DNA of 64,000 nucleotides from Cellvibrio sp. PSBB006 (GTDB taxonomy: Bacteria; Pseudomonadota; Gammaproteobacteria; Pseudomonadales; Cellvibrionaceae): NCBI RefSeq assembly GCF_002162135.1, contig NZ_CP021382.1:4152001-4216000 (forward strand), written 5' to 3'. The translations under genes were made by a program, and so were the position numbers. The notes beneath the pieces were generated by a model. The model was not told the origin of the DNA, ran no database searches, and worked only from the letters and a program-made list of their open reading frames with translations. This document shows positions 1-64,000 of this stretch, piece by piece. Position 1 is the first letter of the stretch. Each line of letters begins with the position of its first letter.

Positions 1-997
1 GCTGACGGCGGCGCTGGCGTTAAGCGGTGGGACTTATAAGCTGCACGGTGTGCCGCGTATGCACGAGCGGCCCATCGGCGACCTGGTGGATGCCTTGCGT
101 CAGATCGGTGCGGATATTACTTACCTCGGGCAAGAGGGTTTTCCGCCCCTGTTGATCAAACCTGCTGAGATTGCTGCACAAGGCACCATCAGGATTCGCG
201 GCGATGTGTCCAGCCAGTTCCTGACGGCGCTGCTGATGGCGCTGCCCATGACCGGCAAGGAAACCCGCATCGAGCTGATCAGCGAATTGATCTCCAAGCC
301 CTACATTGAGATTACCCTGAAGCTGATGGCGCAATTCGGTGTGGTGGTGGAGCGCGATGGCTGGGAGCGTTTCACTGTGCCGGTGGCGAAGGGCTACACC
401 TCGCCGGGTACGATGTTTGTTGAGGGCGATGCGTCCTCTGCGTCCTATTTTCTGGCAGCGGGCGCGTTGGGTCGTGGCCCCGTGCGGGTACAGGGCGTGG
501 GCCAGAACAGTATCCAGGGCGATGTCGCGTTTGCAGATGCACTGGAAGCAATTGGTGTGAAGATCACCAAAGGCGAGAACTGGATTGAAGCTTCAGCACC
601 GGCCTTGCCGTTAAAAGCTTTTGACCGGGACTTCAATCATATTCCCGATGCGGCCATGACACTGGCGGTGGTTGCACTCTTCTGTGATGGCCCATCGCGC
701 CTGACCAACATTGCCAGCTGGCGAGTAAAGGAAACGGATCGCATCGCCGCGATGGCGACTGAATTGCGCAAGCTGGGTGCGATAGTGGAAGAGGGAGAAG
801 ATTGGCTGCGTGTGACGCCGGTCGAAAAACTTATTCCCAACGCAGCGATCGATACCTATGACGACCATCGTATGGCCATGTGTTTTTCATTGGCAACCTT
901 CGGCGGTGTGCCGGTGCGTATCAATGACCCCAAATGCACGGCAAAAACATTCCCCACGTATTTTGATGTGTTTGCCGACGTGGTGAGTGAAAAATAG
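1..997 (+). CDS. aroA: 3-phosphoshikimate 1-carboxyvinyltransferase (EPSP synthase), 5'-truncated
   Basis: Transfers enolpyruvate from PEP to shikimate-3-phosphate in the cytoplasmic chorismate pathway. The reading frame is open from base 2, so the true start lies before the window and roughly the first quarter of the protein is missing. Visible family motifs in order are [62 protein letters not shown] and [11 protein letters not shown], the spacing of the class I (E. coli-like) enzyme. It is not fused to a cytidylate kinase gene, unlike in some pseudomonads. The next gene begins 32 bp after the stop. Confidence 0.95.
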
Positions 998-1028
998 TTA
1001 GGACATGAATTCACTGGAGTGAGACGTT

Positions 1029-1520
1029 ATGCTGACCCTGTTCGCCAAAATTCTTAAGGTTCTGAATTCGGAAGCCTCTCCCTGGCAGATCGGCTGGGCC
1101 ATCGGCCTCGGTCTGCTGGCCGGCTTGTTGCCCTTTGGTTTCCTCACATTATTGATTCTGCTGATTGTCTGTTTGTTTACCATCAACCTCTCGACTTTTT
1201 TATTGGTGTGGGGCGTGTGTAGCGGTTTGATGTTTATCTTCGGCGACGCATTGGAAGCCCTCACCTGGCAATACGCGCAACAGCCGGGTTTATTGCAGTT
1301 ATTAGCTTCTACAGAAACGCTGCAGCTTTTGCATTTGCATCACACCTTGGTGCTGGGTGCGTTTGTGTTGGGTTTGCTCTTGCTCTTGCCGATAGCCTGG
1401 CTTGGTTCGTTGCTGGTTACCCAATACCGATTACGAGTGATGAGCAAATTGCAAAAATTACGGATTGTGCAAATGCTCAACGCCACCAAATTAGTTCAGC
1501 TGTATCAGAAATTAAATTAA
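1029..1520 (+). CDS. TIGR03546-type small integral membrane protein
   Basis: A 163-aa membrane protein of unknown function. It has hydrophobic stretches at about residues 17-35, 38-62 and 105-130 and a basic C-terminal tail (YRLRVMSKLQKLR). A GGAGTGAG ribosome site lies upstream of the ATG. It sits 10 bp before a TIGR03545-like gene; the two families are known as a conserved neighbour pair in marine and soil gammaproteobacteria, so they probably act together in the envelope. The family assignment is from recognition of sequence style and pairing, not a search. Confidence 0.7.
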   Translation: MLTLFAKILKVLNSEASPWQIGWAIGLGLLAGLLPFGFLTLLILLIVCLFTINLSTFLLVWGVCSGLMFIFGDALEALTWQYAQQPGLLQLLASTETLQLLHLHHTLVLGAFVLGLLLLLPIAWLGSLLVTQYRLRVMSKLQKLRIVQMLNATKLVQLYQKLN

Positions 1521-1530
1521 GGAGCCGCAG

Positions 1531-3294
1531 ATGATCCGGAAATCGGGATGGTTAGTTTTTCTTGCGCTGCTGGCGACGGTTTTATTGCTGGTCTATGTTT
1601 TCGCCGGTACGGCCATTCGCATTGGTATGGTGTACACGTTGGAAAAAGCGGTGGGTGCAGAAGTTAATATCGATGATGTGTCACTGAGCCTGTCACCCTT
1701 GGCGCTCACCATTGAAGATTTGCAAATCACCAACAAGGACAAACCCACTCACAACACCATCAGTTTTGCGCAAGCCAATGCCGCATTGGAAGTCTGGCCT
1801 GCGTTGTTGGGTTATTACGTGATTAACGATTTATCAATTGACGGTCTGGCTTACGGCACTGAACGTCGCTCGCCAGGAAAAGTGTATCGCGGTGAGCTGG
1901 CCGAAGAGAGCGAAAGGGTAGATCTGGCGGAAGTCTTGCAGTTGGATTTGCCTGATGCCGATGAATTAATGGCGCGCGCGAATTTGCAAACCGAAGCCAA
2001 GGGTGAAGCGTTACAGGAGCAGGCCAGCGCGCAGAAAAAGCAACTGGAATCCTTGAAATCGCAATTGCCGAATAAAGACAATCTGGAAAAAATCCAGGCC
2101 GACATCAAAGCGCTCACCGAGAGCAAGATCGAAAATGCGGCAGACCTGGCGGCCAAGACCGAACAACTGAGAAAACTGCAAGACACATTAAAAGCTGAGC
2201 GCGATAAAGTGCGGCAAGTGAAGCAACAATTAACCGAGAGTCGCGATCAATTAGAGAATGCGGTCACTGCATTGCGCGATGCCAGTGCGGCGGATTGGCA
2301 ACAACTGCAACAATTAGCCAATATTGGTGAAGGTGGCCTGGCGCCGATCAGCCAGATTTTACTTGGCGATGTCTGGGGTGATCGAATCGCGCAATTGGAA
2401 AGTATTTATCGCTTGGTAAAACCCTACATCCCTGAAGATTTTGGCAAAGGTGATGCTGCTGCGGCTGAAGCGGGACCTACCTTGCCTAATCGCATTCTGC
2501 CTTTACCCAGCCAGCCTTACCCGGATTTTCTGGTCCGGAATGCACGCATCAATTGGTTAATCGGCGGCGGTGAAGCCACTATCAGTGCGCAGGACATCAC
2601 CGCGCAACATGATATTATCAACAACGCCACACGCTTTAACCTGGATGTACAAGGCCTACCGAAATTGGCCGCGTTTGCATTGAATGGTGATTTTGCCATT
2701 CGCGAACAAATGGTCACCAATGTGAAATGGGATATGGATGGCTTTGCGCTCGACAGCATGGAAATTGGCGGTGGCGATAGTGCATTAAACCTCGCCGCGA
2801 GTTTGCTTAACTCAACCGGCTCATTGAAATTGGTGGATAATAAAATCGAGCAACAGGCGCAGGTTGTGTTGCAACAGCCGGAATTCAGTAGCAGCGGCAA
2901 TAAATATATTCAACAACTTGCAGGTTTATTGAATCAGCAAGCGCAAATTCCCTTGACCCTGGGCGCGACAGGTTTACTAAGCGATCCGCAAGTCAGCGTG
3001 CGTTCACCTCTGGATCGTTTACTCGGTGATGCACTGTTGGGCGAAGCCAAAGCAAAAATCGCCGAACTGGAAACCAAATTGCGCAACCAACTGGACAGCA
3101 AACTGCAGGAAGAGCTGGGCGCGCAATCCGAATGGCTGGCCATGCTGAATCAACAGGATGGCGAAGCAAATGCGTTGCAAGGTAGCATTGATAATATGCT
3201 TAACGCAAAGTTGGCCAGCGTAAAAGACAGCGCTAAAGATCGGTTGAAAGACAGTTTGCGCGATCGTTTGGGTGGCGATAAAAAAGAAGAATAA
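1531..3294 (+). CDS. TIGR03545-type AsmA-like envelope protein with coiled coil
   Basis: A 587-aa protein with an N-terminal membrane anchor (about residues 7-27). An AsmA-like start follows (VNIDDVSLSLSPLALTIEDL), then a long Lys/Glu/Gln-rich coiled coil at about 150-250, then a beta-rich region and a charged C-terminus ending in KDRLKDSLRDRLGGDKKEE. AAGGAGCCGCAG precedes the ATG. AsmA-like proteins act in the periplasm near the membranes, often in lipid transport; that role here is inference from fold resemblance. It shares an operon with the small membrane protein just upstream and converges on the DUF2254 gene. Confidence 0.65.
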   Translation: MIRKSGWLVFLALLATVLLLVYVFAGTAIRIGMVYTLEKAVGAEVNIDDVSLSLSPLALTIEDLQITNKDKPTHNTISFAQANAALEVWPALLGYYVINDLSIDGLAYGTERRSPGKVYRGELAEESERVDLAEVLQLDLPDADELMARANLQTEAKGEALQEQASAQKKQLESLKSQLPNKDNLEKIQADIKALTESKIENAADLAAKTEQLRKLQDTLKAERDKVRQVKQQLTESRDQLENAVTALRDASAADWQQLQQLANIGEGGLAPISQILLGDVWGDRIAQLESIYRLVKPYIPEDFGKGDAAAAEAGPTLPNRILPLPSQPYPDFLVRNARINWLIGGGEATISAQDITAQHDIINNATRFNLDVQGLPKLAAFALNGDFAIREQMVTNVKWDMDGFALDSMEIGGGDSALNLAASLLNSTGSLKLVDNKIEQQAQVVLQQPEFSSSGNKYIQQLAGLLNQQAQIPLTLGATGLLSDPQVSVRSPLDRLLGDALLGEAKAKIAELETKLRNQLDSKLQEELGAQSEWLAMLNQQDGEANALQGSIDNMLNAKLASVKDSAKDRLKDSLRDRLGGDKKEE

Positions 3295-3306
3295 CCACGT
3301 CTATGT

Positions 3307-4578
3307 TTATGGTTGATGACCTGATTGGTGCGTCAGGTCATCAACCAACTCCTGCAACACCTGCTTGTCCCCATCAAATTCCATCACGGCATTGGTACGC
3401 TGCAATGTCTGCTGTGCATGGTCACGTGCAATCCGATAAAAAGGTTCGCCCAGTTGTGCCAGTGCATCCAACGCCTTTTGCAAACGAATCTGCACTTCAA
3501 GCATGTTGACGCCATCGCGCGCAATGGGCGTAAAAAAATCATCAAAAAATTCTTCAAGCTTTAACGGCGGTACCAATACCTGCGGATACTCAATGATGCA
3601 TTCGCTGTCCCCCGTGTTCGGCTCTTTCCAATGACACAAAATACGCAAGCCCCGCCCGATAATTTCAATAGCCGTACCCGGATCATTAACCGCCGGCGAT
3701 AGGGCGCGCGAAGCAATTTCACTTAACACCGATAATCCAAAACGAGGGTCCTGGTCAAAGGAGCGTTCGTTGGCAATGGAGAATGCGGATTGCAGTTTTT
3801 CCTGATCGAGTTCGTGCGTGCCCACCACCCGAGCCAGCATCCGTTTAGGATGAACAAAGGCACCGGGTAAACTGGTGATGTAAACCCTGGCCTCCGCTTT
3901 TTCTGCCCAATGGGAAATAGCAGCCACATCAATATGCTGGATGTAACCAATTTTCTCTGCATACAAGGGCAATGCATCGGAGGGTATTTGCTGCGCGTCT
4001 GTCAGCGGCGCACCGCCGAGCCATGGGTATTGAATGCGCTGCTGTACCGCTTTCAACGTTGCTTGCTCGACACGGTCACTGGTTTCGCCAACGCGCCCCA
4101 GATGCGACAAGTGCTCAATCCACAGCAACACGGTAGCGACAATCAGCGCAATAACGCCGAGCGTAACCACGAACAAAATCACCCGACCTTCGTTACCGTA
4201 GACGCCGGTGCTCAACGCGGTAATGCCCACGAGGCTGAAAAGAAAAGAACCGACAAACGTTCCCAGCACATTTTGGGTGGTGGTGTCTTCCATCAACAGG
4301 CGAGTTGCACGCGGCGAAACACTACTGGTAGCGGCGGTATAGGCCGCGACCATCACGCTAAGGGAAAATGTGGTGACCGCCAGCATGCTGGAGGCCAGGA
4401 TATTCAGGATATTGTCGACCGCATCCGCCCCGATCTTGGTCGACAGATCATCGGGAATCAGATGTTTAAGAAAAATTGCCGCCAGTGCAGTGATAACGGC
4501 CAGGACCGCAAAAAGCAGCGCGCGTACCCATAACTTGCGGCTGAACTGCACAATGATCCAGCGCCATTTGGAAATCAT
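3307..4578 (-). CDS. DUF2254 domain membrane protein
   Basis: A 423-aa inner-membrane protein of a widespread uncharacterised family. Four hydrophobic segments occupy about residues 15-38, 56-82, 105-130 and 135-158. A long cytosolic or periplasmic domain follows, containing DPRFGLSVLSEIASRALSPAVNDPGTAIEII, of which the RALSPAVNDPGTA stretch is typical of the family. The start is supported by CGGAGCAGGAC just before the ATG. It is a single gene, convergent with the TIGR03545-type gene. Its last codons form one arm of a strong hairpin. Confidence 0.8.
   Translation of the reverse strand: MISKWRWIIVQFSRKLWVRALLFAVLAVITALAAIFLKHLIPDDLSTKIGADAVDNILNILASSMLAVTTFSLSVMVAAYTAATSSVSPRATRLLMEDTTTQNVLGTFVGSFLFSLVGITALSTGVYGNEGRVILFVVTLGVIALIVATVLLWIEHLSHLGRVGETSDRVEQATLKAVQQRIQYPWLGGAPLTDAQQIPSDALPLYAEKIGYIQHIDVAAISHWAEKAEARVYITSLPGAFVHPKRMLARVVGTHELDQEKLQSAFSIANERSFDQDPRFGLSVLSEIASRALSPAVNDPGTAIEIIGRGLRILCHWKEPNTGDSECIIEYPQVLVPPLKLEEFFDDFFTPIARDGVNMLEVQIRLQKALDALAQLGEPFYRIARDHAQQTLQRTNAVMEFDGDKQVLQELVDDLTHQSGHQP
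3311..3346. terminator. 14-bp perfect inverted repeat between convergent genes
   Basis: GGTTGATGACCTGA (3311-3324) pairs perfectly with 3333-3346 across an 8-nt loop. It lies 16 bp after the stop of the plus-strand gene and overlaps the last codons of the minus-strand DUF2254 gene. The position suggests a shared bidirectional terminator, but neither side has a clear T-run, so an intrinsic mechanism is uncertain. Confidence 0.45.
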
Positions 4579-5171
4579 GTCCTGCTCCGTGGGTGAATGA
4601 AGTTACCCGCAGTATAGCCAAGGCGCTGGTTGCGCTCTGTTGTGATTACACATTGGCTGCGGTAAGTGCATCGGTTGATGCAGCCTCTTTTTGAAGCAAA
4701 GCTCTACTGAGGTAAAGCTTTGTGGTGCAAAAATCAGATGTGGCGTCGCTATTTTCATCAACAACTGATTTCACATGATGCGATGAAAGATTGAACCACA
4801 TTATTGAATTTCGCGACAGCAGAAAGAATAGCTATCTATTTTTAGGCTCAGTTAAAAATCTTAGCCAATTAAACAAATAAAAAGCGACATTTTAGCAGCG
4901 CCACTTCTGCTGGTAATTCGGAGCCCGCATAAATAAATGCTGCACAAATGAGAACGGCACACAGTTTGCTCAGACTTCTTTTAGCTAGAATCCTCTGCCT
5001 CCGTTACATCGAGCACTGCGCCTCGAAAGCTTCTACAGCTTCGAAGCTTCTACAAAAAGGAACGCTGGCTGCTAGTTAAAAAAACATCACTTCCACTAAC
5101 GCAAACCTGTCATGTACGCAGGTTTTAATTCTGCCCTTCCCGCATAATAATTTTTTAAGATTGAGGTGACT
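4579..5171. other. Gene-free region between divergent genes
   Basis: This 593-bp stretch must hold the promoters of the DUF2254 gene (minus) and the acyltransferase gene (plus). No convincing ORF is seen. Short symmetries occur: CAAAGCT/AGCTTTG around 4696-4722, the doubled GAAGCTTCTACA-like unit at 5027-5055, and AAACCTG/CAGGTTT with a 9-nt loop at 5104-5126. The last lies about 45 bp upstream of the acyltransferase start and could be an operator or an attenuator-like hairpin. Confidence 0.5.
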
Positions 5172-7124
5172 ATGATTTTCAGGCACGACATTAATGGGTT
5201 GCGCGCGATAGCCGTTGTGATAGTGGTCCTGTTTCATTTTGGTCTTCCCGGTTTTAGCGGTGGTTTTGTCGGTGTTGATGTATTCTTTGTTATCTCCGGT
5301 TTTTTAATGACCGGTATAATCTTTGCCAAACTGCAAAAGAATCAGTTTTCAGTGCTGGAATTTTATTTGGCCAGGGCAAGGAGAATTATTCCGGCGCTGG
5401 CTGCCTTGTGTCTCATCCTGTTGTTTCTGGCGTGGTTTTTATTGCCGCCCTACGAATATGATCGACTAGGAAAACATATTATTGGTGCCGCGACCTTTTT
5501 ATCCAACATCGTTTTCTTTAAGGAATCTGGTTATTTTGACGCAAGCTCCCATGAAAAATGGCTCTTGCATACCTGGTCGTTATCTGTCGAGTGGCAGTTC
5601 TATATTATCTATCCGGTGTTGATCCTGGTATTACGGAAAATGTTTTCGATGACATTAATTCCGTGGATGCTCCTGAGTTTTGCACTTGGTTCCTTTTTAC
5701 TCTCTGCGTTCCTGCCCGATCGATGGGCCGTTGCCGGTTTCTATTTATTGCCTACACGCGCATGGGAGATGATGCTTGGTGGGTTGGTATTTCTATTTGC
5801 ATTAAAGTCATCCAAAAAGATGGCGCCTTTGATGGAATTTGCCGGCCTCGCATTGATTATAGCCAGCACACTATTTTTAGATGCTTCGGTGAAGTGGCCG
5901 GGTTGGATGGCAATACTGCCGGTCGCTGGCGCCGTTCTGATTCTTGTTGCTGCACGAGATGATTCGTGGGTGACACAAAACAGGGTGGCTCAATACCTCG
6001 GCGCAACCTCATATTCATTGTATTTGTGGCATTGGCCGGTTGTTGTGGCTTTAAGCCTGCTTGATGTTATACAAAGTCCAATGTGGATATGTGTAGGCAT
6101 TTTGTTATCGATGATATTTGCGCATCTGTCATATCGGTTTATCGAACAGTATTGGCGAGCGCCACCGCGCAAGCTACATCCCTTGCGCCCACTCAGCGTT
6201 TACGCCAGTGTGTTAATGGTTATTGCCGCTGCGGGATTTGTTATCTTCCGGTATCAAGGTATACCGGCGCGTGTGGATACGTACATTGCGATAGCGGATG
6301 GGGAGCAACGCAATCGCAATCCTCGGGTGGAATGTATGGTGGTGCCCAGTAGTGATCCAAGCTCACCCATGTGTATATTTGGTAAAAACACCAAGAAGAT
6401 TGCTGTCATCGTGATTGGTGATAGTCATTCCAATACGGCTATTAATGCGATTGCTGACGCTATTCCAGATGAACAAGGTGGGGCGCTTTTTCTCGGGGCG
6501 GATGGTTGTATTTCCCCGGTCAATATCGCTACCCCCTATTTTGCCAGCTGCGGTTTATACAATCAGAAAATCCTGACATATCTGCGCGACAATTTATCCG
6601 GTGTGCCGGTCATCGTGGTGAACCACATGACTGAAAAATTGCTGAACCCGGGCAATATTGCGGCAAACAGAGCAGTTTATCTTGATGGTAAGCCTAATAC
6701 CCATGCGGATTTTGCGCCCGCTTTTTTACAGCAGTACACAGATAATATTTGTGGCATCGCTGAAACTAGAAGGGTTTTTATTATGCAACCTATCCCTGAT
6801 ATGGGCGTGCATGTGCCGCAAACGATTACACGCGCAAAACTATACGGAGGGCGAGAGATTGATGTGAGTGTGAGTCGCAACATCTACAATGATAAAAATA
6901 AGGCTATTCGCCATTTAAATGAAGATACAGCAAAAATATGCGGCGCGGAAACGATCGATCCTGTTCCCTATCTGTGCGATGAAAAAACGTGTTTGGGTTC
7001 TATTAAGAACCGTCCCCTGTATTACGATGACAATCATCTGAGCGAATACGGTAGCCGGCTTTTAACACCGATGTTTAGCAAGATATGGAATGTGCTGGAC
7101 ACTGCTGATGTGGCGATTAAATAA
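5172..7124 (+). CDS. OafA/YrhL-type acyltransferase with C-terminal SGNH domain
   Basis: An inner-membrane O-acyltransferase that would acetylate a surface glycan (lipopolysaccharide O-antigen, exopolysaccharide or peptidoglycan). The N-terminal half is an acyltransferase-3 domain with about ten membrane spans; the family His is in LRAIAVVIVVLFHFG. The C-terminal periplasmic SGNH part shows GDSHSN at about residue 420 and DDNHLSEYG near 625 as the Ser and Asp/His catalytic motifs. GAGGTG precedes the ATG at 5172; an in-frame GTG at 5166 is part of that ribosome site and less likely to be the start. No glycan biosynthesis genes are adjacent, so the substrate cannot be named. Confidence 0.87.
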   Translation: MIFRHDINGLRAIAVVIVVLFHFGLPGFSGGFVGVDVFFVISGFLMTGIIFAKLQKNQFSVLEFYLARARRIIPALAALCLILLFLAWFLLPPYEYDRLGKHIIGAATFLSNIVFFKESGYFDASSHEKWLLHTWSLSVEWQFYIIYPVLILVLRKMFSMTLIPWMLLSFALGSFLLSAFLPDRWAVAGFYLLPTRAWEMMLGGLVFLFALKSSKKMAPLMEFAGLALIIASTLFLDASVKWPGWMAILPVAGAVLILVAARDDSWVTQNRVAQYLGATSYSLYLWHWPVVVALSLLDVIQSPMWICVGILLSMIFAHLSYRFIEQYWRAPPRKLHPLRPLSVYASVLMVIAAAGFVIFRYQGIPARVDTYIAIADGEQRNRNPRVECMVVPSSDPSSPMCIFGKNTKKIAVIVIGDSHSNTAINAIADAIPDEQGGALFLGADGCISPVNIATPYFASCGLYNQKILTYLRDNLSGVPVIVVNHMTEKLLNPGNIAANRAVYLDGKPNTHADFAPAFLQQYTDNICGIAETRRVFIMQPIPDMGVHVPQTITRAKLYGGREIDVSVSRNIYNDKNKAIRHLNEDTAKICGAETIDPVPYLCDEKTCLGSIKNRPLYYDDNHLSEYGSRLLTPMFSKIWNVLDTADVAIK

Positions 7125-7229
7125 TCGCCATTCAAATTGTGGATTTCATTGAGATAATGTCCTTCCATCACCTCTATGATTGGTTGGAAAAATAAAGCGC
7201 AATTGATTTCTACAAGTATTAATACGGAA

Positions 7230-7258
7230 ACAAAAAAGCCACTAAAATTAGTGGCTTG
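7230..7258 (-). terminator. Rho-independent terminator of ychF
   Basis: Read on the minus strand, a 9-bp stem (AAGCCACTA paired with TAGTGGCTT, loop ATTT) is followed by a run of six T residues. It lies about 55 bp past the ychF stop. Confidence 0.8.
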
Positions 7259-7311
7259 ATGGTTTTCTGGTGATGTTGAAGCTTGGTAATCGTATGAGAT
7301 GGATTTTTATA

Positions 7312-8403
7312 CTACACGTTAAACAAAAAGTGCATAACATCCCCATCCTGCACCACATAATCCTTACCTTCCTTGCGCGCCTTACCGGCATTTTTTGCAC
7401 CCTGTTCGCCCTTGTATTCCACAAAATCATTGTAGGAAATAGTTTCGGCGCGGATAAAGCCTTTTTCAAAGTCGGTGTGAATCACACCGGCGGCTTGCGG
7501 TGCGGTAGCGCCGATGGGGATGGTCCAGGCGCGTACTTCTTTAACGCCGGCGGTGAAGTAGGTTTGTAAGCCCAGTAATTGATAGCCGGCACGAATCACG
7601 CGGTTGAGACCGGGTTCTTCCATGCCCATCTCGGCGAGGAATTCAGCTTTATCTTCGCCATCCAGTTCGGCGATGTCGGCTTCCAGTTTGTTACAAATCG
7701 GCACCACTACCGCTTTTTCTTCGGCAGCGATCTTGCGCACCAGGTCCAGGTGCGGGTTGTTTTCAAGCCCGTCTTCAGCCACGTTGGCGATGTACATGGT
7801 GGGTTTCAGGGTGAGCAGGTTGATTTCTTTCAGCAGCGCCAGTTCTTCTTTGTCCAGGTCAAACGAGCGCAGCGGCTTGGCTTCGTTGAGATGCGGCTGG
7901 ATTTTTTCCAGCACGGCTTTCATGGCCATAGCGTGCTTGTCCTGGCCTTTGGCGGCTTTGGCGTAGCGGTTAAGGGCTTTGTCCACGGCTTCCAGGTCGG
8001 CCAGAGCCAGTTCGGTGTTGATCACCTCGATATCCGCCGCCGGATTCACGCCGTTGGCGACGTGGATAACATTGTCATCGTCAAAGCAACGCACGACGTG
8101 GGCGATAGCGTCGGTTTCGCGAATGTTGGCGAGGAATTTATTGCCGAGGCCTTCACCTTTGGAGGCGCCCGCCACCAGGCCGGCGATATCCACGAACTCC
8201 ATGGTGGTGGCCACGACCCGCTCAGGATTGACGATCTCGGCCAATTTGTCCTGGCGCGGGTCGGGCACTGCTACCACGCCAGCGTTGGGTTCAATGGTGC
8301 AGAAAGGGAAGTTTTCGGCGCCGATACCGGCGTTGGTCAGCGCGTTAAACAGGGTGGATTTGCCGACGTTGGGTAGGCCGACGATGCCGCAGTTAAAACC
8401 CAT
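7312..8403 (-). CDS. ychF: Redox-regulated ATPase YchF (Obg family)
   Basis: A cytosolic P-loop NTPase that prefers ATP and is linked to ribosome association and oxidative-stress control. GLPNVGKST at residues 8-16 is the P-loop, DIAGLV the G3 motif, and NVAE replaces NKxD, the hallmark of the ATP-specific subfamily. The TGS-like C-terminus ends in [11 protein letters not shown]. From the ATG at 8403 the product has 363 residues, the length of E. coli YchF; the 16-residue upstream extension is not conserved in style. In related bacteria ychF directly follows pth; here a trehalose locus lies between them. Confidence 0.95.
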
Positions 8404-8511
8404 GGTGTGATTCCGTGTATGAAGATAAGGGCCGCGCGAAGTGCGCCGCAAGAATGACAGGGGCGGGATTATACAGGCGCAGGCGGCGTGTCACTAGGTT
8501 TGCATCGTCAG

Positions 8512-8596
8512 GTAGGTCGGATTAGCGCAGCGTAATCCGACATTCTCTCTGGCACAGTTGTCGGATTACGGCGCTTCGCGCCTAATGCGACCTACG
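8512..8596. repeat. REP-like palindrome pair (locus 1)
   Basis: GTAGGTCGGATTA-GCGCAGCG-TAATCCGAC (8512-8541) is followed by an inverted relative ending in GCGACCTAC (about 8559-8596). The second copy supplies the last five codons and the stop of the trehalase gene. The same element recurs near 26577, 30188, 30902, 57491 and 60504. Confidence 0.85.
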
Positions 8597-10195
8597 GGTT
8601 TTATGAGGGGTTTGGGTGGTTTCGTTGAGGAGCTTCAACAACACGCCGTTGGTCCAGCCGAAGCCATCCTGCACCGGGTATTCGCCGCCACCACCTTCCA
8701 GGCCGGGTTGATAGACGTTGTATTTCTCCACCATCTTGCCGGTGCGTTGGTAAACGTCGGTGTTCAACTTAACCCAGCGCTGTTTGATCGTGTCGGCGAG
8801 GTGATGTTGCTGGTAGTTACGCAGCCCCTGAACGGTGATCCATTGCAGGGGCGCCCAGCCGTTGGGTGCGTCCCATTGCTGCCCGGTATCTTTCAGCGTG
8901 GTGGTAACACCGCCGCCTTGCAGGAAATCCCGCTCGATGTGTTGCGCTACCCGACGGGCTTGTTCCGGCTCGACCATGTTAAAGAACAACGGAAACATAG
9001 CCGCCAGTGAGCGGACTTTTGTTTGTTGTTGTGCTACAAAATCATAGTCATAAAAAAAACCGTCCTGCGCATTCCAGCCGTAGCGCAACAACGCTTCTTT
9101 ACGCTGTTGCGCCAGATCGCGGAATGTTTTCGCTTGTGTTGCATCACCGGTTTCTGCAAAGGCATCAGCCAATACCCATTCAAGGTGGTACAGCAACGCA
9201 TTCAGGTCGACAGGAATAATATCGGTGGTGTGGATGGAGTCCAGGGTGGCGCCGTCCTTGAACCAACGGCTGCTGAAGTCCCAACCGGACTCCGCCGCCG
9301 CACGAATATGACGATAGGTTTCGGGGTTGTCGGCGTGTACCAACTCCACATCTTCTTTATATGATTCCGGTCGCGGTGTGGCAGAACTGTCCCAATAGCG
9401 ATTCATGATGCTGTTGTCGGGCAGTAACACGACACGCCGCGTCGCGCGCGCGCTTGCCGATAAGGTATCTCTGCCGTTCATCCAGAATTGATATTCCTTT
9501 AAGAGGTAGGGGCGATAACGCGTCAGGGTTCCTTTACCTTGCTTTTCGGCCAACAAGGTAACCATCAAGGCATAAAACGGCGGTTGAGAGCGGGTTTGAT
9601 AGTAGGTTCGATTGCCGTTGGGGATAAAGCCCATAGTGTCTATCAAGTGAGAAAAATTATCCACCATGTCTTCAATCAAATCCCAGCGGTTGGATTCACG
9701 CAAACCGAGCATGGTGAAGTAACTATCCCAATAATAAATTTCCCGAAAACGCCCGCCTGGCACCACATATTGATGTGGCAACGGAATGAGTGAGCCATCA
9801 GACAACGCATCCGGTTCGCGAGTGAGCACGGGCCAAAGCGATTCAATATGCTCCGCCGCATTTTTACTTTTATCGCTTTTAAAATCCGAGGCTACTGAGG
9901 GTGGCAGATAGAAATTTTCTTCAATAAATATCGGCAAGTTGAAATCGGGCCGCTCTCGTTGCGCACGATATTTTTGCAGGATATTTTCAGCGGATGTTTT
10001 GGGCGTGCTGTCTACAAATGTCTTGGAGTCATTGAAGATGCCCGATAGCTGGACTTTTTCAAACAACTCACCGAAACGTTCATCCGGACTCAGGTGGCTG
10101 GTGGGATCTTGCAGCCGCTCTGCTGGTGGTGTTGAGCAAGCGCTGCTGAAAATCGGAAGGAAAATAATGAAAAATATCCTGATAACACTGTTCAT
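8582..10195 (-). CDS. treA: Periplasmic/outer-membrane lipoprotein trehalase (GH37)
   Basis: Hydrolyses alpha,alpha-trehalose to two glucoses. The N-terminus MNSVIRIFFIIFLPIFSSAC is a lipoprotein signal with the lipobox Cys at residue 20. Both trehalase signatures are present: PGGRFREIYYWDSYF near residue 145 and QWDAPNGWAPLQ near 445. The 537-aa length fits the family. The preceding TonB receptor gene ends 74 bp upstream on the same strand, so import and hydrolysis are probably co-expressed. Oddly, the last codons (TRRSH, stop) lie inside a REP-like repeat, so the native C-terminus has been replaced or extended. The symbol is by function; treF-like cytosolic enzymes lack the lipobox. Confidence 0.92.
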   Translation of the reverse strand: MNSVIRIFFIIFLPIFSSACSTPPAERLQDPTSHLSPDERFGELFEKVQLSGIFNDSKTFVDSTPKTSAENILQKYRAQRERPDFNLPIFIEENFYLPPSVASDFKSDKSKNAAEHIESLWPVLTREPDALSDGSLIPLPHQYVVPGGRFREIYYWDSYFTMLGLRESNRWDLIEDMVDNFSHLIDTMGFIPNGNRTYYQTRSQPPFYALMVTLLAEKQGKGTLTRYRPYLLKEYQFWMNGRDTLSASARATRRVVLLPDNSIMNRYWDSSATPRPESYKEDVELVHADNPETYRHIRAAAESGWDFSSRWFKDGATLDSIHTTDIIPVDLNALLYHLEWVLADAFAETGDATQAKTFRDLAQQRKEALLRYGWNAQDGFFYDYDFVAQQQTKVRSLAAMFPLFFNMVEPEQARRVAQHIERDFLQGGGVTTTLKDTGQQWDAPNGWAPLQWITVQGLRNYQQHHLADTIKQRWVKLNTDVYQRTGKMVEKYNVYQPGLEGGGGEYPVQDGFGWTNGVLLKLLNETTQTPHKTRRSH

Positions 10196-10269
10196 GGGAC
10201 CGCTCTGTTATTGATTAATATGCCGTCGCGCGCGGGCATATAGCTGCTATATACCCGCACCCATTTCTT

Positions 10270-12582
10270 TTAAAAATTATAGCCGAGAGTCAGCTTCACA
10301 CTCCGTGGCAGGATATATCGACCATTCGCCGATGCACCGACTGCGCGCGGATCGCTTTCTGTCAACGCCAATTCATCTGTCAGGTTATCAACGGATAATT
10401 GCACGCTGAGGTCACTGATATCGACCAATACCCCGATATCAAACTTGTCATAGCCATCCAGTTCATTGGTGTTGGCATTGTCACCATAGCGATCGCTGAC
10501 CAACGTCCAGGTGCCGTAAATTGTCGCACTGACATCATTGGCAAACTCCATAGAATAACTGGGAGTAAAGCGCAATTGATGCGTCGGTTGGCGCTGCACC
10601 TGATTACCATCGTCGGGTCCGGCGCTGGTAATTTCCGGTTCCTGAATAGTCGCGTTGAGGTCCAGCGTTAAATTGCCTAACAATAAATTACCGTCGATCT
10701 CTACACCAATCGCCTCGGTCTCCAAACGCTCACAGGTTGCTCCACCGACATCGCAGAACGGTTGTCCCTTGGTTTCGTTGGCAAAACCGGTGGCGTAAAG
10801 CGAGTAAAAATCCCTTGCTAATTTATAACCCAATTCATATTGGGTGACATCAATGATTAAATCAGAGCCGAGGTTGAAATCACCACGAAAATCGCGGTAA
10901 GCATCAAAATCGGGATATTTATGACCATCGTTGATGCGCACGAACACACCCATGTCATCGGTGAAATTCCAGTTGGCGGCGGCGGTGTAGGAAACTTTGT
11001 CTTCATCCGTTTCGACAAAGAAATCGTCGCGGCCATCGCGCAGACCATCATCTACTGAATAACTGGTTTCGCGATTGACGATGCGGACACCGGCATCCAA
11101 CGTCAGAGCGCCGATGTAAGTTTCCCCTGCAATATAAAACGCATTTTCCCGCGCATCACCCAGTGCGCTTACATCGTATTTAAATCCACACGTAGGCTCA
11201 TCCGCTTCCTGGCAATCATCTGTAATGCTATCAGCGGTAAGTTGCTCGCCGTTATGACCCAATACATACCATTTCTGATTGCCGATGGACCACCATTCAT
11301 CCACTTCCCATGACGATGTGTAATAACCGAGTGTCACTTTAAAATCCTGCCAACGTTTGCTTAAACTCAAATCGTTGTTAAACGTTTTTACATCTTTGTG
11401 AACCACCCAGGGTCCAAACATCTGTACCAGATCGTCAGCAGCAACGTCAGTGCCGGAAACCGTTTCGCCGGCGACACCACCATTCAAACTGCCGAGGGTA
11501 ACCGCCGCACTCTGTGGAACAAAACCGTGGGTATTGGCGGCGCCTTTGGTCAGACTAAAGCGATCGATAAACGTCCAGTCGTTACCCAAATCCAATTCAA
11601 TGGCGCCGCCGGTGACACTGCCGTCCCAGCCGCGCCCTTTGCCTATATCAAATTCTTCCCAGGTAATGGCCGAGCCGCCTTCACCATCGGGGCCGCTGAC
11701 AGGAACCAGAACATGGCGGTTGCGCGGGCCGACCTGGGTGTACTCAGCATCCAGTCCAGTTTCCACGCCATTCACGTCCAGTGCCACCGGCAAATACCAG
11801 GTGCCGTGATCATTGGTCAGTCGATGAAAAATATTGGCTTTACCGTTGTCGAGGATCTTGGTGATATTGATGGTGAACTGATGGCCTTCTTCCGCATTAA
11901 AACCGGCATCGCGCACACCGGGAGAGGAGCTGATATAACCGCCGATCATGTAATAAAGATCATCGTCCAGTTTGCCGCTTACGACACCGTCGATACGTTG
12001 CAGGTCGTAATCCGACGTGGAGTATTTCACGGTGCCAGCCGTATCTTCTCCGCCCTCTTTAAGAATAAAGTTAGTGGTTAAACCCACTTGGCCATTGGCA
12101 TACACCGGGTTTGGCCCGCCGCGCAAACCTTCCATGCGCGCAATGGTTTCATCGATACGAAAGAGCGTGGAGTTTTCCATAAACGATAAAGTTGGCGCGG
12201 GATAAACCGCCAGGCCATTGATCGCCACCGTCACAAAATCTGCATCGCCGCCACTGGGGAAGCCGCGCACAAAAATGTTGGCCCCGGAGACACCGCCCGA
12301 ACTTTCCACCCACACACCCGGTATGGTTTTAAGTAAATCGGCGGTGCTGGCGGGGGCGACCTGATTAATTTCTTCTTCGCTGACGGTAGAGATAGCAAAG
12401 CTCGCATCAAACTTGCGCAATGAAGCGCCACCCGGCGTACCCGTAACGATCATTTCTTCAATGGCCGGCAAGGGTTCTTGTGCATGTGCCGAAGGCATCA
12501 GCGCAGTCGCCAGTGGTGTTAATAAAAAAATAAAATACTTGGCGGGGTTACGGTAATCAGCAGTGTGTTTATTTTTATTCAT
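10270..12582 (-). CDS. TonB-dependent outer-membrane receptor, probably for trehalose or an oligosaccharide
   Basis: An outer-membrane active transporter. The signal peptide MNKNKHTADYRNPAKYFIFL and its continuation end at AHAQ, followed by a TonB-box-like EEMIVTGTP. A plug domain follows (ADLLKTIPGVWVESSGG, IFVRGFPSGG), then a beta barrel ending in the aromatic terminus VKLTLGYNF. GGTGGAGAACCATC before the ATG at 12582 fixes the start; the frame continues 14 codons upstream but without a ribosome site. Its downstream neighbour is a lipoprotein trehalase, so trehalose or a trehalose-containing ligand is the natural guess. No regulator or inner-membrane transporter is linked, suggesting that the released glucose is taken up elsewhere. 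Confidence 0.85.
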   Translation of the reverse strand: MNKNKHTADYRNPAKYFIFLLTPLATALMPSAHAQEPLPAIEEMIVTGTPGGASLRKFDASFAISTVSEEEINQVAPASTADLLKTIPGVWVESSGGVSGANIFVRGFPSGGDADFVTVAINGLAVYPAPTLSFMENSTLFRIDETIARMEGLRGGPNPVYANGQVGLTTNFILKEGGEDTAGTVKYSTSDYDLQRIDGVVSGKLDDDLYYMIGGYISSSPGVRDAGFNAEEGHQFTINITKILDNGKANIFHRLTNDHGTWYLPVALDVNGVETGLDAEYTQVGPRNRHVLVPVSGPDGEGGSAITWEEFDIGKGRGWDGSVTGGAIELDLGNDWTFIDRFSLTKGAANTHGFVPQSAAVTLGSLNGGVAGETVSGTDVAADDLVQMFGPWVVHKDVKTFNNDLSLSKRWQDFKVTLGYYTSSWEVDEWWSIGNQKWYVLGHNGEQLTADSITDDCQEADEPTCGFKYDVSALGDARENAFYIAGETYIGALTLDAGVRIVNRETSYSVDDGLRDGRDDFFVETDEDKVSYTAAANWNFTDDMGVFVRINDGHKYPDFDAYRDFRGDFNLGSDLIIDVTQYELGYKLARDFYSLYATGFANETKGQPFCDVGGATCERLETEAIGVEIDGNLLLGNLTLDLNATIQEPEITSAGPDDGNQVQRQPTHQLRFTPSYSMEFANDVSATIYGTWTLVSDRYGDNANTNELDGYDKFDIGVLVDISDLSVQLSVDNLTDELALTESDPRAVGASANGRYILPRSVKLTLGYNF

Positions 12583-12867
12583 GATGGTTCTCCACCCCAT
12601 TGGGGATTTGGTGGTTTCCGTCATTAACTCTGACGATGAACATGCATGACAAAAACAGGAACGGGAATTCTTATCGCTCTAAGAGCCTAGTGAATGAAAT
12701 TTTTAAAAGCAATTTAAACTGGAGAATAAGACAATTTTTTACATGTGGGAGATGAGCGATGTGCCAGCACCAACGAAACTAAATATGTAGTCGTTTTACT
12801 TACATAACCATGAGTATTTAAAAAAGTTTTTTTGAGAAGGGAATAAAATTTTAAAAAAATACGAAGC

Positions 12868-13452
12868 TTATTTTGTCGTATGCAGATCTTGCATTGCCGC
12901 AGCCCAGTTGCCTTTTGCAGCTTCAGGCAGGGCGCGAATGGCGCGATCAATTGCATCATCAATCAGGGCTTGTTCGCTTGCCGGAGCCTTCTTTAATACA
13001 AAGCCCACCACTTGTGCAGCAGAGCCGGGATGACCAATGCCGAGGCGCAAGCGATTGAAGTTTTGATTGTTGCCCAGTGCGCTGATGGTATCGCGTAAAC
13101 CATTGTGTCCGCCGTGTCCGCCGCCGTGTTTGAAACGTGCAACGCCTGGGGCAAGGTCCAGTTCATCATGTGCGATAAGGATGGCTTCGGGAGGAATTTT
13201 GTAGAACTGGGCGAGAGCATTAATAGCTTGCCCGCTGCGGTTCATAAACGTGGTGGGAATCAACAGGCGCAGGTCGCGGCCGTGGAAATGAAGGCGAGCA
13301 GTTAGTCCGTAGAATTTATTTTCCGGAACCAGGCTGGCGCCCTCACGGCGCGCCAGCTCGGTAACGAAATCAGCACCGGCATTGTGACGGGTCCTGTCAT
13401 ATTCAGCGCCCGGATTGCCCAGGCCCACGATTAATTGCAGGGGAGTGTCCAT
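12868..13452 (-). CDS. pth: Peptidyl-tRNA hydrolase
   Basis: Recycles tRNA from drop-off peptidyl-tRNA in the cytoplasm; essential in bacteria. GLGNPG near the N-terminus, the catalytic His region [19 protein letters not shown] and [13 protein letters not shown] are all in place, and the 194-aa length is standard. ATG at 13452 is preferred; a GTG directly before it would add one residue. It follows rplY by 21 bp on the same strand, the usual gammaproteobacterial order, but ychF does not follow directly. Confidence 0.96.
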
Positions 13453-13473
13453 CACAATACCGTTGAGAGCCGA

Positions 13474-14100
13474 TTAAGCAGTAGCGCCGTCTTCAGCAGC
13501 TTCTTCGTCAGCACCGCCTTTCGGCTTCAGCATGGTCACAACAGCCAGGTCGTGATCAGCACCGTGACTCAATGCAACGGAAGTTACACCTTTGGGCAGT
13601 TTCAGGTCGGAGATGTGCAGGATCTGGCCCACTTCCATCTCGCCCAGATCAACTTCGATGAACTCCGGCAAGTTGGCTGGCAAACAGCTGACTTCCAATT
13701 GCACCAGGTTGTGTACCACTTTACCGCCTTGCAGTTTCACACCTTTGGAGGTGGCTTCATTAATGAAGTGCAGCGGTACGTTGGTGTGCAGCTTGGTGGA
13801 CTTGGAAACGCGCAGGAAGTCTGCGTGCAGAACCTGGGTCTTGGACGGGTGGCGTTGCAGATCTTTCAGGATCACATCTTCGGCTTTGCCGGCGATGTTC
13901 AGGCTGATGATGTGCGAGTAAAACGCTTCGTTTTCCAGGTGCTTGATCAGATCTTTATGGTTGATGCTGATATTTACCGGATTTTTGCTTCCGCCATACA
14001 CGATGCCGGGAACAAGACCTTCCAGACGACGCAGGCGGCGGCTCGCACCTTTCCCCAGATCGTCACGGGCTTGGGCATCTAATACAAAGTCTTCAGACAT
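13474..14100 (-). CDS. rplY: 50S ribosomal protein L25, long CTC form
   Basis: Binds 5S rRNA in the large subunit. At 208 aa it is the two-domain CTC form: an N-terminal 5S-binding domain (GKGASRRLRRLEGLVPGIVYGG) and a C-terminal domain with ADFLRVSKSTKLHTNVPLHF and EVDLGEMEVGQILHISDLKLPKG, followed by an acidic, Ala-rich tail. Located between prs and pth on the minus strand as in pseudomonads. A terminator separates it from prs, so it probably has its own promoter. Confidence 0.96.
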   Translation of the reverse strand: MSEDFVLDAQARDDLGKGASRRLRRLEGLVPGIVYGGSKNPVNISINHKDLIKHLENEAFYSHIISLNIAGKAEDVILKDLQRHPSKTQVLHADFLRVSKSTKLHTNVPLHFINEATSKGVKLQGGKVVHNLVQLEVSCLPANLPEFIEVDLGEMEVGQILHISDLKLPKGVTSVALSHGADHDLAVVTMLKPKGGADEEAAEDGATA

Positions 14101-14155
14101 TTTTCAGTACTCATGTTTGACTGCAAGGGTCCGCGACCAGAACCGTTTGCAGAGT

Positions 14156-14181
14156 TAAAAAAACCAATGCTGTGGCATTGG
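14156..14181 (-). terminator. Rho-independent terminator after prs
   Basis: On the minus strand CCAATGC-CACA-GCATTGG is followed by a run of seven T residues. It sits 27 bp past the prs stop and before rplY. Confidence 0.85.
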
Positions 14182-14207
14182 TGGTGATCCGAGTACGTTG
14201 TTCAGGT

Positions 14208-15149
14208 CTAGCGGAACATCGCACTCAGGGATTCTTCATTGCTCAGGCGTCGCATAGCCTCAGCGAGCATTCTCGACAGGGTAAGCTGGCGAATGCGTGG
14301 GCAATCTTTGGCTTCCTGACGCAAGGGGATGGAGTCGGTCACAACCAACTCATCCAGGACAGAGTTATTCAGGTTTTGTATCGCGTTGCCGGACAAGACC
14401 GGGTGCGTACAGTAAGCAATGACGCGCTTGGCGCCGTGTTCTTTCAGCGCCTTGGCAGCATTGCACAGGGTGCCGGCAGTATCCACCATGTCATCAACCA
14501 GCAAACAAGTGCGATCATTGACATCACCGATGATGTTCATCACCTCCGCAACGCCAGCCTGGGGGCGACGTTTGTCGATAATCGCCAGATCAATACCCAG
14601 TTGTTTAGCTACCGCGCGTGCGCGAACCACACCGCCGATATCCGGGGAAACCACAATCAGATCCTGGAAGCTTTGCTTCTCGATATCTTCGAGTAACACG
14701 GGAGAACCGTAGACATTGTCCACTGGCACATCGAAGAAACCCTGAATCTGTTCCGCGTGCAGGTCGACAGTCAGGACACGATCTACACCAACACCGACCA
14801 TCATGTCGGCTACTACCTTGGCGGTAATCGGTACCCGCGCTGAACGCACGCGTCGATCCTGCCGTGCATAACCAAAGTAGGGAACGACCGCAGTGATGCG
14901 ACCGGCGGAGGCGCGTCGCAACGCATCTACCATCACAATCAATTCGATCAGGTTATCGTTAGTTGGCGCACAGGTGGATTGCACCACAAACACATCGCGA
15001 CCGCGCACGTTGGTCAGCAACTCAACGGCAACTTCACCATCAGAAAACTGCGAGACTGAAACCTCACCCAGTTGCATGCCGAGATGGTCGACAATCTTTT
15101 GTGCAAGTTCAGGGTTGGCGTTGCCGGTAAAGACCATCAAGTCAGTCAC
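14208..15149 (-). CDS. prs: Ribose-phosphate pyrophosphokinase
   Basis: Makes PRPP from ribose-5-phosphate and ATP for nucleotide, His and Trp synthesis. The sequence tracks E. coli Prs closely: [52 protein letters not shown] and the PRPP-binding loop [16 protein letters not shown] at 15149 is the best start: AAAGG lies 8 nt upstream, and the 313-aa product ([12 protein letters not shown]...) aligns with the family N-terminus. The longer frame upstream runs into an AT-rich repeated leader. An exact 19-bp tandem duplication (15163-15200) lies in the leader. Confidence 0.96.
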
Positions 15150-15162
15150 GTCATGTACCTTT

Positions 15163-15200
15163 ATATAAAGCCGATAATAAAATATAAAGCCGATAATAAA
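15163..15200. repeat. Exact 2 x 19-bp tandem repeat in the prs leader
   Basis: ATATAAAGCCGATAATAAA occurs twice back to back (15163-15181 and 15182-15200). The first copy ends about 14 nt upstream of the GTG start of prs and includes the likely AAAGG ribosome-site surroundings, so the duplication lies in the 5' leader. Confidence 0.85.
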
Positions 15201-15385
15201 GCTGCTAAATGTGTAAACCGATAGCGTTTTCGATTTGCTGTCGATGATACTGCGTCTAAAACTACAGGTTTTTACCCTATGCCATTCACACACCCTCTGC
15301 CGGAGGGTTGCTAGCTTCAGACCGTATGATCCACATTGAGGAAGGTGCGGTCACTGTCTGGTGAAGTCACAATGACGCGAGAAAA

Positions 15386-15460
15386 TGGCAGGGGCGGAAG
15401 GACTCGAACCTACGAATGGCGGGATCAAAACCCGCTGCCTTACCACTTGGCGACGCCCCT
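15386..15460 (-). tRNA. tRNA-Gln (UUG)
   Basis: On the minus strand the acceptor AGGGGCG pairs with CGCCCCT, followed by G and an encoded CCA. The anticodon arm GCGGG-TTTTGAT-CCCGC shows anticodon TTG, and the T arm carries GGTTCGAGTCC. It lies 20 bp after ispE and upstream of prs, the same place as in pseudomonads. Confidence 0.97.
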
Positions 15461-15480
15461 GGAGAAGTAATTCTTGCGCT

Positions 15481-16338
15481 TTAGTGCGCGACTGGAAGCA
15501 GATTATAAAGTGGCGAGCGGTTGATGCCTTGTGCGATAAATCCCGGCAGATTTTTTGGCGCTTGGGCCAGCACATGTTGTGCTTCTTCTGCGGAATCAAA
15601 CGCGGCGAACACGCAAGCTCCTGTTCCAGTCATTCGAGCATTTTCGGTGTGTTGGCTTAGCCAATTCAGCGCTTCATCCACAGGGGGATAAAGTCTTCGC
15701 ACCAGTGTCTGGCAGTCGTTTCGACCACCCTGCTCAAGAAAGGCCGCTACTGTAATGTTCGGCGTGTCTCTTGTCAAATCTTTGTGGGAAAAAATTTCAG
15801 CGGTAGAAACGTGGCAATTCGGATGCAAAACCACGAACCATTTTTGAGGTAATTCAATCGCTTGCAGGCGCTCGCCGACGCCTTCGGCCCATGCGGTTTG
15901 AGCGCCGATAAAGACCGGAATATCCGCTCCCAGTTTCAATCCGAGCGCGTGCAATTCCATCATCGTCAAATCACATTCCCACAGATAATTCAGCGCGACC
16001 AGCGTGGTGGCTGCGTTGCTACTGCCGCCGCCGATGCCGCCGCCCATAGGCAAGCGTTTTTCCAGTTGGATATCCACCCCTACTTCGGTGCTGCAATAGG
16101 ATTGCAATAGTCGCGCAGCACGCACAATCAGGTTGTCGTAAAAGGGTACTTCAGGCATGGCCGGGCTAAGGGTAATTTCCTGGTCGTCGCGCCGCTCAAA
16201 GATGATGGTGTCGCCATAGTTGAGCAATTGAAACAATGTCTGCAAGTTGTGATAGCCATCAGCTCGGCGGCCGGTGATATGCAGGAACAGATTGAGTTTG
16301 GCGGGGGAAAGCAGGGTGATTGAATCGGGTGTGCTCAT
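15481..16338 (-). CDS. ispE: 4-diphosphocytidyl-2-C-methyl-D-erythritol kinase
   Basis: The ATP-dependent kinase of the MEP isoprenoid pathway, cytoplasmic. [20 protein letters not shown] at the N-terminus and the GHMP ATP loop [14 protein letters not shown] near residue 97 are diagnostic, as is [10 protein letters not shown] near 235. The 285-aa length is standard. It starts 13 bp after the lolB stop in a co-directional block TPR-lolB-ispE and is followed by tRNA-Gln. Confidence 0.96.
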
Positions 16339-16351
16339 AGGTGAACCCTTA

Positions 16352-16972
16352 TCAGTCCAGTTGCCATTGACGGATGATCAGCGTCAGGCGGATGTCGCCA
16401 TAGGTGGCGGTGACGCGGCCCGGTAATGGTAACGAGTATGTGCCTGTGGGTACTGACTGGTAATTCTGGTATTGGATTTGCCAGCCAGCCTGCTCCAATT
16501 GCGTGAGGAGCCCGGCTTCATTTTGCTCCATGCGAACGACCGGTTGGTGCGGCGCCGGTACACCGCGCACCCAATAGGCGAGCTGCATAACGGGTAAGGT
16601 CCAACCGGTTGTTTGATAAATCAGGGTTTCAGCAGAGTCAGCCGTCAGGGGGGCTTCGCCGGGCTGCTGCAAGGTAACGCGACCGGGCTTGCCGCTGATC
16701 AGCAATCGGCCCTGTCCTAAAGGACCACTGAGGTCCAGTGAATAATGACGCTTGTTATTTTGCCAGCGCAGGTTGGCGCTGCCATTCTCGTCTGGAATAC
16801 GCACACCCAGTTTGCCGGTGATCTGCCAGTGGGACACTTTTTGTACCCGCGCCTCATGGCTTGGCCAATCGTCAATCGGTTGGGGCAGGCGATGGGCGCA
16901 GCCGCTGATTAACACAAACAACAAAATCGCCAGAGGAGAAATGCGTGCGAATTTGTGTTGAGGGACAATCAT
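16352..16972 (-). CDS. lolB: Outer-membrane lipoprotein insertion protein LolB
   Basis: Receives lipoproteins from LolA and inserts them in the inner leaflet of the outer membrane. It is itself a lipoprotein, with lipobox LISGC at residues 21-25. [23 protein letters not shown] and the C-terminal [15 protein letters not shown] match the family, and the 206-aa length is typical. Its start overlaps the stop of the upstream TPR gene by 4 bp (ATGA), so the two are translationally coupled. Confidence 0.93.
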
Positions 16973-18708
16973 TCCTGGTCAGCCTTGAGCCGTTGTATGG
17001 TGGAGGTTATGACTTCGCTGTCCGGGGTAAGTTTTAGTGCATCTTTCCAGATTTGACGCGCTTCATCTTTTTCACCAATAACCCACAAAACCTCGCCCAG
17101 GTGCGCCGCAATTTCGGCATCCTGATAGGCGTCATAAGCGCGGCGCAAGTAAGCCAGGGCTTCCGGGTAATTGCCGGTGCGGTAGTGCAGCCAGCCCACG
17201 CTGTCGATGATGGCGGGGTCAGCCGGGTTAAGTGTATAGGCTTTAACGAGGAGTTCGCGGGCTTCATCAAAACGCGTGGTTTTGTCGGTCAGGATATAGC
17301 CCAGTGCATTGAGTGCGGCCGCATTGTCCGGTTCCTGCGCCAGGACTGTGCGCAGATCTTTTTCCGCTGCTGCGAGCTGGTTGCGCTGGTCATAGAGCAT
17401 GGCGCGCGCGAACAACAGGTTGCTTTGTTCCGCTGCAGGTGTGGTTTTCAAGGTGCGGTTCAGTACGGTTTCGGCGGCATCCAGATACCCGTATTTGACG
17501 AGTGTCTGCGCGTGAATCAGGTTGAGTCCGCTGGCTTGGTCTGGGAAGCGGTTCAGGGTCCGCTTCATGTGTTCTGTTGCGCTTAACAGATCACCGCTGC
17601 GGATCATGATATTCAGCAGATTGACTGTGGCCGGCACAAAGTCATTGCCCTGTTCAACTTGCAAATAATGAATCAGCGCCGTTTCTGTATCCTTGCGTTC
17701 CTCAGCTAAACGGCCCAGATAATAATGCGCGGTAGAGATATGCTGATCGCGGTCCAGCAGCTTCTCAAAAGCGACGATGGCTGTTTCGGTATCCTTGCGC
17801 TCCAGGGCGATGATGCCGAGGGATAACAATAAATCACCATCGTTGGGCGATTGTTCTACCAGAATCTCAAATTGTTCCTGCGCGAGTCCGAGGTCGTGGT
17901 GGGTAAGGATGCGGGCATATTGCAGGCGCAAGCGGATGTTATCCGGGTATTGCTCCAGCAAAGCCGTCATCCGGGCAATAGCTTCTTCATCGCGCTTGAG
18001 TTGATGGAGCAAATTGGCTTCAAGGATGGCGGCGGGAATACTGCTGGCATTTTGCTTCAGGGCAGCCTGTGCGTAACCCAATGCCTCGTCGAGTTTTTCC
18101 TGCTGTTGCAACAAAATGCCTGCGCCTACCAATAACTGCTCATCGGTTGGATGAGTGGCTAACTGATCCAGATACTTTTGCAGCAAGGCGACCCGTTCCT
18201 CGTCCGTCAGATTGGTGGCGTTGGCGGCAATATTCTGGAACAGGGTTTCTTCGCCTTTATCCAGCAGGCGGCGCGACATTTCAAAGGCTTCAAAGTGACG
18301 TCCGTTTTGCATCAGTGTCATGGACGCATTGGCGAGGGCTTCGCTGTTGTTCGGTGCTGCCTCGGCCCAGATGACGGCCGACTCCATGGCGATTTCATCT
18401 TCCCGTAAAAAGCGCGCAATCATGGTGGCCCGTTCGGCAACTTGCGGGTCACGTGTTTCCTTGGCTTGTTGTGCGTAGTTGCTCAGCGCGATATCAAATT
18501 GCTGGCGGCTTCCCGCAATCTCGGCGGCCAATAGGGAATACAGGGTTTCACGGGAAAAGGGGCGTTCGGGTGTCGGGGGAACAGGTGCAGGCTCCACAAC
18601 CGCGGCGGGTGCTGGCTCGGGGGCTTGGTCGGTGGCTTGCAAGGCGCAACCGCAGACGAGCCAGCAACTCAACAGGCTGGCAGGAAAAAACAGGGAACCT
18701 ACTCTCAT
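16969..18708 (-). CDS. Large TPR lipoprotein encoded next to lolB
   Basis: A 579-aa protein with an N-terminal lipoprotein signal (CWLVCGCA) and a Pro/Ala-rich linker (APEPAPAAVVEPAPVPPTPE). Many tetratricopeptide repeats cover about residues 50-570, for example TAHYYLGRLAEERKDTETAL and PDNAAALNALGYILTDKTTR. It corresponds in position to the TPR protein that precedes lolB in pseudomonads. A scaffold role at the outer membrane is inference; no catalytic domain is visible. It is translationally coupled to lolB. Confidence 0.85.
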   Translation of the reverse strand: MRVGSLFFPASLLSCWLVCGCALQATDQAPEPAPAAVVEPAPVPPTPERPFSRETLYSLLAAEIAGSRQQFDIALSNYAQQAKETRDPQVAERATMIARFLREDEIAMESAVIWAEAAPNNSEALANASMTLMQNGRHFEAFEMSRRLLDKGEETLFQNIAANATNLTDEERVALLQKYLDQLATHPTDEQLLVGAGILLQQQEKLDEALGYAQAALKQNASSIPAAILEANLLHQLKRDEEAIARMTALLEQYPDNIRLRLQYARILTHHDLGLAQEQFEILVEQSPNDGDLLLSLGIIALERKDTETAIVAFEKLLDRDQHISTAHYYLGRLAEERKDTETALIHYLQVEQGNDFVPATVNLLNIMIRSGDLLSATEHMKRTLNRFPDQASGLNLIHAQTLVKYGYLDAAETVLNRTLKTTPAAEQSNLLFARAMLYDQRNQLAAAEKDLRTVLAQEPDNAAALNALGYILTDKTTRFDEARELLVKAYTLNPADPAIIDSVGWLHYRTGNYPEALAYLRRAYDAYQDAEIAAHLGEVLWVIGEKDEARQIWKDALKLTPDSEVITSTIQRLKADQE

Positions 18709-18822
18709 GCTTCAGACAAATCCGGAATCAGGGGCTTGCGACGCGGCCAGCCATCATAAACATAGTGGCACTTTATCTCTATAGACGCTTGGGAATAAGC
18801 GGGTAAAAAACTGTACATGGGG

Positions 18823-21264
18823 TTATTCGCTACCCCGCTCAGCCGTACCGGGTGCTTTTCTGCTGCGATGCCAGAGCAGTCCCGTCAGCGCTAACATCAG
18901 CAGTAATCCTGCTGCTCCACCACCGCCACCACTGGCATTGCGTGTTGGTTCATTGCCACTCGCGCCTTCAAGGGTAACGCTGACCTGGGTGTTTGTCCCC
19001 AAATGGTCGCCGGCCAGGTTCAGGCTGACACTGCGATTGTTGCTGGTACCGCTGCGCCGGGTAACGGTTACGGCTTTGTTGCCGCTTTCCTGATCGCCCC
19101 AGGTAAGGGTAGTTGGTTCCAGGGTAATGGCCTGGCTCGCCGCATCGTTCAAAACCAGTTCTACCGATACACTTCCTTCGTTACCACCCGCGCGTTTCAG
19201 GACCACCTCTCCTTGGGGCATGTCTTCTGTCAGCGTGATAGCGGTAGTGGTGAATCCTATGTTGCCGGGGCTAGCGGTTCCGTTGATAACAACCGACGCC
19301 ATGCTGGGGCTGATAAGGGTGGCTCCACCCTGCGGGTCAAACAGTCGGACAAACAACAGTTCATGCGTTTCGTTATCGAAAGCGTCGTTATTGATAGCAA
19401 TGGAAAAGCTCTTGCTCTCGCTTTCGCCATCGGCCCAGGTCAGGCGCCCGGAAGTCATGGCAAAGTCGGCGCTATCGGCGGAGCCGGTCCGGGTCTCGTA
19501 GCCGACACTGATGGCGCCGCTGGTACCCTGGATGCGGGAGACTGTCACCGTCAATGTGCTGCCTTCATCGGTGCGATATTCAGTGGCGCTGAATGACAAG
19601 CTGCCTTGTGCCACGGTGAGGGTGTTGTCGCGCACCACGTAGAGTCCGCTGTTGATGTCGCTGACCAGGATCAGGCCGCTGGGCAGGAACGGATAAGTAC
19701 CCCAGGCGCCGTTAAAGGCGGGTAGGTTGCTGACAGGGTAAGTATCAAAAAAACCGGCATCCGTCGGTGTGACGGGGTTACTGATGTCCAGCACCGTGAG
19801 CCCGCGTTCATAGTTGGACATGTAATAGCGATTGCCGCGCACAAAGCCGTTGTGGTCGATAGCGCGGGTTGGGCCGGTGTAGGTGCTCAATAAAACCGGT
19901 TGGGTGAAATCGGAGATATCAAAAAAACGCAGGGTGGTGTTAATGCCATAGCTCTGCTCATCCAGCTCATCGTGGACCGACATCACCAGCTTATCTTCGC
20001 TCCACCAGCCGGAATGCACATAACTCGCCAGCGGGTAGCTGGTACGCGACAGTTCTATCGGCGCCTGATTGTTGGTCTTGTCCCACAGGCGCACGTCATT
20101 CTCATTGAAATCAAACAGGATCTCGCAGTAATCGCTGGCGTTGGTGCATTGGGAATCCTTGCGCTCATCGAAGACGGCCATGGAAGCCACGTCATGGCTG
20201 TAGTTGGCGCGTGCGTTGCTGGCATTGCGGTAAACCGGTTCCGGGTCAATCGGATTGGTCAAGGCAAAGGTGTTGAAGGAACCGCCATTACGGTTGCTGC
20301 CGGCCAGGTGTAAAAAAGGTTGCAGGCCGGGCAGTGGAACGCCGGTGCTGTAATCGACGTTGCTCAGATAAATATTGTGCGCGCTGATATCGGTGGTGTC
20401 GGTGCTGGCCAGGGTGGCGCGTACCGGTAATTCATTGAGGTCGATAATCTGCAAGCCCACGGAAGCATTGTCGGCGGTTACATAGGCGTAGGACTTCCAC
20501 ACGCCCTCGCTGGCGGAAAACTGTTGTAACACCTTGATGTCGCGCCAGGTGGTGTCCTGGCCGGGAATGCGGGAAATAACCTGTGGGTCATCAGGGGTGG
20601 TGATATCCACTACTGCTGTACCGTTACGCAATCCCATCAAGGCGTATTCACGCCCATCGTTTAGGTCGTAGTGACCCCAGATATCGTTGCCTTGGGTATT
20701 ACCACCAAGCTCGTTTAAGGGGACGTGGGCAATCAGATCAATATTGCTACAGGCAAACTGCCCAGCGACGCCGTTGGTGCAGTTCACATTCAGTTGCTTG
20801 CGGCGCATCTCTTCCACGGCGTCCATCTTGGTGGACAGTTGCATGCTGGTGGCTTCGTCCATGCCTTTGCGATCCACGATGATGGTGAAACCTTTCTCTG
20901 CCAGCTCATTGGCATATTCCGGTGGCACCCCCACGAGACGCGTCGGGTTTTGGTTGGTATCGCGCTTATATTGTTTGGTGGAGTAACCGCCTTTTACCGG
21001 GACGACGTTGCTGATCAGATAGAAGAGCGTGTTAACGTCTTCGATAGCGTAACTGCCGGCGGCGACGAGAATGTTGTCGCCTTTGCTGGCTTGCTGGGCG
21101 GCGTAACCGATGGTCTTGCAGGGCGCCGACGGCTTGTCACAGCGGCCCTTATCTTCACCGTTTTCGGCGACATAACGCGGCTTGTCATGCTCGGCGTGGG
21201 CACAAGCCCATTGCGGCAGGGTTGCCAAAGCGAATAACGCACATAGAGGAAATAAGGATTTCAT
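18823..21264 (-). CDS. Choice-of-anchor B / Calx-beta surface protein with GlyGly-CTERM-like tail
   Basis: An 813-aa exported protein of unknown role. After a signal peptide (MKSLFPLCALFALATLPQWA) comes a short Cys-containing section (GRCDKPSAPCKTIGYAAQQA) resembling starts of right-handed beta-helix proteins. A choice-of-anchor B region with LVIVD-like repeats follows (TAVVDITTPDDPQVISRIP, GLQIIDLNELPV, GLTVLDISNPVTPTDAGFF). Two Calx-beta-type domains come next. The C-terminus is a Gly run, one membrane span and a basic cluster (GGGGGAAGLLLMLALTGLL, then WHRSRK), as in rhombosortase substrates. The start at 21264 is chosen for the signal peptide; the frame is open upstream. It interrupts conserved core gene order. 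Confidence 0.8.
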   Translation of the reverse strand: MKSLFPLCALFALATLPQWACAHAEHDKPRYVAENGEDKGRCDKPSAPCKTIGYAAQQASKGDNILVAAGSYAIEDVNTLFYLISNVVPVKGGYSTKQYKRDTNQNPTRLVGVPPEYANELAEKGFTIIVDRKGMDEATSMQLSTKMDAVEEMRRKQLNVNCTNGVAGQFACSNIDLIAHVPLNELGGNTQGNDIWGHYDLNDGREYALMGLRNGTAVVDITTPDDPQVISRIPGQDTTWRDIKVLQQFSASEGVWKSYAYVTADNASVGLQIIDLNELPVRATLASTDTTDISAHNIYLSNVDYSTGVPLPGLQPFLHLAGSNRNGGSFNTFALTNPIDPEPVYRNASNARANYSHDVASMAVFDERKDSQCTNASDYCEILFDFNENDVRLWDKTNNQAPIELSRTSYPLASYVHSGWWSEDKLVMSVHDELDEQSYGINTTLRFFDISDFTQPVLLSTYTGPTRAIDHNGFVRGNRYYMSNYERGLTVLDISNPVTPTDAGFFDTYPVSNLPAFNGAWGTYPFLPSGLILVSDINSGLYVVRDNTLTVAQGSLSFSATEYRTDEGSTLTVTVSRIQGTSGAISVGYETRTGSADSADFAMTSGRLTWADGESESKSFSIAINNDAFDNETHELLFVRLFDPQGGATLISPSMASVVINGTASPGNIGFTTTAITLTEDMPQGEVVLKRAGGNEGSVSVELVLNDAASQAITLEPTTLTWGDQESGNKAVTVTRRSGTSNNRSVSLNLAGDHLGTNTQVSVTLEGASGNEPTRNASGGGGGAAGLLLMLALTGLLWHRSRKAPGTAERGSE

Positions 21265-21357
21265 AATCTTGTTATACGTCCCATGTTTAAAGATGAACCA
21301 CCGAAAATGCCGTCTAGCATACGCGTTTGGCGTCTGAGGCGTTGTGATCCAGTGTAG

Positions 21358-21404
21358 AGCTTGTGCTTTTGCAGCTTGTGCCTCTATAACTTGTGCCTTT
21401 ATAA
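21358..21404. repeat. Three imperfect 15-16 bp tandem repeats
   Basis: Units close to AGCTTGTGCCTTTATA begin at about 21358, 21373 and 21388. They lie between the zeta-toxin stop (21399-21401 falls in the third unit) and the start of the choice-of-anchor gene. Possibly a slippage product; no function seen. Confidence 0.6.
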
Positions 21405-21995
21405 ATAATCCCGCAACAATTCCCGCGCCCACGCCGGCAAGGTGTCCGCATAGATAACCGGCGTACCCGCTTTCAACGCCGCAATCCGCCGTAACGGCAT
21501 ATCCCAGCGGCTGTTATCCAGCAAATACACTTCATCTGCCAGCGGTAGCGCCGTCTTGATATGGTTCAGGGTGCGGGGAATCCGGCTTTCAATCTTTTCT
21601 TCCGGCACATTATGGCCTCCTTCGCTGACCCGTTGGGCCACGCGCGCCTTGTTGAGATCGCTGTTGTCGAGGTGGATAAACACCAGTACCACCTCATATC
21701 CCAGGGCCTTGGCCTGGGCAATAAAATCGATCTTGGAGGGGTGGGAAAATACGGTTTCAAAACAAAAGCTTACGCCTTTGTTGAGCAGGTCGTAGCGCAG
21801 GTGCTCCGCCAGTTGGGCGGCAGCGTAGCTGGCTTCTTCGGTGCTGTCCGGGGCCATATCGCGGGCGATATTGTCAGCATTTACCAAGGCCATGCCGCGT
21901 GGTTGCAGGGCGGTTCGATAGAAAGTGCTTTTGCCGGCACCGTTGCCGCCGGCTAACAGCCAGAGTTGTTTGCGGGGAATAAGAGAAGTTGGCAC
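21399..21995 (-). CDS. Zeta-toxin family P-loop kinase
   Basis: A 198-aa protein with Walker A AGGNGAGKST at about residues 15-24. ALVNADNIARDMAP and SFCFETVFSHPSKIDFI follow, typical of zeta/AAA-type kinases. Zeta toxins phosphorylate UDP-N-acetylglucosamine and so block wall synthesis; whether this short chromosomal type does so is not known. The frame opens with GTG at 21995, immediately after an in-frame stop, with AAAGGA upstream. It begins 15 bp after a ParD-like antitoxin gene on the same strand, giving the usual antitoxin-first order. Confidence 0.82.
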   Translation of the reverse strand: MPTSLIPRKQLWLLAGGNGAGKSTFYRTALQPRGMALVNADNIARDMAPDSTEEASYAAAQLAEHLRYDLLNKGVSFCFETVFSHPSKIDFIAQAKALGYEVVLVFIHLDNSDLNKARVAQRVSEGGHNVPEEKIESRIPRTLNHIKTALPLADEVYLLDNSRWDMPLRRIAALKAGTPVIYADTLPAWARELLRDYL

Positions 21996-22010
21996 TAAAT
22001 GGGAAATCCT

Positions 22011-22415
22011 TTACCCGATCTGCGGAATAAATTGACCGTTGCGGAATTGGCCCACCACCACGCGTCCGTCGGGATGAATTTGTTCAAGTAAACCAGGCGC
22101 AGCCTGACTAGCCTGATAACGCAGTTTGGCGCCGCTGATGTGTTCGCTGAGTAAGCCGCTATCCCGCGCAACCTCCAGCCCGGCAAAGACATCATCTGCC
22201 TCCAGGGGTACTGACTGGATGGGTTCGACACGCAGTTGGGCCAAGCCTTCCCGCAGCGCAATCACCGTTTCGGCATCCAGTTCGCGTTCTACCGCGCGGC
22301 CTAATTCGGCCCAATATTCAATTTGGCGGGGGGTGGTGCGTTTAAACAGGTGGGCCATTGCCGCAGCGGCTTCCACCAGTTTGTGATCAAGCCTTAAGGG
22401 AGATGAAACAGCCAT
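22011..22415 (-). CDS. ParD-like antitoxin of a zeta-type toxin-antitoxin module
   Basis: A 134-aa protein. The N-terminal section PLRLDHKLVEAAAAMAHLFKRTTPRQIEYWAELG resembles the ParD-like family with a ribbon-helix-helix start. The C-terminal part (RVVVGQFRNGQFIPQIG) probably binds the toxin. CGGAGGCTCCC stands just before the ATG. The gene lies directly upstream of the zeta toxin gene, and a 7-bp palindrome is found in its promoter region, as expected for autoregulation. Identification rests on pattern and pairing. Confidence 0.72.
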   Translation of the reverse strand: MAVSSPLRLDHKLVEAAAAMAHLFKRTTPRQIEYWAELGRAVERELDAETVIALREGLAQLRVEPIQSVPLEADDVFAGLEVARDSGLLSEHISGAKLRYQASQAAPGLLEQIHPDGRVVVGQFRNGQFIPQIG

Positions 22416-22470
22416 GGGAGCCTCCGTAGGGAATCCGGGTTAGCTGATATTGAGTAGCAAGATGAATCAA

Positions 22471-22489
22471 ATGTAGCACTACGCTACAT
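22471..22489. promoter_or_regulatory. Palindrome, candidate antitoxin operator
   Basis: ATGTAGC-ACTAC-GCTACAT has perfect 7-bp arms. It sits 56 bp upstream of the antitoxin start and about 100 bp upstream of hemA. Toxin-antitoxin operons are usually repressed by their own antitoxin at such sites; an effect on hemA is also possible. Confidence 0.5.
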
Positions 22490-22589
22490 GCTTGTCGAGC
22501 AGGCTTTTGCGGTGAAACTCATCTCCCCCTTGTCAGCGGACCCCGCTGGCCGGACAATGACGCCCTTTCATTTGACCGCCCGGTTCTGC

Positions 22590-23867
22590 ATGACCCTATT
22601 GGCCTTCGGTATCAATCACAACTCTGCGCCTCTCGCGATCCGCGAGCGGGTGGCTTTTGCGCCGGAGCAGGTCGCTGAAGCCCTGCATCAAGCGCGGGCG
22701 CAAGCGGGGCTGGCGGAAGTGACCATTCTCTCGACCTGCAACCGCACAGAGATCTATGCCAGCAGCCTCGGCGAGCCTCAGGCACTGTTTAATTGGCTGG
22801 TGGAACATACCGCCATCAGCGCCGCCGATCTGGAGCAGTGTTTCTATTGTCACCGCGATGAAGACGCTGTGCGCCATATGATGAAGGTGGCCGGCGGGCT
22901 GGATTCGTTGGTATTAGGCGAACCGCAGATCCTCGGGCAAATGAAGTCCGCCTTTGCCGTAGCACGGGACGCGGGCACCATCGGCGGCGAATTGCACGGC
23001 ACGTTCCAGCAGGTGTTCAGCATTGCCAAGCGGGTGCGCACGGAAACCGCCATCGGCGAAAACCCGGTCTCCGTGGCCTATGCGGCGGTGAGTCTGGCGC
23101 AGCAAATTTTCTCCAACTTAAAGCAGGACACGGCGCTGTTGATCGGTGCCGGCGAAACCATTGAGCTGGTTGCCCGGCATCTGGCGGAGCAGGGCATCAA
23201 GAAGATGATCGTGGCCAATCGCACCCTGGATCGCGCCCAGCGGCTCGCGCGGGAATTTCTCGGTGAAGCGATACTGCTATCGGATATTCCCGAGTATCTC
23301 CACCGCGCCGATATTGTGATCTCATCCACCGCCAGCCAACTGCCGCTGTTGGGTAAAGGTGCGGTGGAATCCGCACTGAAAAAACGTAAACACAAACCCA
23401 TGTTTATGCTCGATATTGCCGTGCCACGCGATATTGAAGAGCAGGTCGGCGAGCTGGACGACGTATACCTTTACACCGTCGACGACTTGCACGCGGTGAT
23501 TGATGAAAATAAAAAATCCCGCGTGGCTGCCGCAGACAAAGCTGAAGATATTATCGACGAAGGCGTTGAACAATATCGCCGCCACGCACGGGCACTGAAT
23601 GCCGTTGCCACCATCAAAGCCTATCGGCGCAAGGCGGAAAGCTTGCGCGATAACGAATTACTGAAAGCGCAGCGTCTACTGGAAAGCGGTGTCGATGCAG
23701 AGCAAGTGCTGCAGCAGTTTGCACGCAACCTGACCAATAAATTAATCCATACGCCGACGACCGTCCTGAAAGACGCCAGCGCCGGAGGGCGCACTGAGAT
23801 GATTCAGGTGGCGCAGGAATTATTTGATTTATCTACTGACGATATCGAAAAAAGCGAGTCTGAATGA
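22590..23867 (+). CDS. hemA: Glutamyl-tRNA reductase
   Basis: First step of C5-pathway tetrapyrrole synthesis: NADPH reduction of glutamyl-tRNA to glutamate-1-semialdehyde. [20 protein letters not shown] matches the family N-terminus and puts the catalytic Cys of STCNRTE at residue 50, as in E. coli. [18 protein letters not shown] and the NADP-binding region [17 protein letters not shown] are clear. The 425-aa length is usual. The start at 22590 is chosen by homology; no strong ribosome site precedes it. The stop overlaps the prfA start (ATGA). Confidence 0.96.
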
Positions 23868-24946
23868 AAGCATCGATCCTGGAAAAACTGCAACGCCTGA
23901 GCGAACGCTACGAAGAGGTCAGCGCGCTGTTGTCCGAAGCAGATATCATCAACAACCAGAATAAATTTCGTGAGCTATCGAAAGAATATGCTGAGCTGGA
24001 GCCAATTGTTCAGGGTTACCAGCGTTATCAACAATTGCTCGACAACATGGCTGAAGCCAAACAATGGTTGACCGGTAACGACCCCGACATGAAGGCCATG
24101 GCGGAAGAAGAATTGGCTTCCTGTGAAGAACAACTGGAGCCGATGACGCTGGAATTGCAGCGCCTGTTATTGCCCAAAGATCCCAACGATGAAAAGAACT
24201 GTTACCTGGAAATTCGCGCCGGTACCGGCGGTGATGAAGCGGCGATTTTTTCCGGCGATTTATTTCGTATGTATTCCAAATATGCCGAGCGTCAGGGTTG
24301 GCGTGTGGAGGTGTTGAGCGAGAGTGAAGGCGAACACGGTGGCTACAAAGAAATTATCACCCTGGTGACCGGTCAGGGTGTGTATTCCAAGATGAAATTC
24401 GAATCCGGTGCACACCGTGTACAGCGCGTACCGGAGACGGAATCCCAGGGGCGAATTCATACATCGGCCTGTACGGTGGCGGTGATGCCGGAAGCGGATG
24501 AATTGGAAGAGGTGAATATCAATAAAGCGGATTTGCGTGTTGATACTTATCGTTCCTCCGGTGCTGGTGGTCAGCACGTTAACAAAACCGATTCTGCTAT
24601 TCGCATTACGCACATTCCCACCGGCATTGTGGTGGAGTGTCAGGATGAACGCTCGCAACACAAAAACCGTGCGCGTGCCATGTCATTGTTGGCAACCAAA
24701 TTAAAAACCATGCAGGAAGATGCTGCGCACAAATCTCTATCTGATGAGCGGCGTAACCTGGTGGGAACCGGTGATCGTTCCGAGCGCATCCGTACTTATA
24801 ATTATCCGCAAGGGCGTGTAACGGATCACCGTATTAATCTCACGCTATATTCATTGGATGCGGTGATGGAAGGCGAGCTGGACAGCGTGATCCAACCGCT
24901 GGTGAATGAATATCAGGCGGACCAACTGGCCGCATTGGCGGAGTAA
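23864..24946 (+). CDS. prfA: Peptide chain release factor 1
   Basis: Reads UAG and UAA and triggers peptide release at the ribosome. The GGQ motif is in [12 protein letters not shown] near residue 235, and the stop-codon recognition loop (anticodon-like PxT) region lies in [20 protein letters not shown]. 360 aa as in E. coli. It overlaps hemA by 4 bp and is followed 7 bp later by prmC, whose product methylates its GGQ Gln. Confidence 0.97.
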
Positions 24947-24953
24947 TGCATGC

Positions 24954-25811
24954 ATGAGTGAAGCCTTCACCATCGCCAGTTGTATACGGATGGCGAACCA
25001 GCTGGCCAAGGTAAGTGATTCACCCCGCCTGGATGTTGAAATATTACTGGCACATGTCCTGCAAAAAGATCGCACTTTTTTATTTGCCTGGCCCGAAACC
25101 GCGTTAACCGTGGAGCAGGAAGATAATTTCATTGCGCTGTTTGATCGGCGTTTACGCGGTGAGCCGGTCGCGCATATTATCGGTCAGCGCGAATTCTGGT
25201 CGCTGCCCTTGTTTGTCAATAGCACTACCTTGATTCCGCGCCCCGATACCGAACTGGTGGTGGAAACCGTGCTGAATTTATTTGCGTCGGATATACACAA
25301 CCAACCGCGCCATGTATTGGATTTGGGTACGGGTACTGGTGCGATTGTATTAGCGCTGGCGCATGAGAAAAAATATTGGCATTGCCTCGGTGTGGATAAT
25401 CAGCCGGAAGCTGTGTTGCTGGCGCAAAAAAATTGCCAGCATCTGCACATTCAGAATGTAGAGATCAGACAAAGCGATTGGTTTTCGGCAGTAGAAGAAA
25501 CTGACTTTGATGTCATTGTCAGCAACCCGCCTTATATCGCCGCCGATGATCCGCATCTGCAACAGGGTGACGTGCGCTTTGAACCTATGAGCGCGCTGGT
25601 TGCCGATAATCAGGGTCTGCGCGATATCGAAAACATCGTGCAGCAAGCGCGCCATTATATGCGGCCCAATGGTTGGTTGTTGATCGAGCATGGCTATCAG
25701 CAAGGTCAGACGGTGCGTCAATTGTTTGAACAATCCGGTTACGTTGCGATAACAACGCTACGCGACCTGAGTGATAACGAACGCGTTACGATGGGTAAAA
25801 AAACGGGCTAA
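24954..25811 (+). CDS. prmC: Release-factor glutamine N5-methyltransferase
   Basis: Methylates the Gln of the GGQ motif of release factors RF1 and RF2, using S-adenosylmethionine. The SAM-binding motif VLDLGTGTGAIVLAL is near residue 120 and the substrate-binding NPPY near 190. The ATG at 24954 gives a 285-aa product and lies 7 bp after prfA. It belongs to the hemA-prfA-prmC-moeB block. Confidence 0.95.
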   Translation: MSEAFTIASCIRMANQLAKVSDSPRLDVEILLAHVLQKDRTFLFAWPETALTVEQEDNFIALFDRRLRGEPVAHIIGQREFWSLPLFVNSTTLIPRPDTELVVETVLNLFASDIHNQPRHVLDLGTGTGAIVLALAHEKKYWHCLGVDNQPEAVLLAQKNCQHLHIQNVEIRQSDWFSAVEETDFDVIVSNPPYIAADDPHLQQGDVRFEPMSALVADNQGLRDIENIVQQARHYMRPNGWLLIEHGYQQGQTVRQLFEQSGYVAITTLRDLSDNERVTMGKKTG

Positions 25812-25815
25812 GCCG

Positions 25816-26556
25816 ATGATGAACGATCAGCAATTACTGCGCTACTCACGCCAGATTATGCTTGACGATATCGATATCGAAGGGCAGGAAAAATTACTGG
25901 CGGCGCGGGTGTTGATTGTTGGTCTGGGTGGCTTGGGTTCACCGGTAGCCATGTACCTCGCTGCGGCCGGTGTCGGTCATCTTGTGTTGGCAGATTTTGA
26001 TCATGTGGATTTATCCAATTTGCAACGGCAAATTGTCCATACCCAGGCGCGCATTGGTGTTAATAAAGCAATTTCTGCGGTGCAAACACTGCGCGAATTA
26101 AATCCTGAGGTACACATCACCTGCGTTGAAAAACCGCTCGATCTTGAGTCGATGAACGACCAGGTCAAGCAAGTCGATGTCGTGGCGGATTGCACCGATA
26201 ACTTTGCTACGCGTTTTGCAATCAATGCGGCCTGTGTTAAAGCAAAAGTACCGCTGGTGTCCGGTGCGGCGATTCGTCTGGAGGGTCAGGTCGCGGTATT
26301 CGATGCGCGCGATGAAAACAGCCCTTGCTATCGCTGTTTGTACGAAGAAAGTGAAGAAGATTTAACTTGTGCGGCCAACGGCGTATTGGCACCTTTGGTG
26401 GGGGTGATTGGTTCGTTGCAAGCGCTGGAAACCATCAAGCTTATTGCCGGCATCGGCACAACGCTCAAGGGCAGTTTGCAATTATTCGACGCCCGCCACG
26501 CACAATGGCGCACCATCAAATTACCCAAAGATCCCCACTGCCCCGTCTGTTCCTGA
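25816..26556 (+). CDS. moeB: Molybdopterin-synthase adenylyltransferase / ThiF-family E1-like enzyme
   Basis: Adenylates the C-terminus of MoaD (or ThiS) in cofactor sulfur transfer. LIVGLGGLGSPVAMYLAAAGVG is the nucleotide-binding loop, with SNLQRQI and DCTDNFATRF typical of MoeB/ThiF. Two zinc-binding pairs, CYRC and CPVC, are present. The start is ATG 25816 or the adjacent 25819, 4-7 bp after prmC. Gene order hemA-prfA-prmC-moeB is as in pseudomonads, but murI does not follow; a REP-like repeat and an oppositely oriented kinase gene do. Confidence 0.92.
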   Translation: MMNDQQLLRYSRQIMLDDIDIEGQEKLLAARVLIVGLGGLGSPVAMYLAAAGVGHLVLADFDHVDLSNLQRQIVHTQARIGVNKAISAVQTLRELNPEVHITCVEKPLDLESMNDQVKQVDVVADCTDNFATRFAINAACVKAKVPLVSGAAIRLEGQVAVFDARDENSPCYRCLYEESEEDLTCAANGVLAPLVGVIGSLQALETIKLIAGIGTTLKGSLQLFDARHAQWRTIKLPKDPHCPVCS

Positions 26557-26576
26557 TTCCTATCCTTAATTCCCTC

Positions 26577-26682
26577 GTAGGTCGGATTAGCGCCGCGTAA
26601 TCCGACATCCAGCTAATAAAAAATGATAGTTTATTTGTCGAATTAGAGACGAGCTGCGCTCGTCTCTAATTCGACCTGCAAG
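26577..26682. repeat. REP-like palindrome pair (locus 2), second half divergent
   Basis: A standard GTAGGTCGGATTA...TAATCCGAC copy (26577-26606) is followed by a related but altered palindrome at about 26638-26676. Its arms CGAATTAGAGACGAG and CTCGTCTCTAATTCG flank CTGCG. It lies between the convergent moeB and adenosine kinase genes and may also serve as a terminator. Confidence 0.8.
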
Positions 26683-26687
26683 TCCAG

Positions 26688-27683
26688 TTATTTAAAAAAC
26701 GCGTCTTTCAGCTCACGATGCTGCGCCGCTTTCAGGCGCGGTCCAAATTGGGCAACGACTTTGGCGGAGGCAAAATTGGCGAAATCGCCCGCGGTTTTGT
26801 AATCGTAACCGTGCGTCAGTGCATACAAAAACGCCCCGGCGAACATATCACCCGCACCGTTGGTGTCGATGGCTTTGGTTGGGTAGGCATTGGTTTTCAG
26901 TAGTGCATTACCATCAAATACCAACGCCCCTTCGGCACCACAAGTAATTGCAAACGTTTTGCAATATTTCTTTAGCGCTTCTACTGCATGATCCAACGAA
27001 TGGGTTTGGGTAAAGCCCAAGGCTTCGTCGCGATTGCAAAATAATAAATCCACGCCGTCGCCAATCATGTCCACCAAGCCATCGCGGAAGAATTGCACCA
27101 TGGCCGGGTCGGACAGGCTGAGTGAGGTGCGCGTGTTGTTGGCTTGTGCCAATTTACGCAGCTCAATGGCGGCAGCACGCCCAGTGGTGGAAGACACCAG
27201 ATAACCTTCAATATAAACATACTCGGCGGTGGCAATCGCATCGCGTTGCAATTCGTTAACCGACACGGTTTCACTGATGCCGAGGAAGGTATTCATACTG
27301 CGTTCAGCGTCGGGGGTTATCATCACCAGGCATTTGCCGGTGATCCCTTCGGCGGCAGGCAGATGGTTCGGGTACGCCACGCCAGCGTCTTTAATATCCT
27401 GCAAATAAAATCGGCCGTTGTCGTCGTCGGCAACTTTACAGGAGTAAAAGTTGTCGCAGCCAAAGTAGTTGGCGGCGATGATGGTGTTGGCGCCGGAGCC
27501 GCCGCTGACTTTGTGGGCGATCTGGTGCTCGGATAAATAGCTGATCAGTTGTGATTGGCGCGGCTCATCCACCAGTGTCATCACACCCTTGGCGACCGCC
27601 ATGGCGGTCAGGTCGCTATCGCTGACGGTTATTTCGGTATCGACCAGCGCGGCGCCTATGCCGTAGATATGGTAATGAGTCAT
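26688..27683 (-). CDS. PfkB-family adenosine/sugar kinase
   Basis: A cytosolic ribokinase-family enzyme that most resembles bacterial adenosine kinases. The N-terminal YGIGAALVDTEITVSD, GGSGANTIIAANYFG and the C-terminal signature DTNGAGDMFAGAF with the catalytic Asp are present. Start at 27683 (MTHYHIYGIG), where ACGAGG precedes the ATG; the 29-codon upstream extension is not supported. 331 aa. It stands alone, divergent from mrcB. Confidence 0.85.
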   Translation of the reverse strand: MTHYHIYGIGAALVDTEITVSDSDLTAMAVAKGVMTLVDEPRQSQLISYLSEHQIAHKVSGGSGANTIIAANYFGCDNFYSCKVADDDNGRFYLQDIKDAGVAYPNHLPAAEGITGKCLVMITPDAERSMNTFLGISETVSVNELQRDAIATAEYVYIEGYLVSSTTGRAAAIELRKLAQANNTRTSLSLSDPAMVQFFRDGLVDMIGDGVDLLFCNRDEALGFTQTHSLDHAVEALKKYCKTFAITCGAEGALVFDGNALLKTNAYPTKAIDTNGAGDMFAGAFLYALTHGYDYKTAGDFANFASAKVVAQFGPRLKAAQHRELKDAFFK

Positions 27684-27820
27684 GCGTGCCTCGTGCAGTT
27701 TATCGTTGGATGGCTGCGCATTATGCAAAACGCATGTTACAGATGCAAAACCGATGATTGTAGATCTCAATCGGCGTAAACTAGCGCCCTGTTTTTTAAC
27801 CCGTACTTTAAGAATTTCTG

Positions 27821-30163
27821 ATGACCAAACGCCGTTCCATTTCCCGCACTAAAAAGTCTCCACCACCCAGTAAACCCCCGCGTCATGGTTGGGCGCTGTT
27901 TCGCCTCTGGTTGTTTTACAGTGTTATTGCCATCCTGGTATTGCTTGCTATCTGGACTTTGTACCTTGATGTGGTGGTGCGCGCGAAATTCGACGGTAAA
28001 AAGTGGGCGCTGCCGGCGCGGGTGTATTCCCGTCCGCTGGAGTTGTATGAAGGGCTGGCGCTGACGCCGCCGTTGTTTGAGCAGGAATTGCAGGCATTGG
28101 GTTATCGCGCAGTTGGCAGCCTGAATGCGCCGGGCCAATACGTGAAGCGCCCGGTCAGTAGCGTGCAGGCCAGCTACCAGGTGCACAGTCGCGGTTTTGA
28201 TTTTTGGGATAAGCGTGAAGAGGCGCGGCGTTTCGGTATCACGATTGCGGATGGACATGTACTGCATTTGCGCGATCTGGCCGGCGCCGATATGCCGCTG
28301 ATGCGGCTGGAGCCAGAAGAAATTGGCGGCATTTATCCCGCCGAAGCCGAAGACCGACTGCTGGTGCGCTTGTCCGATTTACCGCCGTTACTGGGTGAAA
28401 CCTTGCTGGCGGTGGAAGATCAGCACTTTCTCGATCACTACGGCGTATCACCCCTGGCCATCCTGCGGGCGGCTATGGTGAATGTGCGCGAAGGCGAAGT
28501 GGTGCAGGGTGGCAGCACCCTGACCCAGCAATTGGTGAAGAATTTTTACCTGACCCGCGAGCGCCATCTGCGGCGCAAGGTGCAGGAAGCCATCATGGCG
28601 GTGTTGCTGGAGATCCACTACACCAAGTCTGAAATCCTCGAAACCTATATCAACGAAGTCTTCCTTGGGCAAAGTGGTCCGCGTGCGATCCACGGTTTTG
28701 CACTGGCGTCGCAGCATTATTTCCGCCAGCCATTGACCGAACTGGATACCGAACAGCTGGCATTGCTTGTCGGTCTGGTGAAAGGCGCTTCCTATTACAA
28801 CCCCTGGCGCAATCCCGAGCGCGCTAAAAAGCGGCGCAATCTGGTATTGACCGTCATGCATCAGCAGGGGCTGATTGATGACAAGGAATTAAAGCGCGCA
28901 CAAGCAGCATCGCTGGGTGTGGTGGAGCAAGGCGATACCAGCATGGTGACTTACCCGGCCTTTGTGGCCTTGGTGAAGCGCCAGTTGCAGGAGGACTATC
29001 AGGAAGAGGATCTGCGCAGCGAAGGTTTGCGCATCTTCACCAGCTTGTCGCCGATGGTGCAGCGCCAGGCCGAGGCAGCGCTGAATCAACGCCTGCGTCA
29101 GCTGGAGCAACGACACAATGTGAAAGACCTGCAAGGCAGCATGGTGGTGACCTCGGTGGGCGGCGGTGAAGTGTTGGCACTGATCGGCGATAAAAATCCG
29201 CGTTTCGAAGGCTTTAATCGCGCCCTGGATGCGCGTCGTCCTATCGGCTCGTTGATGAAGCCATTCGTCTACCTCACTGCCCTTGAGCAACCGGATACCT
29301 ACCATCTCGGCACCCTTATCAGTGATGAACCGGTCACCATTAAAGGCGGCGACGGCAAATTGTGGGAGCCCAACAATGTCGATTCGGTCAGTCACGGCGA
29401 GGTGCCCATGTACATGGCCTTGACCCACTCCTATAACCAGGCCACGGCGCGCCTGGGCATGCAGTTAGGTTTGGAGAACGTGTACGACACCGTGAAAGCG
29501 GCGGGTTTTGAGGGGCGTATCCCCGGCGTTCCATCCATGTTGCTCGGCTCTGTGGATATGTCTTCGTTTGAAGTCGCAGGCATCTACCACACGCTGGCTG
29601 CAGAAGGTGTCTACACGCCTTTGCGTTCGATCCGCGAAGTGCTGACGGCCGATGGCCAGCCGTTGCGGCGCTACCCGCTTGAGCTGGAACAACGTTTCTC
29701 GCTCGAAAGTACCTTCCAGTTGCAATACGCCTTGCAGATGGTGTTGCGCGAAGGCACCGGGCGCAGTGTCTACAATCAATTCCCGGAGACTCTGCCTTTG
29801 GCGGGTAAGACCGGCACCACCAACGATCAGCGCGATAGCTGGTTTGCGGGTTTCAGCGGTGAGCATCTTGCCGTGGTCTGGCTGGGCCGCGACGATAACA
29901 GTGCAACACCACTCACCGGTTCGGGTGGGGCGTTGCAGGTCTGGGCGGATTTGATGCGGCAATTACCGACGCAGGGCGTGAACCTGCAACCACCGGAAGG
30001 TGTCAGCTTTGACTGGATTGATGCGGCAACCGGTATGCTCAGTGCCGAACATTGCGAAGGCGCCGTCTGGCTGCCCCTGCGCGATAGCCAGCGTCCCGAA
30101 CAACAAAGCGATTGCCGCCTGAAAGAAGGTGGCCGCAACTGGTGGCAGCGCCTGTGGAATTAA
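27821..30163 (+). CDS. mrcB: Penicillin-binding protein 1B, bifunctional
   Basis: Polymerises and crosslinks peptidoglycan in the periplasm. A cytoplasmic basic tail and one membrane span (about residues 28-50) lead to a UB2H-like region. The GT51 transglycosylase follows with EDQHFLDHYGVSPLAILRA and GGSTLTQQLVKNFYL. The transpeptidase shows SLMK (SxxK), HSYNQA (SxN) and KTGTT (KTG). 780 aa. A TPR lipoprotein gene follows, which could encode its outer-membrane activator. Confidence 0.95.
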   Translation: MTKRRSISRTKKSPPPSKPPRHGWALFRLWLFYSVIAILVLLAIWTLYLDVVVRAKFDGKKWALPARVYSRPLELYEGLALTPPLFEQELQALGYRAVGSLNAPGQYVKRPVSSVQASYQVHSRGFDFWDKREEARRFGITIADGHVLHLRDLAGADMPLMRLEPEEIGGIYPAEAEDRLLVRLSDLPPLLGETLLAVEDQHFLDHYGVSPLAILRAAMVNVREGEVVQGGSTLTQQLVKNFYLTRERHLRRKVQEAIMAVLLEIHYTKSEILETYINEVFLGQSGPRAIHGFALASQHYFRQPLTELDTEQLALLVGLVKGASYYNPWRNPERAKKRRNLVLTVMHQQGLIDDKELKRAQAASLGVVEQGDTSMVTYPAFVALVKRQLQEDYQEEDLRSEGLRIFTSLSPMVQRQAEAALNQRLRQLEQRHNVKDLQGSMVVTSVGGGEVLALIGDKNPRFEGFNRALDARRPIGSLMKPFVYLTALEQPDTYHLGTLISDEPVTIKGGDGKLWEPNNVDSVSHGEVPMYMALTHSYNQATARLGMQLGLENVYDTVKAAGFEGRIPGVPSMLLGSVDMSSFEVAGIYHTLAAEGVYTPLRSIREVLTADGQPLRRYPLELEQRFSLESTFQLQYALQMVLREGTGRSVYNQFPETLPLAGKTGTTNDQRDSWFAGFSGEHLAVVWLGRDDNSATPLTGSGGALQVWADLMRQLPTQGVNLQPPEGVSFDWIDAATGMLSAEHCEGAVWLPLRDSQRPEQQSDCRLKEGGRNWWQRLWN

Positions 30164-30187
30164 CGCCCCGGAATTAATAGGAACCCC

Positions 30188-30217
30188 GTAGGTCGGATTA
30201 GCGCAGCGTAATCCGAC
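30188..30217. repeat. REP-like palindrome (locus 3)
   Basis: A single perfect-type copy, GTAGGTCGGATTA-GCGCAGCG-TAATCCGAC, 24 bp after the mrcB stop. Confidence 0.85.
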
Positions 30218-30302
30218 AAGCACCCGACCCCCGCGCCAAACACGGGCTTCGGGAAACTAAACTGCCTGACTGATAATGACCCGAATCTGCAAGGAGCCCT
30301 CC

Positions 30303-30800
30303 ATGAACAAACCGCTCTCCATAAACAAGTCGCTTTCACTTGTGTTCATTGCCGGCCTGCTGAGCCTGATGATCGGCTGTGCCAGCACAACCTACGATTT
30401 GCCACCGGTCACCGATAGCGATACATCCGGCGAACCCGAGCCAGCACAAACCTACCCGGCCGGTGAACCGGCACCCTCTATCGACAGTGAAGAAGCCGAT
30501 GTGCAGGCGCCCGAGCCGGTCCCATCGACCAACCCTGCCGTCACCAGTCTCACCAATCAGGCGCGTGCGCAATACAACACCCGTGATTATCAAACCGCTA
30601 TCGCCACCGCCGAGCGCGGCTTGCGGATTGACCGTCGTTCGCCGGAGCTTTACCTGATCATTGCGCAGAGTTATGTGCAGTTGGCGATGCCTCAGCGTGC
30701 CGAGCAGTTTGTGCAACAGGGGCTGCGCTATAGCCAGGCAGGTTCAGCGGTCGCCGAGGCATTGTTGCGGGTAAGGGATGCGGTGTCTTCAGGGTTTTAA
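30303..30800 (+). CDS. TPR lipoprotein next to mrcB
   Basis: A 165-aa protein with a lipoprotein signal (LLSLMIGC, Cys at residue 24), a long Pro/Glu/Ser-rich linker (about 28-85) and a short C-terminal TPR region (ALAT-like repeats around YQTAIATAERGLRIDRRSPE). AAGGAGCCCTCC precedes the ATG at 30303. The combination of outer-membrane lipoprotein, disordered linker able to cross the wall, TPR domain and mrcB neighbourhood is what is known of LpoP, the PBP1b activator of Pseudomonas. A matching role here is inference. Confidence 0.75.
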   Translation: MNKPLSINKSLSLVFIAGLLSLMIGCASTTYDLPPVTDSDTSGEPEPAQTYPAGEPAPSIDSEEADVQAPEPVPSTNPAVTSLTNQARAQYNTRDYQTAIATAERGLRIDRRSPELYLIIAQSYVQLAMPQRAEQFVQQGLRYSQAGSAVAEALLRVRDAVSSGF

Positions 30801-30901
30801 TATTTTGGAGGCTGTTGCTCCGCTTCTGGCTTTGAGGCTCGGCGAACACTGTTTTGAATTAGGGCTTGGCTCTTCAATCTATGGTTTTTCTGCAAGATTG
30901 T

Positions 30902-30931
30902 GTTGGATTACGCTGCGCTAATCCAACCTAC
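30902..30931. repeat. REP-like palindrome (locus 4), degenerate
   Basis: GTTGGATTA-CGCTGCGC-TAATCCAAC followed by CTAC. The usual GGTCGG/CCGACC ends read GTTGG/CCAAC, a compensated change that keeps the stem. Confidence 0.75.
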
Positions 30932-31131
30932 TTCCGCTCTTCTTTCAGCTAATCTTTGTGTCCGTTTTACCAGATCCCCGCCGTTATCAGCGGCAGGGTT
31001 CCACTTCGCTTCCAAGTCTCCTCTTTTCGCGTTTTCTGCCACATTTATGGCTTTTGGCGCCGTTTTGTCAGTTTTTGTAATTTTGTGGATTTTTGCCCAC
31101 TTAACGGCGATTTTTTCTTGCACAAACTGCC

Positions 31132-31145
31132 TGATTGCGTAATCA
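31132..31145. promoter_or_regulatory. Predicted LacI-family operator upstream of TonB receptor
   Basis: TGATTGCGTAATCA is a near-palindrome centred on CG (arms TGATT/AATCA). The identical 14-mer occurs at 44538-44551 before the dehydratase operon, and related sites at 44588 and 45791. It is 210 bp upstream of the receptor start codon. Confidence 0.6.
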
Positions 31146-31354
31146 TCTGGCCACGATAAACCGTGGGAAGAAGGCTTTTCGCCTTGGCATCTCCCGAAAA
31201 CGACCGGCCACACAACCATAAATCAGGCAGGTTAATACAGCGATTATCGTCGGGCTGCGGACGGTGTGTTTTGCTCAACCGCCCATCGACCCATCAACCG
31301 TCCCGGGATTCGTCCTGAGGAACAGCAAATAATAATGATAGAGAGAGCAACCCT

Positions 31355-34201
31355 ATGAACAAACCTATGCACAAAAACCCCCTATCGCTTTGTATTTCAG
31401 CCACCAGCTTATTGTTGGGGCTGGGCGTGATGCCCGGTCTGGCAATGGCGCAGGCCGAATCTGACGGCATGATCGAAGAAGTGCTGGTCAGCGGCAGTTA
31501 TCGGGGCAGCCTGGCGAGCGCGCTTGAACAGAAACGCAATGCGCCCAATGCCAAAGAAACCATCATGGCCGAAGACATCGGCAAGATGCCTGACCTTAAC
31601 CTGGCCGAATCCCTGCAACGCGTACCCAGTGTCACCATCACCCGCGAAGGCGGCGAAGGGCGGCAGGTGAGTGTGCGTGGCTTGGGTCCGGATTTCAGCC
31701 GTACTACCTTGAATGGTATGGAAGTACCCGCCAGCGGCGGCGGCCTGGATTCGTCCGGCGGTGTTAACCGTGGCCGCGCGGTGGACTTCAATATCTTCGC
31801 ATCTGAATTATTTAATCGAATTGATATTCACAAAACTCCCATCGCCTCGGTTGAAGAAGGTGGTCTGGGCGGCACCATTGAATTGCACACGGCCAAGCCG
31901 CTGGATAACCCCGGCTTTCATGCCATCGTCGGTGCACAGGCAACGGTGGATAACGTGGCGGATGAGTTGGACCCGCGTTTTACTGCATTAATCAGCAACA
32001 CCTTTCTTGATGATCGTTTAGGTGTGCAGTTCTCTATCGCCAAATCCGAGCGCACGGTGCAGCAGGAAGGTTACGGTACGGTGCGTTACAGTGCGGCGGC
32101 AACCGAAGGGCGCGCCTGGGCGGATGTCAGTGATACGGTGGTGAATGGCACGCCGAATCCCTTCGCCAATATTGCTGACCCGGATGGAGAAGATCCTACC
32201 GATCCTGCTTCAAGCAACTATGATCCCGAAGATCCGGACGGCCTGCGTTACATGTGGATGCCGCGCCTGCCGCGCATGGACTTTTTCAGCAACACGGTCG
32301 ACCGCACGGGTATGACCGCCGCGTTCCAATTCCGCCCCACCGATAAGCTGGAATTGGGACTGGATGTGGTGAGTTCGAGCCTGGAAAATGATCGGATTTC
32401 TTACAACTACGCGGCGCAATTCCGCAATTCATGGCCTGGTATCACGCCCGAAGAAATCACCCTGGACCCCACCGGTCGCTATATCGTCGCGGGCACTTTC
32501 TCCGGTGTGCGCCCTCGCTCTGAAAGTCGGGCGCAGTATTCGGAATCCGAATTCCTGCAAACAGTATTAACTGGTAGCTATGAATTCACCGAGAATGTGC
32601 GTTTGAAAGCCTTGGCTGGGCGCGCCACCTCCGAGCACGATGAAGAACAATACCGTTTCAATATTGATGGGCCGGTGGGTGGCAGTACCTTCACCTTTGA
32701 TTCCACCAACCCCAATATTGCCGAAATGTCCTACGGTTTCGATATGCTCGATACCGCCAACTACACCACTGGCGGCGGCTTAACCATTCGTAAGGATGTG
32801 GTAGAGCGGACTAATGAAACCTATCGTCTGGACCTGGAGATCGATGGTGACTTGTTTAATACCAAGTTGGGTTTGATATCTAATAGCCGTGAAGTGGATT
32901 CATTAAATTACACGCCTGTTGGTTTAACCACGCCGACCACCGATACGCCAGTAGATAATTTCCCCGGTATGGCGGTGACATTCCAGTCGCAGGTCGGTGG
33001 AGACTTTGCATCGGCATTGAATCCGCCGGCTGGTTTCCCGCAGAACTGGATGGTGCAGGATTTTGATGTTGCGATTCAGGTGCATAACGCCGGTGAGTTC
33101 GAGCCAGCATTAACCAACTCACTGAGTTGGAATGTTGAAGAAGAGACGCTTGGTGTATACGGCCAATTGGATTTTGATCTCGAACTGGCTGGTCGCCCGT
33201 TGTATGTGAATGCCGGTGTACGAGTGGTAGAGACAGATACTAGTGCGTCCGCTTACACCGCTATCACCGGCACACCAGAACCTGTGATGGCTGAAAGTAA
33301 TTATACGGATACCTTGCCCTCGTTGAACTTGTCTTGGGAGCTGCGTGACGATTTGGTGTTGCGTTTCAGTGCGGCTAAAAATATTACTCGTCCAAGCTTG
33401 GGTGATCTTGTTCCATCCATCACCGCGATCACGCCAGTTAATGGCAACATTTCTACCGGTAACCCGGATCTGGAAGCGATTACGGCGGATTCATTTGATG
33501 CGGGCATTGAGTGGTATTTCACTGATGAGTCTTTGCTGGCCTTTACCGTATTCCATAAGAAAATCGAAGGGTTTATTGCGGACGAAACGGTTAACGGTAC
33601 GCTTAATCCGGGCATTGCTGCTGCAGTTTCCTTACGTCCGGAATATGACCCCAACGATCCGCTTTATGATCCCGGCGTAACTCAACCCGACGGTACCTGG
33701 AACGTTAGTCGCCCGGAAAACGCGCAGGACGCTGACCTGGAAGGTTTTGAGCTGGCCTATCAACAACCCTTTACGTTCCTGCCCGGCTTCTGGAGTAATT
33801 TCGGTGTAACCGCCAACTACACGCACGTGGAATCCGAAGCATTGTTTGGTGAAGTGAAAAGCAGCCTGCCGGGCCTTTCGGAAGACAGCTACAACTTCAC
33901 GGCCTATTATGAAACCCCGCAATGGGGTGCGCGTTTATCCTGGAATAATCGCGATGATTATGTCACCGCGACCTCCGGTTCCAATGGCAATGCCCGTGAG
34001 TTCAACACCGGCCCGACTCGCCTGGATGCGTCCGCGTTTTACAACGTGACGGATAACATCACCGTGCGTCTGGAAGTGATCAACCTCAATGAAGAGGAAG
34101 AGCGCAACTATACCAGTGGTCCTACCGGTGACTTCAATTTCGTGCGTGAGTATAACTCTACCGGGCGCGAAGTTTATCTCGGTGTGAGGGCAACTTTCTA
34201 A
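31355..34201 (+). CDS. TonB-dependent receptor (TIGR01782 type) for a plant-cell-wall oligosaccharide
   Basis: An outer-membrane active transporter of 948 aa. A signal peptide ends at AMAQA, and a TonB-box-like MIEEVLVSGSYR follows. The plug shows IGKMPDLNLAESLQRVPSVT and VSVRGLGPDFSRTTLNGME, the style of Xanthomonas/Caulobacter carbohydrate receptors. The barrel ends GREVYLGVRATF with a terminal Phe. Downstream are GH105 and GH28 pectin enzymes and upstream a LacI-type operator, so pectic oligosaccharides or an associated sugar acid are the likely ligand. A terminator follows the gene, so it is expressed at least partly separately from the GH105 gene. Confidence 0.88.
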   Translation: MNKPMHKNPLSLCISATSLLLGLGVMPGLAMAQAESDGMIEEVLVSGSYRGSLASALEQKRNAPNAKETIMAEDIGKMPDLNLAESLQRVPSVTITREGGEGRQVSVRGLGPDFSRTTLNGMEVPASGGGLDSSGGVNRGRAVDFNIFASELFNRIDIHKTPIASVEEGGLGGTIELHTAKPLDNPGFHAIVGAQATVDNVADELDPRFTALISNTFLDDRLGVQFSIAKSERTVQQEGYGTVRYSAAATEGRAWADVSDTVVNGTPNPFANIADPDGEDPTDPASSNYDPEDPDGLRYMWMPRLPRMDFFSNTVDRTGMTAAFQFRPTDKLELGLDVVSSSLENDRISYNYAAQFRNSWPGITPEEITLDPTGRYIVAGTFSGVRPRSESRAQYSESEFLQTVLTGSYEFTENVRLKALAGRATSEHDEEQYRFNIDGPVGGSTFTFDSTNPNIAEMSYGFDMLDTANYTTGGGLTIRKDVVERTNETYRLDLEIDGDLFNTKLGLISNSREVDSLNYTPVGLTTPTTDTPVDNFPGMAVTFQSQVGGDFASALNPPAGFPQNWMVQDFDVAIQVHNAGEFEPALTNSLSWNVEEETLGVYGQLDFDLELAGRPLYVNAGVRVVETDTSASAYTAITGTPEPVMAESNYTDTLPSLNLSWELRDDLVLRFSAAKNITRPSLGDLVPSITAITPVNGNISTGNPDLEAITADSFDAGIEWYFTDESLLAFTVFHKKIEGFIADETVNGTLNPGIAAAVSLRPEYDPNDPLYDPGVTQPDGTWNVSRPENAQDADLEGFELAYQQPFTFLPGFWSNFGVTANYTHVESEALFGEVKSSLPGLSEDSYNFTAYYETPQWGARLSWNNRDDYVTATSGSNGNAREFNTGPTRLDASAFYNVTDNITVRLEVINLNEEEERNYTSGPTGDFNFVREYNSTGREVYLGVRATF

Positions 34202-34243
34202 TCGCTTGACCTGTTCTACCGCTAGTTGTTTTTCCCACATCTT

Positions 34244-34280
34244 GCGTCACCGGAGTTGTTTTCCGGTGGCGCCTTTTTTA
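34244..34280 (+). terminator. Rho-independent terminator after the TonB receptor
   Basis: GCGTCACCGGA (34244-34254) pairs with TCCGGTGGCGC (34262-34272) with one G-T wobble, followed by CTTTTTTAT. Confidence 0.88.
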
Positions 34281-34346
34281 TCTGCAATGAATGCACTGGC
34301 GGTAATCTTCTTTTTTCCTTTTCGCTTTTCACAAGAGAATTTTCCT

Positions 34347-35552
34347 ATGTGTGGCAAGCCATTCTTTTCTGCTTTTTGTTTCAGCATTCTTTTGGTATTA
34401 ACCGGCAACAGCCTGGCTGATGATAAACCGATCCCTGTCAATAAAAGCTGGGCAGAGCGCACAGCTTTATCTGTCATACAACGCAGCCCCGAAGCCTGGG
34501 CCATGCGTGACTATAAACTGATGGAAAAACCCCAGTGGGCTTATACCTATGGTTTGGTCTTGCTGGGTTTTCAACGTTTATATGAAAAAACGGGCGAGCA
34601 ACAGTATCTTGATTATGCCAAGGCTTATGTTGATCAATTGATTGATGAGCAGGGCAAGATCAAAGGTTACAACATCGCTGATTTCAATATTGATTCCATC
34701 AACAGCGGAAAATTATTATTTTTATTGCACGACCAATATAAAGATCCGCGTTACCTGACGGCTATGCAAAACCTGCGTCAGCAACTCGAATGGCAACCGC
34801 GTACGCGCAGTGGTGGCTTGTGGCATAAATTAATTTATCCCTGGCAGATGTGGCTTGATGGACTCTATATGGGCGCGCCTTATTACGCGCAATATGCGCA
34901 GCAATTTAATGAGGGCGATAAAGCCTTTGATGATATCGCGCATCAATTTATCCTGATTGAAAGCAAAACTCGCGATGCGCAATCCGGTTTGCTGTATCAC
35001 GCCTGGGATGAAAGTACCTTGCAATTGTGGGCCGATGATAAAACCGGTTTGTCTCCGCATTTCTGGTCGCGCGCTATGGGTTGGTATGCGATGGCGTTGG
35101 TGGATGTGCTGGATTATTTTCCGGAGGAGCATAAAGATCGGAAAGAGCTGATTGTGATTTTAAATCGTCTGGCGGATGCCTTGGTGAAGGTGCAGCATAA
35201 ATCCGGGTTATGGTATCAGGTGACGGATCAGGGGGATCGTTACGGTAATTATCTGGAGGCGTCCGGGTCGGCGATGTTCGCGTATGCGTTTGCCAAGGGC
35301 GCGCGTAAAGGTTATTTGCCGGCGCGGTTTAAAAAAGTTGCGGATAAAACTTTTGATGGATTGTTGAAAAACTTAGTGGTGGTGGATAAGCAGAAGCAGG
35401 TTCATTTGACGCAGATTTGCGGGAGTGCGGGTTTGGGTGGTGATCCTTATCGGCCGGGGACGTTTGCGTATTATGTGGGTGAGGCGATTCGGGTGGATGA
35501 TGCGCATGGGGTGGGGCCGTTTATATTGGCGGCGTTGGAGTTGGGGCGGTAG
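34347..35552 (+). CDS. GH105 unsaturated rhamnogalacturonyl/glucuronyl hydrolase
   Basis: Removes the unsaturated uronic acid that polysaccharide lyases leave at oligosaccharide ends. The signal peptide MCGKPFFSAFCFSILLVLTG and following residues target it to the periplasm. The (alpha/alpha)6-barrel core shows WQMWLDGLYMGAPYYAQYA with the catalytic Asp, FWSRAMGWYAMALVDVL, and GYLEASGSAMFAYAFAKG-like sequence. Start 34347 gives 401 aa, the family length; the frame continues upstream through the terminator and is not used. Placed between the TonB receptor and the GH28 gene, it belongs to pectin/rhamnogalacturonan breakdown. Confidence 0.9.
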   Translation: MCGKPFFSAFCFSILLVLTGNSLADDKPIPVNKSWAERTALSVIQRSPEAWAMRDYKLMEKPQWAYTYGLVLLGFQRLYEKTGEQQYLDYAKAYVDQLIDEQGKIKGYNIADFNIDSINSGKLLFLLHDQYKDPRYLTAMQNLRQQLEWQPRTRSGGLWHKLIYPWQMWLDGLYMGAPYYAQYAQQFNEGDKAFDDIAHQFILIESKTRDAQSGLLYHAWDESTLQLWADDKTGLSPHFWSRAMGWYAMALVDVLDYFPEEHKDRKELIVILNRLADALVKVQHKSGLWYQVTDQGDRYGNYLEASGSAMFAYAFAKGARKGYLPARFKKVADKTFDGLLKNLVVVDKQKQVHLTQICGSAGLGGDPYRPGTFAYYVGEAIRVDDAHGVGPFILAALELGR

Positions 35553-35575
35553 TTTGATGAAATTTAAGTGAGAAC

Positions 35576-35677
35576 GGCGTGTACCGCGAGAGAGTCTGAA
35601 AACGCATAGATACGTCCCTGTAGCTCCCTCAAGTCGTCCCTGACTTGAGGGTTTCAGACTCTCTCGCGGTACACGCC
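35576..35677. repeat. Long palindromic element, copy 1 (26-bp arms around a conserved core)
   Basis: Bases 35576-35601 are the exact reverse complement of 35652-35677 (26 bp). Between them is a 50-nt core that contains a second perfect hairpin: CCCTCAAGTC, loop GTCCCT, GACTTGAGGG (35626-35651). The core shares CGTCCCTGTAGCTCCC and CAAGTC...GACTTGAGGG with the element at 37159-37317, but the arms are unrelated. It lies between the GH105 stop and the GH28 start. Confidence 0.9.
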
Positions 35678-35748
35678 TCCGTGCCATTTTGCGAATAGTA
35701 AAGTTTAAAACTGCGTCGAAATAAATTAAAAAAACGAGAGAAACCAAT

Positions 35749-37125
35749 ATGAAATCAACTTTCCTGGGTCCAATAAAAATTTTCCTGTTTTTTGTCGCTG
35801 TATCAGCTGTGGAAACATCAAGCGCTGTCGATACGCAGGCAGACTGGAATATGGCGGCGGCGATTGTGCAGGCGATTGAGCTACCAGTGATTGGGGGTGA
35901 TGATTATCTGATTACTGATTTCGGGGCGGCGAGTGGTGGAAGGAAGGATACGCGGCCGGCGATTCTTGAGGCGATTAATCAGGCGAGCGCGAAAGGCGGT
36001 GGGCGCGTGGTGATTCCGAAGGGGACCTGGTTGAGTAAAGGGCCGATTCATTTGAAGAGCCATGTTAATTTGCATGTGGCGGAAGGGGCGACTTTGTTGT
36101 TCAGTGCGGATCATGAGGATTACCTGCCGGCGGTGTTTACGCGGTGGGAGGGAACGGAGATGTATGGTTATTCGCCGCTGATTTATGCCCATAAAGTAAC
36201 GGATGTGGCGATTACCGGAACAGGTGTAATCGATGGTAATAAAAACAGCGATTTTCACGCGTGGCATAAGCGGCAGGGCGATGATATGACCGCGTTGCGG
36301 CGGATGGGGATTGATGGTGTGCCGTTAGAGAAGCGGCAGTTTCATAAGGACCATTTTCTGCGGCCGAGTATGATTCAGTTTATCGACGCGCAGCGGGTGT
36401 TGTTGCAGGATTACACTGTTACCAATTCGCCGTTCTGGGTGAATCATCTGGTGTACACCGACCACGCGATTATGCGCGGGGTTAAAGTGGACAGTATGTT
36501 TCCCAACAACGACGGTGTTGATGTGGATTCGAGTCGTTATGTATTAATCGAAAACAACCGCTTCAAAACCGGTGATGATGCCGTGGTGGTGAAATCCGGG
36601 CGCGATTACGATGGGCGCAAGATCGCGCGGCCCAGTGAAAATATTGTGGTGCGCAATAATGAAATGGCGGGTGAGGATGGTATTGCGTTAGGCAGTGAAA
36701 TGTCCGGTGGTATTCGCCATGTGTTTTTCTCCGATAACATTTACCGCAACGGTTCCGCGGCGATACGTTTTAAAGCTAACCTGGACCGTGGCGGCGTGGT
36801 CGAGCATGTGCGGGTACGCAACATGGACATTGAAAAAACCGGGCAGCTTTTCTGGTTTGAATTGACCTACGCTGCTGGCGCCATGGGTGGTAATTTTCCG
36901 TCTATTTATCGTGACATCGTGTTTGAAGATATTACCGTCGGTGAGACGGGGTTGGTATTTAAAGCAAATGCTCCTAAAGGGTTTCCGCTACAAGATGTGA
37001 CCTTGAGAAACATTACTATTAAAAAAGCGGATGAATTATTCGTGATCGATAATGTCGACAATCTGGTGTTTGATAATGTGCAGATCAACGGCCAGCGTGT
37101 GAATGGGCGGTTGGATTGGAAGTAG
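35749..37125 (+). CDS. GH28 family polygalacturonase
   Basis: Hydrolyses alpha-1,4 galacturonosyl (or rhamnogalacturonan) linkages in pectin. An N-terminal signal (about residues 1-26) and a right-handed beta-helix of 458 aa total are seen. Catalytic motifs are NNDGVDVDSS near residue 250 and GDDAVVVKSG near 270, then GEDGIALGSEMSGG; the usual SHG His motif is replaced in this style as in exo-acting bacterial members. Two large palindromic elements bracket the gene on both sides, so it may have been moved as a unit. Confidence 0.9.
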   Translation: MKSTFLGPIKIFLFFVAVSAVETSSAVDTQADWNMAAAIVQAIELPVIGGDDYLITDFGAASGGRKDTRPAILEAINQASAKGGGRVVIPKGTWLSKGPIHLKSHVNLHVAEGATLLFSADHEDYLPAVFTRWEGTEMYGYSPLIYAHKVTDVAITGTGVIDGNKNSDFHAWHKRQGDDMTALRRMGIDGVPLEKRQFHKDHFLRPSMIQFIDAQRVLLQDYTVTNSPFWVNHLVYTDHAIMRGVKVDSMFPNNDGVDVDSSRYVLIENNRFKTGDDAVVVKSGRDYDGRKIARPSENIVVRNNEMAGEDGIALGSEMSGGIRHVFFSDNIYRNGSAAIRFKANLDRGGVVEHVRVRNMDIEKTGQLFWFELTYAAGAMGGNFPSIYRDIVFEDITVGETGLVFKANAPKGFPLQDVTLRNITIKKADELFVIDNVDNLVFDNVQINGQRVNGRLDWK

Positions 37126-37158
37126 CATGGTTCAGAGTGCTTCGTAGCCCGTTTGTCA

Positions 37159-37317
37159 TTGGGCCCTTTGTTTCGAAAACGCATGACAAATTGGCAGGAA
37201 GCAAATTTGCACAGCGAAGCTGCCCGAAGGGTGAACCACATGGATGTGGTGAATGAATCGTCCCTGTAGCTCCCGCAAGTCATCCATGACTTGAGGGTTT
37301 CGAAACAAAGGGCCCAA
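37159..37317. repeat. Long palindromic element, copy 2 (20-bp arms, longer core)
   Basis: Bases 37159-37178 are the reverse complement of 37298-37317 (20 bp, including GGGCCCTTTGTTTCGAAA). The interior is about 119 nt and contains CCACATGGATGTGG (37236-37249) and TTTGTCAT/ATGACAAA (37152-37159 with 37183-37190). It also has the conserved segment CGTCCCTGTAGCTCCC plus CAAGTC...GACTTGAGGG shared with copy 1. It begins about 35 bp after the GH28 stop. Copy 1 looks like a version with the middle deleted. Confidence 0.88.
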
Positions 37318-37395
37318 CGCCAAACTCACATTGTGCAGAATTCAAGTGTTCTCAAAAAGTGCAGCTTCTGAACTGTTAAGCGCTTTTGCAAATAA

Positions 37396-37947
37396 TTAAG
37401 TTTCATTCTCTAAATCCTTTACTTGCTCAAGACAAACATCCAAAATTTTATTCTTCAATTCATCATCAACCACCGCGCGTGAAAGCGCCAATCCACCGAT
37501 CAACATCACGCTGGCTTTAATCGCGTTTTCTTCCGAGAGCCCCAGTCCAACCAACATCGCCTGATACCTGGTAAGGATGTGTGTATAGGTGGCCTTCACC
37601 TTGGGCTCACGATGTCCGATATCCGTCACTAGAAACGCGAGCGGGCAGTAGCGGTCGGCGCGTGCGTGGCGGCCGATCTCCAGGTATCGCTCAGCCAGTT
37701 CTGATGCTTTAGCCGGGTTGCCATGGCAAATCCTGTCGCGGGACAGGAGCGCGCCGGCCACCATGGATTGGTGATACATATCCGACTTGGATGTGAAGTG
37801 TGCATAAAAAGCTCCCCGCGTTAATCCGGCGTGCGCCATGACATCGTCGATGGAGACAGCGTCGAAACCCTGGTGGCTGAAGAGTTGTGCGGCGGATGAC
37901 AGGATGCGGTCGCGGGATTGGGTTTTATGTTCGGCATTCCAGGGCAT
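37396..37947 (-). CDS. TetR/AcrR-family transcriptional regulator
   Basis: A 183-aa repressor. The N-terminal helix-turn-helix RILSSAAQLFSHQGFDAVSIDDVMAHAGLTRGAFYAHF is typical of TetR proteins responding to small electrophiles or drugs (residues about 13-48). The C-terminal ligand domain (RADRYCPLAFLVTDIGHREPKV) resembles the TetR_C_33/YcdC-like groups. Divergent from a glutathione S-transferase gene, with a perfect 9-bp palindrome in the shared promoter region, so it most likely represses both. Confidence 0.88.
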   Translation of the reverse strand: MPWNAEHKTQSRDRILSSAAQLFSHQGFDAVSIDDVMAHAGLTRGAFYAHFTSKSDMYHQSMVAGALLSRDRICHGNPAKASELAERYLEIGRHARADRYCPLAFLVTDIGHREPKVKATYTHILTRYQAMLVGLGLSEENAIKASVMLIGGLALSRAVVDDELKNKILDVCLEQVKDLENET

Positions 37948-37995
37948 GGTATGAACTCCAAAGCGGTAACAGGCGGCAGTATGGCAAGGGTTTAC

Positions 37996-38015
37996 AATAT
38001 GTTCTTGAACATATT
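37996..38015. promoter_or_regulatory. TetR operator in the TetR/GST divergent promoter
   Basis: AATATGTTCTTGAACATATT has perfect 9-bp arms around TT. It overlaps a possible plus-strand promoter, TTTACA at 37991-37996 and TTTTAT at 38014-38019. It lies 49 bp from the TetR start and 58 bp from the GST start. Confidence 0.75.
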
Positions 38016-38073
38016 TTATTGTGCCTCTTAAATGGATGCCTCGTCACCTGTCTTTTTTTGCTGGGAGAGCACC

Positions 38074-38718
38074 ATGTCCACATTGAAACTGTACGGCCCG
38101 GAATTTTCATATTTTTTGCGCTCGGTTCGGCTATTGTGTCAATTTAAAGGTTTGGCTTATGAGGTGACTCGCGCGCCTTATGGCAAGGAGATACCGATTT
38201 TTGGCGATGAACATGCCAGTTTGCATCCTTTCAGAAAATTACCTGTATTGATTGATGGAGACTTGGTTCTGCCGGAAACCATGGCCATTGCATTTTATCT
38301 GGAGAGCAAGTCGGGGCCCAGTTTTCTGCCAGGTTCGATAGAAGGGAAAGCAAAAATCCTGGCGCAGGCGGGGATTGTTTCGTTGTATGCACATCAACAC
38401 CTGGTTAAGAATTTGCTGCTCGAATTTGCCTTTCCCAAAGGCGATCAGGGCAATGTGCGGATTGATGTGGTTAAAGACAATCTACCCGCTGCACAAAATG
38501 CAATGCGCTGGATTGCCGATTCTGTCGGGAGTGCACAATATTTTATCGCGGGGCAATTTACCTTGTGTGATGCGTATTTGATTCCCATGCTGGATTATAT
38601 TGATCAACTGCCTGAGCCATTTTGCATCAACAAACAGTATGCAAACCTGAACGATTACCTTGCCTTCCAGCGCGCCCAAACCTATGCCGAAGGCGTGCTG
38701 GGCGCGCGCAAAGCTTGA
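38074..38718 (+). CDS. Glutathione S-transferase family protein
   Basis: A 214-aa cytosolic GST. The N-terminal thioredoxin-like domain has LYGPEFSYFLRSVRLLCQFKGL, with the Ser/Tyr region that activates glutathione, then the cis-Pro motif RKLPVLIDGDLVLPETMAIAFYL. The helical C-terminal domain carries GQFTLCDAYLIPMLDYI (the N-capping box). GGGAGAGCACC precedes the ATG at 38074. Divergent from and probably controlled by the TetR regulator; substrate unknown. Confidence 0.9.
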   Translation: MSTLKLYGPEFSYFLRSVRLLCQFKGLAYEVTRAPYGKEIPIFGDEHASLHPFRKLPVLIDGDLVLPETMAIAFYLESKSGPSFLPGSIEGKAKILAQAGIVSLYAHQHLVKNLLLEFAFPKGDQGNVRIDVVKDNLPAAQNAMRWIADSVGSAQYFIAGQFTLCDAYLIPMLDYIDQLPEPFCINKQYANLNDYLAFQRAQTYAEGVLGARKA

Positions 38719-38731
38719 GACGCTTTTCACA

Positions 38732-40294
38732 TCAGCTGATAGATTGCCGGATATGCAAAGGATTGCTGTCCAATAACGCATCTGGCAATAACGCGGGCGG
38801 TACATCCTGATAACACACGGGCCGTAAAAACCGCTGAATTGCAGCGGAACCCACTGATGTTGTGCGGCTGTCCGTGGTGGCGGGGAAGGGTCCGCCATGA
38901 ACCATGGCATGACACACTTCGACACCAGTCGGAAAACCGTTAAATAAAATTCGCCCGGCTTTACGTTCGAGTTCTATCAATAACGTTTTGGCCAGCGCGT
39001 TATCTTGTGGGGAGCGCGCATGAATGGTTGCGGTTAATTGACCTTCCAGGTGTGCAGCCAAATGCAGCATTTCTGTTTCATCCTTGCACTGCACAATCAA
39101 ACTGCATGCACCGAAAACTTCCTGGCTCATAGCTTCATCAGCTAAAAAGGCTTTGGCGCTGGTACTGAATAATGTTGGTCGGGCTTGATTCGCATGCGTT
39201 GCCTGTTGACCCTGAGCGATCAATTTAACTCGCGGGCGTTGCGCGAGTGTGTTCACGTGCGCGTTGTAGTTTTCATAAATACCACATGACAGCATGGTCT
39301 GATTAGGTGACTGTGCAATACACCGGCCCGCCGTTTGAATAAAACGATCCAGCGCTTCACTTCTAACACCGATCACCAATCCGGGATTGGTACAGAATTG
39401 CCCAGCACCCATCGTCAGCGAACTAACAAAATTTTCTGCAATCGTTTCAGCTTGCTCCGCCAGGGTGGCCTGCAATAAAAATACTGGATTGATACTGCTC
39501 ATCTCCGCATACACGGGAATGGGTTCAGCGCGTTGCGCGGCGACTTGCTGTAGTGCTAGTCCACCGGCACGGGAGCCGGTAAAACCCACCGCTTTAATGT
39601 GTGAGTGGCGCACCAGAGCTTGCGCCGTTTCATTGTCGTTGAGATACAGCAATGAAAAAGTACCCTCCGGTAATCCACATAAATTCACAGCGACACGAAT
39701 GGCGCGACCGACCAGTTCCGATGTGCCGGGATGTGCCGGATGTGCTTTCACGACCACCGGCGCACCAGCGGCCAATGCGGAAGCGGTATCACCACCGGCA
39801 ACAGAAAATGCCAGCGGAAAATTACTTGCGCCAAACACGGCAACCGGACCGAGCGGAATATAATGCATGCGAATGTCCGAGCGCGGCGGTTGGCGTTCTG
39901 GTATGGCGCGATCAATGCGCACATCCAGCCAATGACCTTCGCGCACTACGTTGGCAAATAATTTAAGTTGATTCACGGTGCGCATCCGCTCACCTTCAAG
40001 TCGGGCGCGGGGCAAACCGGTTTCGGCCATGGCGCGCTCGATCAAGGCATCGCCCAGTTCAAAGATTTGTTCGGCAATGGTTTCGAGAAAACGCGCGCGA
40101 TTATGCAAGCCTGTGTGGCGATAGTGATTGAATGCGGCCGCTGCAAGTTTGCAGGCTTTATCTACCTCGGTTTTGGTACCGCCAGGGTAGGCCGGTTGCA
40201 ATTGTGTGCCGGTGGCTGGATCAACCGCGTAGATAACAGGACCGGAACCTTTAATGGTTTTTGCGCCCAGCAACATTTCTCCCGTTAGTATCAT
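38732..40294 (-). CDS. 2,5-dioxovalerate (alpha-ketoglutarate semialdehyde) dehydrogenase
   Basis: NAD(P)-dependent aldehyde dehydrogenase oxidising ketoglutarate semialdehyde to 2-oxoglutarate, the last step of oxidative sugar-acid pathways. PLGPVAVFGASNFPLAFSVAG, VKAHPAHPGTS, VGFTGSRAGG, AEMSSINPVFLL and the catalytic Cys motif MGAGQFCTNPG match the KGSADH group rather than general aldehyde dehydrogenases. 520 aa. It starts 3 nt after the MFS gene stop, with GGAGG upstream, so it is the last gene of the dehydratase operon. Confidence 0.9.
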   Translation of the reverse strand: MILTGEMLLGAKTIKGSGPVIYAVDPATGTQLQPAYPGGTKTEVDKACKLAAAAFNHYRHTGLHNRARFLETIAEQIFELGDALIERAMAETGLPRARLEGERMRTVNQLKLFANVVREGHWLDVRIDRAIPERQPPRSDIRMHYIPLGPVAVFGASNFPLAFSVAGGDTASALAAGAPVVVKAHPAHPGTSELVGRAIRVAVNLCGLPEGTFSLLYLNDNETAQALVRHSHIKAVGFTGSRAGGLALQQVAAQRAEPIPVYAEMSSINPVFLLQATLAEQAETIAENFVSSLTMGAGQFCTNPGLVIGVRSEALDRFIQTAGRCIAQSPNQTMLSCGIYENYNAHVNTLAQRPRVKLIAQGQQATHANQARPTLFSTSAKAFLADEAMSQEVFGACSLIVQCKDETEMLHLAAHLEGQLTATIHARSPQDNALAKTLLIELERKAGRILFNGFPTGVEVCHAMVHGGPFPATTDSRTTSVGSAAIQRFLRPVCYQDVPPALLPDALLDSNPLHIRQSIS

Positions 40295-40297
40295 GGT

Positions 40298-41620
40298 TTA
40301 CGCCTCCGCCGCGTGACGCAACTGAATGCGTTTTACCGGGCCCAATAAAAACGTGTAAGACAGTGCGCCGGTTATCGCGGCTATGCCCACCAATCCCAAA
40401 GCCCAGTTAAATGAGCCGGTATGCGCGAGGATATAACCAATGGCAATGGGCATGGCGATGCCTGCTAAATTGCCCGCAAAATTGCATACGCCACCGGTCA
40501 TGCCGATTAATTCTTTCGGTGCAACTTCCGAGATTATCGCCCAGGACATGGAGGAAATACCTTGCGCAAAAAACGCAAAGGATAAAATGGCAATGGCAAT
40601 CATGTTGGAGGTGGTGAAGTTGGCAAGGAAAATTGAAGAAGCGAGCAAAAAACCGGTCACAATCGGCAGCTTGCGCGCCACTGACATGGAGTAACCACGT
40701 TTCAATAAAGTGTCGGACCAATAGCCACCCAACAACACACCCAAACTGGCGGCAATATAAGGCAAGACGGCAAAGAAGCCCGCTTTTAACATGGTCATGC
40801 CGCGCGCTTCCACCAGATAAGTTGGGAACCAGGTCAGGAAGAAAAATAACGTCGAGGAGATGGCGAACTTGCCAATACAAATCGCCCAGATTTGGCGATG
40901 CTCAAATAATTGCCATACCAGCGACCATTTAAAATTTGCCTGCGCTATGCCGCCAGTCAAAGCACCGCCCGACTCAATGTAGCGCAACTCTTCTGCATTA
41001 ACCCGCTTGCTGTCTTTCGGGTCGCGATACAATTTGAACCACACACTGGCAAATAAAATACCCAAGCCACCAGTGACATAAAACACTTCCCGCCAACCAT
41101 AATGCGACGCAATCCAGAACAATAACGGCGTAAACATAGCAGTGCCGATGTACTGGCCTACGACATAAAAACTGGTGGCAGACCCGCGTTCGCTTTTGGG
41201 AAACCACATGGTGACCACGCGGTTGTTAGATGGGAACGCTGGTGCTTCTGCCGCGCCCACCGCTAAACGCAAACCAAAGAGCGCTGCAAAACTGCCGGCG
41301 GCACCTTGCACAAAGGTCGCGGCCGACCATAAAAATAACGACCAGCCGTAAGCCACCCGCGACCCCAATCGATCGACGAGATAACCGCCGGGCAAATTGG
41401 CGAATGCATAAGTCCAGGCAAAAGCAGAAAACAATAAACCCATCTGTACAGGGGATAGGTCCAGGTCTTTTGACAAGATTGGTGCAACAACGGCGAGGTT
41501 GGTGCGATCAACATAATTGATCACTGTCGCGAAAAAAATCAGCGCCAGCATCAGATAGCGGGTTTTGGTTGGCGGTGTCGTGGCGGCCGCTAGCTTTAAC
41601 CCCGAATCATCGGTGAGCAT
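40298..41620 (-). CDS. MFS sugar-acid transporter (anion:cation symporter, ExuT/GudP-like)
   Basis: A 440-aa inner-membrane protein with about 12 spans. FFATVINYVDRTNLAVVAPIL near the N-terminus and GLRLAVGAAEAPAFPSNNRVV are hallmarks of the ACS family that carries hexuronates, glucarate, galactonate and similar anions. It sits between the DapA-like enzyme and the semialdehyde dehydrogenase, so it probably imports the acid that the operon degrades. GGAG precedes the ATG. Confidence 0.9.
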   Translation of the reverse strand: MLTDDSGLKLAAATTPPTKTRYLMLALIFFATVINYVDRTNLAVVAPILSKDLDLSPVQMGLLFSAFAWTYAFANLPGGYLVDRLGSRVAYGWSLFLWSAATFVQGAAGSFAALFGLRLAVGAAEAPAFPSNNRVVTMWFPKSERGSATSFYVVGQYIGTAMFTPLLFWIASHYGWREVFYVTGGLGILFASVWFKLYRDPKDSKRVNAEELRYIESGGALTGGIAQANFKWSLVWQLFEHRQIWAICIGKFAISSTLFFFLTWFPTYLVEARGMTMLKAGFFAVLPYIAASLGVLLGGYWSDTLLKRGYSMSVARKLPIVTGFLLASSIFLANFTTSNMIAIAILSFAFFAQGISSMSWAIISEVAPKELIGMTGGVCNFAGNLAGIAMPIAIGYILAHTGSFNWALGLVGIAAITGALSYTFLLGPVKRIQLRHAAEA

Positions 41621-41725
41621 AATGACGTCTCCATTTTTTATCTATTATTCTTGGTGTTATCGTTATGGCGTGCGATAGAAAAGGTGCATCCCTGCGCGAA
41701 CAATCGTTAAGCTATAAAATAAAAA

Positions 41726-42628
41726 TCAAACAGATAATTTTCGCCAATCGTCTAACAAAACGGCCAGTCTCTCACGCTGGCCTGGATTCAAGGCGATAAC
41801 GCCGGGCGCTCGCACAGCACCGACAGCAATACCTATCTGGTTCATGGCTTCTTTAACAACGGTAACATTGGCACCGTTACTTTCGAGGGTGCGCATCTGT
41901 TCAAAGTCCGCAATGGCATCAATCAGAAGCCGCGCTTTCGCCAGATCATTTTCCTCCAGTGCGGCATAAATACGGAGCGATAATTCCGGATTAACATTCA
42001 CCAGCCCGGAGGTAAAACCCCGTGCGCCGCAGGCATAAAACGGCAGCGCCCAACTTTCCGCCAAGCCGCAGATCCACTGCAAGGCCTGTCCGCGAGTGGC
42101 ACGAATACATTCCGCCAGACGCAAAGGATCAGGCACGGCATATTTAATAGCAACCACATTTTCAATCTCGCCCATGCGTACAAAATGTTCCGGCATCAAA
42201 CCCGGACTGCGCGCATAAGCGATGATGGGAAGGTCAGTAGCATCCGCGATTTGTTTTATATAGTCCACCACCAACCGCGGTGAGCAAAAAGGGTCGGGCG
42301 GTTGGTGAATCATCAATGCATCGACACCGACATCTTTAGCGGCTGCCGCCAGTTTAATGGCTTCCCGCGCACTGCGCCCGACACCGGCGGTAATAAACGC
42401 GCGCCCCGCGTTGGCTTCCACGGCGAGTTCGTAAACCCGGCAGATTTCTGCCAGGTCCTGTGCATAAAATTCACCGGTGTTGCCACCGGTGACAATGTTG
42501 TGAATGCCAGCGCTGGCAATCCCATCGACAACCTTGCGTAATTGCGCCTCATGAATTTCACCGTCGTCACCAAAGGGTGTGACGTGAACACCGGATATAC
42601 CGGCGAGCGCCGTTTGAATGCTGTTCAT
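41726..42628 (-). CDS. DapA-family 2-keto-3-deoxy sugar-acid dehydratase/lyase
   Basis: A 300-aa class I aldolase-fold enzyme. GGNTGEFYAQ is the substrate carboxylate loop, YARSPGL near residue 142 holds the catalytic Tyr, and VAIKYAV near 167 holds the Schiff-base Lys. Standing between an IlvD/Edd dehydratase and a ketoglutarate-semialdehyde dehydrogenase, it most likely dehydrates (with or without decarboxylation) a 2-keto-3-deoxy acid to ketoglutarate semialdehyde, as KdgD or L-KDA dehydratase do. Which substrate is not decided by sequence. Confidence 0.83.
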   Translation of the reverse strand: MNSIQTALAGISGVHVTPFGDDGEIHEAQLRKVVDGIASAGIHNIVTGGNTGEFYAQDLAEICRVYELAVEANAGRAFITAGVGRSAREAIKLAAAAKDVGVDALMIHQPPDPFCSPRLVVDYIKQIADATDLPIIAYARSPGLMPEHFVRMGEIENVVAIKYAVPDPLRLAECIRATRGQALQWICGLAESWALPFYACGARGFTSGLVNVNPELSLRIYAALEENDLAKARLLIDAIADFEQMRTLESNGANVTVVKEAMNQIGIAVGAVRAPGVIALNPGQRERLAVLLDDWRKLSV

Positions 42629-42646
42629 TATTTTCTCTCACTCTGT

Positions 42647-44404
42647 TCAGTGAATTTCCGGCTCACCGGCATCCAGGTGTTTAACCGGAATGGTTTCCAG
42701 GAAATCAAAATCACAACCTTTATCCGCCTGACTCACATGGCGTTGATACAGCTTGCCGTAGCCACGTTCGAACTTCGGCTCCGGCGCAACCCAGCGCGCT
42801 TGGCGCGCGGCCATCTCGGCATCGCTGATTAGTACATTTAATTTTCTTGCCGGAACATCCAGTTCAATCAGGTCGCCGTTTTGTACAAATGCAAAAGGTC
42901 CGCCAATATAAGATTCGGGTGCGACGTGCAATACACAGGCGCCGTAACTGGTACCGCTCATGCGCGCGTCAGAGATGCGCACCATGTCGCGCACACCGCG
43001 CGCTAATAATTTTTGTGGAATCGGTAACTGGCCCCACTCGGGCATACCCGGTGCGCCCTGCGGGCCGGCATTTTTTAAAACGATGATGGAGTGTTCATCA
43101 ATATCCAGATCCGGTGCATCAATACGTGCAGCCATATCGGCGTAACTTTCAAACACCACGGCTTTGCCGGTATGTTTTAACAAATGCGGTTCGGCGGCGG
43201 GCGGTTTGATCACCGCACCGTTGGGCGCGATATTGCCGCGCAGCACGGCAATGCCATCGCTGGTTGCGAGAGGGTTTTCACGTGTGCGAATCACATCCTC
43301 GTTAAACACTTTTGCGCCTTCAATATTTTCACCGAGGGTTTTGCCGGTGATGGTTTTTTGTTGCAGGTCGAGCAAATCGCGCAGGTTGTTTAATAAGGCG
43401 GGCAGGCCACCGGCGTAATAAAAATCTTCCATCAAATAATGTCCAGCGGGACGCAGGTTGGCGAGTATCGGCGTATCGCGCGCGAGTTCATCGAAGCGGT
43501 CCAGCGTCAGATCGATACCGGCGCGGCGCGCCAGCGCGACAATGTGCACAATGGAATTGGTGGAGCCGGATAGTGCCAGCGCAACCCGAATGGCGTTATC
43601 AAAGGCGACGGGGGTGATGATGTCTGACGGCTTCAGGTCTTCCCAGATCATCTCCACAATGCGGCGCCCCGATTGAGAGGCCATTTGTGCGTGACGTGAA
43701 TCGGGCGCGGGGATAGACGCGGCGCCCGGCAAGGAAAAACCTAAGGTCTCCGCCACACTGGTCATGGTCGACGCGGTGCCCATGGTCATGCAGTGGCCGG
43801 GCGAGCGCGCGATGCCATTTTCAACACCCTGCCAGTCCTGTTCAGTGATATTGCCCGCGCGCAATTCCGCCCAATATTTCCAGGTATCCGAACCGCTACC
43901 GAGAGTTGCGCCCTGCCAGTTGCCGCGCAGCATAGGCCCGGCGGGCACAAAGATCACCGGCAGATTCATGCTGATCGCACCCATTAACATGGCCGGTGTG
44001 GTTTTGTCGCAGCCACCCATCAATACCGCGCCGTCCGCCGGGTACGCGCGCAATAACTCTTCGGTTTCCATCGCCAATAAATTGCGGTAGAGCATGGCGG
44101 TGGGCTTTTGAAAAGGTTCGGATAAGGTTGACGCAGGCAGCTCGATGGGAAATCCGCCGGCCTGCCAGATGCCGCGTTTGACCTCCTCCACCCGCTGTTT
44201 GAAATGGGTATGGCAGGGGTTGATGTCGCTCCAGGTATTGATGATCGCCACCACCGGTTTGCCAGTGTAGTCCTCCTGGGTAAACCCCATTTGGGCGGTG
44301 CGGGAGCGGTGGCCGAAAGAACGCAAATCTTTCACGCCATACCAGCGATGGCTGCGCAGCTCTTCGGCCGATTTTTTGTAAGTGGATTTTTTGGATGCGC
44401 CCAT
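42647..44404 (-). CDS. IlvD/Edd-family aldonate dehydratase (L-arabonate/xylonate-like)
   Basis: A 585-aa Fe-S dehydratase that makes a 2-keto-3-deoxy acid from an aldonic acid. SWSDINPC-like sequence ([13 protein letters not shown]) and [16 protein letters not shown] hold cluster Cys residues, and [12 protein letters not shown] the third. The C-terminal [23 protein letters not shown] is the family signature. The N-terminus [20 protein letters not shown] and the ending GCDFDFLE resemble L-arabonate and D-xylonate dehydratases rather than IlvD or Edd. The start at 44404 is chosen from this; the frame extends 28 codons upstream. First gene of the minus-strand operon, behind LacI-type operator sites. 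Confidence 0.87.
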
Positions 44405-44536
44405 GGTGCTGCGTTCTCTCTCAGGGCGTGATCTCCAGTCTAGCTGGATGGCGGGCGCAGTAGGGCGCTCAATAGGGTGGATGATCACGCTGTTATTTTT
44501 GGCAGAATGTCAGCTTCTGCTCGGTTGATATTGGGC

Positions 44537-44551
44537 ATGATTGCGTAATCA
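44537..44551. promoter_or_regulatory. Predicted LacI operator 1 of dehydratase operon
   Basis: ATGATTGCGTAATCA. Its inner 14 bp (TGATTGCGTAATCA) are identical to 31132-31145 before the TonB receptor. CG-centred near-palindromes of this kind are typical of LacI/GalR regulators. Confidence 0.65.
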
Positions 44552-44586
44552 GTTGCGCTTTTCAAGCAGAAAAAAGAATTTTAATT

Positions 44587-44605
44587 AATGATTGCGCTTA
44601 TCATT
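44587..44605. promoter_or_regulatory. Predicted LacI operator 2 of dehydratase operon
   Basis: AATGATTGCGCTTATCATT: 6-bp arms AATGAT/ATCATT and the same ATGATTGCG half-site as operator 1, with the second half displaced by one base. Confidence 0.55.
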
Positions 44606-44725
44606 TGGTTTAAGTGATGAAGATGTCGACACGTTCGCTACACAGATAGCAGCCTGTTCGGCGAAGATCGCCGTCAGGATCATGCGAAGAAAAAATGAGG
44701 AAATACAGGAAGAAAATACGCGAAA

Positions 44726-45775
44726 TCAGGCGCTTTCGCGCTCAAGGATATTGAAGCCTACGTCAATTATGCGCGGTGAGCTGCTATCGGTGGGGGCTGG
44801 ATCATCCATCTTGGCGATCAGGGCCTCCGCCGCGAGCCGTCCGATTTCGGCACCCTTGATGCCCACCGTGCTGATCGCCGGATAGGTGTGGGCCGAAAAA
44901 TCCAGGTTGCCGAAGCCCATGACTGCCAGATCTTCCGGGACCCGGATATTGCGATGCAAAGCCTCGGCAATCACCCCGTGAGCCAGGGTATCCGAACTGC
45001 AATACACCGCATCAAAGGTTTCGCCGCTATCCAGTAATGCCGCCAGGTTTTCCCGGCCCTGGCGAAAGCGGGCCGGCGTCGGCACCGTACGACTGGCCAG
45101 GTTATCGATACCTGCATCGCGCAATGCAGCGGTAAAACCGGCGAAGCGGCGCACCGCGCGCTGATCGTTGGCGGAGACGGAAGCAAAACGACGATAGCCT
45201 TTTGCGAGTAAGTATTCACCCACTGCACGACCCACATCTGTATGGGAGAAGCCGACTAATGTATCGATAGGATTGGGCGCTAGATCCCAGGTTTCCACCA
45301 CCGGAATACGCGTGTTGATCAAACGTTCATGAATGCCATCCGCGTGGGAGGTGCCGGTCAGGATAATCCCGTCAGGCCGATTGCCCAGAATCGCTTTGAG
45401 CAGGTCTTCCTCCCGACCTTTGTCATAAGCCGACAAACCGAGCAGCGTTTGGTAGCCCGCTTGCGCCAGGGTGTCAGTAATGGCCTGAACCGTATCCGCA
45501 AAAATCGAGTTCGCGATCGTCGGCACAATCAACGCCACCAGCCGGCTGCTGCGCGTAGCCAGGCTGCCCGCCAACATGTTGGGCACATAGCCCGTGCGGG
45601 TAATGGCATCGCGGACTTTTTGCTGGATCTCCTCTGACACCAATTCCGGCTGGTTCAGTGTGCGCGATACGCTGATCGGCGAAACGCCAGCCACCTTGGC
45701 CACATCAATCAAGGTGGGCGCTTTCTTGTGGGCCTTTTGAGGGTTGCGTGATTGCTTGGGCTTTTTATCTTTCAT
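44726..45775 (-). CDS. LacI/GalR-family transcriptional regulator (GntR-like)
   Basis: A 349-aa repressor. After a basic leader, APTLIDVAKVAGVSPISVSRTLN is the helix-turn-helix and VRDAITRTGYVPNMLAGSLAT the hinge helix. The sugar-binding domain has VALIVPTIANSIFADTVQAI and PDGIILTGT. It most resembles gluconate-type GntR repressors. A 17-bp operator-like site lies 16-32 bp upstream of its own start (autoregulation), and related sites lie before the dehydratase operon and the TonB receptor. Inducer is probably the aldonic acid or its keto-deoxy product. Confidence 0.9.
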   Translation of the reverse strand: MKDKKPKQSRNPQKAHKKAPTLIDVAKVAGVSPISVSRTLNQPELVSEEIQQKVRDAITRTGYVPNMLAGSLATRSSRLVALIVPTIANSIFADTVQAITDTLAQAGYQTLLGLSAYDKGREEDLLKAILGNRPDGIILTGTSHADGIHERLINTRIPVVETWDLAPNPIDTLVGFSHTDVGRAVGEYLLAKGYRRFASVSANDQRAVRRFAGFTAALRDAGIDNLASRTVPTPARFRQGRENLAALLDSGETFDAVYCSSDTLAHGVIAEALHRNIRVPEDLAVMGFGNLDFSAHTYPAISTVGIKGAEIGRLAAEALIAKMDDPAPTDSSSPRIIDVGFNILERESA

Positions 45776-45790
45776 GGTGTCTTTTGCAGG

Positions 45791-45807
45791 ATGATTGCGT
45801 GCATCAT
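45791..45807. promoter_or_regulatory. Predicted LacI operator at its own gene
   Basis: ATGATTGCGTGCATCAT: arms ATGAT/ATCAT and the ATGATTGCG half-site shared with the sites at 44537 and 44588. Confidence 0.55.
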
Positions 45808-45888
45808 AGCCTAAATGGCTGCTAAAGGAAGCGTTCGGGATTTTTACTCACTACGTCGGTCTTGTCCGTTCGGATGCCCACAGGCCGA

Positions 45889-46515
45889 TTAATGTTGGTT
45901 GTCGACCAGAAGTAAGAACACGCCCGCCACAATCAGAGCGCTGCCGGATAACCGGTTGAACCAGCGGTGATGGCGCGGCGTCTTCAGCCAACGCAGAATC
46001 TCACGGCCGCCAACGGCATAGGCCAGCATCCACACCAGATCCATCAGCAAGAAGATGACGGTAAGCAACGCAAATTGCGGCACCAGAGGGCGGTCGGGCG
46101 CAATAAATTGCGGAAACAGCGCACCGAAATAAATAACACCTTTGGGGTTGCTCGCGGCGATGCCGACCGATTGGACAAACAATACCCAGGCTGACGTAGT
46201 AAAGCGTGTGTTCGGATCGGTGGATACAGATACCGGCTTCACAAACAATTGCCAACCCAGAAACGCCAGATACGCCGCACCGATCCATTTGATCAGGTCG
46301 AACAGCCAGTCGGCCCGACTCAGCACCAGGCCAAGCCCTAACACCGAAAGCAACATCAACAACAAGTTGCCCACGCTCGCACCAGCCATTCCGTAAAGCG
46401 ATTTGCGCACGCCATATTGGCCACCATTGGCCAGGCACGACAACATCACCGGACCGGGGCTGGCGGAAACAAACAGTGTCACGGTGATAAATAACAGGAG
46501 TTGATCAAGCGGCAT
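45889..46515 (-). CDS. LysE/RhtB-family amino-acid exporter
   Basis: A 208-aa inner-membrane protein with about six spans. FVSASPGPVMLSCLANGGQYGVRKSLYG is the family's N-terminal signature, and NPKGVIYFGALFPQF the middle motif. Exports amino acids or small metabolites; the substrate is unknown. Divergent from a small conserved hypothetical gene. Confidence 0.88.
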   Translation of the reverse strand: MPLDQLLLFITVTLFVSASPGPVMLSCLANGGQYGVRKSLYGMAGASVGNLLLMLLSVLGLGLVLSRADWLFDLIKWIGAAYLAFLGWQLFVKPVSVSTDPNTRFTTSAWVLFVQSVGIAASNPKGVIYFGALFPQFIAPDRPLVPQFALLTVIFLLMDLVWMLAYAVGGREILRWLKTPRHHRWFNRLSGSALIVAGVFLLLVDNQH

Positions 46516-46594
46516 GATAGGAAGGCTTACTAAAAGGCGTGCTAGTGTAGTCTATACTCAAACCAGAAACCCCATCGCACCCGCAGGTATTGGT

Positions 46595-46924
46595 ATGAGC
46601 CACAGTAGTATTGCCGAAGCAGTCAAGGTTCTGGAGGAGTTGTTGGTCGGGCTGGATGAAGCCTACTGGGAATCCGCCACCATCGAAAACAAAGATTTTT
46701 TCTACGACATCATCAGTGCCATCCACGGCGAACTATCAGAGCTGGCCAAGCTCAGCGTGCAGGATCATCACCTCGATTACGAGCCCATCACCATCGAATT
46801 CCGCACCGCACGCATCAAGCTCGGCAAATTGCGCAAGATGCTCGACGACTACGTCCTCCGTTCCCGCACAGCCTCCCGCCTGGAAGCCCTTATCGGCGAA
46901 ACGGTTTTTTTGTCATCGCGTTAA
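46595..46924 (+). CDS. Conserved small cytosolic protein of unknown function
   Basis: A 109-aa helical, acidic protein (MSHSSIAEAVKVLEELLVGL...), without signal peptide or membrane span. Predicted long helices and a regular Leu pattern (EFRTARIKLGKLRKMLDDYV) suggest a helical bundle. The start at 46595 is chosen because the upstream extension reads through promoter-like sequence shared with the divergent exporter gene. Not assigned to a family. Confidence 0.6.
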   Translation: MSHSSIAEAVKVLEELLVGLDEAYWESATIENKDFFYDIISAIHGELSELAKLSVQDHHLDYEPITIEFRTARIKLGKLRKMLDDYVLRSRTASRLEALIGETVFLSSR

Positions 46925-47324
46925 CGCTGATTTTGCAGAAATGGAGATTGCGCCATCATGGGCAAAGCTGCGTAAGATCACGCCAAAAACGTGGCGAACG
47001 GCACAGAAGTGATCAATATATAGCCGAACCTCATCACCCCATCTTGCTTATTGCCAATCAATTTAAACATGACGCCCTAAAAACTGGCGTAATGCCCCCG
47101 CCCAACAATACTTAGAGTAACTGGTGGTTGCATCCAGCGATGCGTAGTCGCACCGGTTGGAGTGATCTAAGCCAGTTGGAACTCCCTTTATTTGTACTCT
47201 AGTATGGTCTTCTCCGGCGCTTCTAATAGCGCCGGTTTTTTTATGCCCGAAATATTTATGCCCAAAGCATTTACAGCGCAGCCGCGATCATTATAATTTC
47301 GCGCTGGCCCTGCAAGGCCAATGT
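46925..47324. other. Gene-free 400 bp before tRNA-Pro with an orphan terminator
   Basis: No ORF is supported. A strong terminator lies at 47214-47242, 290 bp after the last stop codon and 80 bp before tRNA-Pro. The segment about 47100-47210 (ACTGGTGGTTGCATCCAGCG and onward) is GC-balanced and could be a small RNA ending at that terminator; this is a guess from position only. Confidence 0.4.
47214..47242 (+). terminator. Rho-independent terminator, possible end of a small RNA
   Basis: CCGGCGC (47214-47220), loop TTCTAATA, GCGCCGG (47229-47235), then seven T residues. Confidence 0.85.
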
Positions 47325-47401
47325 CGGAGCGTAGCGCAGTCCGGTAGCGCACCTCGTTCGGGACGAGGGGGTCGGAGGTTCGAATCCTCTCGCTCCGACC
47401 A
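47325..47401 (+). tRNA. tRNA-Pro (CGG), island integration target
   Basis: The acceptor CGGAGCG pairs with CGCTCCG, then A and encoded CCA. The anticodon arm CCTCG-TTCGGGA-CGAGG gives anticodon CGG; the T arm is GGTTCGAATCC. 77 nt. The last 25 nt and the next 9 are repeated exactly at 52566-52599, so the 3' part seen here was probably contributed by an integrated element. Confidence 0.97.
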
Positions 47402-47410
47402 GAATCCCGC
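47377..47410. repeat. Left attachment-site repeat (attL)
   Basis: A 34-bp segment starting GGTTCGAATCCTCTCGCTCC and ending AATCCCGC, identical to 52566-52599. It covers the T arm and acceptor end of tRNA-Pro. Homology continues after a short mismatch into the terminator (to about 47453 and 52640). Confidence 0.9.
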
Positions 47411-47415
47411 CAATA

Positions 47416-47452
47416 AGCCCTTGATTGTCCGTTGGATGGTCAGGGGCTTTTT
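47416..47452 (+). terminator. tRNA-Pro terminator, left (weaker) copy
   Basis: AGCCCTTGA (47416-47424) pairs with TCAGGGGCT (47440-47448) with one G-T pair, followed by T residues. The distal copy at 52603-52639 is perfectly paired. Confidence 0.8.
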
Positions 47453-47585
47453 GCTTTTGGGCCTTTTTTAAAGGGGCTATCTTTTTGATCTTTGGGTGGC
47501 GCTTAACTATAGTTATTGGGTTTTGCGAGGCTATGTAACGCATGATGTTACCAAGCAAGGTTGCCTGAACGTCGAGGAAGGAAGC

Positions 47586-48134
47586 ATGATGGACTTAATA
47601 TACGTAATATTTTTCGTCACCATTTTGATTGTGTTTGCAGGCGCTATTAAGAATGGCGGAAAAAGACGGTTTAAATATAACCCCGACGAAGAATGGCCTT
47701 TCGAAAAGCAAAGGCTGATGAGTCACCCAGAACAAGTTATGTATTTTCGCCTTCGCGAAGCCTTACCAGATTATTGTATCTTCTCCCAGGTCCAGCTTTC
47801 CCAATTAGTCCGCGTCAGAAAAGGCCATGATTTTAAGCAATGGTTTAATCGCATTAACAGAATGAGTGCGGATTTTGTCGTAACGGATAAAAGCATGAAC
47901 ACGATAGCCGTCATAGAAGTAGATGATAAAACCCACCAAAGAGCGGACCGAATCGAACAAGATAAGAAAAAAGACAAAGCTTTGAAATCAGCAGGAATAG
48001 AAGTAATCCGCTGGCCAGCAAAACCACTTCCAACAGTAGAAGCAATACGAAGTAGATTCTGGAAGCCCACAGAAGAAACTTTCAAACCGGCAGTAGCTAA
48101 TCAGCCGGACTTAGGTGTATTAAAGGAAGCCTGA
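47586..48134 (+). CDS. DUF2726 protein with N-terminal membrane anchor
   Basis: A 182-aa protein. One N-terminal membrane span (about residues 2-20) precedes a DUF2726 domain: PEQVMYFRLREALPDYCIFSQVQL, RMSADFVVTDKSMNTIAVIEVDD and ALKSAGIEVIRWPAKPLP. The D...ExD pattern recalls Vsr/PD-(D/E)xK endonuclease-like folds, so nucleic-acid binding or cleavage is possible, but catalysis is not proven. GAGGAAGGAAGC precedes the ATG. It is the first gene inside the tRNA-Pro repeat, where an integrase gene would normally be found. Confidence 0.75.
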   Translation: MMDLIYVIFFVTILIVFAGAIKNGGKRRFKYNPDEEWPFEKQRLMSHPEQVMYFRLREALPDYCIFSQVQLSQLVRVRKGHDFKQWFNRINRMSADFVVTDKSMNTIAVIEVDDKTHQRADRIEQDKKKDKALKSAGIEVIRWPAKPLPTVEAIRSRFWKPTEETFKPAVANQPDLGVLKEA

Positions 48135-48166
48135 TTTAAGGCTTGGAAAAAATGGAAGGAAGAACA

Positions 48167-48550
48167 ATGAGAAAGAAAATAATAATCGCAGGAATTCTAT
48201 GCTTGACGGCAACCTGCAATAGCCAGGCGGAAGAATTGGAAAAAGCCAAAACAAACCCCGATGCAATACCGCCTGTAATCACGCTAGAAGATACAGATTT
48301 AGATCTGACGGCGGAACAGCAAATTATTTTGCTCAATCGCAAAAAAGCGGATTGGTTATTAAAAGATATAAAAATAGGTGGGAAACAAATACCAAGCTCT
48401 TACGACAAAAAGATAGAACAATTGCAACGCGAAAAATTCGATGCAAGCCCTCGCCAAACAATCCCCTTAAAAGACTGCATCAAGCCGAATAACGTTATTG
48501 ATAATGATGTTCAGGAATGTTTGAATGGTCGGATAGAGAAATCATGGTAA
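48167..48550 (+). CDS. Small exported hypothetical protein
   Basis: A 127-aa protein with an N-terminal signal (MRKKIIIAGILCLTATCNSQA); either cleaved after SQA or lipidated at the Cys in LTATC. The mature part is charged and has two Cys residues (KDCI, QECL) that may form a disulfide. AAGGAAGAACA before the ATG at 48167 fixes the start. No family recognised. It follows the DUF2726 gene by 32 bp. Confidence 0.6.
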   Translation: MRKKIIIAGILCLTATCNSQAEELEKAKTNPDAIPPVITLEDTDLDLTAEQQIILLNRKKADWLLKDIKIGGKQIPSSYDKKIEQLQREKFDASPRQTIPLKDCIKPNNVIDNDVQECLNGRIEKSW

Positions 48551-48636
48551 ATACAAAATTCAGAGGATAAAAAATTATCGCTGATAGAATCTTAGAGACA
48601 GGAAAATTAACGTAATATTAAAAGGAGAATGAAAAA

Positions 48637-49491
48637 ATGACTTTATTTGAAATTGTTAATGGAGTATTGACCGATCTATATAAACAAGGGGAAAAGGAGC
48701 TTGGAGAAAAACTAGATGAAGAGATAATTAATCAATTAAATTATCTTTCAAATTCCTATAGAGAATTGGCGGACTCATCTAGAGCCCCAATAGACTACAG
48801 CAGTCCTGTAACAAGATTTGCTTACGTATACAAATATGTGGCAACTCATGGAGATTATTTGGTGCAGGTGATGGAAAGAGTTAATAGCCTATTGCGTGGG
48901 CCTATATTCAACAAAGAAAGGGTCTCCGTCGCATGTATCGGAGGAGGTCCCGGATCTGAAATAATAGGCGTTCTAAAATATTTAGAGGAAAGTGAAGAAG
49001 AGAGGGTAGGGGAAATATTGTTTCATCTATTAGATAAAGAGCAGGCATGGAGCGATACCTGGACTGATATAAGACAACAAATAGAAGGCTTTGATGTAAA
49101 TTTCGTTTTCCAAAATTTAGATATAACTAATACAACAACCTGGAAATATGTAAGAAAATTTTTGAACGCGGATTTATTTATCATGAGTTATTTTTACTCT
49201 GAAGTTCAAGGGCTCGGCGATGTCGTTAACACATCAATTAAAAGCATATTAAATGATGCAAAATCCGGATCATTATTTATATATATAGATAATGGAAGCG
49301 ACTATTTCAATGAGAAATTCGACTCTCTGTATGATGAGAGTGAGTTTGAAGTAATCTTCGAGCGCACCAACGATTGGTTCACCCCTAGGTTAAGCGAACA
49401 AGTGGATATACTAAAAAAATACAAAGAAAAATTTAATCAAAATGCAAAGTTAAAAGGAAAGCTATCCATCCGTGCAATTAGAAAGCTATAA
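48637..49491 (+). CDS. Putative SAM-dependent methyltransferase
   Basis: A 284-aa protein, AT-rich (15 of 60 bases are G or C in 49141-49200). An N-terminal helical region (about 1-95) is followed by a Rossmann-type glycine loop VACIGGGPGSEIIGVLKYLE (about residues 97-116). LLDKEQAWSDTW then sits at the acidic-loop position, FQNLDITN at the third, and LFIMSYFYSEVQ after it. This is the arrangement of class I methyltransferases, and CIGGGPGSE recalls fungal rRNA methyltransferase-like proteins. Substrate unknown. A strong AAAGGAG precedes the start. An AlkB-like gene begins 4 nt after its stop. Confidence 0.65.
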   Translation: MTLFEIVNGVLTDLYKQGEKELGEKLDEEIINQLNYLSNSYRELADSSRAPIDYSSPVTRFAYVYKYVATHGDYLVQVMERVNSLLRGPIFNKERVSVACIGGGPGSEIIGVLKYLEESEEERVGEILFHLLDKEQAWSDTWTDIRQQIEGFDVNFVFQNLDITNTTTWKYVRKFLNADLFIMSYFYSEVQGLGDVVNTSIKSILNDAKSGSLFIYIDNGSDYFNEKFDSLYDESEFEVIFERTNDWFTPRLSEQVDILKKYKEKFNQNAKLKGKLSIRAIRKL

Positions 49492-49495
49492 AAAT

Positions 49496-50116
49496 ATGGA
49501 CCTTTTCTCAACCCCTAAGAAATTTGATAGGCTAAACATTCCGGATGCTGAAGTTTTTTATATGCAAAATATGGGTTTCGATATTCCGGATGATGTAGTA
49601 ATGCGAAGGCTGATTGACGAAACCAAATGGAAAGATGAAGAAATATTCTTATATGGAAAAAGACACAAGCAACCTCGGCTGATAGCTTGGTACGGCGACG
49701 ATGATAAAAAAAACTATTCTTACTCTGGAATAAAACTAAACCCTAATCCTTGGACAGAGCTTCTTAAGGAAATAAAACTTCATGTCGAAAAGCTATGCAA
49801 TTACGAATTCAATAGCGTGCTTCTTAATTATTATAGAAGCGAGAAAGATAGCATAGGATTTCATAGTGATGATGAAAAGGAGTTAGGAAATGCACCAGTA
49901 ATTGCATCTGTTAGCTACGGAGAAATTAGAACTTTTATCTTCAAGAGCAAGAAGAATAAAAAGATAAAAAATATTTCATTAAAACTTTCATCAGGAAGCT
50001 TGCTGCTAATGAAAGGGGATACCCAAAAAAATTGGGTTCACGGAATTAATAAAGAGAATGTCAAGTGCGGGCCTCGAATTAATTTGACTTTTAGGCATGT
50101 TGAAGAGGGCGAATGA
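49496..50116 (+). CDS. AlkB-like 2-oxoglutarate/Fe(II) dioxygenase
   Basis: A 206-aa oxidative demethylase-like protein, close in layout to AlkB homologues 2/3. PRLIAWYGDDDKKNYSYSG is the substrate-lid style region. NYYRSEKDSIGFHSDDE contains the iron-binding HxD, NWVHGI the distal His, and PRINLTFR the 2-oxoglutarate-binding Arg. It would remove methyl or alkyl lesions from DNA or RNA. Start at 49496, four bases after the methyltransferase-like gene, so the two are co-translated. Strongly AT-rich, unlike the flanking chromosome. Confidence 0.85.
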   Translation: MDLFSTPKKFDRLNIPDAEVFYMQNMGFDIPDDVVMRRLIDETKWKDEEIFLYGKRHKQPRLIAWYGDDDKKNYSYSGIKLNPNPWTELLKEIKLHVEKLCNYEFNSVLLNYYRSEKDSIGFHSDDEKELGNAPVIASVSYGEIRTFIFKSKKNKKIKNISLKLSSGSLLLMKGDTQKNWVHGINKENVKCGPRINLTFRHVEEGE

Positions 50117-50170
50117 AGGGCCGGATAAATTTACAGTGTTCTAAAATACCAACCAAAGAAGGAGCTTAAA

Positions 50171-50329
50171 ATGCTAGTACTAGGCAGGCGCGAACAGGAA
50201 ACCATAAACATCTATACCAGCGATGGCGATATAGAAATTATGGTAACCAGAATTCATGATAATCAGGTAAAAATCGGAATCACCGCACCTGATGATGTGG
50301 AAATAGTGCGAGGCGAACTGGAAGAATAA
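50171..50329 (+). CDS. csrA: CsrA/RsmA-family RNA-binding regulator (52 aa)
   Basis: Binds GGA motifs in mRNA leaders and alters translation. The sequence starts MLVLGRREQETINI and contains NQVKIGITAPDDVEIVRGEL, aligning along its whole length with E. coli CsrA; Leu4 and the Arg of the C-terminal VxR motif are kept. It is a little short at the C-terminus. AAGAAGGAGCTTAAA precedes the ATG. Its place in a tRNA-linked island makes it an accessory copy, not the chromosomal housekeeping gene. Confidence 0.88.
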   Translation: MLVLGRREQETINIYTSDGDIEIMVTRIHDNQVKIGITAPDDVEIVRGELEE

Positions 50330-50364
50330 AAAAAAAGGGAAGAGCCGTGCGCTTTGCGCGGCTC
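50328..50364 (-). terminator. Terminator after the DUF262 gene (minus strand)
   Basis: The stem GAGCCGTGCG/TGCGCGGCTC (50342-50364, loop CTT, wobble pairs included) is followed on the minus strand by TCCC and nine T residues. It may also stop csrA transcription. Confidence 0.75.
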
Positions 50365-50436
50365 AACTTGAATAAGCTTAAAAAGAAAAGCCCAAATAGC
50401 GATTATCTGCCCACAACTAAAAACTCTTACATTTGA

Positions 50437-51486
50437 TCAAATGTAATCTAACATGATTCTGGTTCTCTCCTTAAGAGAGCTTGCATCATTGGTGCCCTGC
50501 TGAGACATACGATCATATTCAAGCAGCTCAAACTCAGCGCTCTCAATGCTATCTTCAGCCACAATCCTATTGTCGCGTCTTCTATCTTGAAAATCTTCAA
50601 TCTGCTTTCTTGTTAAGGTTATCTGGCCATCAGAATGAAGCTGATGCCTAGCCACTAAAAAATAAACTGGCAACGACGCCTGTGCTGTCAAAAGCTTATC
50701 TTTATCTGTAAATATGGAGGCTAAATATTTGGTGATGCCACCTACCGAATGCAGAATAGTTTCTATATGAGATCTATTTGATTTTTTAAATTTCTTAGCA
50801 AAACCATCTAAATAAACCTTTTTAATGTCGATGATTTTTCCATCCGTAGATAAGCAATGTTCCAGATACAATAGTTTTATAGCGGCTTCTCTATGTTGAT
50901 ATCTTCTGTTGGAAAATCTAACCTTCTTCGTGAATAGGTTCTGCTTAGATAGCTTAGTAACCGCTTCTATACAATGACCCCTAATCGCATTACGCTTTTC
51001 TGCAGCATTAAGTGGCACAGCCTCATTGAGTCGACTAAACATATCTTCAATAAGGTCTAAGTCATCTGTGTCCACAACCATTATTGGTAGCAAAGTTCCA
51101 TCAAATTGATTCTTAATTTTAGGATGATTTTTTGCTAAATCATTGTAGGTCATCCCCCGGAGGTCAATTGATTTATCCTTAAGATAGTCAATATCCTCGC
51201 CAAGAGAGTAATCACCATCTATAAATTGCCAAATTGCTTCTAATCTTTGCCTTCCATCAATGATGGCGTAGTCACGACCCTCAGCATCATTTCTCAGTTT
51301 ATGAAAGTATATTTTCGGAAGATCATATCTATTGATAAGGGAATCCATTAACAACTGCTTTTTAGATAAACTCCATACATCCCCATTTCTCTGGTACTCG
51401 GGAGCGACATCTATTTCGTCTCTAATTGTATAACTAGAATATACCGAGTTGCCGTATGTAAGATGATTGACCTCAAAATGACTCAT
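50437..51486 (-). CDS. DUF262 (ParB-like) domain protein
   Basis: A 349-aa protein of the DUF262 family. The N-terminal part has APEYQRNGDVWSLSKKQLLMDSLI and IIDGRQRLEAIWQFI (the DGxQR motif near residue 78), then MFSRLNEAVPLNAAEKRNA. Members such as GmrS and BrxU use this ParB/Srx-like fold for NTP-dependent nuclease or regulatory work in phage defence. No HNH (DUF1524) domain is obvious in the C-terminal half, so the nuclease, if any, is elsewhere. Its start overlaps the FRG gene by 4 bp, indicating a two-gene system. Well below the flanking chromosome in G+C. Confidence 0.85.
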   Translation of the reverse strand: MSHFEVNHLTYGNSVYSSYTIRDEIDVAPEYQRNGDVWSLSKKQLLMDSLINRYDLPKIYFHKLRNDAEGRDYAIIDGRQRLEAIWQFIDGDYSLGEDIDYLKDKSIDLRGMTYNDLAKNHPKIKNQFDGTLLPIMVVDTDDLDLIEDMFSRLNEAVPLNAAEKRNAIRGHCIEAVTKLSKQNLFTKKVRFSNRRYQHREAAIKLLYLEHCLSTDGKIIDIKKVYLDGFAKKFKKSNRSHIETILHSVGGITKYLASIFTDKDKLLTAQASLPVYFLVARHQLHSDGQITLTRKQIEDFQDRRRDNRIVAEDSIESAEFELLEYDRMSQQGTNDASSLKERTRIMLDYI

Positions 51487-52229
51487 CTATAACTCCCTCT
51501 GATTTTTTGACCAATGCTCGCAAGCTCCGGAAATATTTGAAACCTTCCCAGCCCAAGAAGCTTTAATTCTTCTGCAATCACGGATTTAGAGTCTGCAGGA
51601 ATAATATATTTGCGCACATGAGACCTGTCTCCGACCTCCTCGATTGGCGTTTTACTTCTGCTAATCGTGAAAGCACCGAGTTGGGCCTGTATCCTCGGGT
51701 TATTTCTAGTTGCTATTGCTGCAATAGGCATCAATCCAGCACTATTTTGCATATCAAATTTTATTGTTTCGAAGTCACTCATATAATCACCTTCTTCAAA
51801 AGCAGGAATATATGAGTCCCGTTTAACATTCGTATTGGTATTGAGTTTTCCAGGGTCAAGAACCCAAAGCGCCCCTTCCTTCTTCCTATTTAATTTGGCC
51901 TCACCTGGATCTACAGCAAAATACAATGCTACCAATGGACTTTCGGACCAGTCTAAAAGTCTGGTAGGAACGCCATAATGCTGCATTAAAATTAACCAGT
52001 CAAAATCAGTCTTAGGGGTATGTTTATCTAAGAGATAATTAGCATTTTGCCGAAACTCATTAACTAATGATGTCTCTTTGGGAGGTTTTTTCAAGCGTTC
52101 ATAAGCTGATTCAAGCTTCCAGGAGGAGTCGGCATGACCCCGATACCAAACAGCCCCTCCATTTTGAACCTTATCGACATTAAGATTTTTAATTAAGTCG
52201 GCAACGCATTTAATTTTCTTATCTGCCAT
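51483..52229 (-). CDS. FRG-domain protein
   Basis: A 248-aa protein. The FRG domain is nearly the whole chain: VWYRGHADSSWKLESAYER (with the RG of the family name), MQHYGVPTRLLDWSESPLVALYFAV, and a C-terminal part with NPRIQAQLGAFTIS. FRG domains occur in bacterial defence and toxin contexts; their biochemical activity is unsettled. ATG at 52229 with AAAGGA six bases upstream is chosen over a TTG two codons earlier. It overlaps the DUF262 gene (ATGA), so both products are made from one message. Confidence 0.87.
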   Translation of the reverse strand: MADKKIKCVADLIKNLNVDKVQNGGAVWYRGHADSSWKLESAYERLKKPPKETSLVNEFRQNANYLLDKHTPKTDFDWLILMQHYGVPTRLLDWSESPLVALYFAVDPGEAKLNRKKEGALWVLDPGKLNTNTNVKRDSYIPAFEEGDYMSDFETIKFDMQNSAGLMPIAAIATRNNPRIQAQLGAFTISRSKTPIEEVGDRSHVRKYIIPADSKSVIAEELKLLGLGRFQIFPELASIGQKIRGSYR

Positions 52230-52565
52230 TTGCAATCCTTTAATTTCGATCGAAAGCCATAGTTAACACGATAAACTTATAAGCCTTAAACAGGGGCTTT
52301 AACCATAGTTAAATATCATTAGAGCATAGCCCATGGCGTCAAAGTATAGATGCGGAATCAGCAAGACGCCAGAAATCCAATGGACTGAAATGTCCTATTA
52401 ATAGCGAGGAGTTAATTGTCCCGGAGGAGGAAAAGGCAAAAATGTCGAAAATATGTCGAAATCAATGCGGCCAATAGTGGATCAATGAGGCAAGGAAGGT
52501 GATATAGAGGCCCGTAATTTGGGCCTTTGGGAAGCATAGCGGACTAATGTGGCATGATCAAAAGG
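52230..52565. other. Right end of island, possible attP arm region
   Basis: No ORF is supported in this gene-free stretch. It contains the direct repeat CCATAGTTAA at 52257-52266 and 52303-52312, with a relative on the other strand near the left end (TTAACTATAG, 47504-47513). ATGTCGAAA occurs twice at 52442-52450 and 52453-52461, and GGAC/GTCC symmetry at about 52381-52394. Short repeats like these are what recombinase arm sites look like, but the promoter of the FRG gene must also be here. Confidence 0.45.
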
Positions 52566-52599
52566 GGTTCGAATCCTCTCGCTCCGACCAGAATCCCGC
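52566..52599. repeat. Right attachment-site repeat (attR)
   Basis: 34 bp identical to 47377-47410 at the tRNA-Pro 3' end. It is not part of a tRNA here: no matching 5' half lies upstream, so it is a displaced 3' fragment. Confidence 0.9.
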
Positions 52600-52602
52600 A
52601 AA

Positions 52603-52639
52603 AGCCCCTGATTGTCCGTTGGATGGTCAGGGGCTTTTT
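52603..52639 (+). terminator. Displaced tRNA-Pro terminator, perfect copy
   Basis: AGCCCCTGA (52603-52611) pairs perfectly with TCAGGGGCT (52627-52635), with T residues after it. Probably the original chromosomal terminator of tRNA-Pro, pushed away by the insertion. It encodes the last codons of the minus-strand gene ending at 52627. Confidence 0.82.
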
Positions 52640-53013
52640 GTTGTTGTGGGGACTTCTCTCGGGGAGGAGCTTTTGCTTGAAGGCTTGGCTTTGAGCAGTT
52701 CCTTCTCCATGGATTCCAGCGCTTGGTTCGACAGTGCGATTTCGTTAAGGAGTTTCTTTTCTATATCGTTGATATGTTTGGCATGGGCTGAAGCTTTATT
52801 GTTATTAAGCATGCCCCACAATCCCAACACGATAACACCGAGGGAAACCAATCCTGGGCCTATAAACCAAAAAATAAACGCGGTGGGATTTTCACCGAAA
52901 TAAATATCGCCTCCGTGCCGCCTTTCGATAACCAGATCGGAACCGGCCCAAAATAAAAATAGCAGGCCCGAAAACCCCATCAAAATCATTAATATCTTCC
53001 CTGTGTTCTTCAT
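52627..53013 (-). CDS. Small membrane protein of unknown function
   Basis: A 128-aa protein with two membrane spans (about residues 7-25 and 46-68), separated by ERRHGGDIYFGENP, and a charged C-terminal helix (KHINDIEKKLLNEIALSNQALE). The Ser/Pro/Lys tail TTTKSP and the stop are read from the terminator duplicated at the right end of the tRNA-Pro island. If the terminator was the original one, this gene's end predates the insertion. No family recognised. Confidence 0.55.
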   Translation of the reverse strand: MKNTGKILMILMGFSGLLFLFWAGSDLVIERRHGGDIYFGENPTAFIFWFIGPGLVSLGVIVLGLWGMLNNNKASAHAKHINDIEKKLLNEIALSNQALESMEKELLKAKPSSKSSSPREVPTTTKSP

Positions 53014-53084
53014 GTAACTACTCCCGTGTGTATTTCAAAAAACGCCTAAATAAAGGGTGCGGTATTTCTGATAACCTTACTTAT

Positions 53085-53585
53085 TCATATGTTTTTTACG
53101 GCATCTTGCCACTCATCCTCTTTAATAATCTCGCAACCAATCCCCTCATACTGCAGTGATTTGTAATCAATTTTTACGTCGTCACAACGCTCGACAAAAC
53201 GTTGAGCATCTGATCCATCCAGCATGGAGTCATATTTGATGCTCCAGTATTCGCCTGAGGCAGTTAAAACCAATGCGTCAAATAAATAGGAATCTACCGG
53301 TATACGAACAGATCCGTATCTGAAGGGAGTTTGAGTGCCGATAGCACTTTTAATGCAGGCTCGGGAATCCGCGATGGTCATGTGATTATTGACTGGGTCG
53401 TTCACATCAAGATGGTTATGTATGCCGCAATTTAATGATCCTTCGCCCGCCAGACGATTTACTTCCCCTGCCATGCCGCGATAACCAAAAGCATCCCATG
53501 GCGAGGTGTCAGGCTCTTTTACTGTGGTTGTCGAGCAGGCTGTGAGTAGTGCAATGAAAATTGCTGTGCGCGGTATTGCGTTCAT
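53085..53585 (-). CDS. Hypothetical lipoprotein
   Basis: A 166-aa protein with lipobox LLTAC (Cys at residue 17) after MNAIPRTAIFIA. The mature part has four more Cys (NCGIHNH, RACIKSA, ERCDD, GIGCEII), consistent with periplasmic disulfides. ATAGGAATATAT precedes the ATG at 53585; the longer frame lacks a signal. It lies 33 bp after the matrixin-like gene on the same strand and could form an operon with it. No family recognised. Confidence 0.6.
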   Translation of the reverse strand: MNAIPRTAIFIALLTACSTTTVKEPDTSPWDAFGYRGMAGEVNRLAGEGSLNCGIHNHLDVNDPVNNHMTIADSRACIKSAIGTQTPFRYGSVRIPVDSYLFDALVLTASGEYWSIKYDSMLDGSDAQRFVERCDDVKIDYKSLQYEGIGCEIIKEDEWQDAVKNI

Positions 53586-53618
53586 ATATATTCCTATAAC
53601 CAGAGATTGCATGGATAC

Positions 53619-54254
53619 CTATTTGTACAGATCGATAATCCGCTGGCGATCACTGGCAGTAAACTTGCGCCGATCCCTCTTTCCTGGCTTTGGTGGGTAA
53701 TCCATAATTCCTAAATCTGAACGATGTTTTAGTCCCAGTTTATGCCCAAATTCATGTGCATCGGTTAGTTTCCAAGTGCTCCGAGGTGGTGTGGAACCGA
53801 GCAGTAAGGCATTGCCCCATTTGTAATGTGTTGGCGCTGGTGCCCAGCCGCCTATGTATAGTCCCGCCTCACATGAGCATAGCTTCAAGCCTTGGACTAT
53901 TTCTGCCAGCGTGGCGCCATGAATTCTGATATCAAATTTTGAAGCATTCGGAGAGAAGTTAATTGTTATGCCAGTCTTTGCGTAGACCTCTTTAATATTT
54001 TTTAGTCCAATCTCTGCTCGGTAGATATTGCCAGTGAGAATGTAGGCTAGGCTTATCGTCAATTTGCCGTTCGAAAAAACCACCTTATTCTTAAAGGCAG
54101 GGTTGGCTGTATCTGGTTTCGTGATGCCTGCGGGTTTGCCAACCAAATTTTCAAGTTGGGCTACGGTTAGGCCGCAATTGGAAATTGTTTCAGTCTTGCA
54201 GGTTTTCAGATCCTGTCTATGAGCGCGAGACATAGAGTTCATATCATCATCCAT
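53619..54254 (-). CDS. Matrixin-like zinc metalloprotease
   Basis: A 211-aa metzincin. HEFGHKLGLKH near residue 175 is the zinc-binding HExxHxxGxxH motif, and IMDYPP about 8 residues later is the Met-turn. Upstream parts have KEVYAKTGITINFSPN, typical of the matrixin beta-sheet. No signal peptide is visible from the ATG at 54254 (MDDDMNSMSRAHRQDLK); the TTG further up does not add one. It could be a cytosolic enzyme, an effector or exported by a non-Sec route. A lipoprotein gene follows directly. Confidence 0.75.
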   Translation of the reverse strand: MDDDMNSMSRAHRQDLKTCKTETISNCGLTVAQLENLVGKPAGITKPDTANPAFKNKVVFSNGKLTISLAYILTGNIYRAEIGLKNIKEVYAKTGITINFSPNASKFDIRIHGATLAEIVQGLKLCSCEAGLYIGGWAPAPTHYKWGNALLLGSTPPRSTWKLTDAHEFGHKLGLKHRSDLGIMDYPPKPGKRDRRKFTASDRQRIIDLYK

Positions 54255-54360
54255 TGAGTGACTTTTATAAGGATTTACTTTACCGCACAATAAATCTAAA
54301 AGTTAAATCTGCTTCACATAGTCCGATTCTTGCCGCTCTTCTGAATCTTTTAAACGAGAT

Positions 54361-54783
54361 TTAAAGCCTTTTACTAAAATAATAAGTCGCACACCCCTTG
54401 GGCCTGTCAGGGATAGTCGCCATAAGCTCGTAACCCAGCTTTTCATAAAAGCCTTTGGCTTGCCAGCTGGTGGTGTCCAAAAAGATGTTGCTGTAGCGCT
54501 TTTCAATTGCAAAGGCTTCTGCTTTCTTCATGAGTTCTGTCCCTATCCCCTGTTTTCGGTGCGTCTCATCCAACCATACTATTTCAACATGCAGCGTATT
54601 CCAGTAACCGGAAGCGCGCAGGCCGCCGATGATCTCTTTTGTGGTATTGCGCACAAATAAAAACAGTTTGGTGCTGGGTTCTTTTTGTAGCTCAGGATTT
54701 TGCGCGTTGTTGTAATCTATCAGTCTCTTCAGTAGCGCGGCGTCATCTTCGGGCGATGGCGTTGTGGTGAGTTCAATATCCAT
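54361..54783 (-). CDS. GNAT-family N-acetyltransferase
   Basis: A 140-aa acetyl-CoA-dependent acetyltransferase. VEIVWLDETHRKQGIGTELMKKAE contains the acetyl-CoA pyrophosphate loop (Q/R-x-x-G-x-G/A), and DTTSWQAKGFYEKLGYE is motif B. Substrate unknown. It ends about 105 bp upstream of the matrixin-like gene start, on the same strand. Confidence 0.87.
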   Translation of the reverse strand: MDIELTTTPSPEDDAALLKRLIDYNNAQNPELQKEPSTKLFLFVRNTTKEIIGGLRASGYWNTLHVEIVWLDETHRKQGIGTELMKKAEAFAIEKRYSNIFLDTTSWQAKGFYEKLGYELMATIPDRPKGCATYYFSKRL

Positions 54784-55042
54784 TTGTCTTTCTCTTGAGA
54801 AATTCAGGGTTTACGGGCAGGTATGGCGATGGACTATACCTGGGCGGCTAACCCTTGTCAGCCCTCGGGATTGATGATGCCGCTTATTATCAGTAAAAAT
54901 ACGAACAACACTGAATGTGCAAGAATCATCAAAATGCGCACCATTTAATTTTCTTAACCCTCCCCACCTTGTATATTCCCCGCGATTAATTTTTAATCAC
55001 TCCTCGGTCAACAATAATGTATTAACTTTAATGGAGGTTTTT

Positions 55043-55309
55043 ATGCGTAAGTTGCTGTTAACTGCTTTGATTGCCCTGAGTCCTGTGGCGTTTGCTGGTC
55101 CTGAGTGTACGACTGCCGATAAGGCGGAGTGGCAGGATAAGGATCAATTCCAGGAGAATCTCAAGGCTCAAGGTTACGATATCAAGAAGTTCAAGGTTAC
55201 CTCAGGTAACTGTTACGAGATTTACGGCTGGAATAAGGACAAGCAAAAGGTTGAGATTTACTACAACCCGGTAACCGGTGCGGTAGTTAAAGAGGAAATC
55301 GAAGACTGA
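55043..55309 (+). CDS. Periplasmic PepSY-domain protein
   Basis: An 88-aa protein with a signal peptide ending AFAG. The single PepSY unit shows FQENLKAQGYDIKKFKVTSGNCYEIYGW and VEIYYNPVTGAVVKEE. GGAGG precedes the ATG at 55043. The stop overlaps the start of the cytochrome b561 gene by one base (TGATG). Such pairs are a common arrangement, with the PepSY protein thought to work with the membrane cytochrome. Confidence 0.85.
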   Translation: MRKLLLTALIALSPVAFAGPECTTADKAEWQDKDQFQENLKAQGYDIKKFKVTSGNCYEIYGWNKDKQKVEIYYNPVTGAVVKEEIED

Positions 55310-55839
55310 TGAACGCAGCAACCGAAAAACTCTGGGACCCTTTGGTCCGTTTGTTTCACTGGTCATTGGTATTTATCTTTTTTGCCAATTATTTCTTTAA
55401 TGAAGAGGGAGATGATTGGCACCAGTGGCTGGGCTATGCGGCGGTCGCGTGGTTGGTGGTGCGATTTGTCTGGGGATTTTTCGGTCGCGGTGCGGCGCGT
55501 TGGGCGGATTTTTTTCCGACGCCCGCGCGTCTTTCAATTCATATTCGCGCTCTGGTACGCGGCGAAGCTTATCACCGCATGGGCCACTCGCCGCTTGGCG
55601 GGCTGGTGATGATCCTCATGATGCTGTGTATCCTGAGTTTGGGGATCACCGGTTATATGATGCAGGAGATAGATTATTTCTGGGGTGAGGATTGGGTTGA
55701 GGAGCTGCATGGGTGGATCGCTAACAGCCTGCTTGCTCTGGTGATTATCCATGTATTCGCGGCCTTGTTTGAAAGCTATCGCCTGAAAGAAAATTTGCCC
55801 TTGTCTATGGTGACTGGCAAACGCCGTAAACTGGATTAA
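55309..55839 (+). CDS. Cytochrome b561-type membrane protein
   Basis: A 176-aa inner-membrane di-heme cytochrome of the Ni/Fe-hydrogenase b-type group. WDPLVRLFHWSLVF holds the first heme His. HQWLGYAAVAWLVVRFVWGF, HSPLGGLVMILMMLCILSLGITG and LHGWIANSLLALVIIHVFAA give the further His ligands in four spans. Probably passes electrons between the quinone pool and a periplasmic partner. Translationally coupled to the PepSY gene. Confidence 0.88.
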   Translation: MNAATEKLWDPLVRLFHWSLVFIFFANYFFNEEGDDWHQWLGYAAVAWLVVRFVWGFFGRGAARWADFFPTPARLSIHIRALVRGEAYHRMGHSPLGGLVMILMMLCILSLGITGYMMQEIDYFWGEDWVEELHGWIANSLLALVIIHVFAALFESYRLKENLPLSMVTGKRRKLD

Positions 55840-56001
55840 TTGTGGGCTATAGCCGATATTTCGGTTATAGCCGCTTCGCTTTTTCCTACAACTCTTCACT
55901 TCGCGCGACTTCCATTCCAGCATATAATCACGCCACATCAAAAATAACCGCACACTGGTTTATTAAAAGACACGGGTGCGGATCATGTGGAGAGTGAGAG
56001 T

Positions 56002-56469
56002 ATGTTGTTTCGTCTGTGTATTTTGCTGTGCTGGTTTTCCTCTGCAAATCTGTTGGCTGCCGAATGCTTGCAGCCGTCTCGCTTGAAGGCTCTGGATGCG
56101 CAATATGAAGAAGCTGTGCGCGTCGGTGATGTCAAATTCCTGAATACGTTACTGGCTGATGATTTTGTGTGGGTGCATAACCTGGAGGCGGATATCGAAA
56201 ATAAATCCGGCCTGCTCACGCGTCTGAAAGCCGAGCAGGACATTGCCAAAGCGCGCAACAGTCACGACATTACCTTGCATGGTTTGGCCGACACGGTGGT
56301 ATTGAGCGGCCTGAGTTCTGTTGATAAATACAATCCCGATGGCAAAACCTTCCGCACCTCTCGCTACCGTTTTATGCGCACCTATGTTGCGGTAAAAGAC
56401 CAATGCAAATTGCTGTCGGTCCAGACCATGAAAGTCTGGAGCAGTGAGAACGCGGGCAAGATTGAATAA
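56002..56469 (+). CDS. Exported NTF2-like (DUF4440-type) protein
   Basis: A 155-aa protein with a signal peptide (MLFRLCILLCWFSSANLLA). The SnoaL/DUF4440-like cone-shaped domain shows LKALDAQYEEAVRVGDVKFLNTLLADDFVWVHN and, near the end, RFMRTYVAVKDQCKLLSVQTMKV. Function unknown; these folds bind small ligands or act as simple isomerases. It is 27 bp upstream of an oxidoreductase gene on the same strand. Confidence 0.72.
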   Translation: MLFRLCILLCWFSSANLLAAECLQPSRLKALDAQYEEAVRVGDVKFLNTLLADDFVWVHNLEADIENKSGLLTRLKAEQDIAKARNSHDITLHGLADTVVLSGLSSVDKYNPDGKTFRTSRYRFMRTYVAVKDQCKLLSVQTMKVWSSENAGKIE

Positions 56470-56496
56470 GCGGACGAGAAGCGGAGAGGAAGCCTT

Positions 56497-57504
56497 ATGC
56501 GATACATCATTGTGGGCACGGGTAATATCAGCAATACCTATGTGGCGGCGCTGCAAAAATTATCCGGTAGCGAATTGATCGGCGCCGTCTCCCGCTCGGA
56601 GCGACCCTTACGCACGGCGCCTGGGTTACCGATATGGAAAAGTCTGGCGGACGTGGATCAGGCATTTGATGCGGTAATTCTTGCTACGCCCAACGGCTTG
56701 CATCACCAAGGCGCATTGCAGGCGGCGGCTTTAGGCAAACATGTGCTGACGGAAAAACCTCTGGATATCTCCCGCGCAGCCATGGACGAGATGATCGCCG
56801 CATGCGCCTCAGCCGGTGTGATATTAGCGGTGTGCTACCAGCGACGTACCAGCCCGGATAATCAAACCATTAAAAAATTGCTCGCGCAAAACGCGTTCGG
56901 CAAAATCTTTGCGGCTGATTTATCGGCGAAATTTTTTCGCGATCAGGCTTATTACGATAGCGGCGCTTATCGCGGTACCTGGGCAGTGGATGGCGGTGGT
57001 CCGTTTATGCAGCAGGCGTGTCATAACATCGATATCTACACCTGGTTTTTTGGTTTACCGGCGAAGGTGAGTAGCGTACTCGGGCGCTTTGCCCATGAGA
57101 TGGAAGCGGAAGATCACGGTGCGGCGATCTTGCAGCACAGTAACGGCATGATCGGGACTATCATCGCGTCTACCGCCGCGCGGCCCGGCTTTGCTGCTCG
57201 CCTGGAGGTGCATTGTGAGAAAGGCAGTTTTACCCTGACTGATGATCGCATTACTTTTTGGGATATCACCGGTATCAGTAATCCCGCCGATACACAATTC
57301 AGTTACGCGCACGATGGTGCAACCAGCGCTGCTGTTACCGATACAACGGCACACGAAACAATTATCCGGGATTTTGAAATGGCTGCACGTACGGGCAGTG
57401 AACCACTGGCCAGCGCAGAATCCGCGCGATTAACCACAGAATTAATTTTACAAATCTACGCCAACGACACCGCCAAAACCATCAGCACACGTAGGTCGGA
57501 TTAG
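56497..57504 (+). CDS. Gfo/Idh/MocA-family oxidoreductase
   Basis: A 335-aa NAD(P)-dependent sugar or inositol dehydrogenase. YIIVGTGNISNTYVAAL is the Rossmann start, ATPNGLHHQGALQAAALGKHVLTEKPLDIS the family hallmark with the catalytic Lys (EKP), and GPFMQQACHNIDIYTWFFG the His motif. Substrate unknown; carbohydrate neighbours make a sugar likely. The last codons (STRRSD, stop) lie inside a REP-like repeat, as in the trehalase and rhomboid genes. Confidence 0.87.
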   Translation: MRYIIVGTGNISNTYVAALQKLSGSELIGAVSRSERPLRTAPGLPIWKSLADVDQAFDAVILATPNGLHHQGALQAAALGKHVLTEKPLDISRAAMDEMIAACASAGVILAVCYQRRTSPDNQTIKKLLAQNAFGKIFAADLSAKFFRDQAYYDSGAYRGTWAVDGGGPFMQQACHNIDIYTWFFGLPAKVSSVLGRFAHEMEAEDHGAAILQHSNGMIGTIIASTAARPGFAARLEVHCEKGSFTLTDDRITFWDITGISNPADTQFSYAHDGATSAAVTDTTAHETIIRDFEMAARTGSEPLASAESARLTTELILQIYANDTAKTISTRRSD

Positions 57505-57601
57505 CCAAAGGCGTAATCCGACACCACGCCCTTTCCATGCGAAAATTTTCTGTACTTGCGAGTGTATTGTCGGATTACGCCTTGCGGCTAATCCGACCTA
57601 C
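57491..57601. repeat. REP-like palindrome pair (locus 5)
   Basis: GTAGGTCGGATTA-GCCAAAGGCG-TAATCCGAC (57491-57522) and an inverted copy with CGCCTTGCGG in its loop (57569-57601). They lie between convergent genes; the first copy supplies the oxidoreductase stop codon. Confidence 0.87.
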
Positions 57602-57620
57602 AAGTGAAATGTGGTTTGGG

Positions 57621-58808
57621 TTATTGTGGGTGCTTTTTTGCCCACTTCGCGTATTTCTTTAACACTTTGTTGGGCGCGGTGGTAAACCAGGCGTAGCCGT
57701 CGAGGCGCTCTTGCGAAACCTGCCCGATGTCGTAATACACGGACCCGTCGCGATCACCGAAAACCGGGCGATTGGATTCGAGATCGACAAAGCGTGACCA
57801 CATGGGTTCGGCGTTGGCATCGGCGGTCAGCACTTTGTCGCCGCGCTTCCAGGTGTAGCCAATAATGTCGTTCGCTTTATACCAGGCCGCAGCGGAATGA
57901 ATAGCGTTAACCAATTCTGCCGAGGGGTTTTCAACTCCCATTAAAAATTCCAACATGGCGACGCTTTCCGCTGTGGACAGCGCAGCCATTTCATAAGCGC
58001 GGGCCTGGGCCGGCTCCAAAGTTACCGCATCGTGTTGTGCGCCCCAGATGCTCAGTTTTTCCCCTTGACGTACCTGTGTTTTCAATACGCAATCGATGGC
58101 CTTGTCGAGCGCTGCCGTGGTTTTTTCCTTCACGTCAGGCGACACAAACGCGAAGGCGCCTTCGCCCTTATTCACATGGTCCAATAACACCATGATGTCG
58201 CGCATCAAGGCATCGTTATAGGTGATGTGATCGTGATAGCCGCCCACCAGCGGATAATTTTGTGGCCAGCCGCCGTTAGGGTATTGCGCATCCAGTATCA
58301 AATTGATGCCTTTATAAAACGCATCGGCATATGTTGGTTTTCCGGTGGCAGTGTAAGCCTTGGCCAGTAAATCCAGTTGCGTGCTGGTGGCTGCGTTATC
58401 AAAGGTGGGAATGTAATGCGCTTCAACGCCAAACGCTTCACCGGGCTGACGCGGTTGCTGGCTCATATCGGTGCGCTTGGACCAACCGCCAGAGGGCGTC
58501 TGGAAGGACACCAGAATGTCGGCAATGCGTTGGCCTTCGGCTGTCTTGAACCAGTCCACGGATTGCTTCGGATCGAAACCGAATTCTTTGGTATAAGCCG
58601 GGGTTTTGGGTTCTTCTAATCCCTGCGCGGCCAACTCGGCCTGTATAAATTTGTCATCCACTTTCTTCCAGTGTGCGGAGCGCGCGCGGTACTCGCTCAT
58701 GTCGAGCTGACCTTGGGCGGCATCGGTAGCGGATGGGGAGGATGATGTGCAAGCGTAAACACCGGCGAGGCTAAGCAGCCCGGCCAGAAACAACGGGAGT
58801 TTTTTCAT
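57621..58808 (-). CDS. PL10 pectate lyase, lipoprotein
   Basis: Cleaves polygalacturonate by beta-elimination. A lipobox (AGVYAC, Cys at residue 20) anchors it, and a Ser/Ala linker follows. The (alpha/alpha)-toroid family features SFQTPSGGWSKRTDMSQQPR, FDNAATSTQLDLLAKAY, YPNGGWPQNYPL and SNRPVFGDRDGSVYYD match family 10 enzymes such as those of Cellvibrio. 395 aa; no carbohydrate-binding module. Its unsaturated products are substrates for a GH105 enzyme such as the one at 34.3 kb. Confidence 0.92.
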   Translation of the reverse strand: MKKLPLFLAGLLSLAGVYACTSSSPSATDAAQGQLDMSEYRARSAHWKKVDDKFIQAELAAQGLEEPKTPAYTKEFGFDPKQSVDWFKTAEGQRIADILVSFQTPSGGWSKRTDMSQQPRQPGEAFGVEAHYIPTFDNAATSTQLDLLAKAYTATGKPTYADAFYKGINLILDAQYPNGGWPQNYPLVGGYHDHITYNDALMRDIMVLLDHVNKGEGAFAFVSPDVKEKTTAALDKAIDCVLKTQVRQGEKLSIWGAQHDAVTLEPAQARAYEMAALSTAESVAMLEFLMGVENPSAELVNAIHSAAAWYKANDIIGYTWKRGDKVLTADANAEPMWSRFVDLESNRPVFGDRDGSVYYDIGQVSQERLDGYAWFTTAPNKVLKKYAKWAKKHPQ

Positions 58809-59065
58809 GGATGTGTACCTTTGGTTTTTTTGCCGCCTCGGCGGTGCGAGGCCCGATCGATGGTTGATATTGTGGCGGCTTGTTATCAGGAGTGCGTCAT
58901 GGATCGCGCTCCAGCTCTCTCAGTCGTTTTTTGAAAAAACGACTTGTGCAGTGTAGCAGCCAATGCCGGCGGATGCAGGTTTGGAATGGCTGCACTGGTG
59001 TCGCACCAATCATTGGGGCAGAATGAGCCATCTCCCGACCTGCCTTCATCTAGCAAGGAGCCCTC

Positions 59066-60490
59066 ATGGCAAAGCTGTACTGTAATTATTTCCCCGACCT
59101 GCCCGCGAGTTGGCTGTGTAACCACTGCCATGCGCAATACAGCGAGCGCTGCATTCCCGCCGGCCACAGTGCGCACTGGGGGCGAAGAGGCCCGCGCTGT
59201 ATCCTGTGTAACACCGAACTGCGTTATCTTGGTAGCGCCACCGGCGCCAAGCCCTTTTGGCAAATGCTGCCGCACTTTTTTCATTATCCGCTGCATATGA
59301 ATAGCCTGATTGTGATTGTCGGACTGGCGCTGGGCAGCCTGTTACTCGGGGGTGGATTGTTTACGCTGTTTCTGGTGCTCTTCGGGTTAGCGGTGATGAT
59401 CAAATACAGCTTTGCCATCATCGAACAGCGCGGCAGCGGTGCCTCCACCCCGCCGGGTGTGGGAGAAGTGTTGAGCAGCGATCAGGATCACCTGTTTTTA
59501 AAACAGATGGCGGTGCTGTTTTTGATGGGTGTCATCGTCGGTCTGGCGTATCAGGTTGGAGAGTTAGTGGGGATTTTGGTAGGCGGATTTATTACGTTGG
59601 CGATGCCCGCCAGCACCATGTTGTTGGCGGTGGAGAAGTCGGTTGGGCGCGCCTTGAATCCTCTCGCCCAATTGTCATTGATGACCGCTGTGGGTTGGCC
59701 CTATTTATTGTTATGGTTTTGCGTGCAGATTATTTCTGCCGGGCCCTATTACGGTTTTGAATTGCTGAGCGGCAGTTTGCCGGATATTTTGTTAATGCCG
59801 CTGCTGGTGGCGATCAGTGTGTACTTCACCTTTGTGTTGTACACCATGTTGGGTTATGTCTTGTTTGAATACCAACATGAATTGGGCTTTGAATCGGCAG
59901 TGGATGAAGAGCCGATGGAAGCCGATGAATTTGAAAAAGCCAAAGCCCTGGGCGAAGTGGCGGTATTGATCAAAGAGGGCGATTACATTCGCGCGCGTAC
60001 CAGTCTGCGTAAAGCGCTGGATGTGGTGCGCGATGATATCGAGCTGCACCAAAGCTATCACAAATTATTGATGCTGCTGGACGACGATAATGCCTTAACC
60101 AATCACGCCCAATTTTTTATCGAGCTGACGCAGCGGAAAAATATGTTAAGCAAGGCTGTGCCGATAGTGCTGGATATACAAACCCGTGTGCCGGGTTTTC
60201 AATTGGAAAGTACCAAGCTGGGATTGGATCTGGCGCGCTTGCTGCAGCAACAGGGTAAGCACCGCGCGGTGGTGCGGTTGTTTCATAACCTGCATAAAAC
60301 CAAAGGCGAAGACCCGCATCTGCCCGCGGCCTATTTAATTGTGGCGAAGATTTTTCATGAATATTTAAACGATGATGCCAAGGCAAAAGCGCTGGTGGAA
60401 TTTTTGTTGAAGAAGTATCCCCACGCTGCGCAGAAAGCGCAGTTGTTGCAGATTCTTGAATCGATTGATAAGACGGCGTTGCCAGGTTAG
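59066..60490 (+). CDS. Zinc-finger/multi-span/TPR membrane protein of unknown function
   Basis: A 474-aa protein in three parts. A Cys/His-rich N-terminus resembles a B-box zinc finger (NYFPDLPASWLCNHCHAQYS, then CIPAGHS and RCILCNTELRYLG). About six membrane spans follow between residues 75 and 275, and a cytosolic C-terminal TPR-like helical region covers about 290-470. AAGGAG precedes the ATG. It converges on a TPR-tailed rhomboid protease 35 bp away. The role may be in membrane-protein quality control, but this is only context. Confidence 0.65.
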   Translation: MAKLYCNYFPDLPASWLCNHCHAQYSERCIPAGHSAHWGRRGPRCILCNTELRYLGSATGAKPFWQMLPHFFHYPLHMNSLIVIVGLALGSLLLGGGLFTLFLVLFGLAVMIKYSFAIIEQRGSGASTPPGVGEVLSSDQDHLFLKQMAVLFLMGVIVGLAYQVGELVGILVGGFITLAMPASTMLLAVEKSVGRALNPLAQLSLMTAVGWPYLLLWFCVQIISAGPYYGFELLSGSLPDILLMPLLVAISVYFTFVLYTMLGYVLFEYQHELGFESAVDEEPMEADEFEKAKALGEVAVLIKEGDYIRARTSLRKALDVVRDDIELHQSYHKLLMLLDDDNALTNHAQFFIELTQRKNMLSKAVPIVLDIQTRVPGFQLESTKLGLDLARLLQQQGKHRAVVRLFHNLHKTKGEDPHLPAAYLIVAKIFHEYLNDDAKAKALVEFLLKKYPHAAQKAQLLQILESIDKTALPG

Positions 60491-60503
60491 GTAGAGTGCT
60501 TCT

Positions 60504-60538
60504 GTAGGTCGGATTACGCTGGCGCTAATCCGACCTAC
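60504..60538. repeat. REP-like palindrome (locus 6), perfect 13-bp arms
   Basis: GTAGGTCGGATTA at 60504-60516 and its exact reverse complement at 60526-60538, loop CGCTGGCGC. It sits between two convergent genes and provides the last codons and stop of the rhomboid gene. Confidence 0.9.
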
Positions 60539-61964
60539 GGGTCATGTCAGCGAAGGTTTTGGCTTTTTCCAGTTGCTGGTTTCGTTGGTAGTATTGAGCC
60601 ATTTGCTGAAGCAGTTTGGTCAGTGCCGGGTTGTTTACACCTTGCTGTTGGGCGCGCAGCAAAAATGTTTCGGCGGGTTTGATTGCGTTGGCTTGCCAGT
60701 ATTTATAAGCCAGCGCCAGCGAGATGTTGCCGGTTAACGCCGGTGTTTGCGCGTGGAGTTGGCGATATTGTTGCAGAACCTCATCAATCATCGCTTTCCA
60801 TGCGGCATAGGGTGTTTCTTTGGCAACAAACTGTTTCAACACCGCAAATACCGTTTCATGGAATTCCTTACTTTGCGGCTGACTTTTCGCCAGGTCGTAG
60901 CGCAACCGCCAGGGGCGCGGGTCGAGAGGTTGCTGTTCGCAGGCTTGCCGTGCCAGCATCTTTGCCTTGGGAAAATCCAGCGCGGTCATAGCTTGCTGGA
61001 TACGTTTTAGTTTTTGTTCGTTGACATCATCCTGAATTTTTTCTTCCTGCACTTCCGAAAATTCCTGCTGGGTTTTACGGGCCAATAGCATCATGCCTGC
61101 TCCGGCCAACAAACCCCCGATATGCGCCCAATAGGCAATATTGGTTTCGGTAAAAAAGTGTCCGTACAACTCTTTGGCCAACCACAGCGGCAGAATAAAT
61201 AACGCCGGTGCGCGGAATTCGCCGAAGTAAACAAATACCGTATAGAAGAAACGAATCTTACGCAGGCGATAGAGCGCGAGGTACATGCCCATCAGCCCGG
61301 AGATAGCTCCGGAGGCGCCTACCACAGGAACATAGGAATCATGATTAAAAGCAAGATGTAAAACATTAGCGGCTAACCCGGACGCGAGATACATACCCAA
61401 ATACACATGGGGTCGCAACACGGTTTCCAAGGTAAAGCCGAATAAAAACAGGAACACCATATTACCAAACAAATGGTCCCAGCCGCCGTGTAAAAATTGG
61501 CTGGAGATAAACGTAAAGGGTTTGGCTTCCGCTGGCGTCATACCACCTTCAATGCTGCTCAGACGGTTGCGCTGCTCTTCAAATGCCCGCCGATGTTCCG
61601 GCCAATCTGCATGCTCTTCCGGTATGGTGATGCGAAAATCCCGCCAGCCTTCATGCAGGTAATGATCAAAACCACGATCAAAGAAAATCCCTTGCATCAC
61701 GTAAGCGTCGCGCTCGGCAGCGCTCTTCAGTTCGGCCAGCTCATCCTGCAACTCGGGGTAGGCGGTTCTGCTGTAATCGAGAAAATATTCCCGTTCCCGT
61801 TCCAGCAATTTATGTTGCTGATAGATACGCGCTGCTTCCTGGGCAATCGCATTGTCGTTGCCCTGGTATAACAGAAAGATCAGCAGATTCAGCAGGATAA
61901 GGGCGATAGTAATAACCGGCGGTTTGGACCATTCCGGTTTATTTTCGATGGGGATAATCAGCAT
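60525..61964 (-). CDS. Rhomboid-family intramembrane serine protease with TPR tail
   Basis: A 479-aa protein. The N-terminal span is followed by a long insert (about 40-150), then the rhomboid core: FLHGGWDHLFGNMVFLFLFG, the catalytic Ser in VVGASGAISGLMGMYLAL near residue 218, and the His in YWAHIGGLLAG near 280. The C-terminal 170 residues are TPR-like (ALDFPKAKMLARQACEQQPL). It cleaves membrane proteins; the substrate is unknown. It is not a rhombosortase, which is much shorter. C-terminal TRRSD and the stop come from a REP-like element. Confidence 0.88.
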   Translation of the reverse strand: MLIIPIENKPEWSKPPVITIALILLNLLIFLLYQGNDNAIAQEAARIYQQHKLLEREREYFLDYSRTAYPELQDELAELKSAAERDAYVMQGIFFDRGFDHYLHEGWRDFRITIPEEHADWPEHRRAFEEQRNRLSSIEGGMTPAEAKPFTFISSQFLHGGWDHLFGNMVFLFLFGFTLETVLRPHVYLGMYLASGLAANVLHLAFNHDSYVPVVGASGAISGLMGMYLALYRLRKIRFFYTVFVYFGEFRAPALFILPLWLAKELYGHFFTETNIAYWAHIGGLLAGAGMMLLARKTQQEFSEVQEEKIQDDVNEQKLKRIQQAMTALDFPKAKMLARQACEQQPLDPRPWRLRYDLAKSQPQSKEFHETVFAVLKQFVAKETPYAAWKAMIDEVLQQYRQLHAQTPALTGNISLALAYKYWQANAIKPAETFLLRAQQQGVNNPALTKLLQQMAQYYQRNQQLEKAKTFADMTRRSD

Positions 61965-62176
61965 AGCGTGCGCGATCCACTGCGATAGGCGTAAAGGAGG
62001 CTAACTATCGCTAGCGTTGCACGTTTTTTCAAGCAATTTTTTAGTGTGGCTAGCGAGCGGCTACTGGCATAGCTATTAATACTGCTATTATGCAGATCGT
62101 TTCGGGTATGCTGCATACGCGTTAACTCAGTAAGCTTTTTTAATTTTTGTGCATTTATGGAATAAGGACAAGCTTC

Positions 62177-63517
62177 ATGTTTGATGAAAGTGCTCTCGAC
62201 AACCTTAAAAAGGCCTATCAAGCGGCGCCCTCCAAAGAACTGGCTTTTATTCTTCTGCAAACATTGGTCAGGAAAAACGATCTTGCAGGAGCCGGGATTT
62301 ACCTACAGGCGCTGGCGCATTCCCTTGACGATGAGCAAATTCGTGAGCTCGCTACCCATGCACCGCAAACCGATGGCGATGAGTGGCTGGCCAGCCTTAT
62401 TGACCGAGAATCCCCCGCGCAATTGATAACGCTCGCTCGCTGGCGTCTGAAGCAGGGGCGTACCGCCGAAGGGAAAAGCCTGTATTTGCAGGCGTTAGCG
62501 TTACAGCCTGAGTTGGAAACCCGTGAACTCAATCAGGATTTTGCATTGGACGCGGAGCAGGATCTCAATGCGCAGCAACAGGATCGACGGCCCTTGTTGA
62601 AGGTTGTTGAAAAAGCCAAGGTTCACGACCTGAGTGAGATCATTGCCTACCGTGAAAAAACCACCAATTTTGCCGATGTGGTGGGTCTGGAAGACGTAAA
62701 GAAGCAGGTTAACAAACGTATCATCATGCCGTTTCAAAAGCCGTCGCTATTTCAGAAATTCCGCAAAAAAATCGGTGGGGGCGTTTTGCTGTATGGTCCG
62801 CCGGGTTGTGGCAAGACGTTGATCGCGCGCGCAACGGCAGGCGAATGCAATGCCCAGTTTTACAATGTAGCGATCTCTGATGTGCTGGATATGTATATCG
62901 GCGAATCAGAAAACAAATTGCACGCGATTTTCGAGAAAGCCCGCGAGCAAACGCCGTCGGTAATATTTTTTGACGAAATTGAAGCATTGGCCGGTAAGCG
63001 CGAACATGCCCGCGACAATTCATCGGCGAAACTGGTAAGCCAATTTTTGTCAGAGCTGGATGGCTTCTCGCAGAATAACCAGGGAGTGTTGATCCTTGCA
63101 TCCACCAACGTGCCTTGGGCGATTGATCCCGCCTTCCTGCGCCCCGGTCGTTTTGATCGCATGTTCTTTATTCCGCCGCCGGATAAAGAAGCGCGACTTG
63201 AAATACTCCAGCACCATTTAAAAGATCGACCGATCGATAATCATCTGAACCTGGAAGCCATCGCCGCGAAGACCTCCGGTTATTCCGGAGCCGACCTTGC
63301 CAATATTATTGATATGGCCGCCGATGAGGCGATTGATGATTCGCTGGCGAGTGGTGAAGAAAAAAATATTAACCAGCAACATTTGGTGCAAGCACTGTCG
63401 GAATCCCGTGCGACGACCCTGGAGTGGTTAACCACCGCGCGTAATTATGCGCGTTACGCCAACGATGGCGGTCGCTATGACGACGTTGTGGCCTTTTTGC
63501 GGAAGCATGGAAAATGA
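62177..63517 (+). CDS. Cdc48-like AAA ATPase with N-terminal helical repeats
   Basis: A 446-aa protein. Residues 1-125 are TPR-like (LDNLKKAYQAAPSKELAFIL, LARWRLKQGRTAEGKSLYL). After a linker comes one AAA domain: Walker A GPPGCGKT near 216, pore-loop region DVLDMYIGESE, Walker B IFFDEIEA, and the second region of homology NVPWAIDPAFLRPGRFDRM. Such proteins unfold or remodel proteins. Start at 62177 with AAGGA upstream. The stop overlaps the next gene by 4 bp (ATGA). It is divergent from the rhomboid gene. Confidence 0.88.
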   Translation: MFDESALDNLKKAYQAAPSKELAFILLQTLVRKNDLAGAGIYLQALAHSLDDEQIRELATHAPQTDGDEWLASLIDRESPAQLITLARWRLKQGRTAEGKSLYLQALALQPELETRELNQDFALDAEQDLNAQQQDRRPLLKVVEKAKVHDLSEIIAYREKTTNFADVVGLEDVKKQVNKRIIMPFQKPSLFQKFRKKIGGGVLLYGPPGCGKTLIARATAGECNAQFYNVAISDVLDMYIGESENKLHAIFEKAREQTPSVIFFDEIEALAGKREHARDNSSAKLVSQFLSELDGFSQNNQGVLILASTNVPWAIDPAFLRPGRFDRMFFIPPPDKEARLEILQHHLKDRPIDNHLNLEAIAAKTSGYSGADLANIIDMAADEAIDDSLASGEEKNINQQHLVQALSESRATTLEWLTTARNYARYANDGGRYDDVVAFLRKHGK

Positions 63518-63900
63518 AAACTATGTACCAGATTGTTGATGAACCAAAACCGAAAGCGCTTTCTTATTTAATTGTGCCGCCGATCGTTATCCTGTTGGTG
63601 GCATTTTTCCTTAACCCCTATTGGGCGGTGCTGTGGTTAATTGTTAATAGCGTCCTGCTCGGCTCGCGCACCTTATGGAAAGAGGTTGGCATCCTCGCAT
63701 TGGGTTCTGCACTGGCATACGGTTACCTCGTCGGTCTGGGGTCGTTATTGGGTGCCGGATATTTTGCGGGTGTTGAAGAGGCGCCGCGTTATTTTTCCAT
63801 CATCTATCGCGGTATTTGCTACTTCTTTTTGTACTGGGCGATCTTCGTGCAGAGTCAGTCTTACGCGATCTTTAAATATTGGCAAACCGAACAGGATTAA
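63514..63900 (+). CDS. Small multi-span membrane protein, partner of the AAA ATPase
   Basis: A 128-aa hydrophobic protein with about three to four membrane spans (residues 20-48, 52-80, 95-118). It starts inside the AAA ATPase stop codon region (ATGA overlap) and is followed 14 bp later by a further gene, so it belongs to the same operon. Function unknown. Confidence 0.65.
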   Translation: MKTMYQIVDEPKPKALSYLIVPPIVILLVAFFLNPYWAVLWLIVNSVLLGSRTLWKEVGILALGSALAYGYLVGLGSLLGAGYFAGVEEAPRYFSIIYRGICYFFLYWAIFVQSQSYAIFKYWQTEQD

Positions 63901-63914
63901 CAGGGATTCACGTC

Positions 63915-64000
63915 ATGTCCGATATAACAAACGTTTCCAACCAACACCGTTACGAACAGGTTCTGCGCTATCTGCATCATGGCCAGATTAAACTGGCTAT
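63915..64000 (+). CDS. Start of a gene cut by the window end
   Basis: ATG at 63915 opens a frame reading MSDITNVSNQHRYEQVLRYL and onward to the window edge. The helical style (QVLRYLHHGQIKLA) would fit a TPR protein, the usual company of such AAA genes, but 28 codons are too few to be sure. Same operon as the two genes before it. Confidence 0.45.
   Translation, partial: MSDITNVSNQHRYEQVLRYLHHGQIKLA

Follow-up and report, generated by a model that had tools for sequence, protein, structure and literature searches.

How did seven genes come to lie between two exact copies of the end of a tRNA gene, with no integrase among them? The locus is in a 64,000-nt stretch of the Cellvibrio sp. PSBB006 chromosome (the window), in which a tRNA-Pro(CGG) gene (47325..47401, + strand; Rfam match 47325-47398) is the integration target. 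A preliminary description proposed a tRNA-integrated element bounded by attL and attR, and this proposal is supported. The 3' part of the tRNA gene lies within a 34-nt core, attL (47377..47410, +), that recurs exactly as attR (52566..52599, +). The identity stops at 34 nt, with mismatching bases on both sides, and exact pairs of this length are expected by chance about 7e-12 times in 64 kb. The repeat region is found at these two places only, with no third copy in the 5,257,074-bp genome (E<=0.001). Sequence comparison also confirms that the tRNA terminator is duplicated: the left copy (47415..47459, +) and the right copy (52602..52646, +), the latter presumably the displaced native one, are 93% identical, and a T-G wobble in the stem of the left copy is a C-G pair at the same place in the right, as had been described. 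The reported AT-rich interior (15 of 60 bases G+C at 49141-49200) agrees with the composition of the island as a whole, which is 38.4% GC; the 10-kb flanks are at 52.8% and 49.8%, and elsewhere in the window stretches of 5,155 bp have between 47.6 and 56.4%. No recombinase is seen among the seven likely genes, again as described, and none of the eight matches in a genome-wide search for the integrase domain (PF00589) falls inside the island.

The seven genes all have open reading frames and are all AT-rich (35-42% GC). Five are on the + strand. The first (47586..48134) encodes a 182-aa DUF2726 protein with a weaker match to DUF559, a kind also found as inovirus cargo. The second (48167..48550) encodes a 127-aa protein of phrog_5121, here called 'short', which is the first cargo gene in several inoviruses; by eye it has a signal-like N-terminus, and it carries the C-terminal motif CIKPNNVIDNDVxxC of phrog_5121, with no match in the phage collection. 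The third gene (48637..49491) is predicted to encode a SAM methyltransferase-like protein of 284 aa (Methyltransf_34 in relatives), and the adjoining fourth (49496..50116) an AlkB-like 2OG-Fe(II) dioxygenase of 206 aa. Relatives of the methyltransferase (E<=1e-20) occur in its own genome only among 398 genomes of the phylum, and none is found in viral contigs and phages. The fifth gene (50171..50329) encodes a 52-aa CsrA-family protein, also cargo in inoviruses L118 and L178. The remaining two form an FRG-DUF262 pair on the - strand, with the 248-aa FRG-domain protein as gene 1 (51483..52229) and the 349-aa GmrSD_N/DUF262 protein as gene 2 (50437..51486). Some of these cargo genes look like anti-virus defences.

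The att core does occur beside an integrase gene elsewhere, as the preliminary description had envisaged. A search of IMG/VR returned one contig, L121, that is 90% identical to window 47284-47461 over 178 nt, of which 41 nt lie upstream of the tRNA, and 92% identical from the tRNA onward over 137 nt. Genes for a 352-aa Pf-type integrase, Rep and Zot come directly after the tRNA in L121. This integrase shares 44.8-48.3% identity with its counterparts in 14 Pseudomonas phage records, the best 14 of the 405 phage records that match it, and in 11 of these 14 the integrase lies beside an annotated replication initiation gene. PHROG names on proteins of L121 and L122 include integrase, Zot-like, Cox-like excisionase and transcriptional regulator. 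In Pf prophages (Inoviridae of Pseudomonas), one to ten accessory ORFs accompany the core genes and lie between the core and the att sites, according to the accessible text of PMC7549136. The core-bearing relatives of the island resemble Pf prophages such as PfAC13 in having a tRNA target and in gene order, namely, cargo, repressor, excisionase, helix-destabilizing protein (SSB), coat, Zot, Rep and Int; their accessory genes likewise lie between repressor and att. The island differs in having none of the core genes searched for: cargo and att sites alone remain.

The left part of the cargo ties the island to these phages. A phrog_5121 search of 120 family genomes gives 25 places; of the corresponding loci, each about 3 kb long, 6 contain a tRNA gene, one of them being the window. 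In one genome (G016), 'short' lies inside a 10.1-kb element between 45-nt tRNA-Met repeats (98%) with genes for a tyrosine integrase, Rep and Zot-like, coat-like, SSB-like and repressor-like proteins, the coat by our own reading. The DUF2726 gene matches L122 at 76% over 218 nt and 'short' does so at 68% over 311 nt. Both kinds are present in L115, L122 and L320, all with int, rep and zot, but the island order, DUF2726 before 'short', differs from theirs. A CsrA gene comes after 'short' in L118 and after the repressor in L178. When the island is compared with 17 loci by blastn, leader, cargo, tandem-site and att sequence are matched, and the rest is short low-scoring pieces. No inovirus carrying the exact cargo set of the island was found; for the right half, from methyltransferase to FRG with CsrA set apart, the position between the att sites is thus the only tie to phage. 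Among other loci, L118 (7270-9629), a core-bearing inovirus at tRNA-Met, has, by ORF reading, genes for a 326-aa RelA/SpoT-like and a 370-aa protein on the opposite strand beyond CsrA. At L081 (3696-4130) and L119 (3451-4026), a tRNA-Pro(CGG) gene with no second copy nearby is directly followed by a single gene of the 'short'/'long' type; these genes are perhaps still older inovirus leftovers.

A second link is a tandem site, TGTCGAAA-N3-TGTCGAAA (52443..52461, +), 123 bp from the attR core. The strict pattern occurs once in the 5.26-Mb genome, and the reversed control gives 0. In L121 and in L111, a core-bearing prophage at tRNA-Arg, TGTCGA-N5-TGTCGA is present 93 bp inside the left core, and L111 has its second site 123 bp before the right core, as in the window. 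The corresponding left site in the window, expected at about 47470, is absent. In L176 and L179, which use other tRNAs and other sequences (TTTGCCCC and GTACA, picked by eye and then measured), the distances are similar, 92/124 bp and 98/131 bp, respectively. Tandem sites are identified in these four loci only (L111, L121, L176 and L179), and the TGTCGAAA pair was not found in L108, L115, L118, L122, L178, L182, L184 and L185. In core-less L180, the integrase-side site is missing and the attR pair has one unit decayed. In IMG/VR, TGTCGAAA-N3-TGTCGAAA is present in at least 120 viral contigs (L200-L319). Among the 120 listed, a Pf-type integrase accompanies it in 76, and since 33 have none of int, rep and zot by phmmer, the pattern is not exclusive to Pf-like phages. 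Among the matches listed, it lies within -60 to +300 bp of the integrase stop in 15 of 81 cases, and 44 of the 74 integrase-bearing contigs of at least 8 kb, a set chosen for carrying the pattern, have two relaxed sites separated by more than 5 kb on the same strand, against 2 hits in all with one shuffle per contig as control. Also among the matches listed, the tandem site sometimes overlaps the last integrase codons. Gel shifts show binding of attL by the integrases of Pf4 and Pf5, and no such tandem site is named in the accessible text of that study (PMC7379572). The tandem sites are likely to be arm-type sites of the integrase. A tandem site with 11-bp spacing at a fixed distance from the repeat could be a simple sign by which some core-less inovirus-derived islands may be recognised. 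A different motif, CATAGTTAA/TATAGTTA, near both ends of the island was considered as an operator and ruled out, there being only scattered copies in other loci.

What happened to the rest of the phage is indicated at the left end. The similarity to L121 stops at 47461, shortly before the position expected for the left tandem site. A leader before the first cargo gene (47537..47582, +) matches the interval between repressor and cargo of L108 and L109, with 78-80% identity over 45-46 nt from 47537, and is recognisable by eye and by pattern (AAGCAAGGTTGCC ... GAGGAAGG) in L111 and L122 too. This leader match is short: by chance, 64 kb of sequence should contain 0.10 copies of its 13-nt core when one mismatch is tolerated. 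Where the L121 similarity has ended and the leader match has not begun, core-bearing relatives have the genes from integrase through repressor; these are therefore missing between the two, and 47462..47536 would be the deletion joint. A tblastn search of the island with 21 queries from relatives (core proteins of the int, rep, zot, pVI, SSB and repressor kinds, the query set being without pIII and major coat proteins) gave no significant match (best E 0.03). The same search did detect integrase fragments in two core-less loci, L177 and L186. The repressor, too, was not found in the island by tblastn; the leader alone is kept. Since no core fragment survives in the joint, the deletion is something we infer from its two sides.

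We are thus fairly confident that the island is a core-deleted Pf-like inovirus prophage whose cargo has survived. This origin goes beyond the preliminary description and is most likely the correct one, judging from the sequence of L121, the tandem site at a conserved distance, and the homology of cargo and leader. A Pf-like inovirus with a tyrosine integrase specific for tRNA-Pro(CGG) would have inserted here, rebuilding the 3' end of the tRNA gene (attL) and displacing the native end rightward (attR). A later deletion, starting just past the attL terminator and stopping just short of the cargo, would have removed the integrase and its arm site together with Rep, Zot, coat, SSB, excisionase and repressor, and spared DUF2726, the secreted protein, methyltransferase-AlkB, CsrA and FRG-DUF262. 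The cargo genes would most likely persist because some of them give immunity or phage defence. One integrase-less island may in this way be accounted for through related phages.

The alternative offered earlier, a remnant or an element dependent on a helper integrase, can now be narrowed: the remnant part is supported and the helper part is not, as attL has no tandem site and the only Pf-type integrase in the genome (L036) is of the tRNA-Met type. L036 is part of a tRNA-Met prophage; its identity is 79% with the integrase of the tRNA-Met phage and 40% with that of the tRNA-Pro phage, and it was rejected as a helper on that ground, though another strain might supply one. Because the left tandem site and the core genes are missing and the sole Pf-type integrase resides in a tRNA-Met prophage, the island is read as core-deleted and probably immobile, a fixed part of the chromosome. 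Neither an empty site nor an ancestor was found in genomes of the genus. The gene to the right of the island was not found in the other 20 genus genomes (1/21, the window's own). In one genome, G004, the same tRNA is present and its left flank is related, with other genes to the right and no second att copy within 16.5 kb on that side.

Core-less loci are also seen elsewhere in the family. A search of 144 family genomes with the repressor alignment (A2) gave 51 matches in 35 genomes, of which the 19 with E<=1e-13 were examined and the 32 weaker ones left out. Ten of the 19 have int, rep and zot and eight do not; one (L183), with just 922 bp upstream, is uncounted. The eight are L109-B, L175, L177, L180, L181, L186, L117 and the left locus of L115, the last two not being independent since they are about 87% identical over three stretches. 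L109-B and the left locus of L115 each adjoin a core-bearing prophage, to which the core genes on the far side of the tRNA belong. The second att copy is variable: in L180, tRNA-Pro(GGG) has a 79-nt, 90% copy 3.8 kb away; in L186, the copy is 117 nt and 83%; in L181, at tRNA-Pro(CGG), it is weak (72%); in L109-B, it is in the opposite sense; in L117, it was not found; and L175 has a tRNA-Met-like fragment, with no tRNA within its 20 kb. Integrase fragments are kept in L186 and L177. A stop lies inside the repressor match in 3 of the 8 core-less and in 1 of the 10 core-bearing loci. The joints differ among the core-less loci, several being in the control region upstream of the repressor, and two of the core-less loci are in one genome, at two tRNA-Pro genes. 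Like the window, the core-less loci carry cargo or repressor/control genes of inoviruses, with int, rep and zot incomplete, and most lie at the edge of a tRNA gene. They differ in that they keep the repressor or part of it, whereas the window keeps the leader only, and in that a second att copy is seen in only some of them. We read the core-less loci as decay with cargo retention. That 8 of 19 strong repressor loci are core-less suggests that filamentous prophages often decay while their passenger genes stay, and defence genes could become established in chromosomes through such decay. None of the literature matches listed describes a core-less inovirus island in its title or at the start of its abstract. 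In the G000 chromosome (2467446-2480379; L108, L109), a core-bearing tRNA-Met prophage adjoins a core-less element with a repressor and a 424-aa cargo gene, and the opposite sense of the att fragment there would fit an inverted stretch within a tandem att array. In L180 (13749-15652), a retron-like reverse transcriptase (YADDLTF, by eye) and a 312-aa partner are directly after the right repeat.

The recurrence of core-less loci, two of them in one genome at two tRNA-Pro genes, raises the possibility that the island is a live inovirus satellite, namely, a cargo element that relies on the integrase, Rep and coat of a helper Pf-like phage and is spread through packaging. Filamentous satellites exist: RS1 is small and cargo-carrying, is not known to have coat genes and keeps replication genes. 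The island is like RS1 in the first three respects but, unlike RS1, has no Rep gene or other replication gene. It has intact att cores and one intact tandem site, none of its seven ORFs is interrupted, and in several core-less loci the repressor control region is kept. However, the integrase-side tandem site is missing both here and in L180, this genome has no matching integrase, and the integrase fragments in some core-less relatives, with the excess of repressor stops (3/8 vs 1/10), look like decay. We consider a satellite unlikely. Because several joints fall in the repressor control region, a bolder reading is retained as a long shot: the core-less tRNA islands of the family would be a class of inovirus parasites or hitchhikers, with cargo and often a repressor between two att cores, moved by the integrase, Rep and coat of co-resident Pf-like phages, and with cargo that defends the host.

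Core deletion from an inovirus also has to be set against an island of non-phage origin, for example a cis-mobilizable ICE relative, that uses the same tRNA. Like a cis-mobilizable element (CIME), the island is att-flanked and integrase-less, its FRG-DUF262 pair is also on contigs that look P2-like, and relatives of its AlkB protein are on 73 plasmid records. But there is no conjugation or ICE gene among the seven, L111 has the same right tandem site at the same distance, and the left genes and leader are inovirus cargo, which makes a non-phage origin quite improbable. That the repeat is a segmental duplication of the tRNA end unrelated to integration is scarcely credible, given that GC changes sharply at the repeats, that L121 has an integrase and phage genes at this tRNA, and that the tandem site lies at the distance seen in phage; nothing but the missing integrase speaks in its favour.

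Two gene pairs of the cargo, FRG-DUF262 and methyltransferase-AlkB, are worth testing for phage defence. With PADLOC models, the FRG protein matches PDC-S15 (1.1e-47) and the DUF262 protein NsnA (2.9e-29). PDC-S15 is a candidate defence family; the island protein differs in being paired with a DUF262 gene. Frg is described in the accessible text of PMC9503650 as an immunity domain of the ART superfamily and a possible NADase. A sequence search of the PDB finds no relative of the FRG protein at E<=0.01. Beyond the window, the pairing holds in 17 of 20 genome loci and in 3 of 3 viral loci. The viral loci L192 and L194 look P2-like, not inoviral, and the third, L193, is very short. We consider the pair a candidate two-gene defence system, in which the FRG protein is probably an NAD-using effector with an ADP-ribosyltransferase fold, held or triggered by its DUF262 partner. 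FRG and DUF262 form a conserved, mostly overlapping pair in several phyla (window 50437-52229; L040-L057, L192-L194). The order of the other pair, a methyltransferase-like gene and then AlkB as at window 48637-50116, is also present on two cyanobacterial plasmids (L196, L197).
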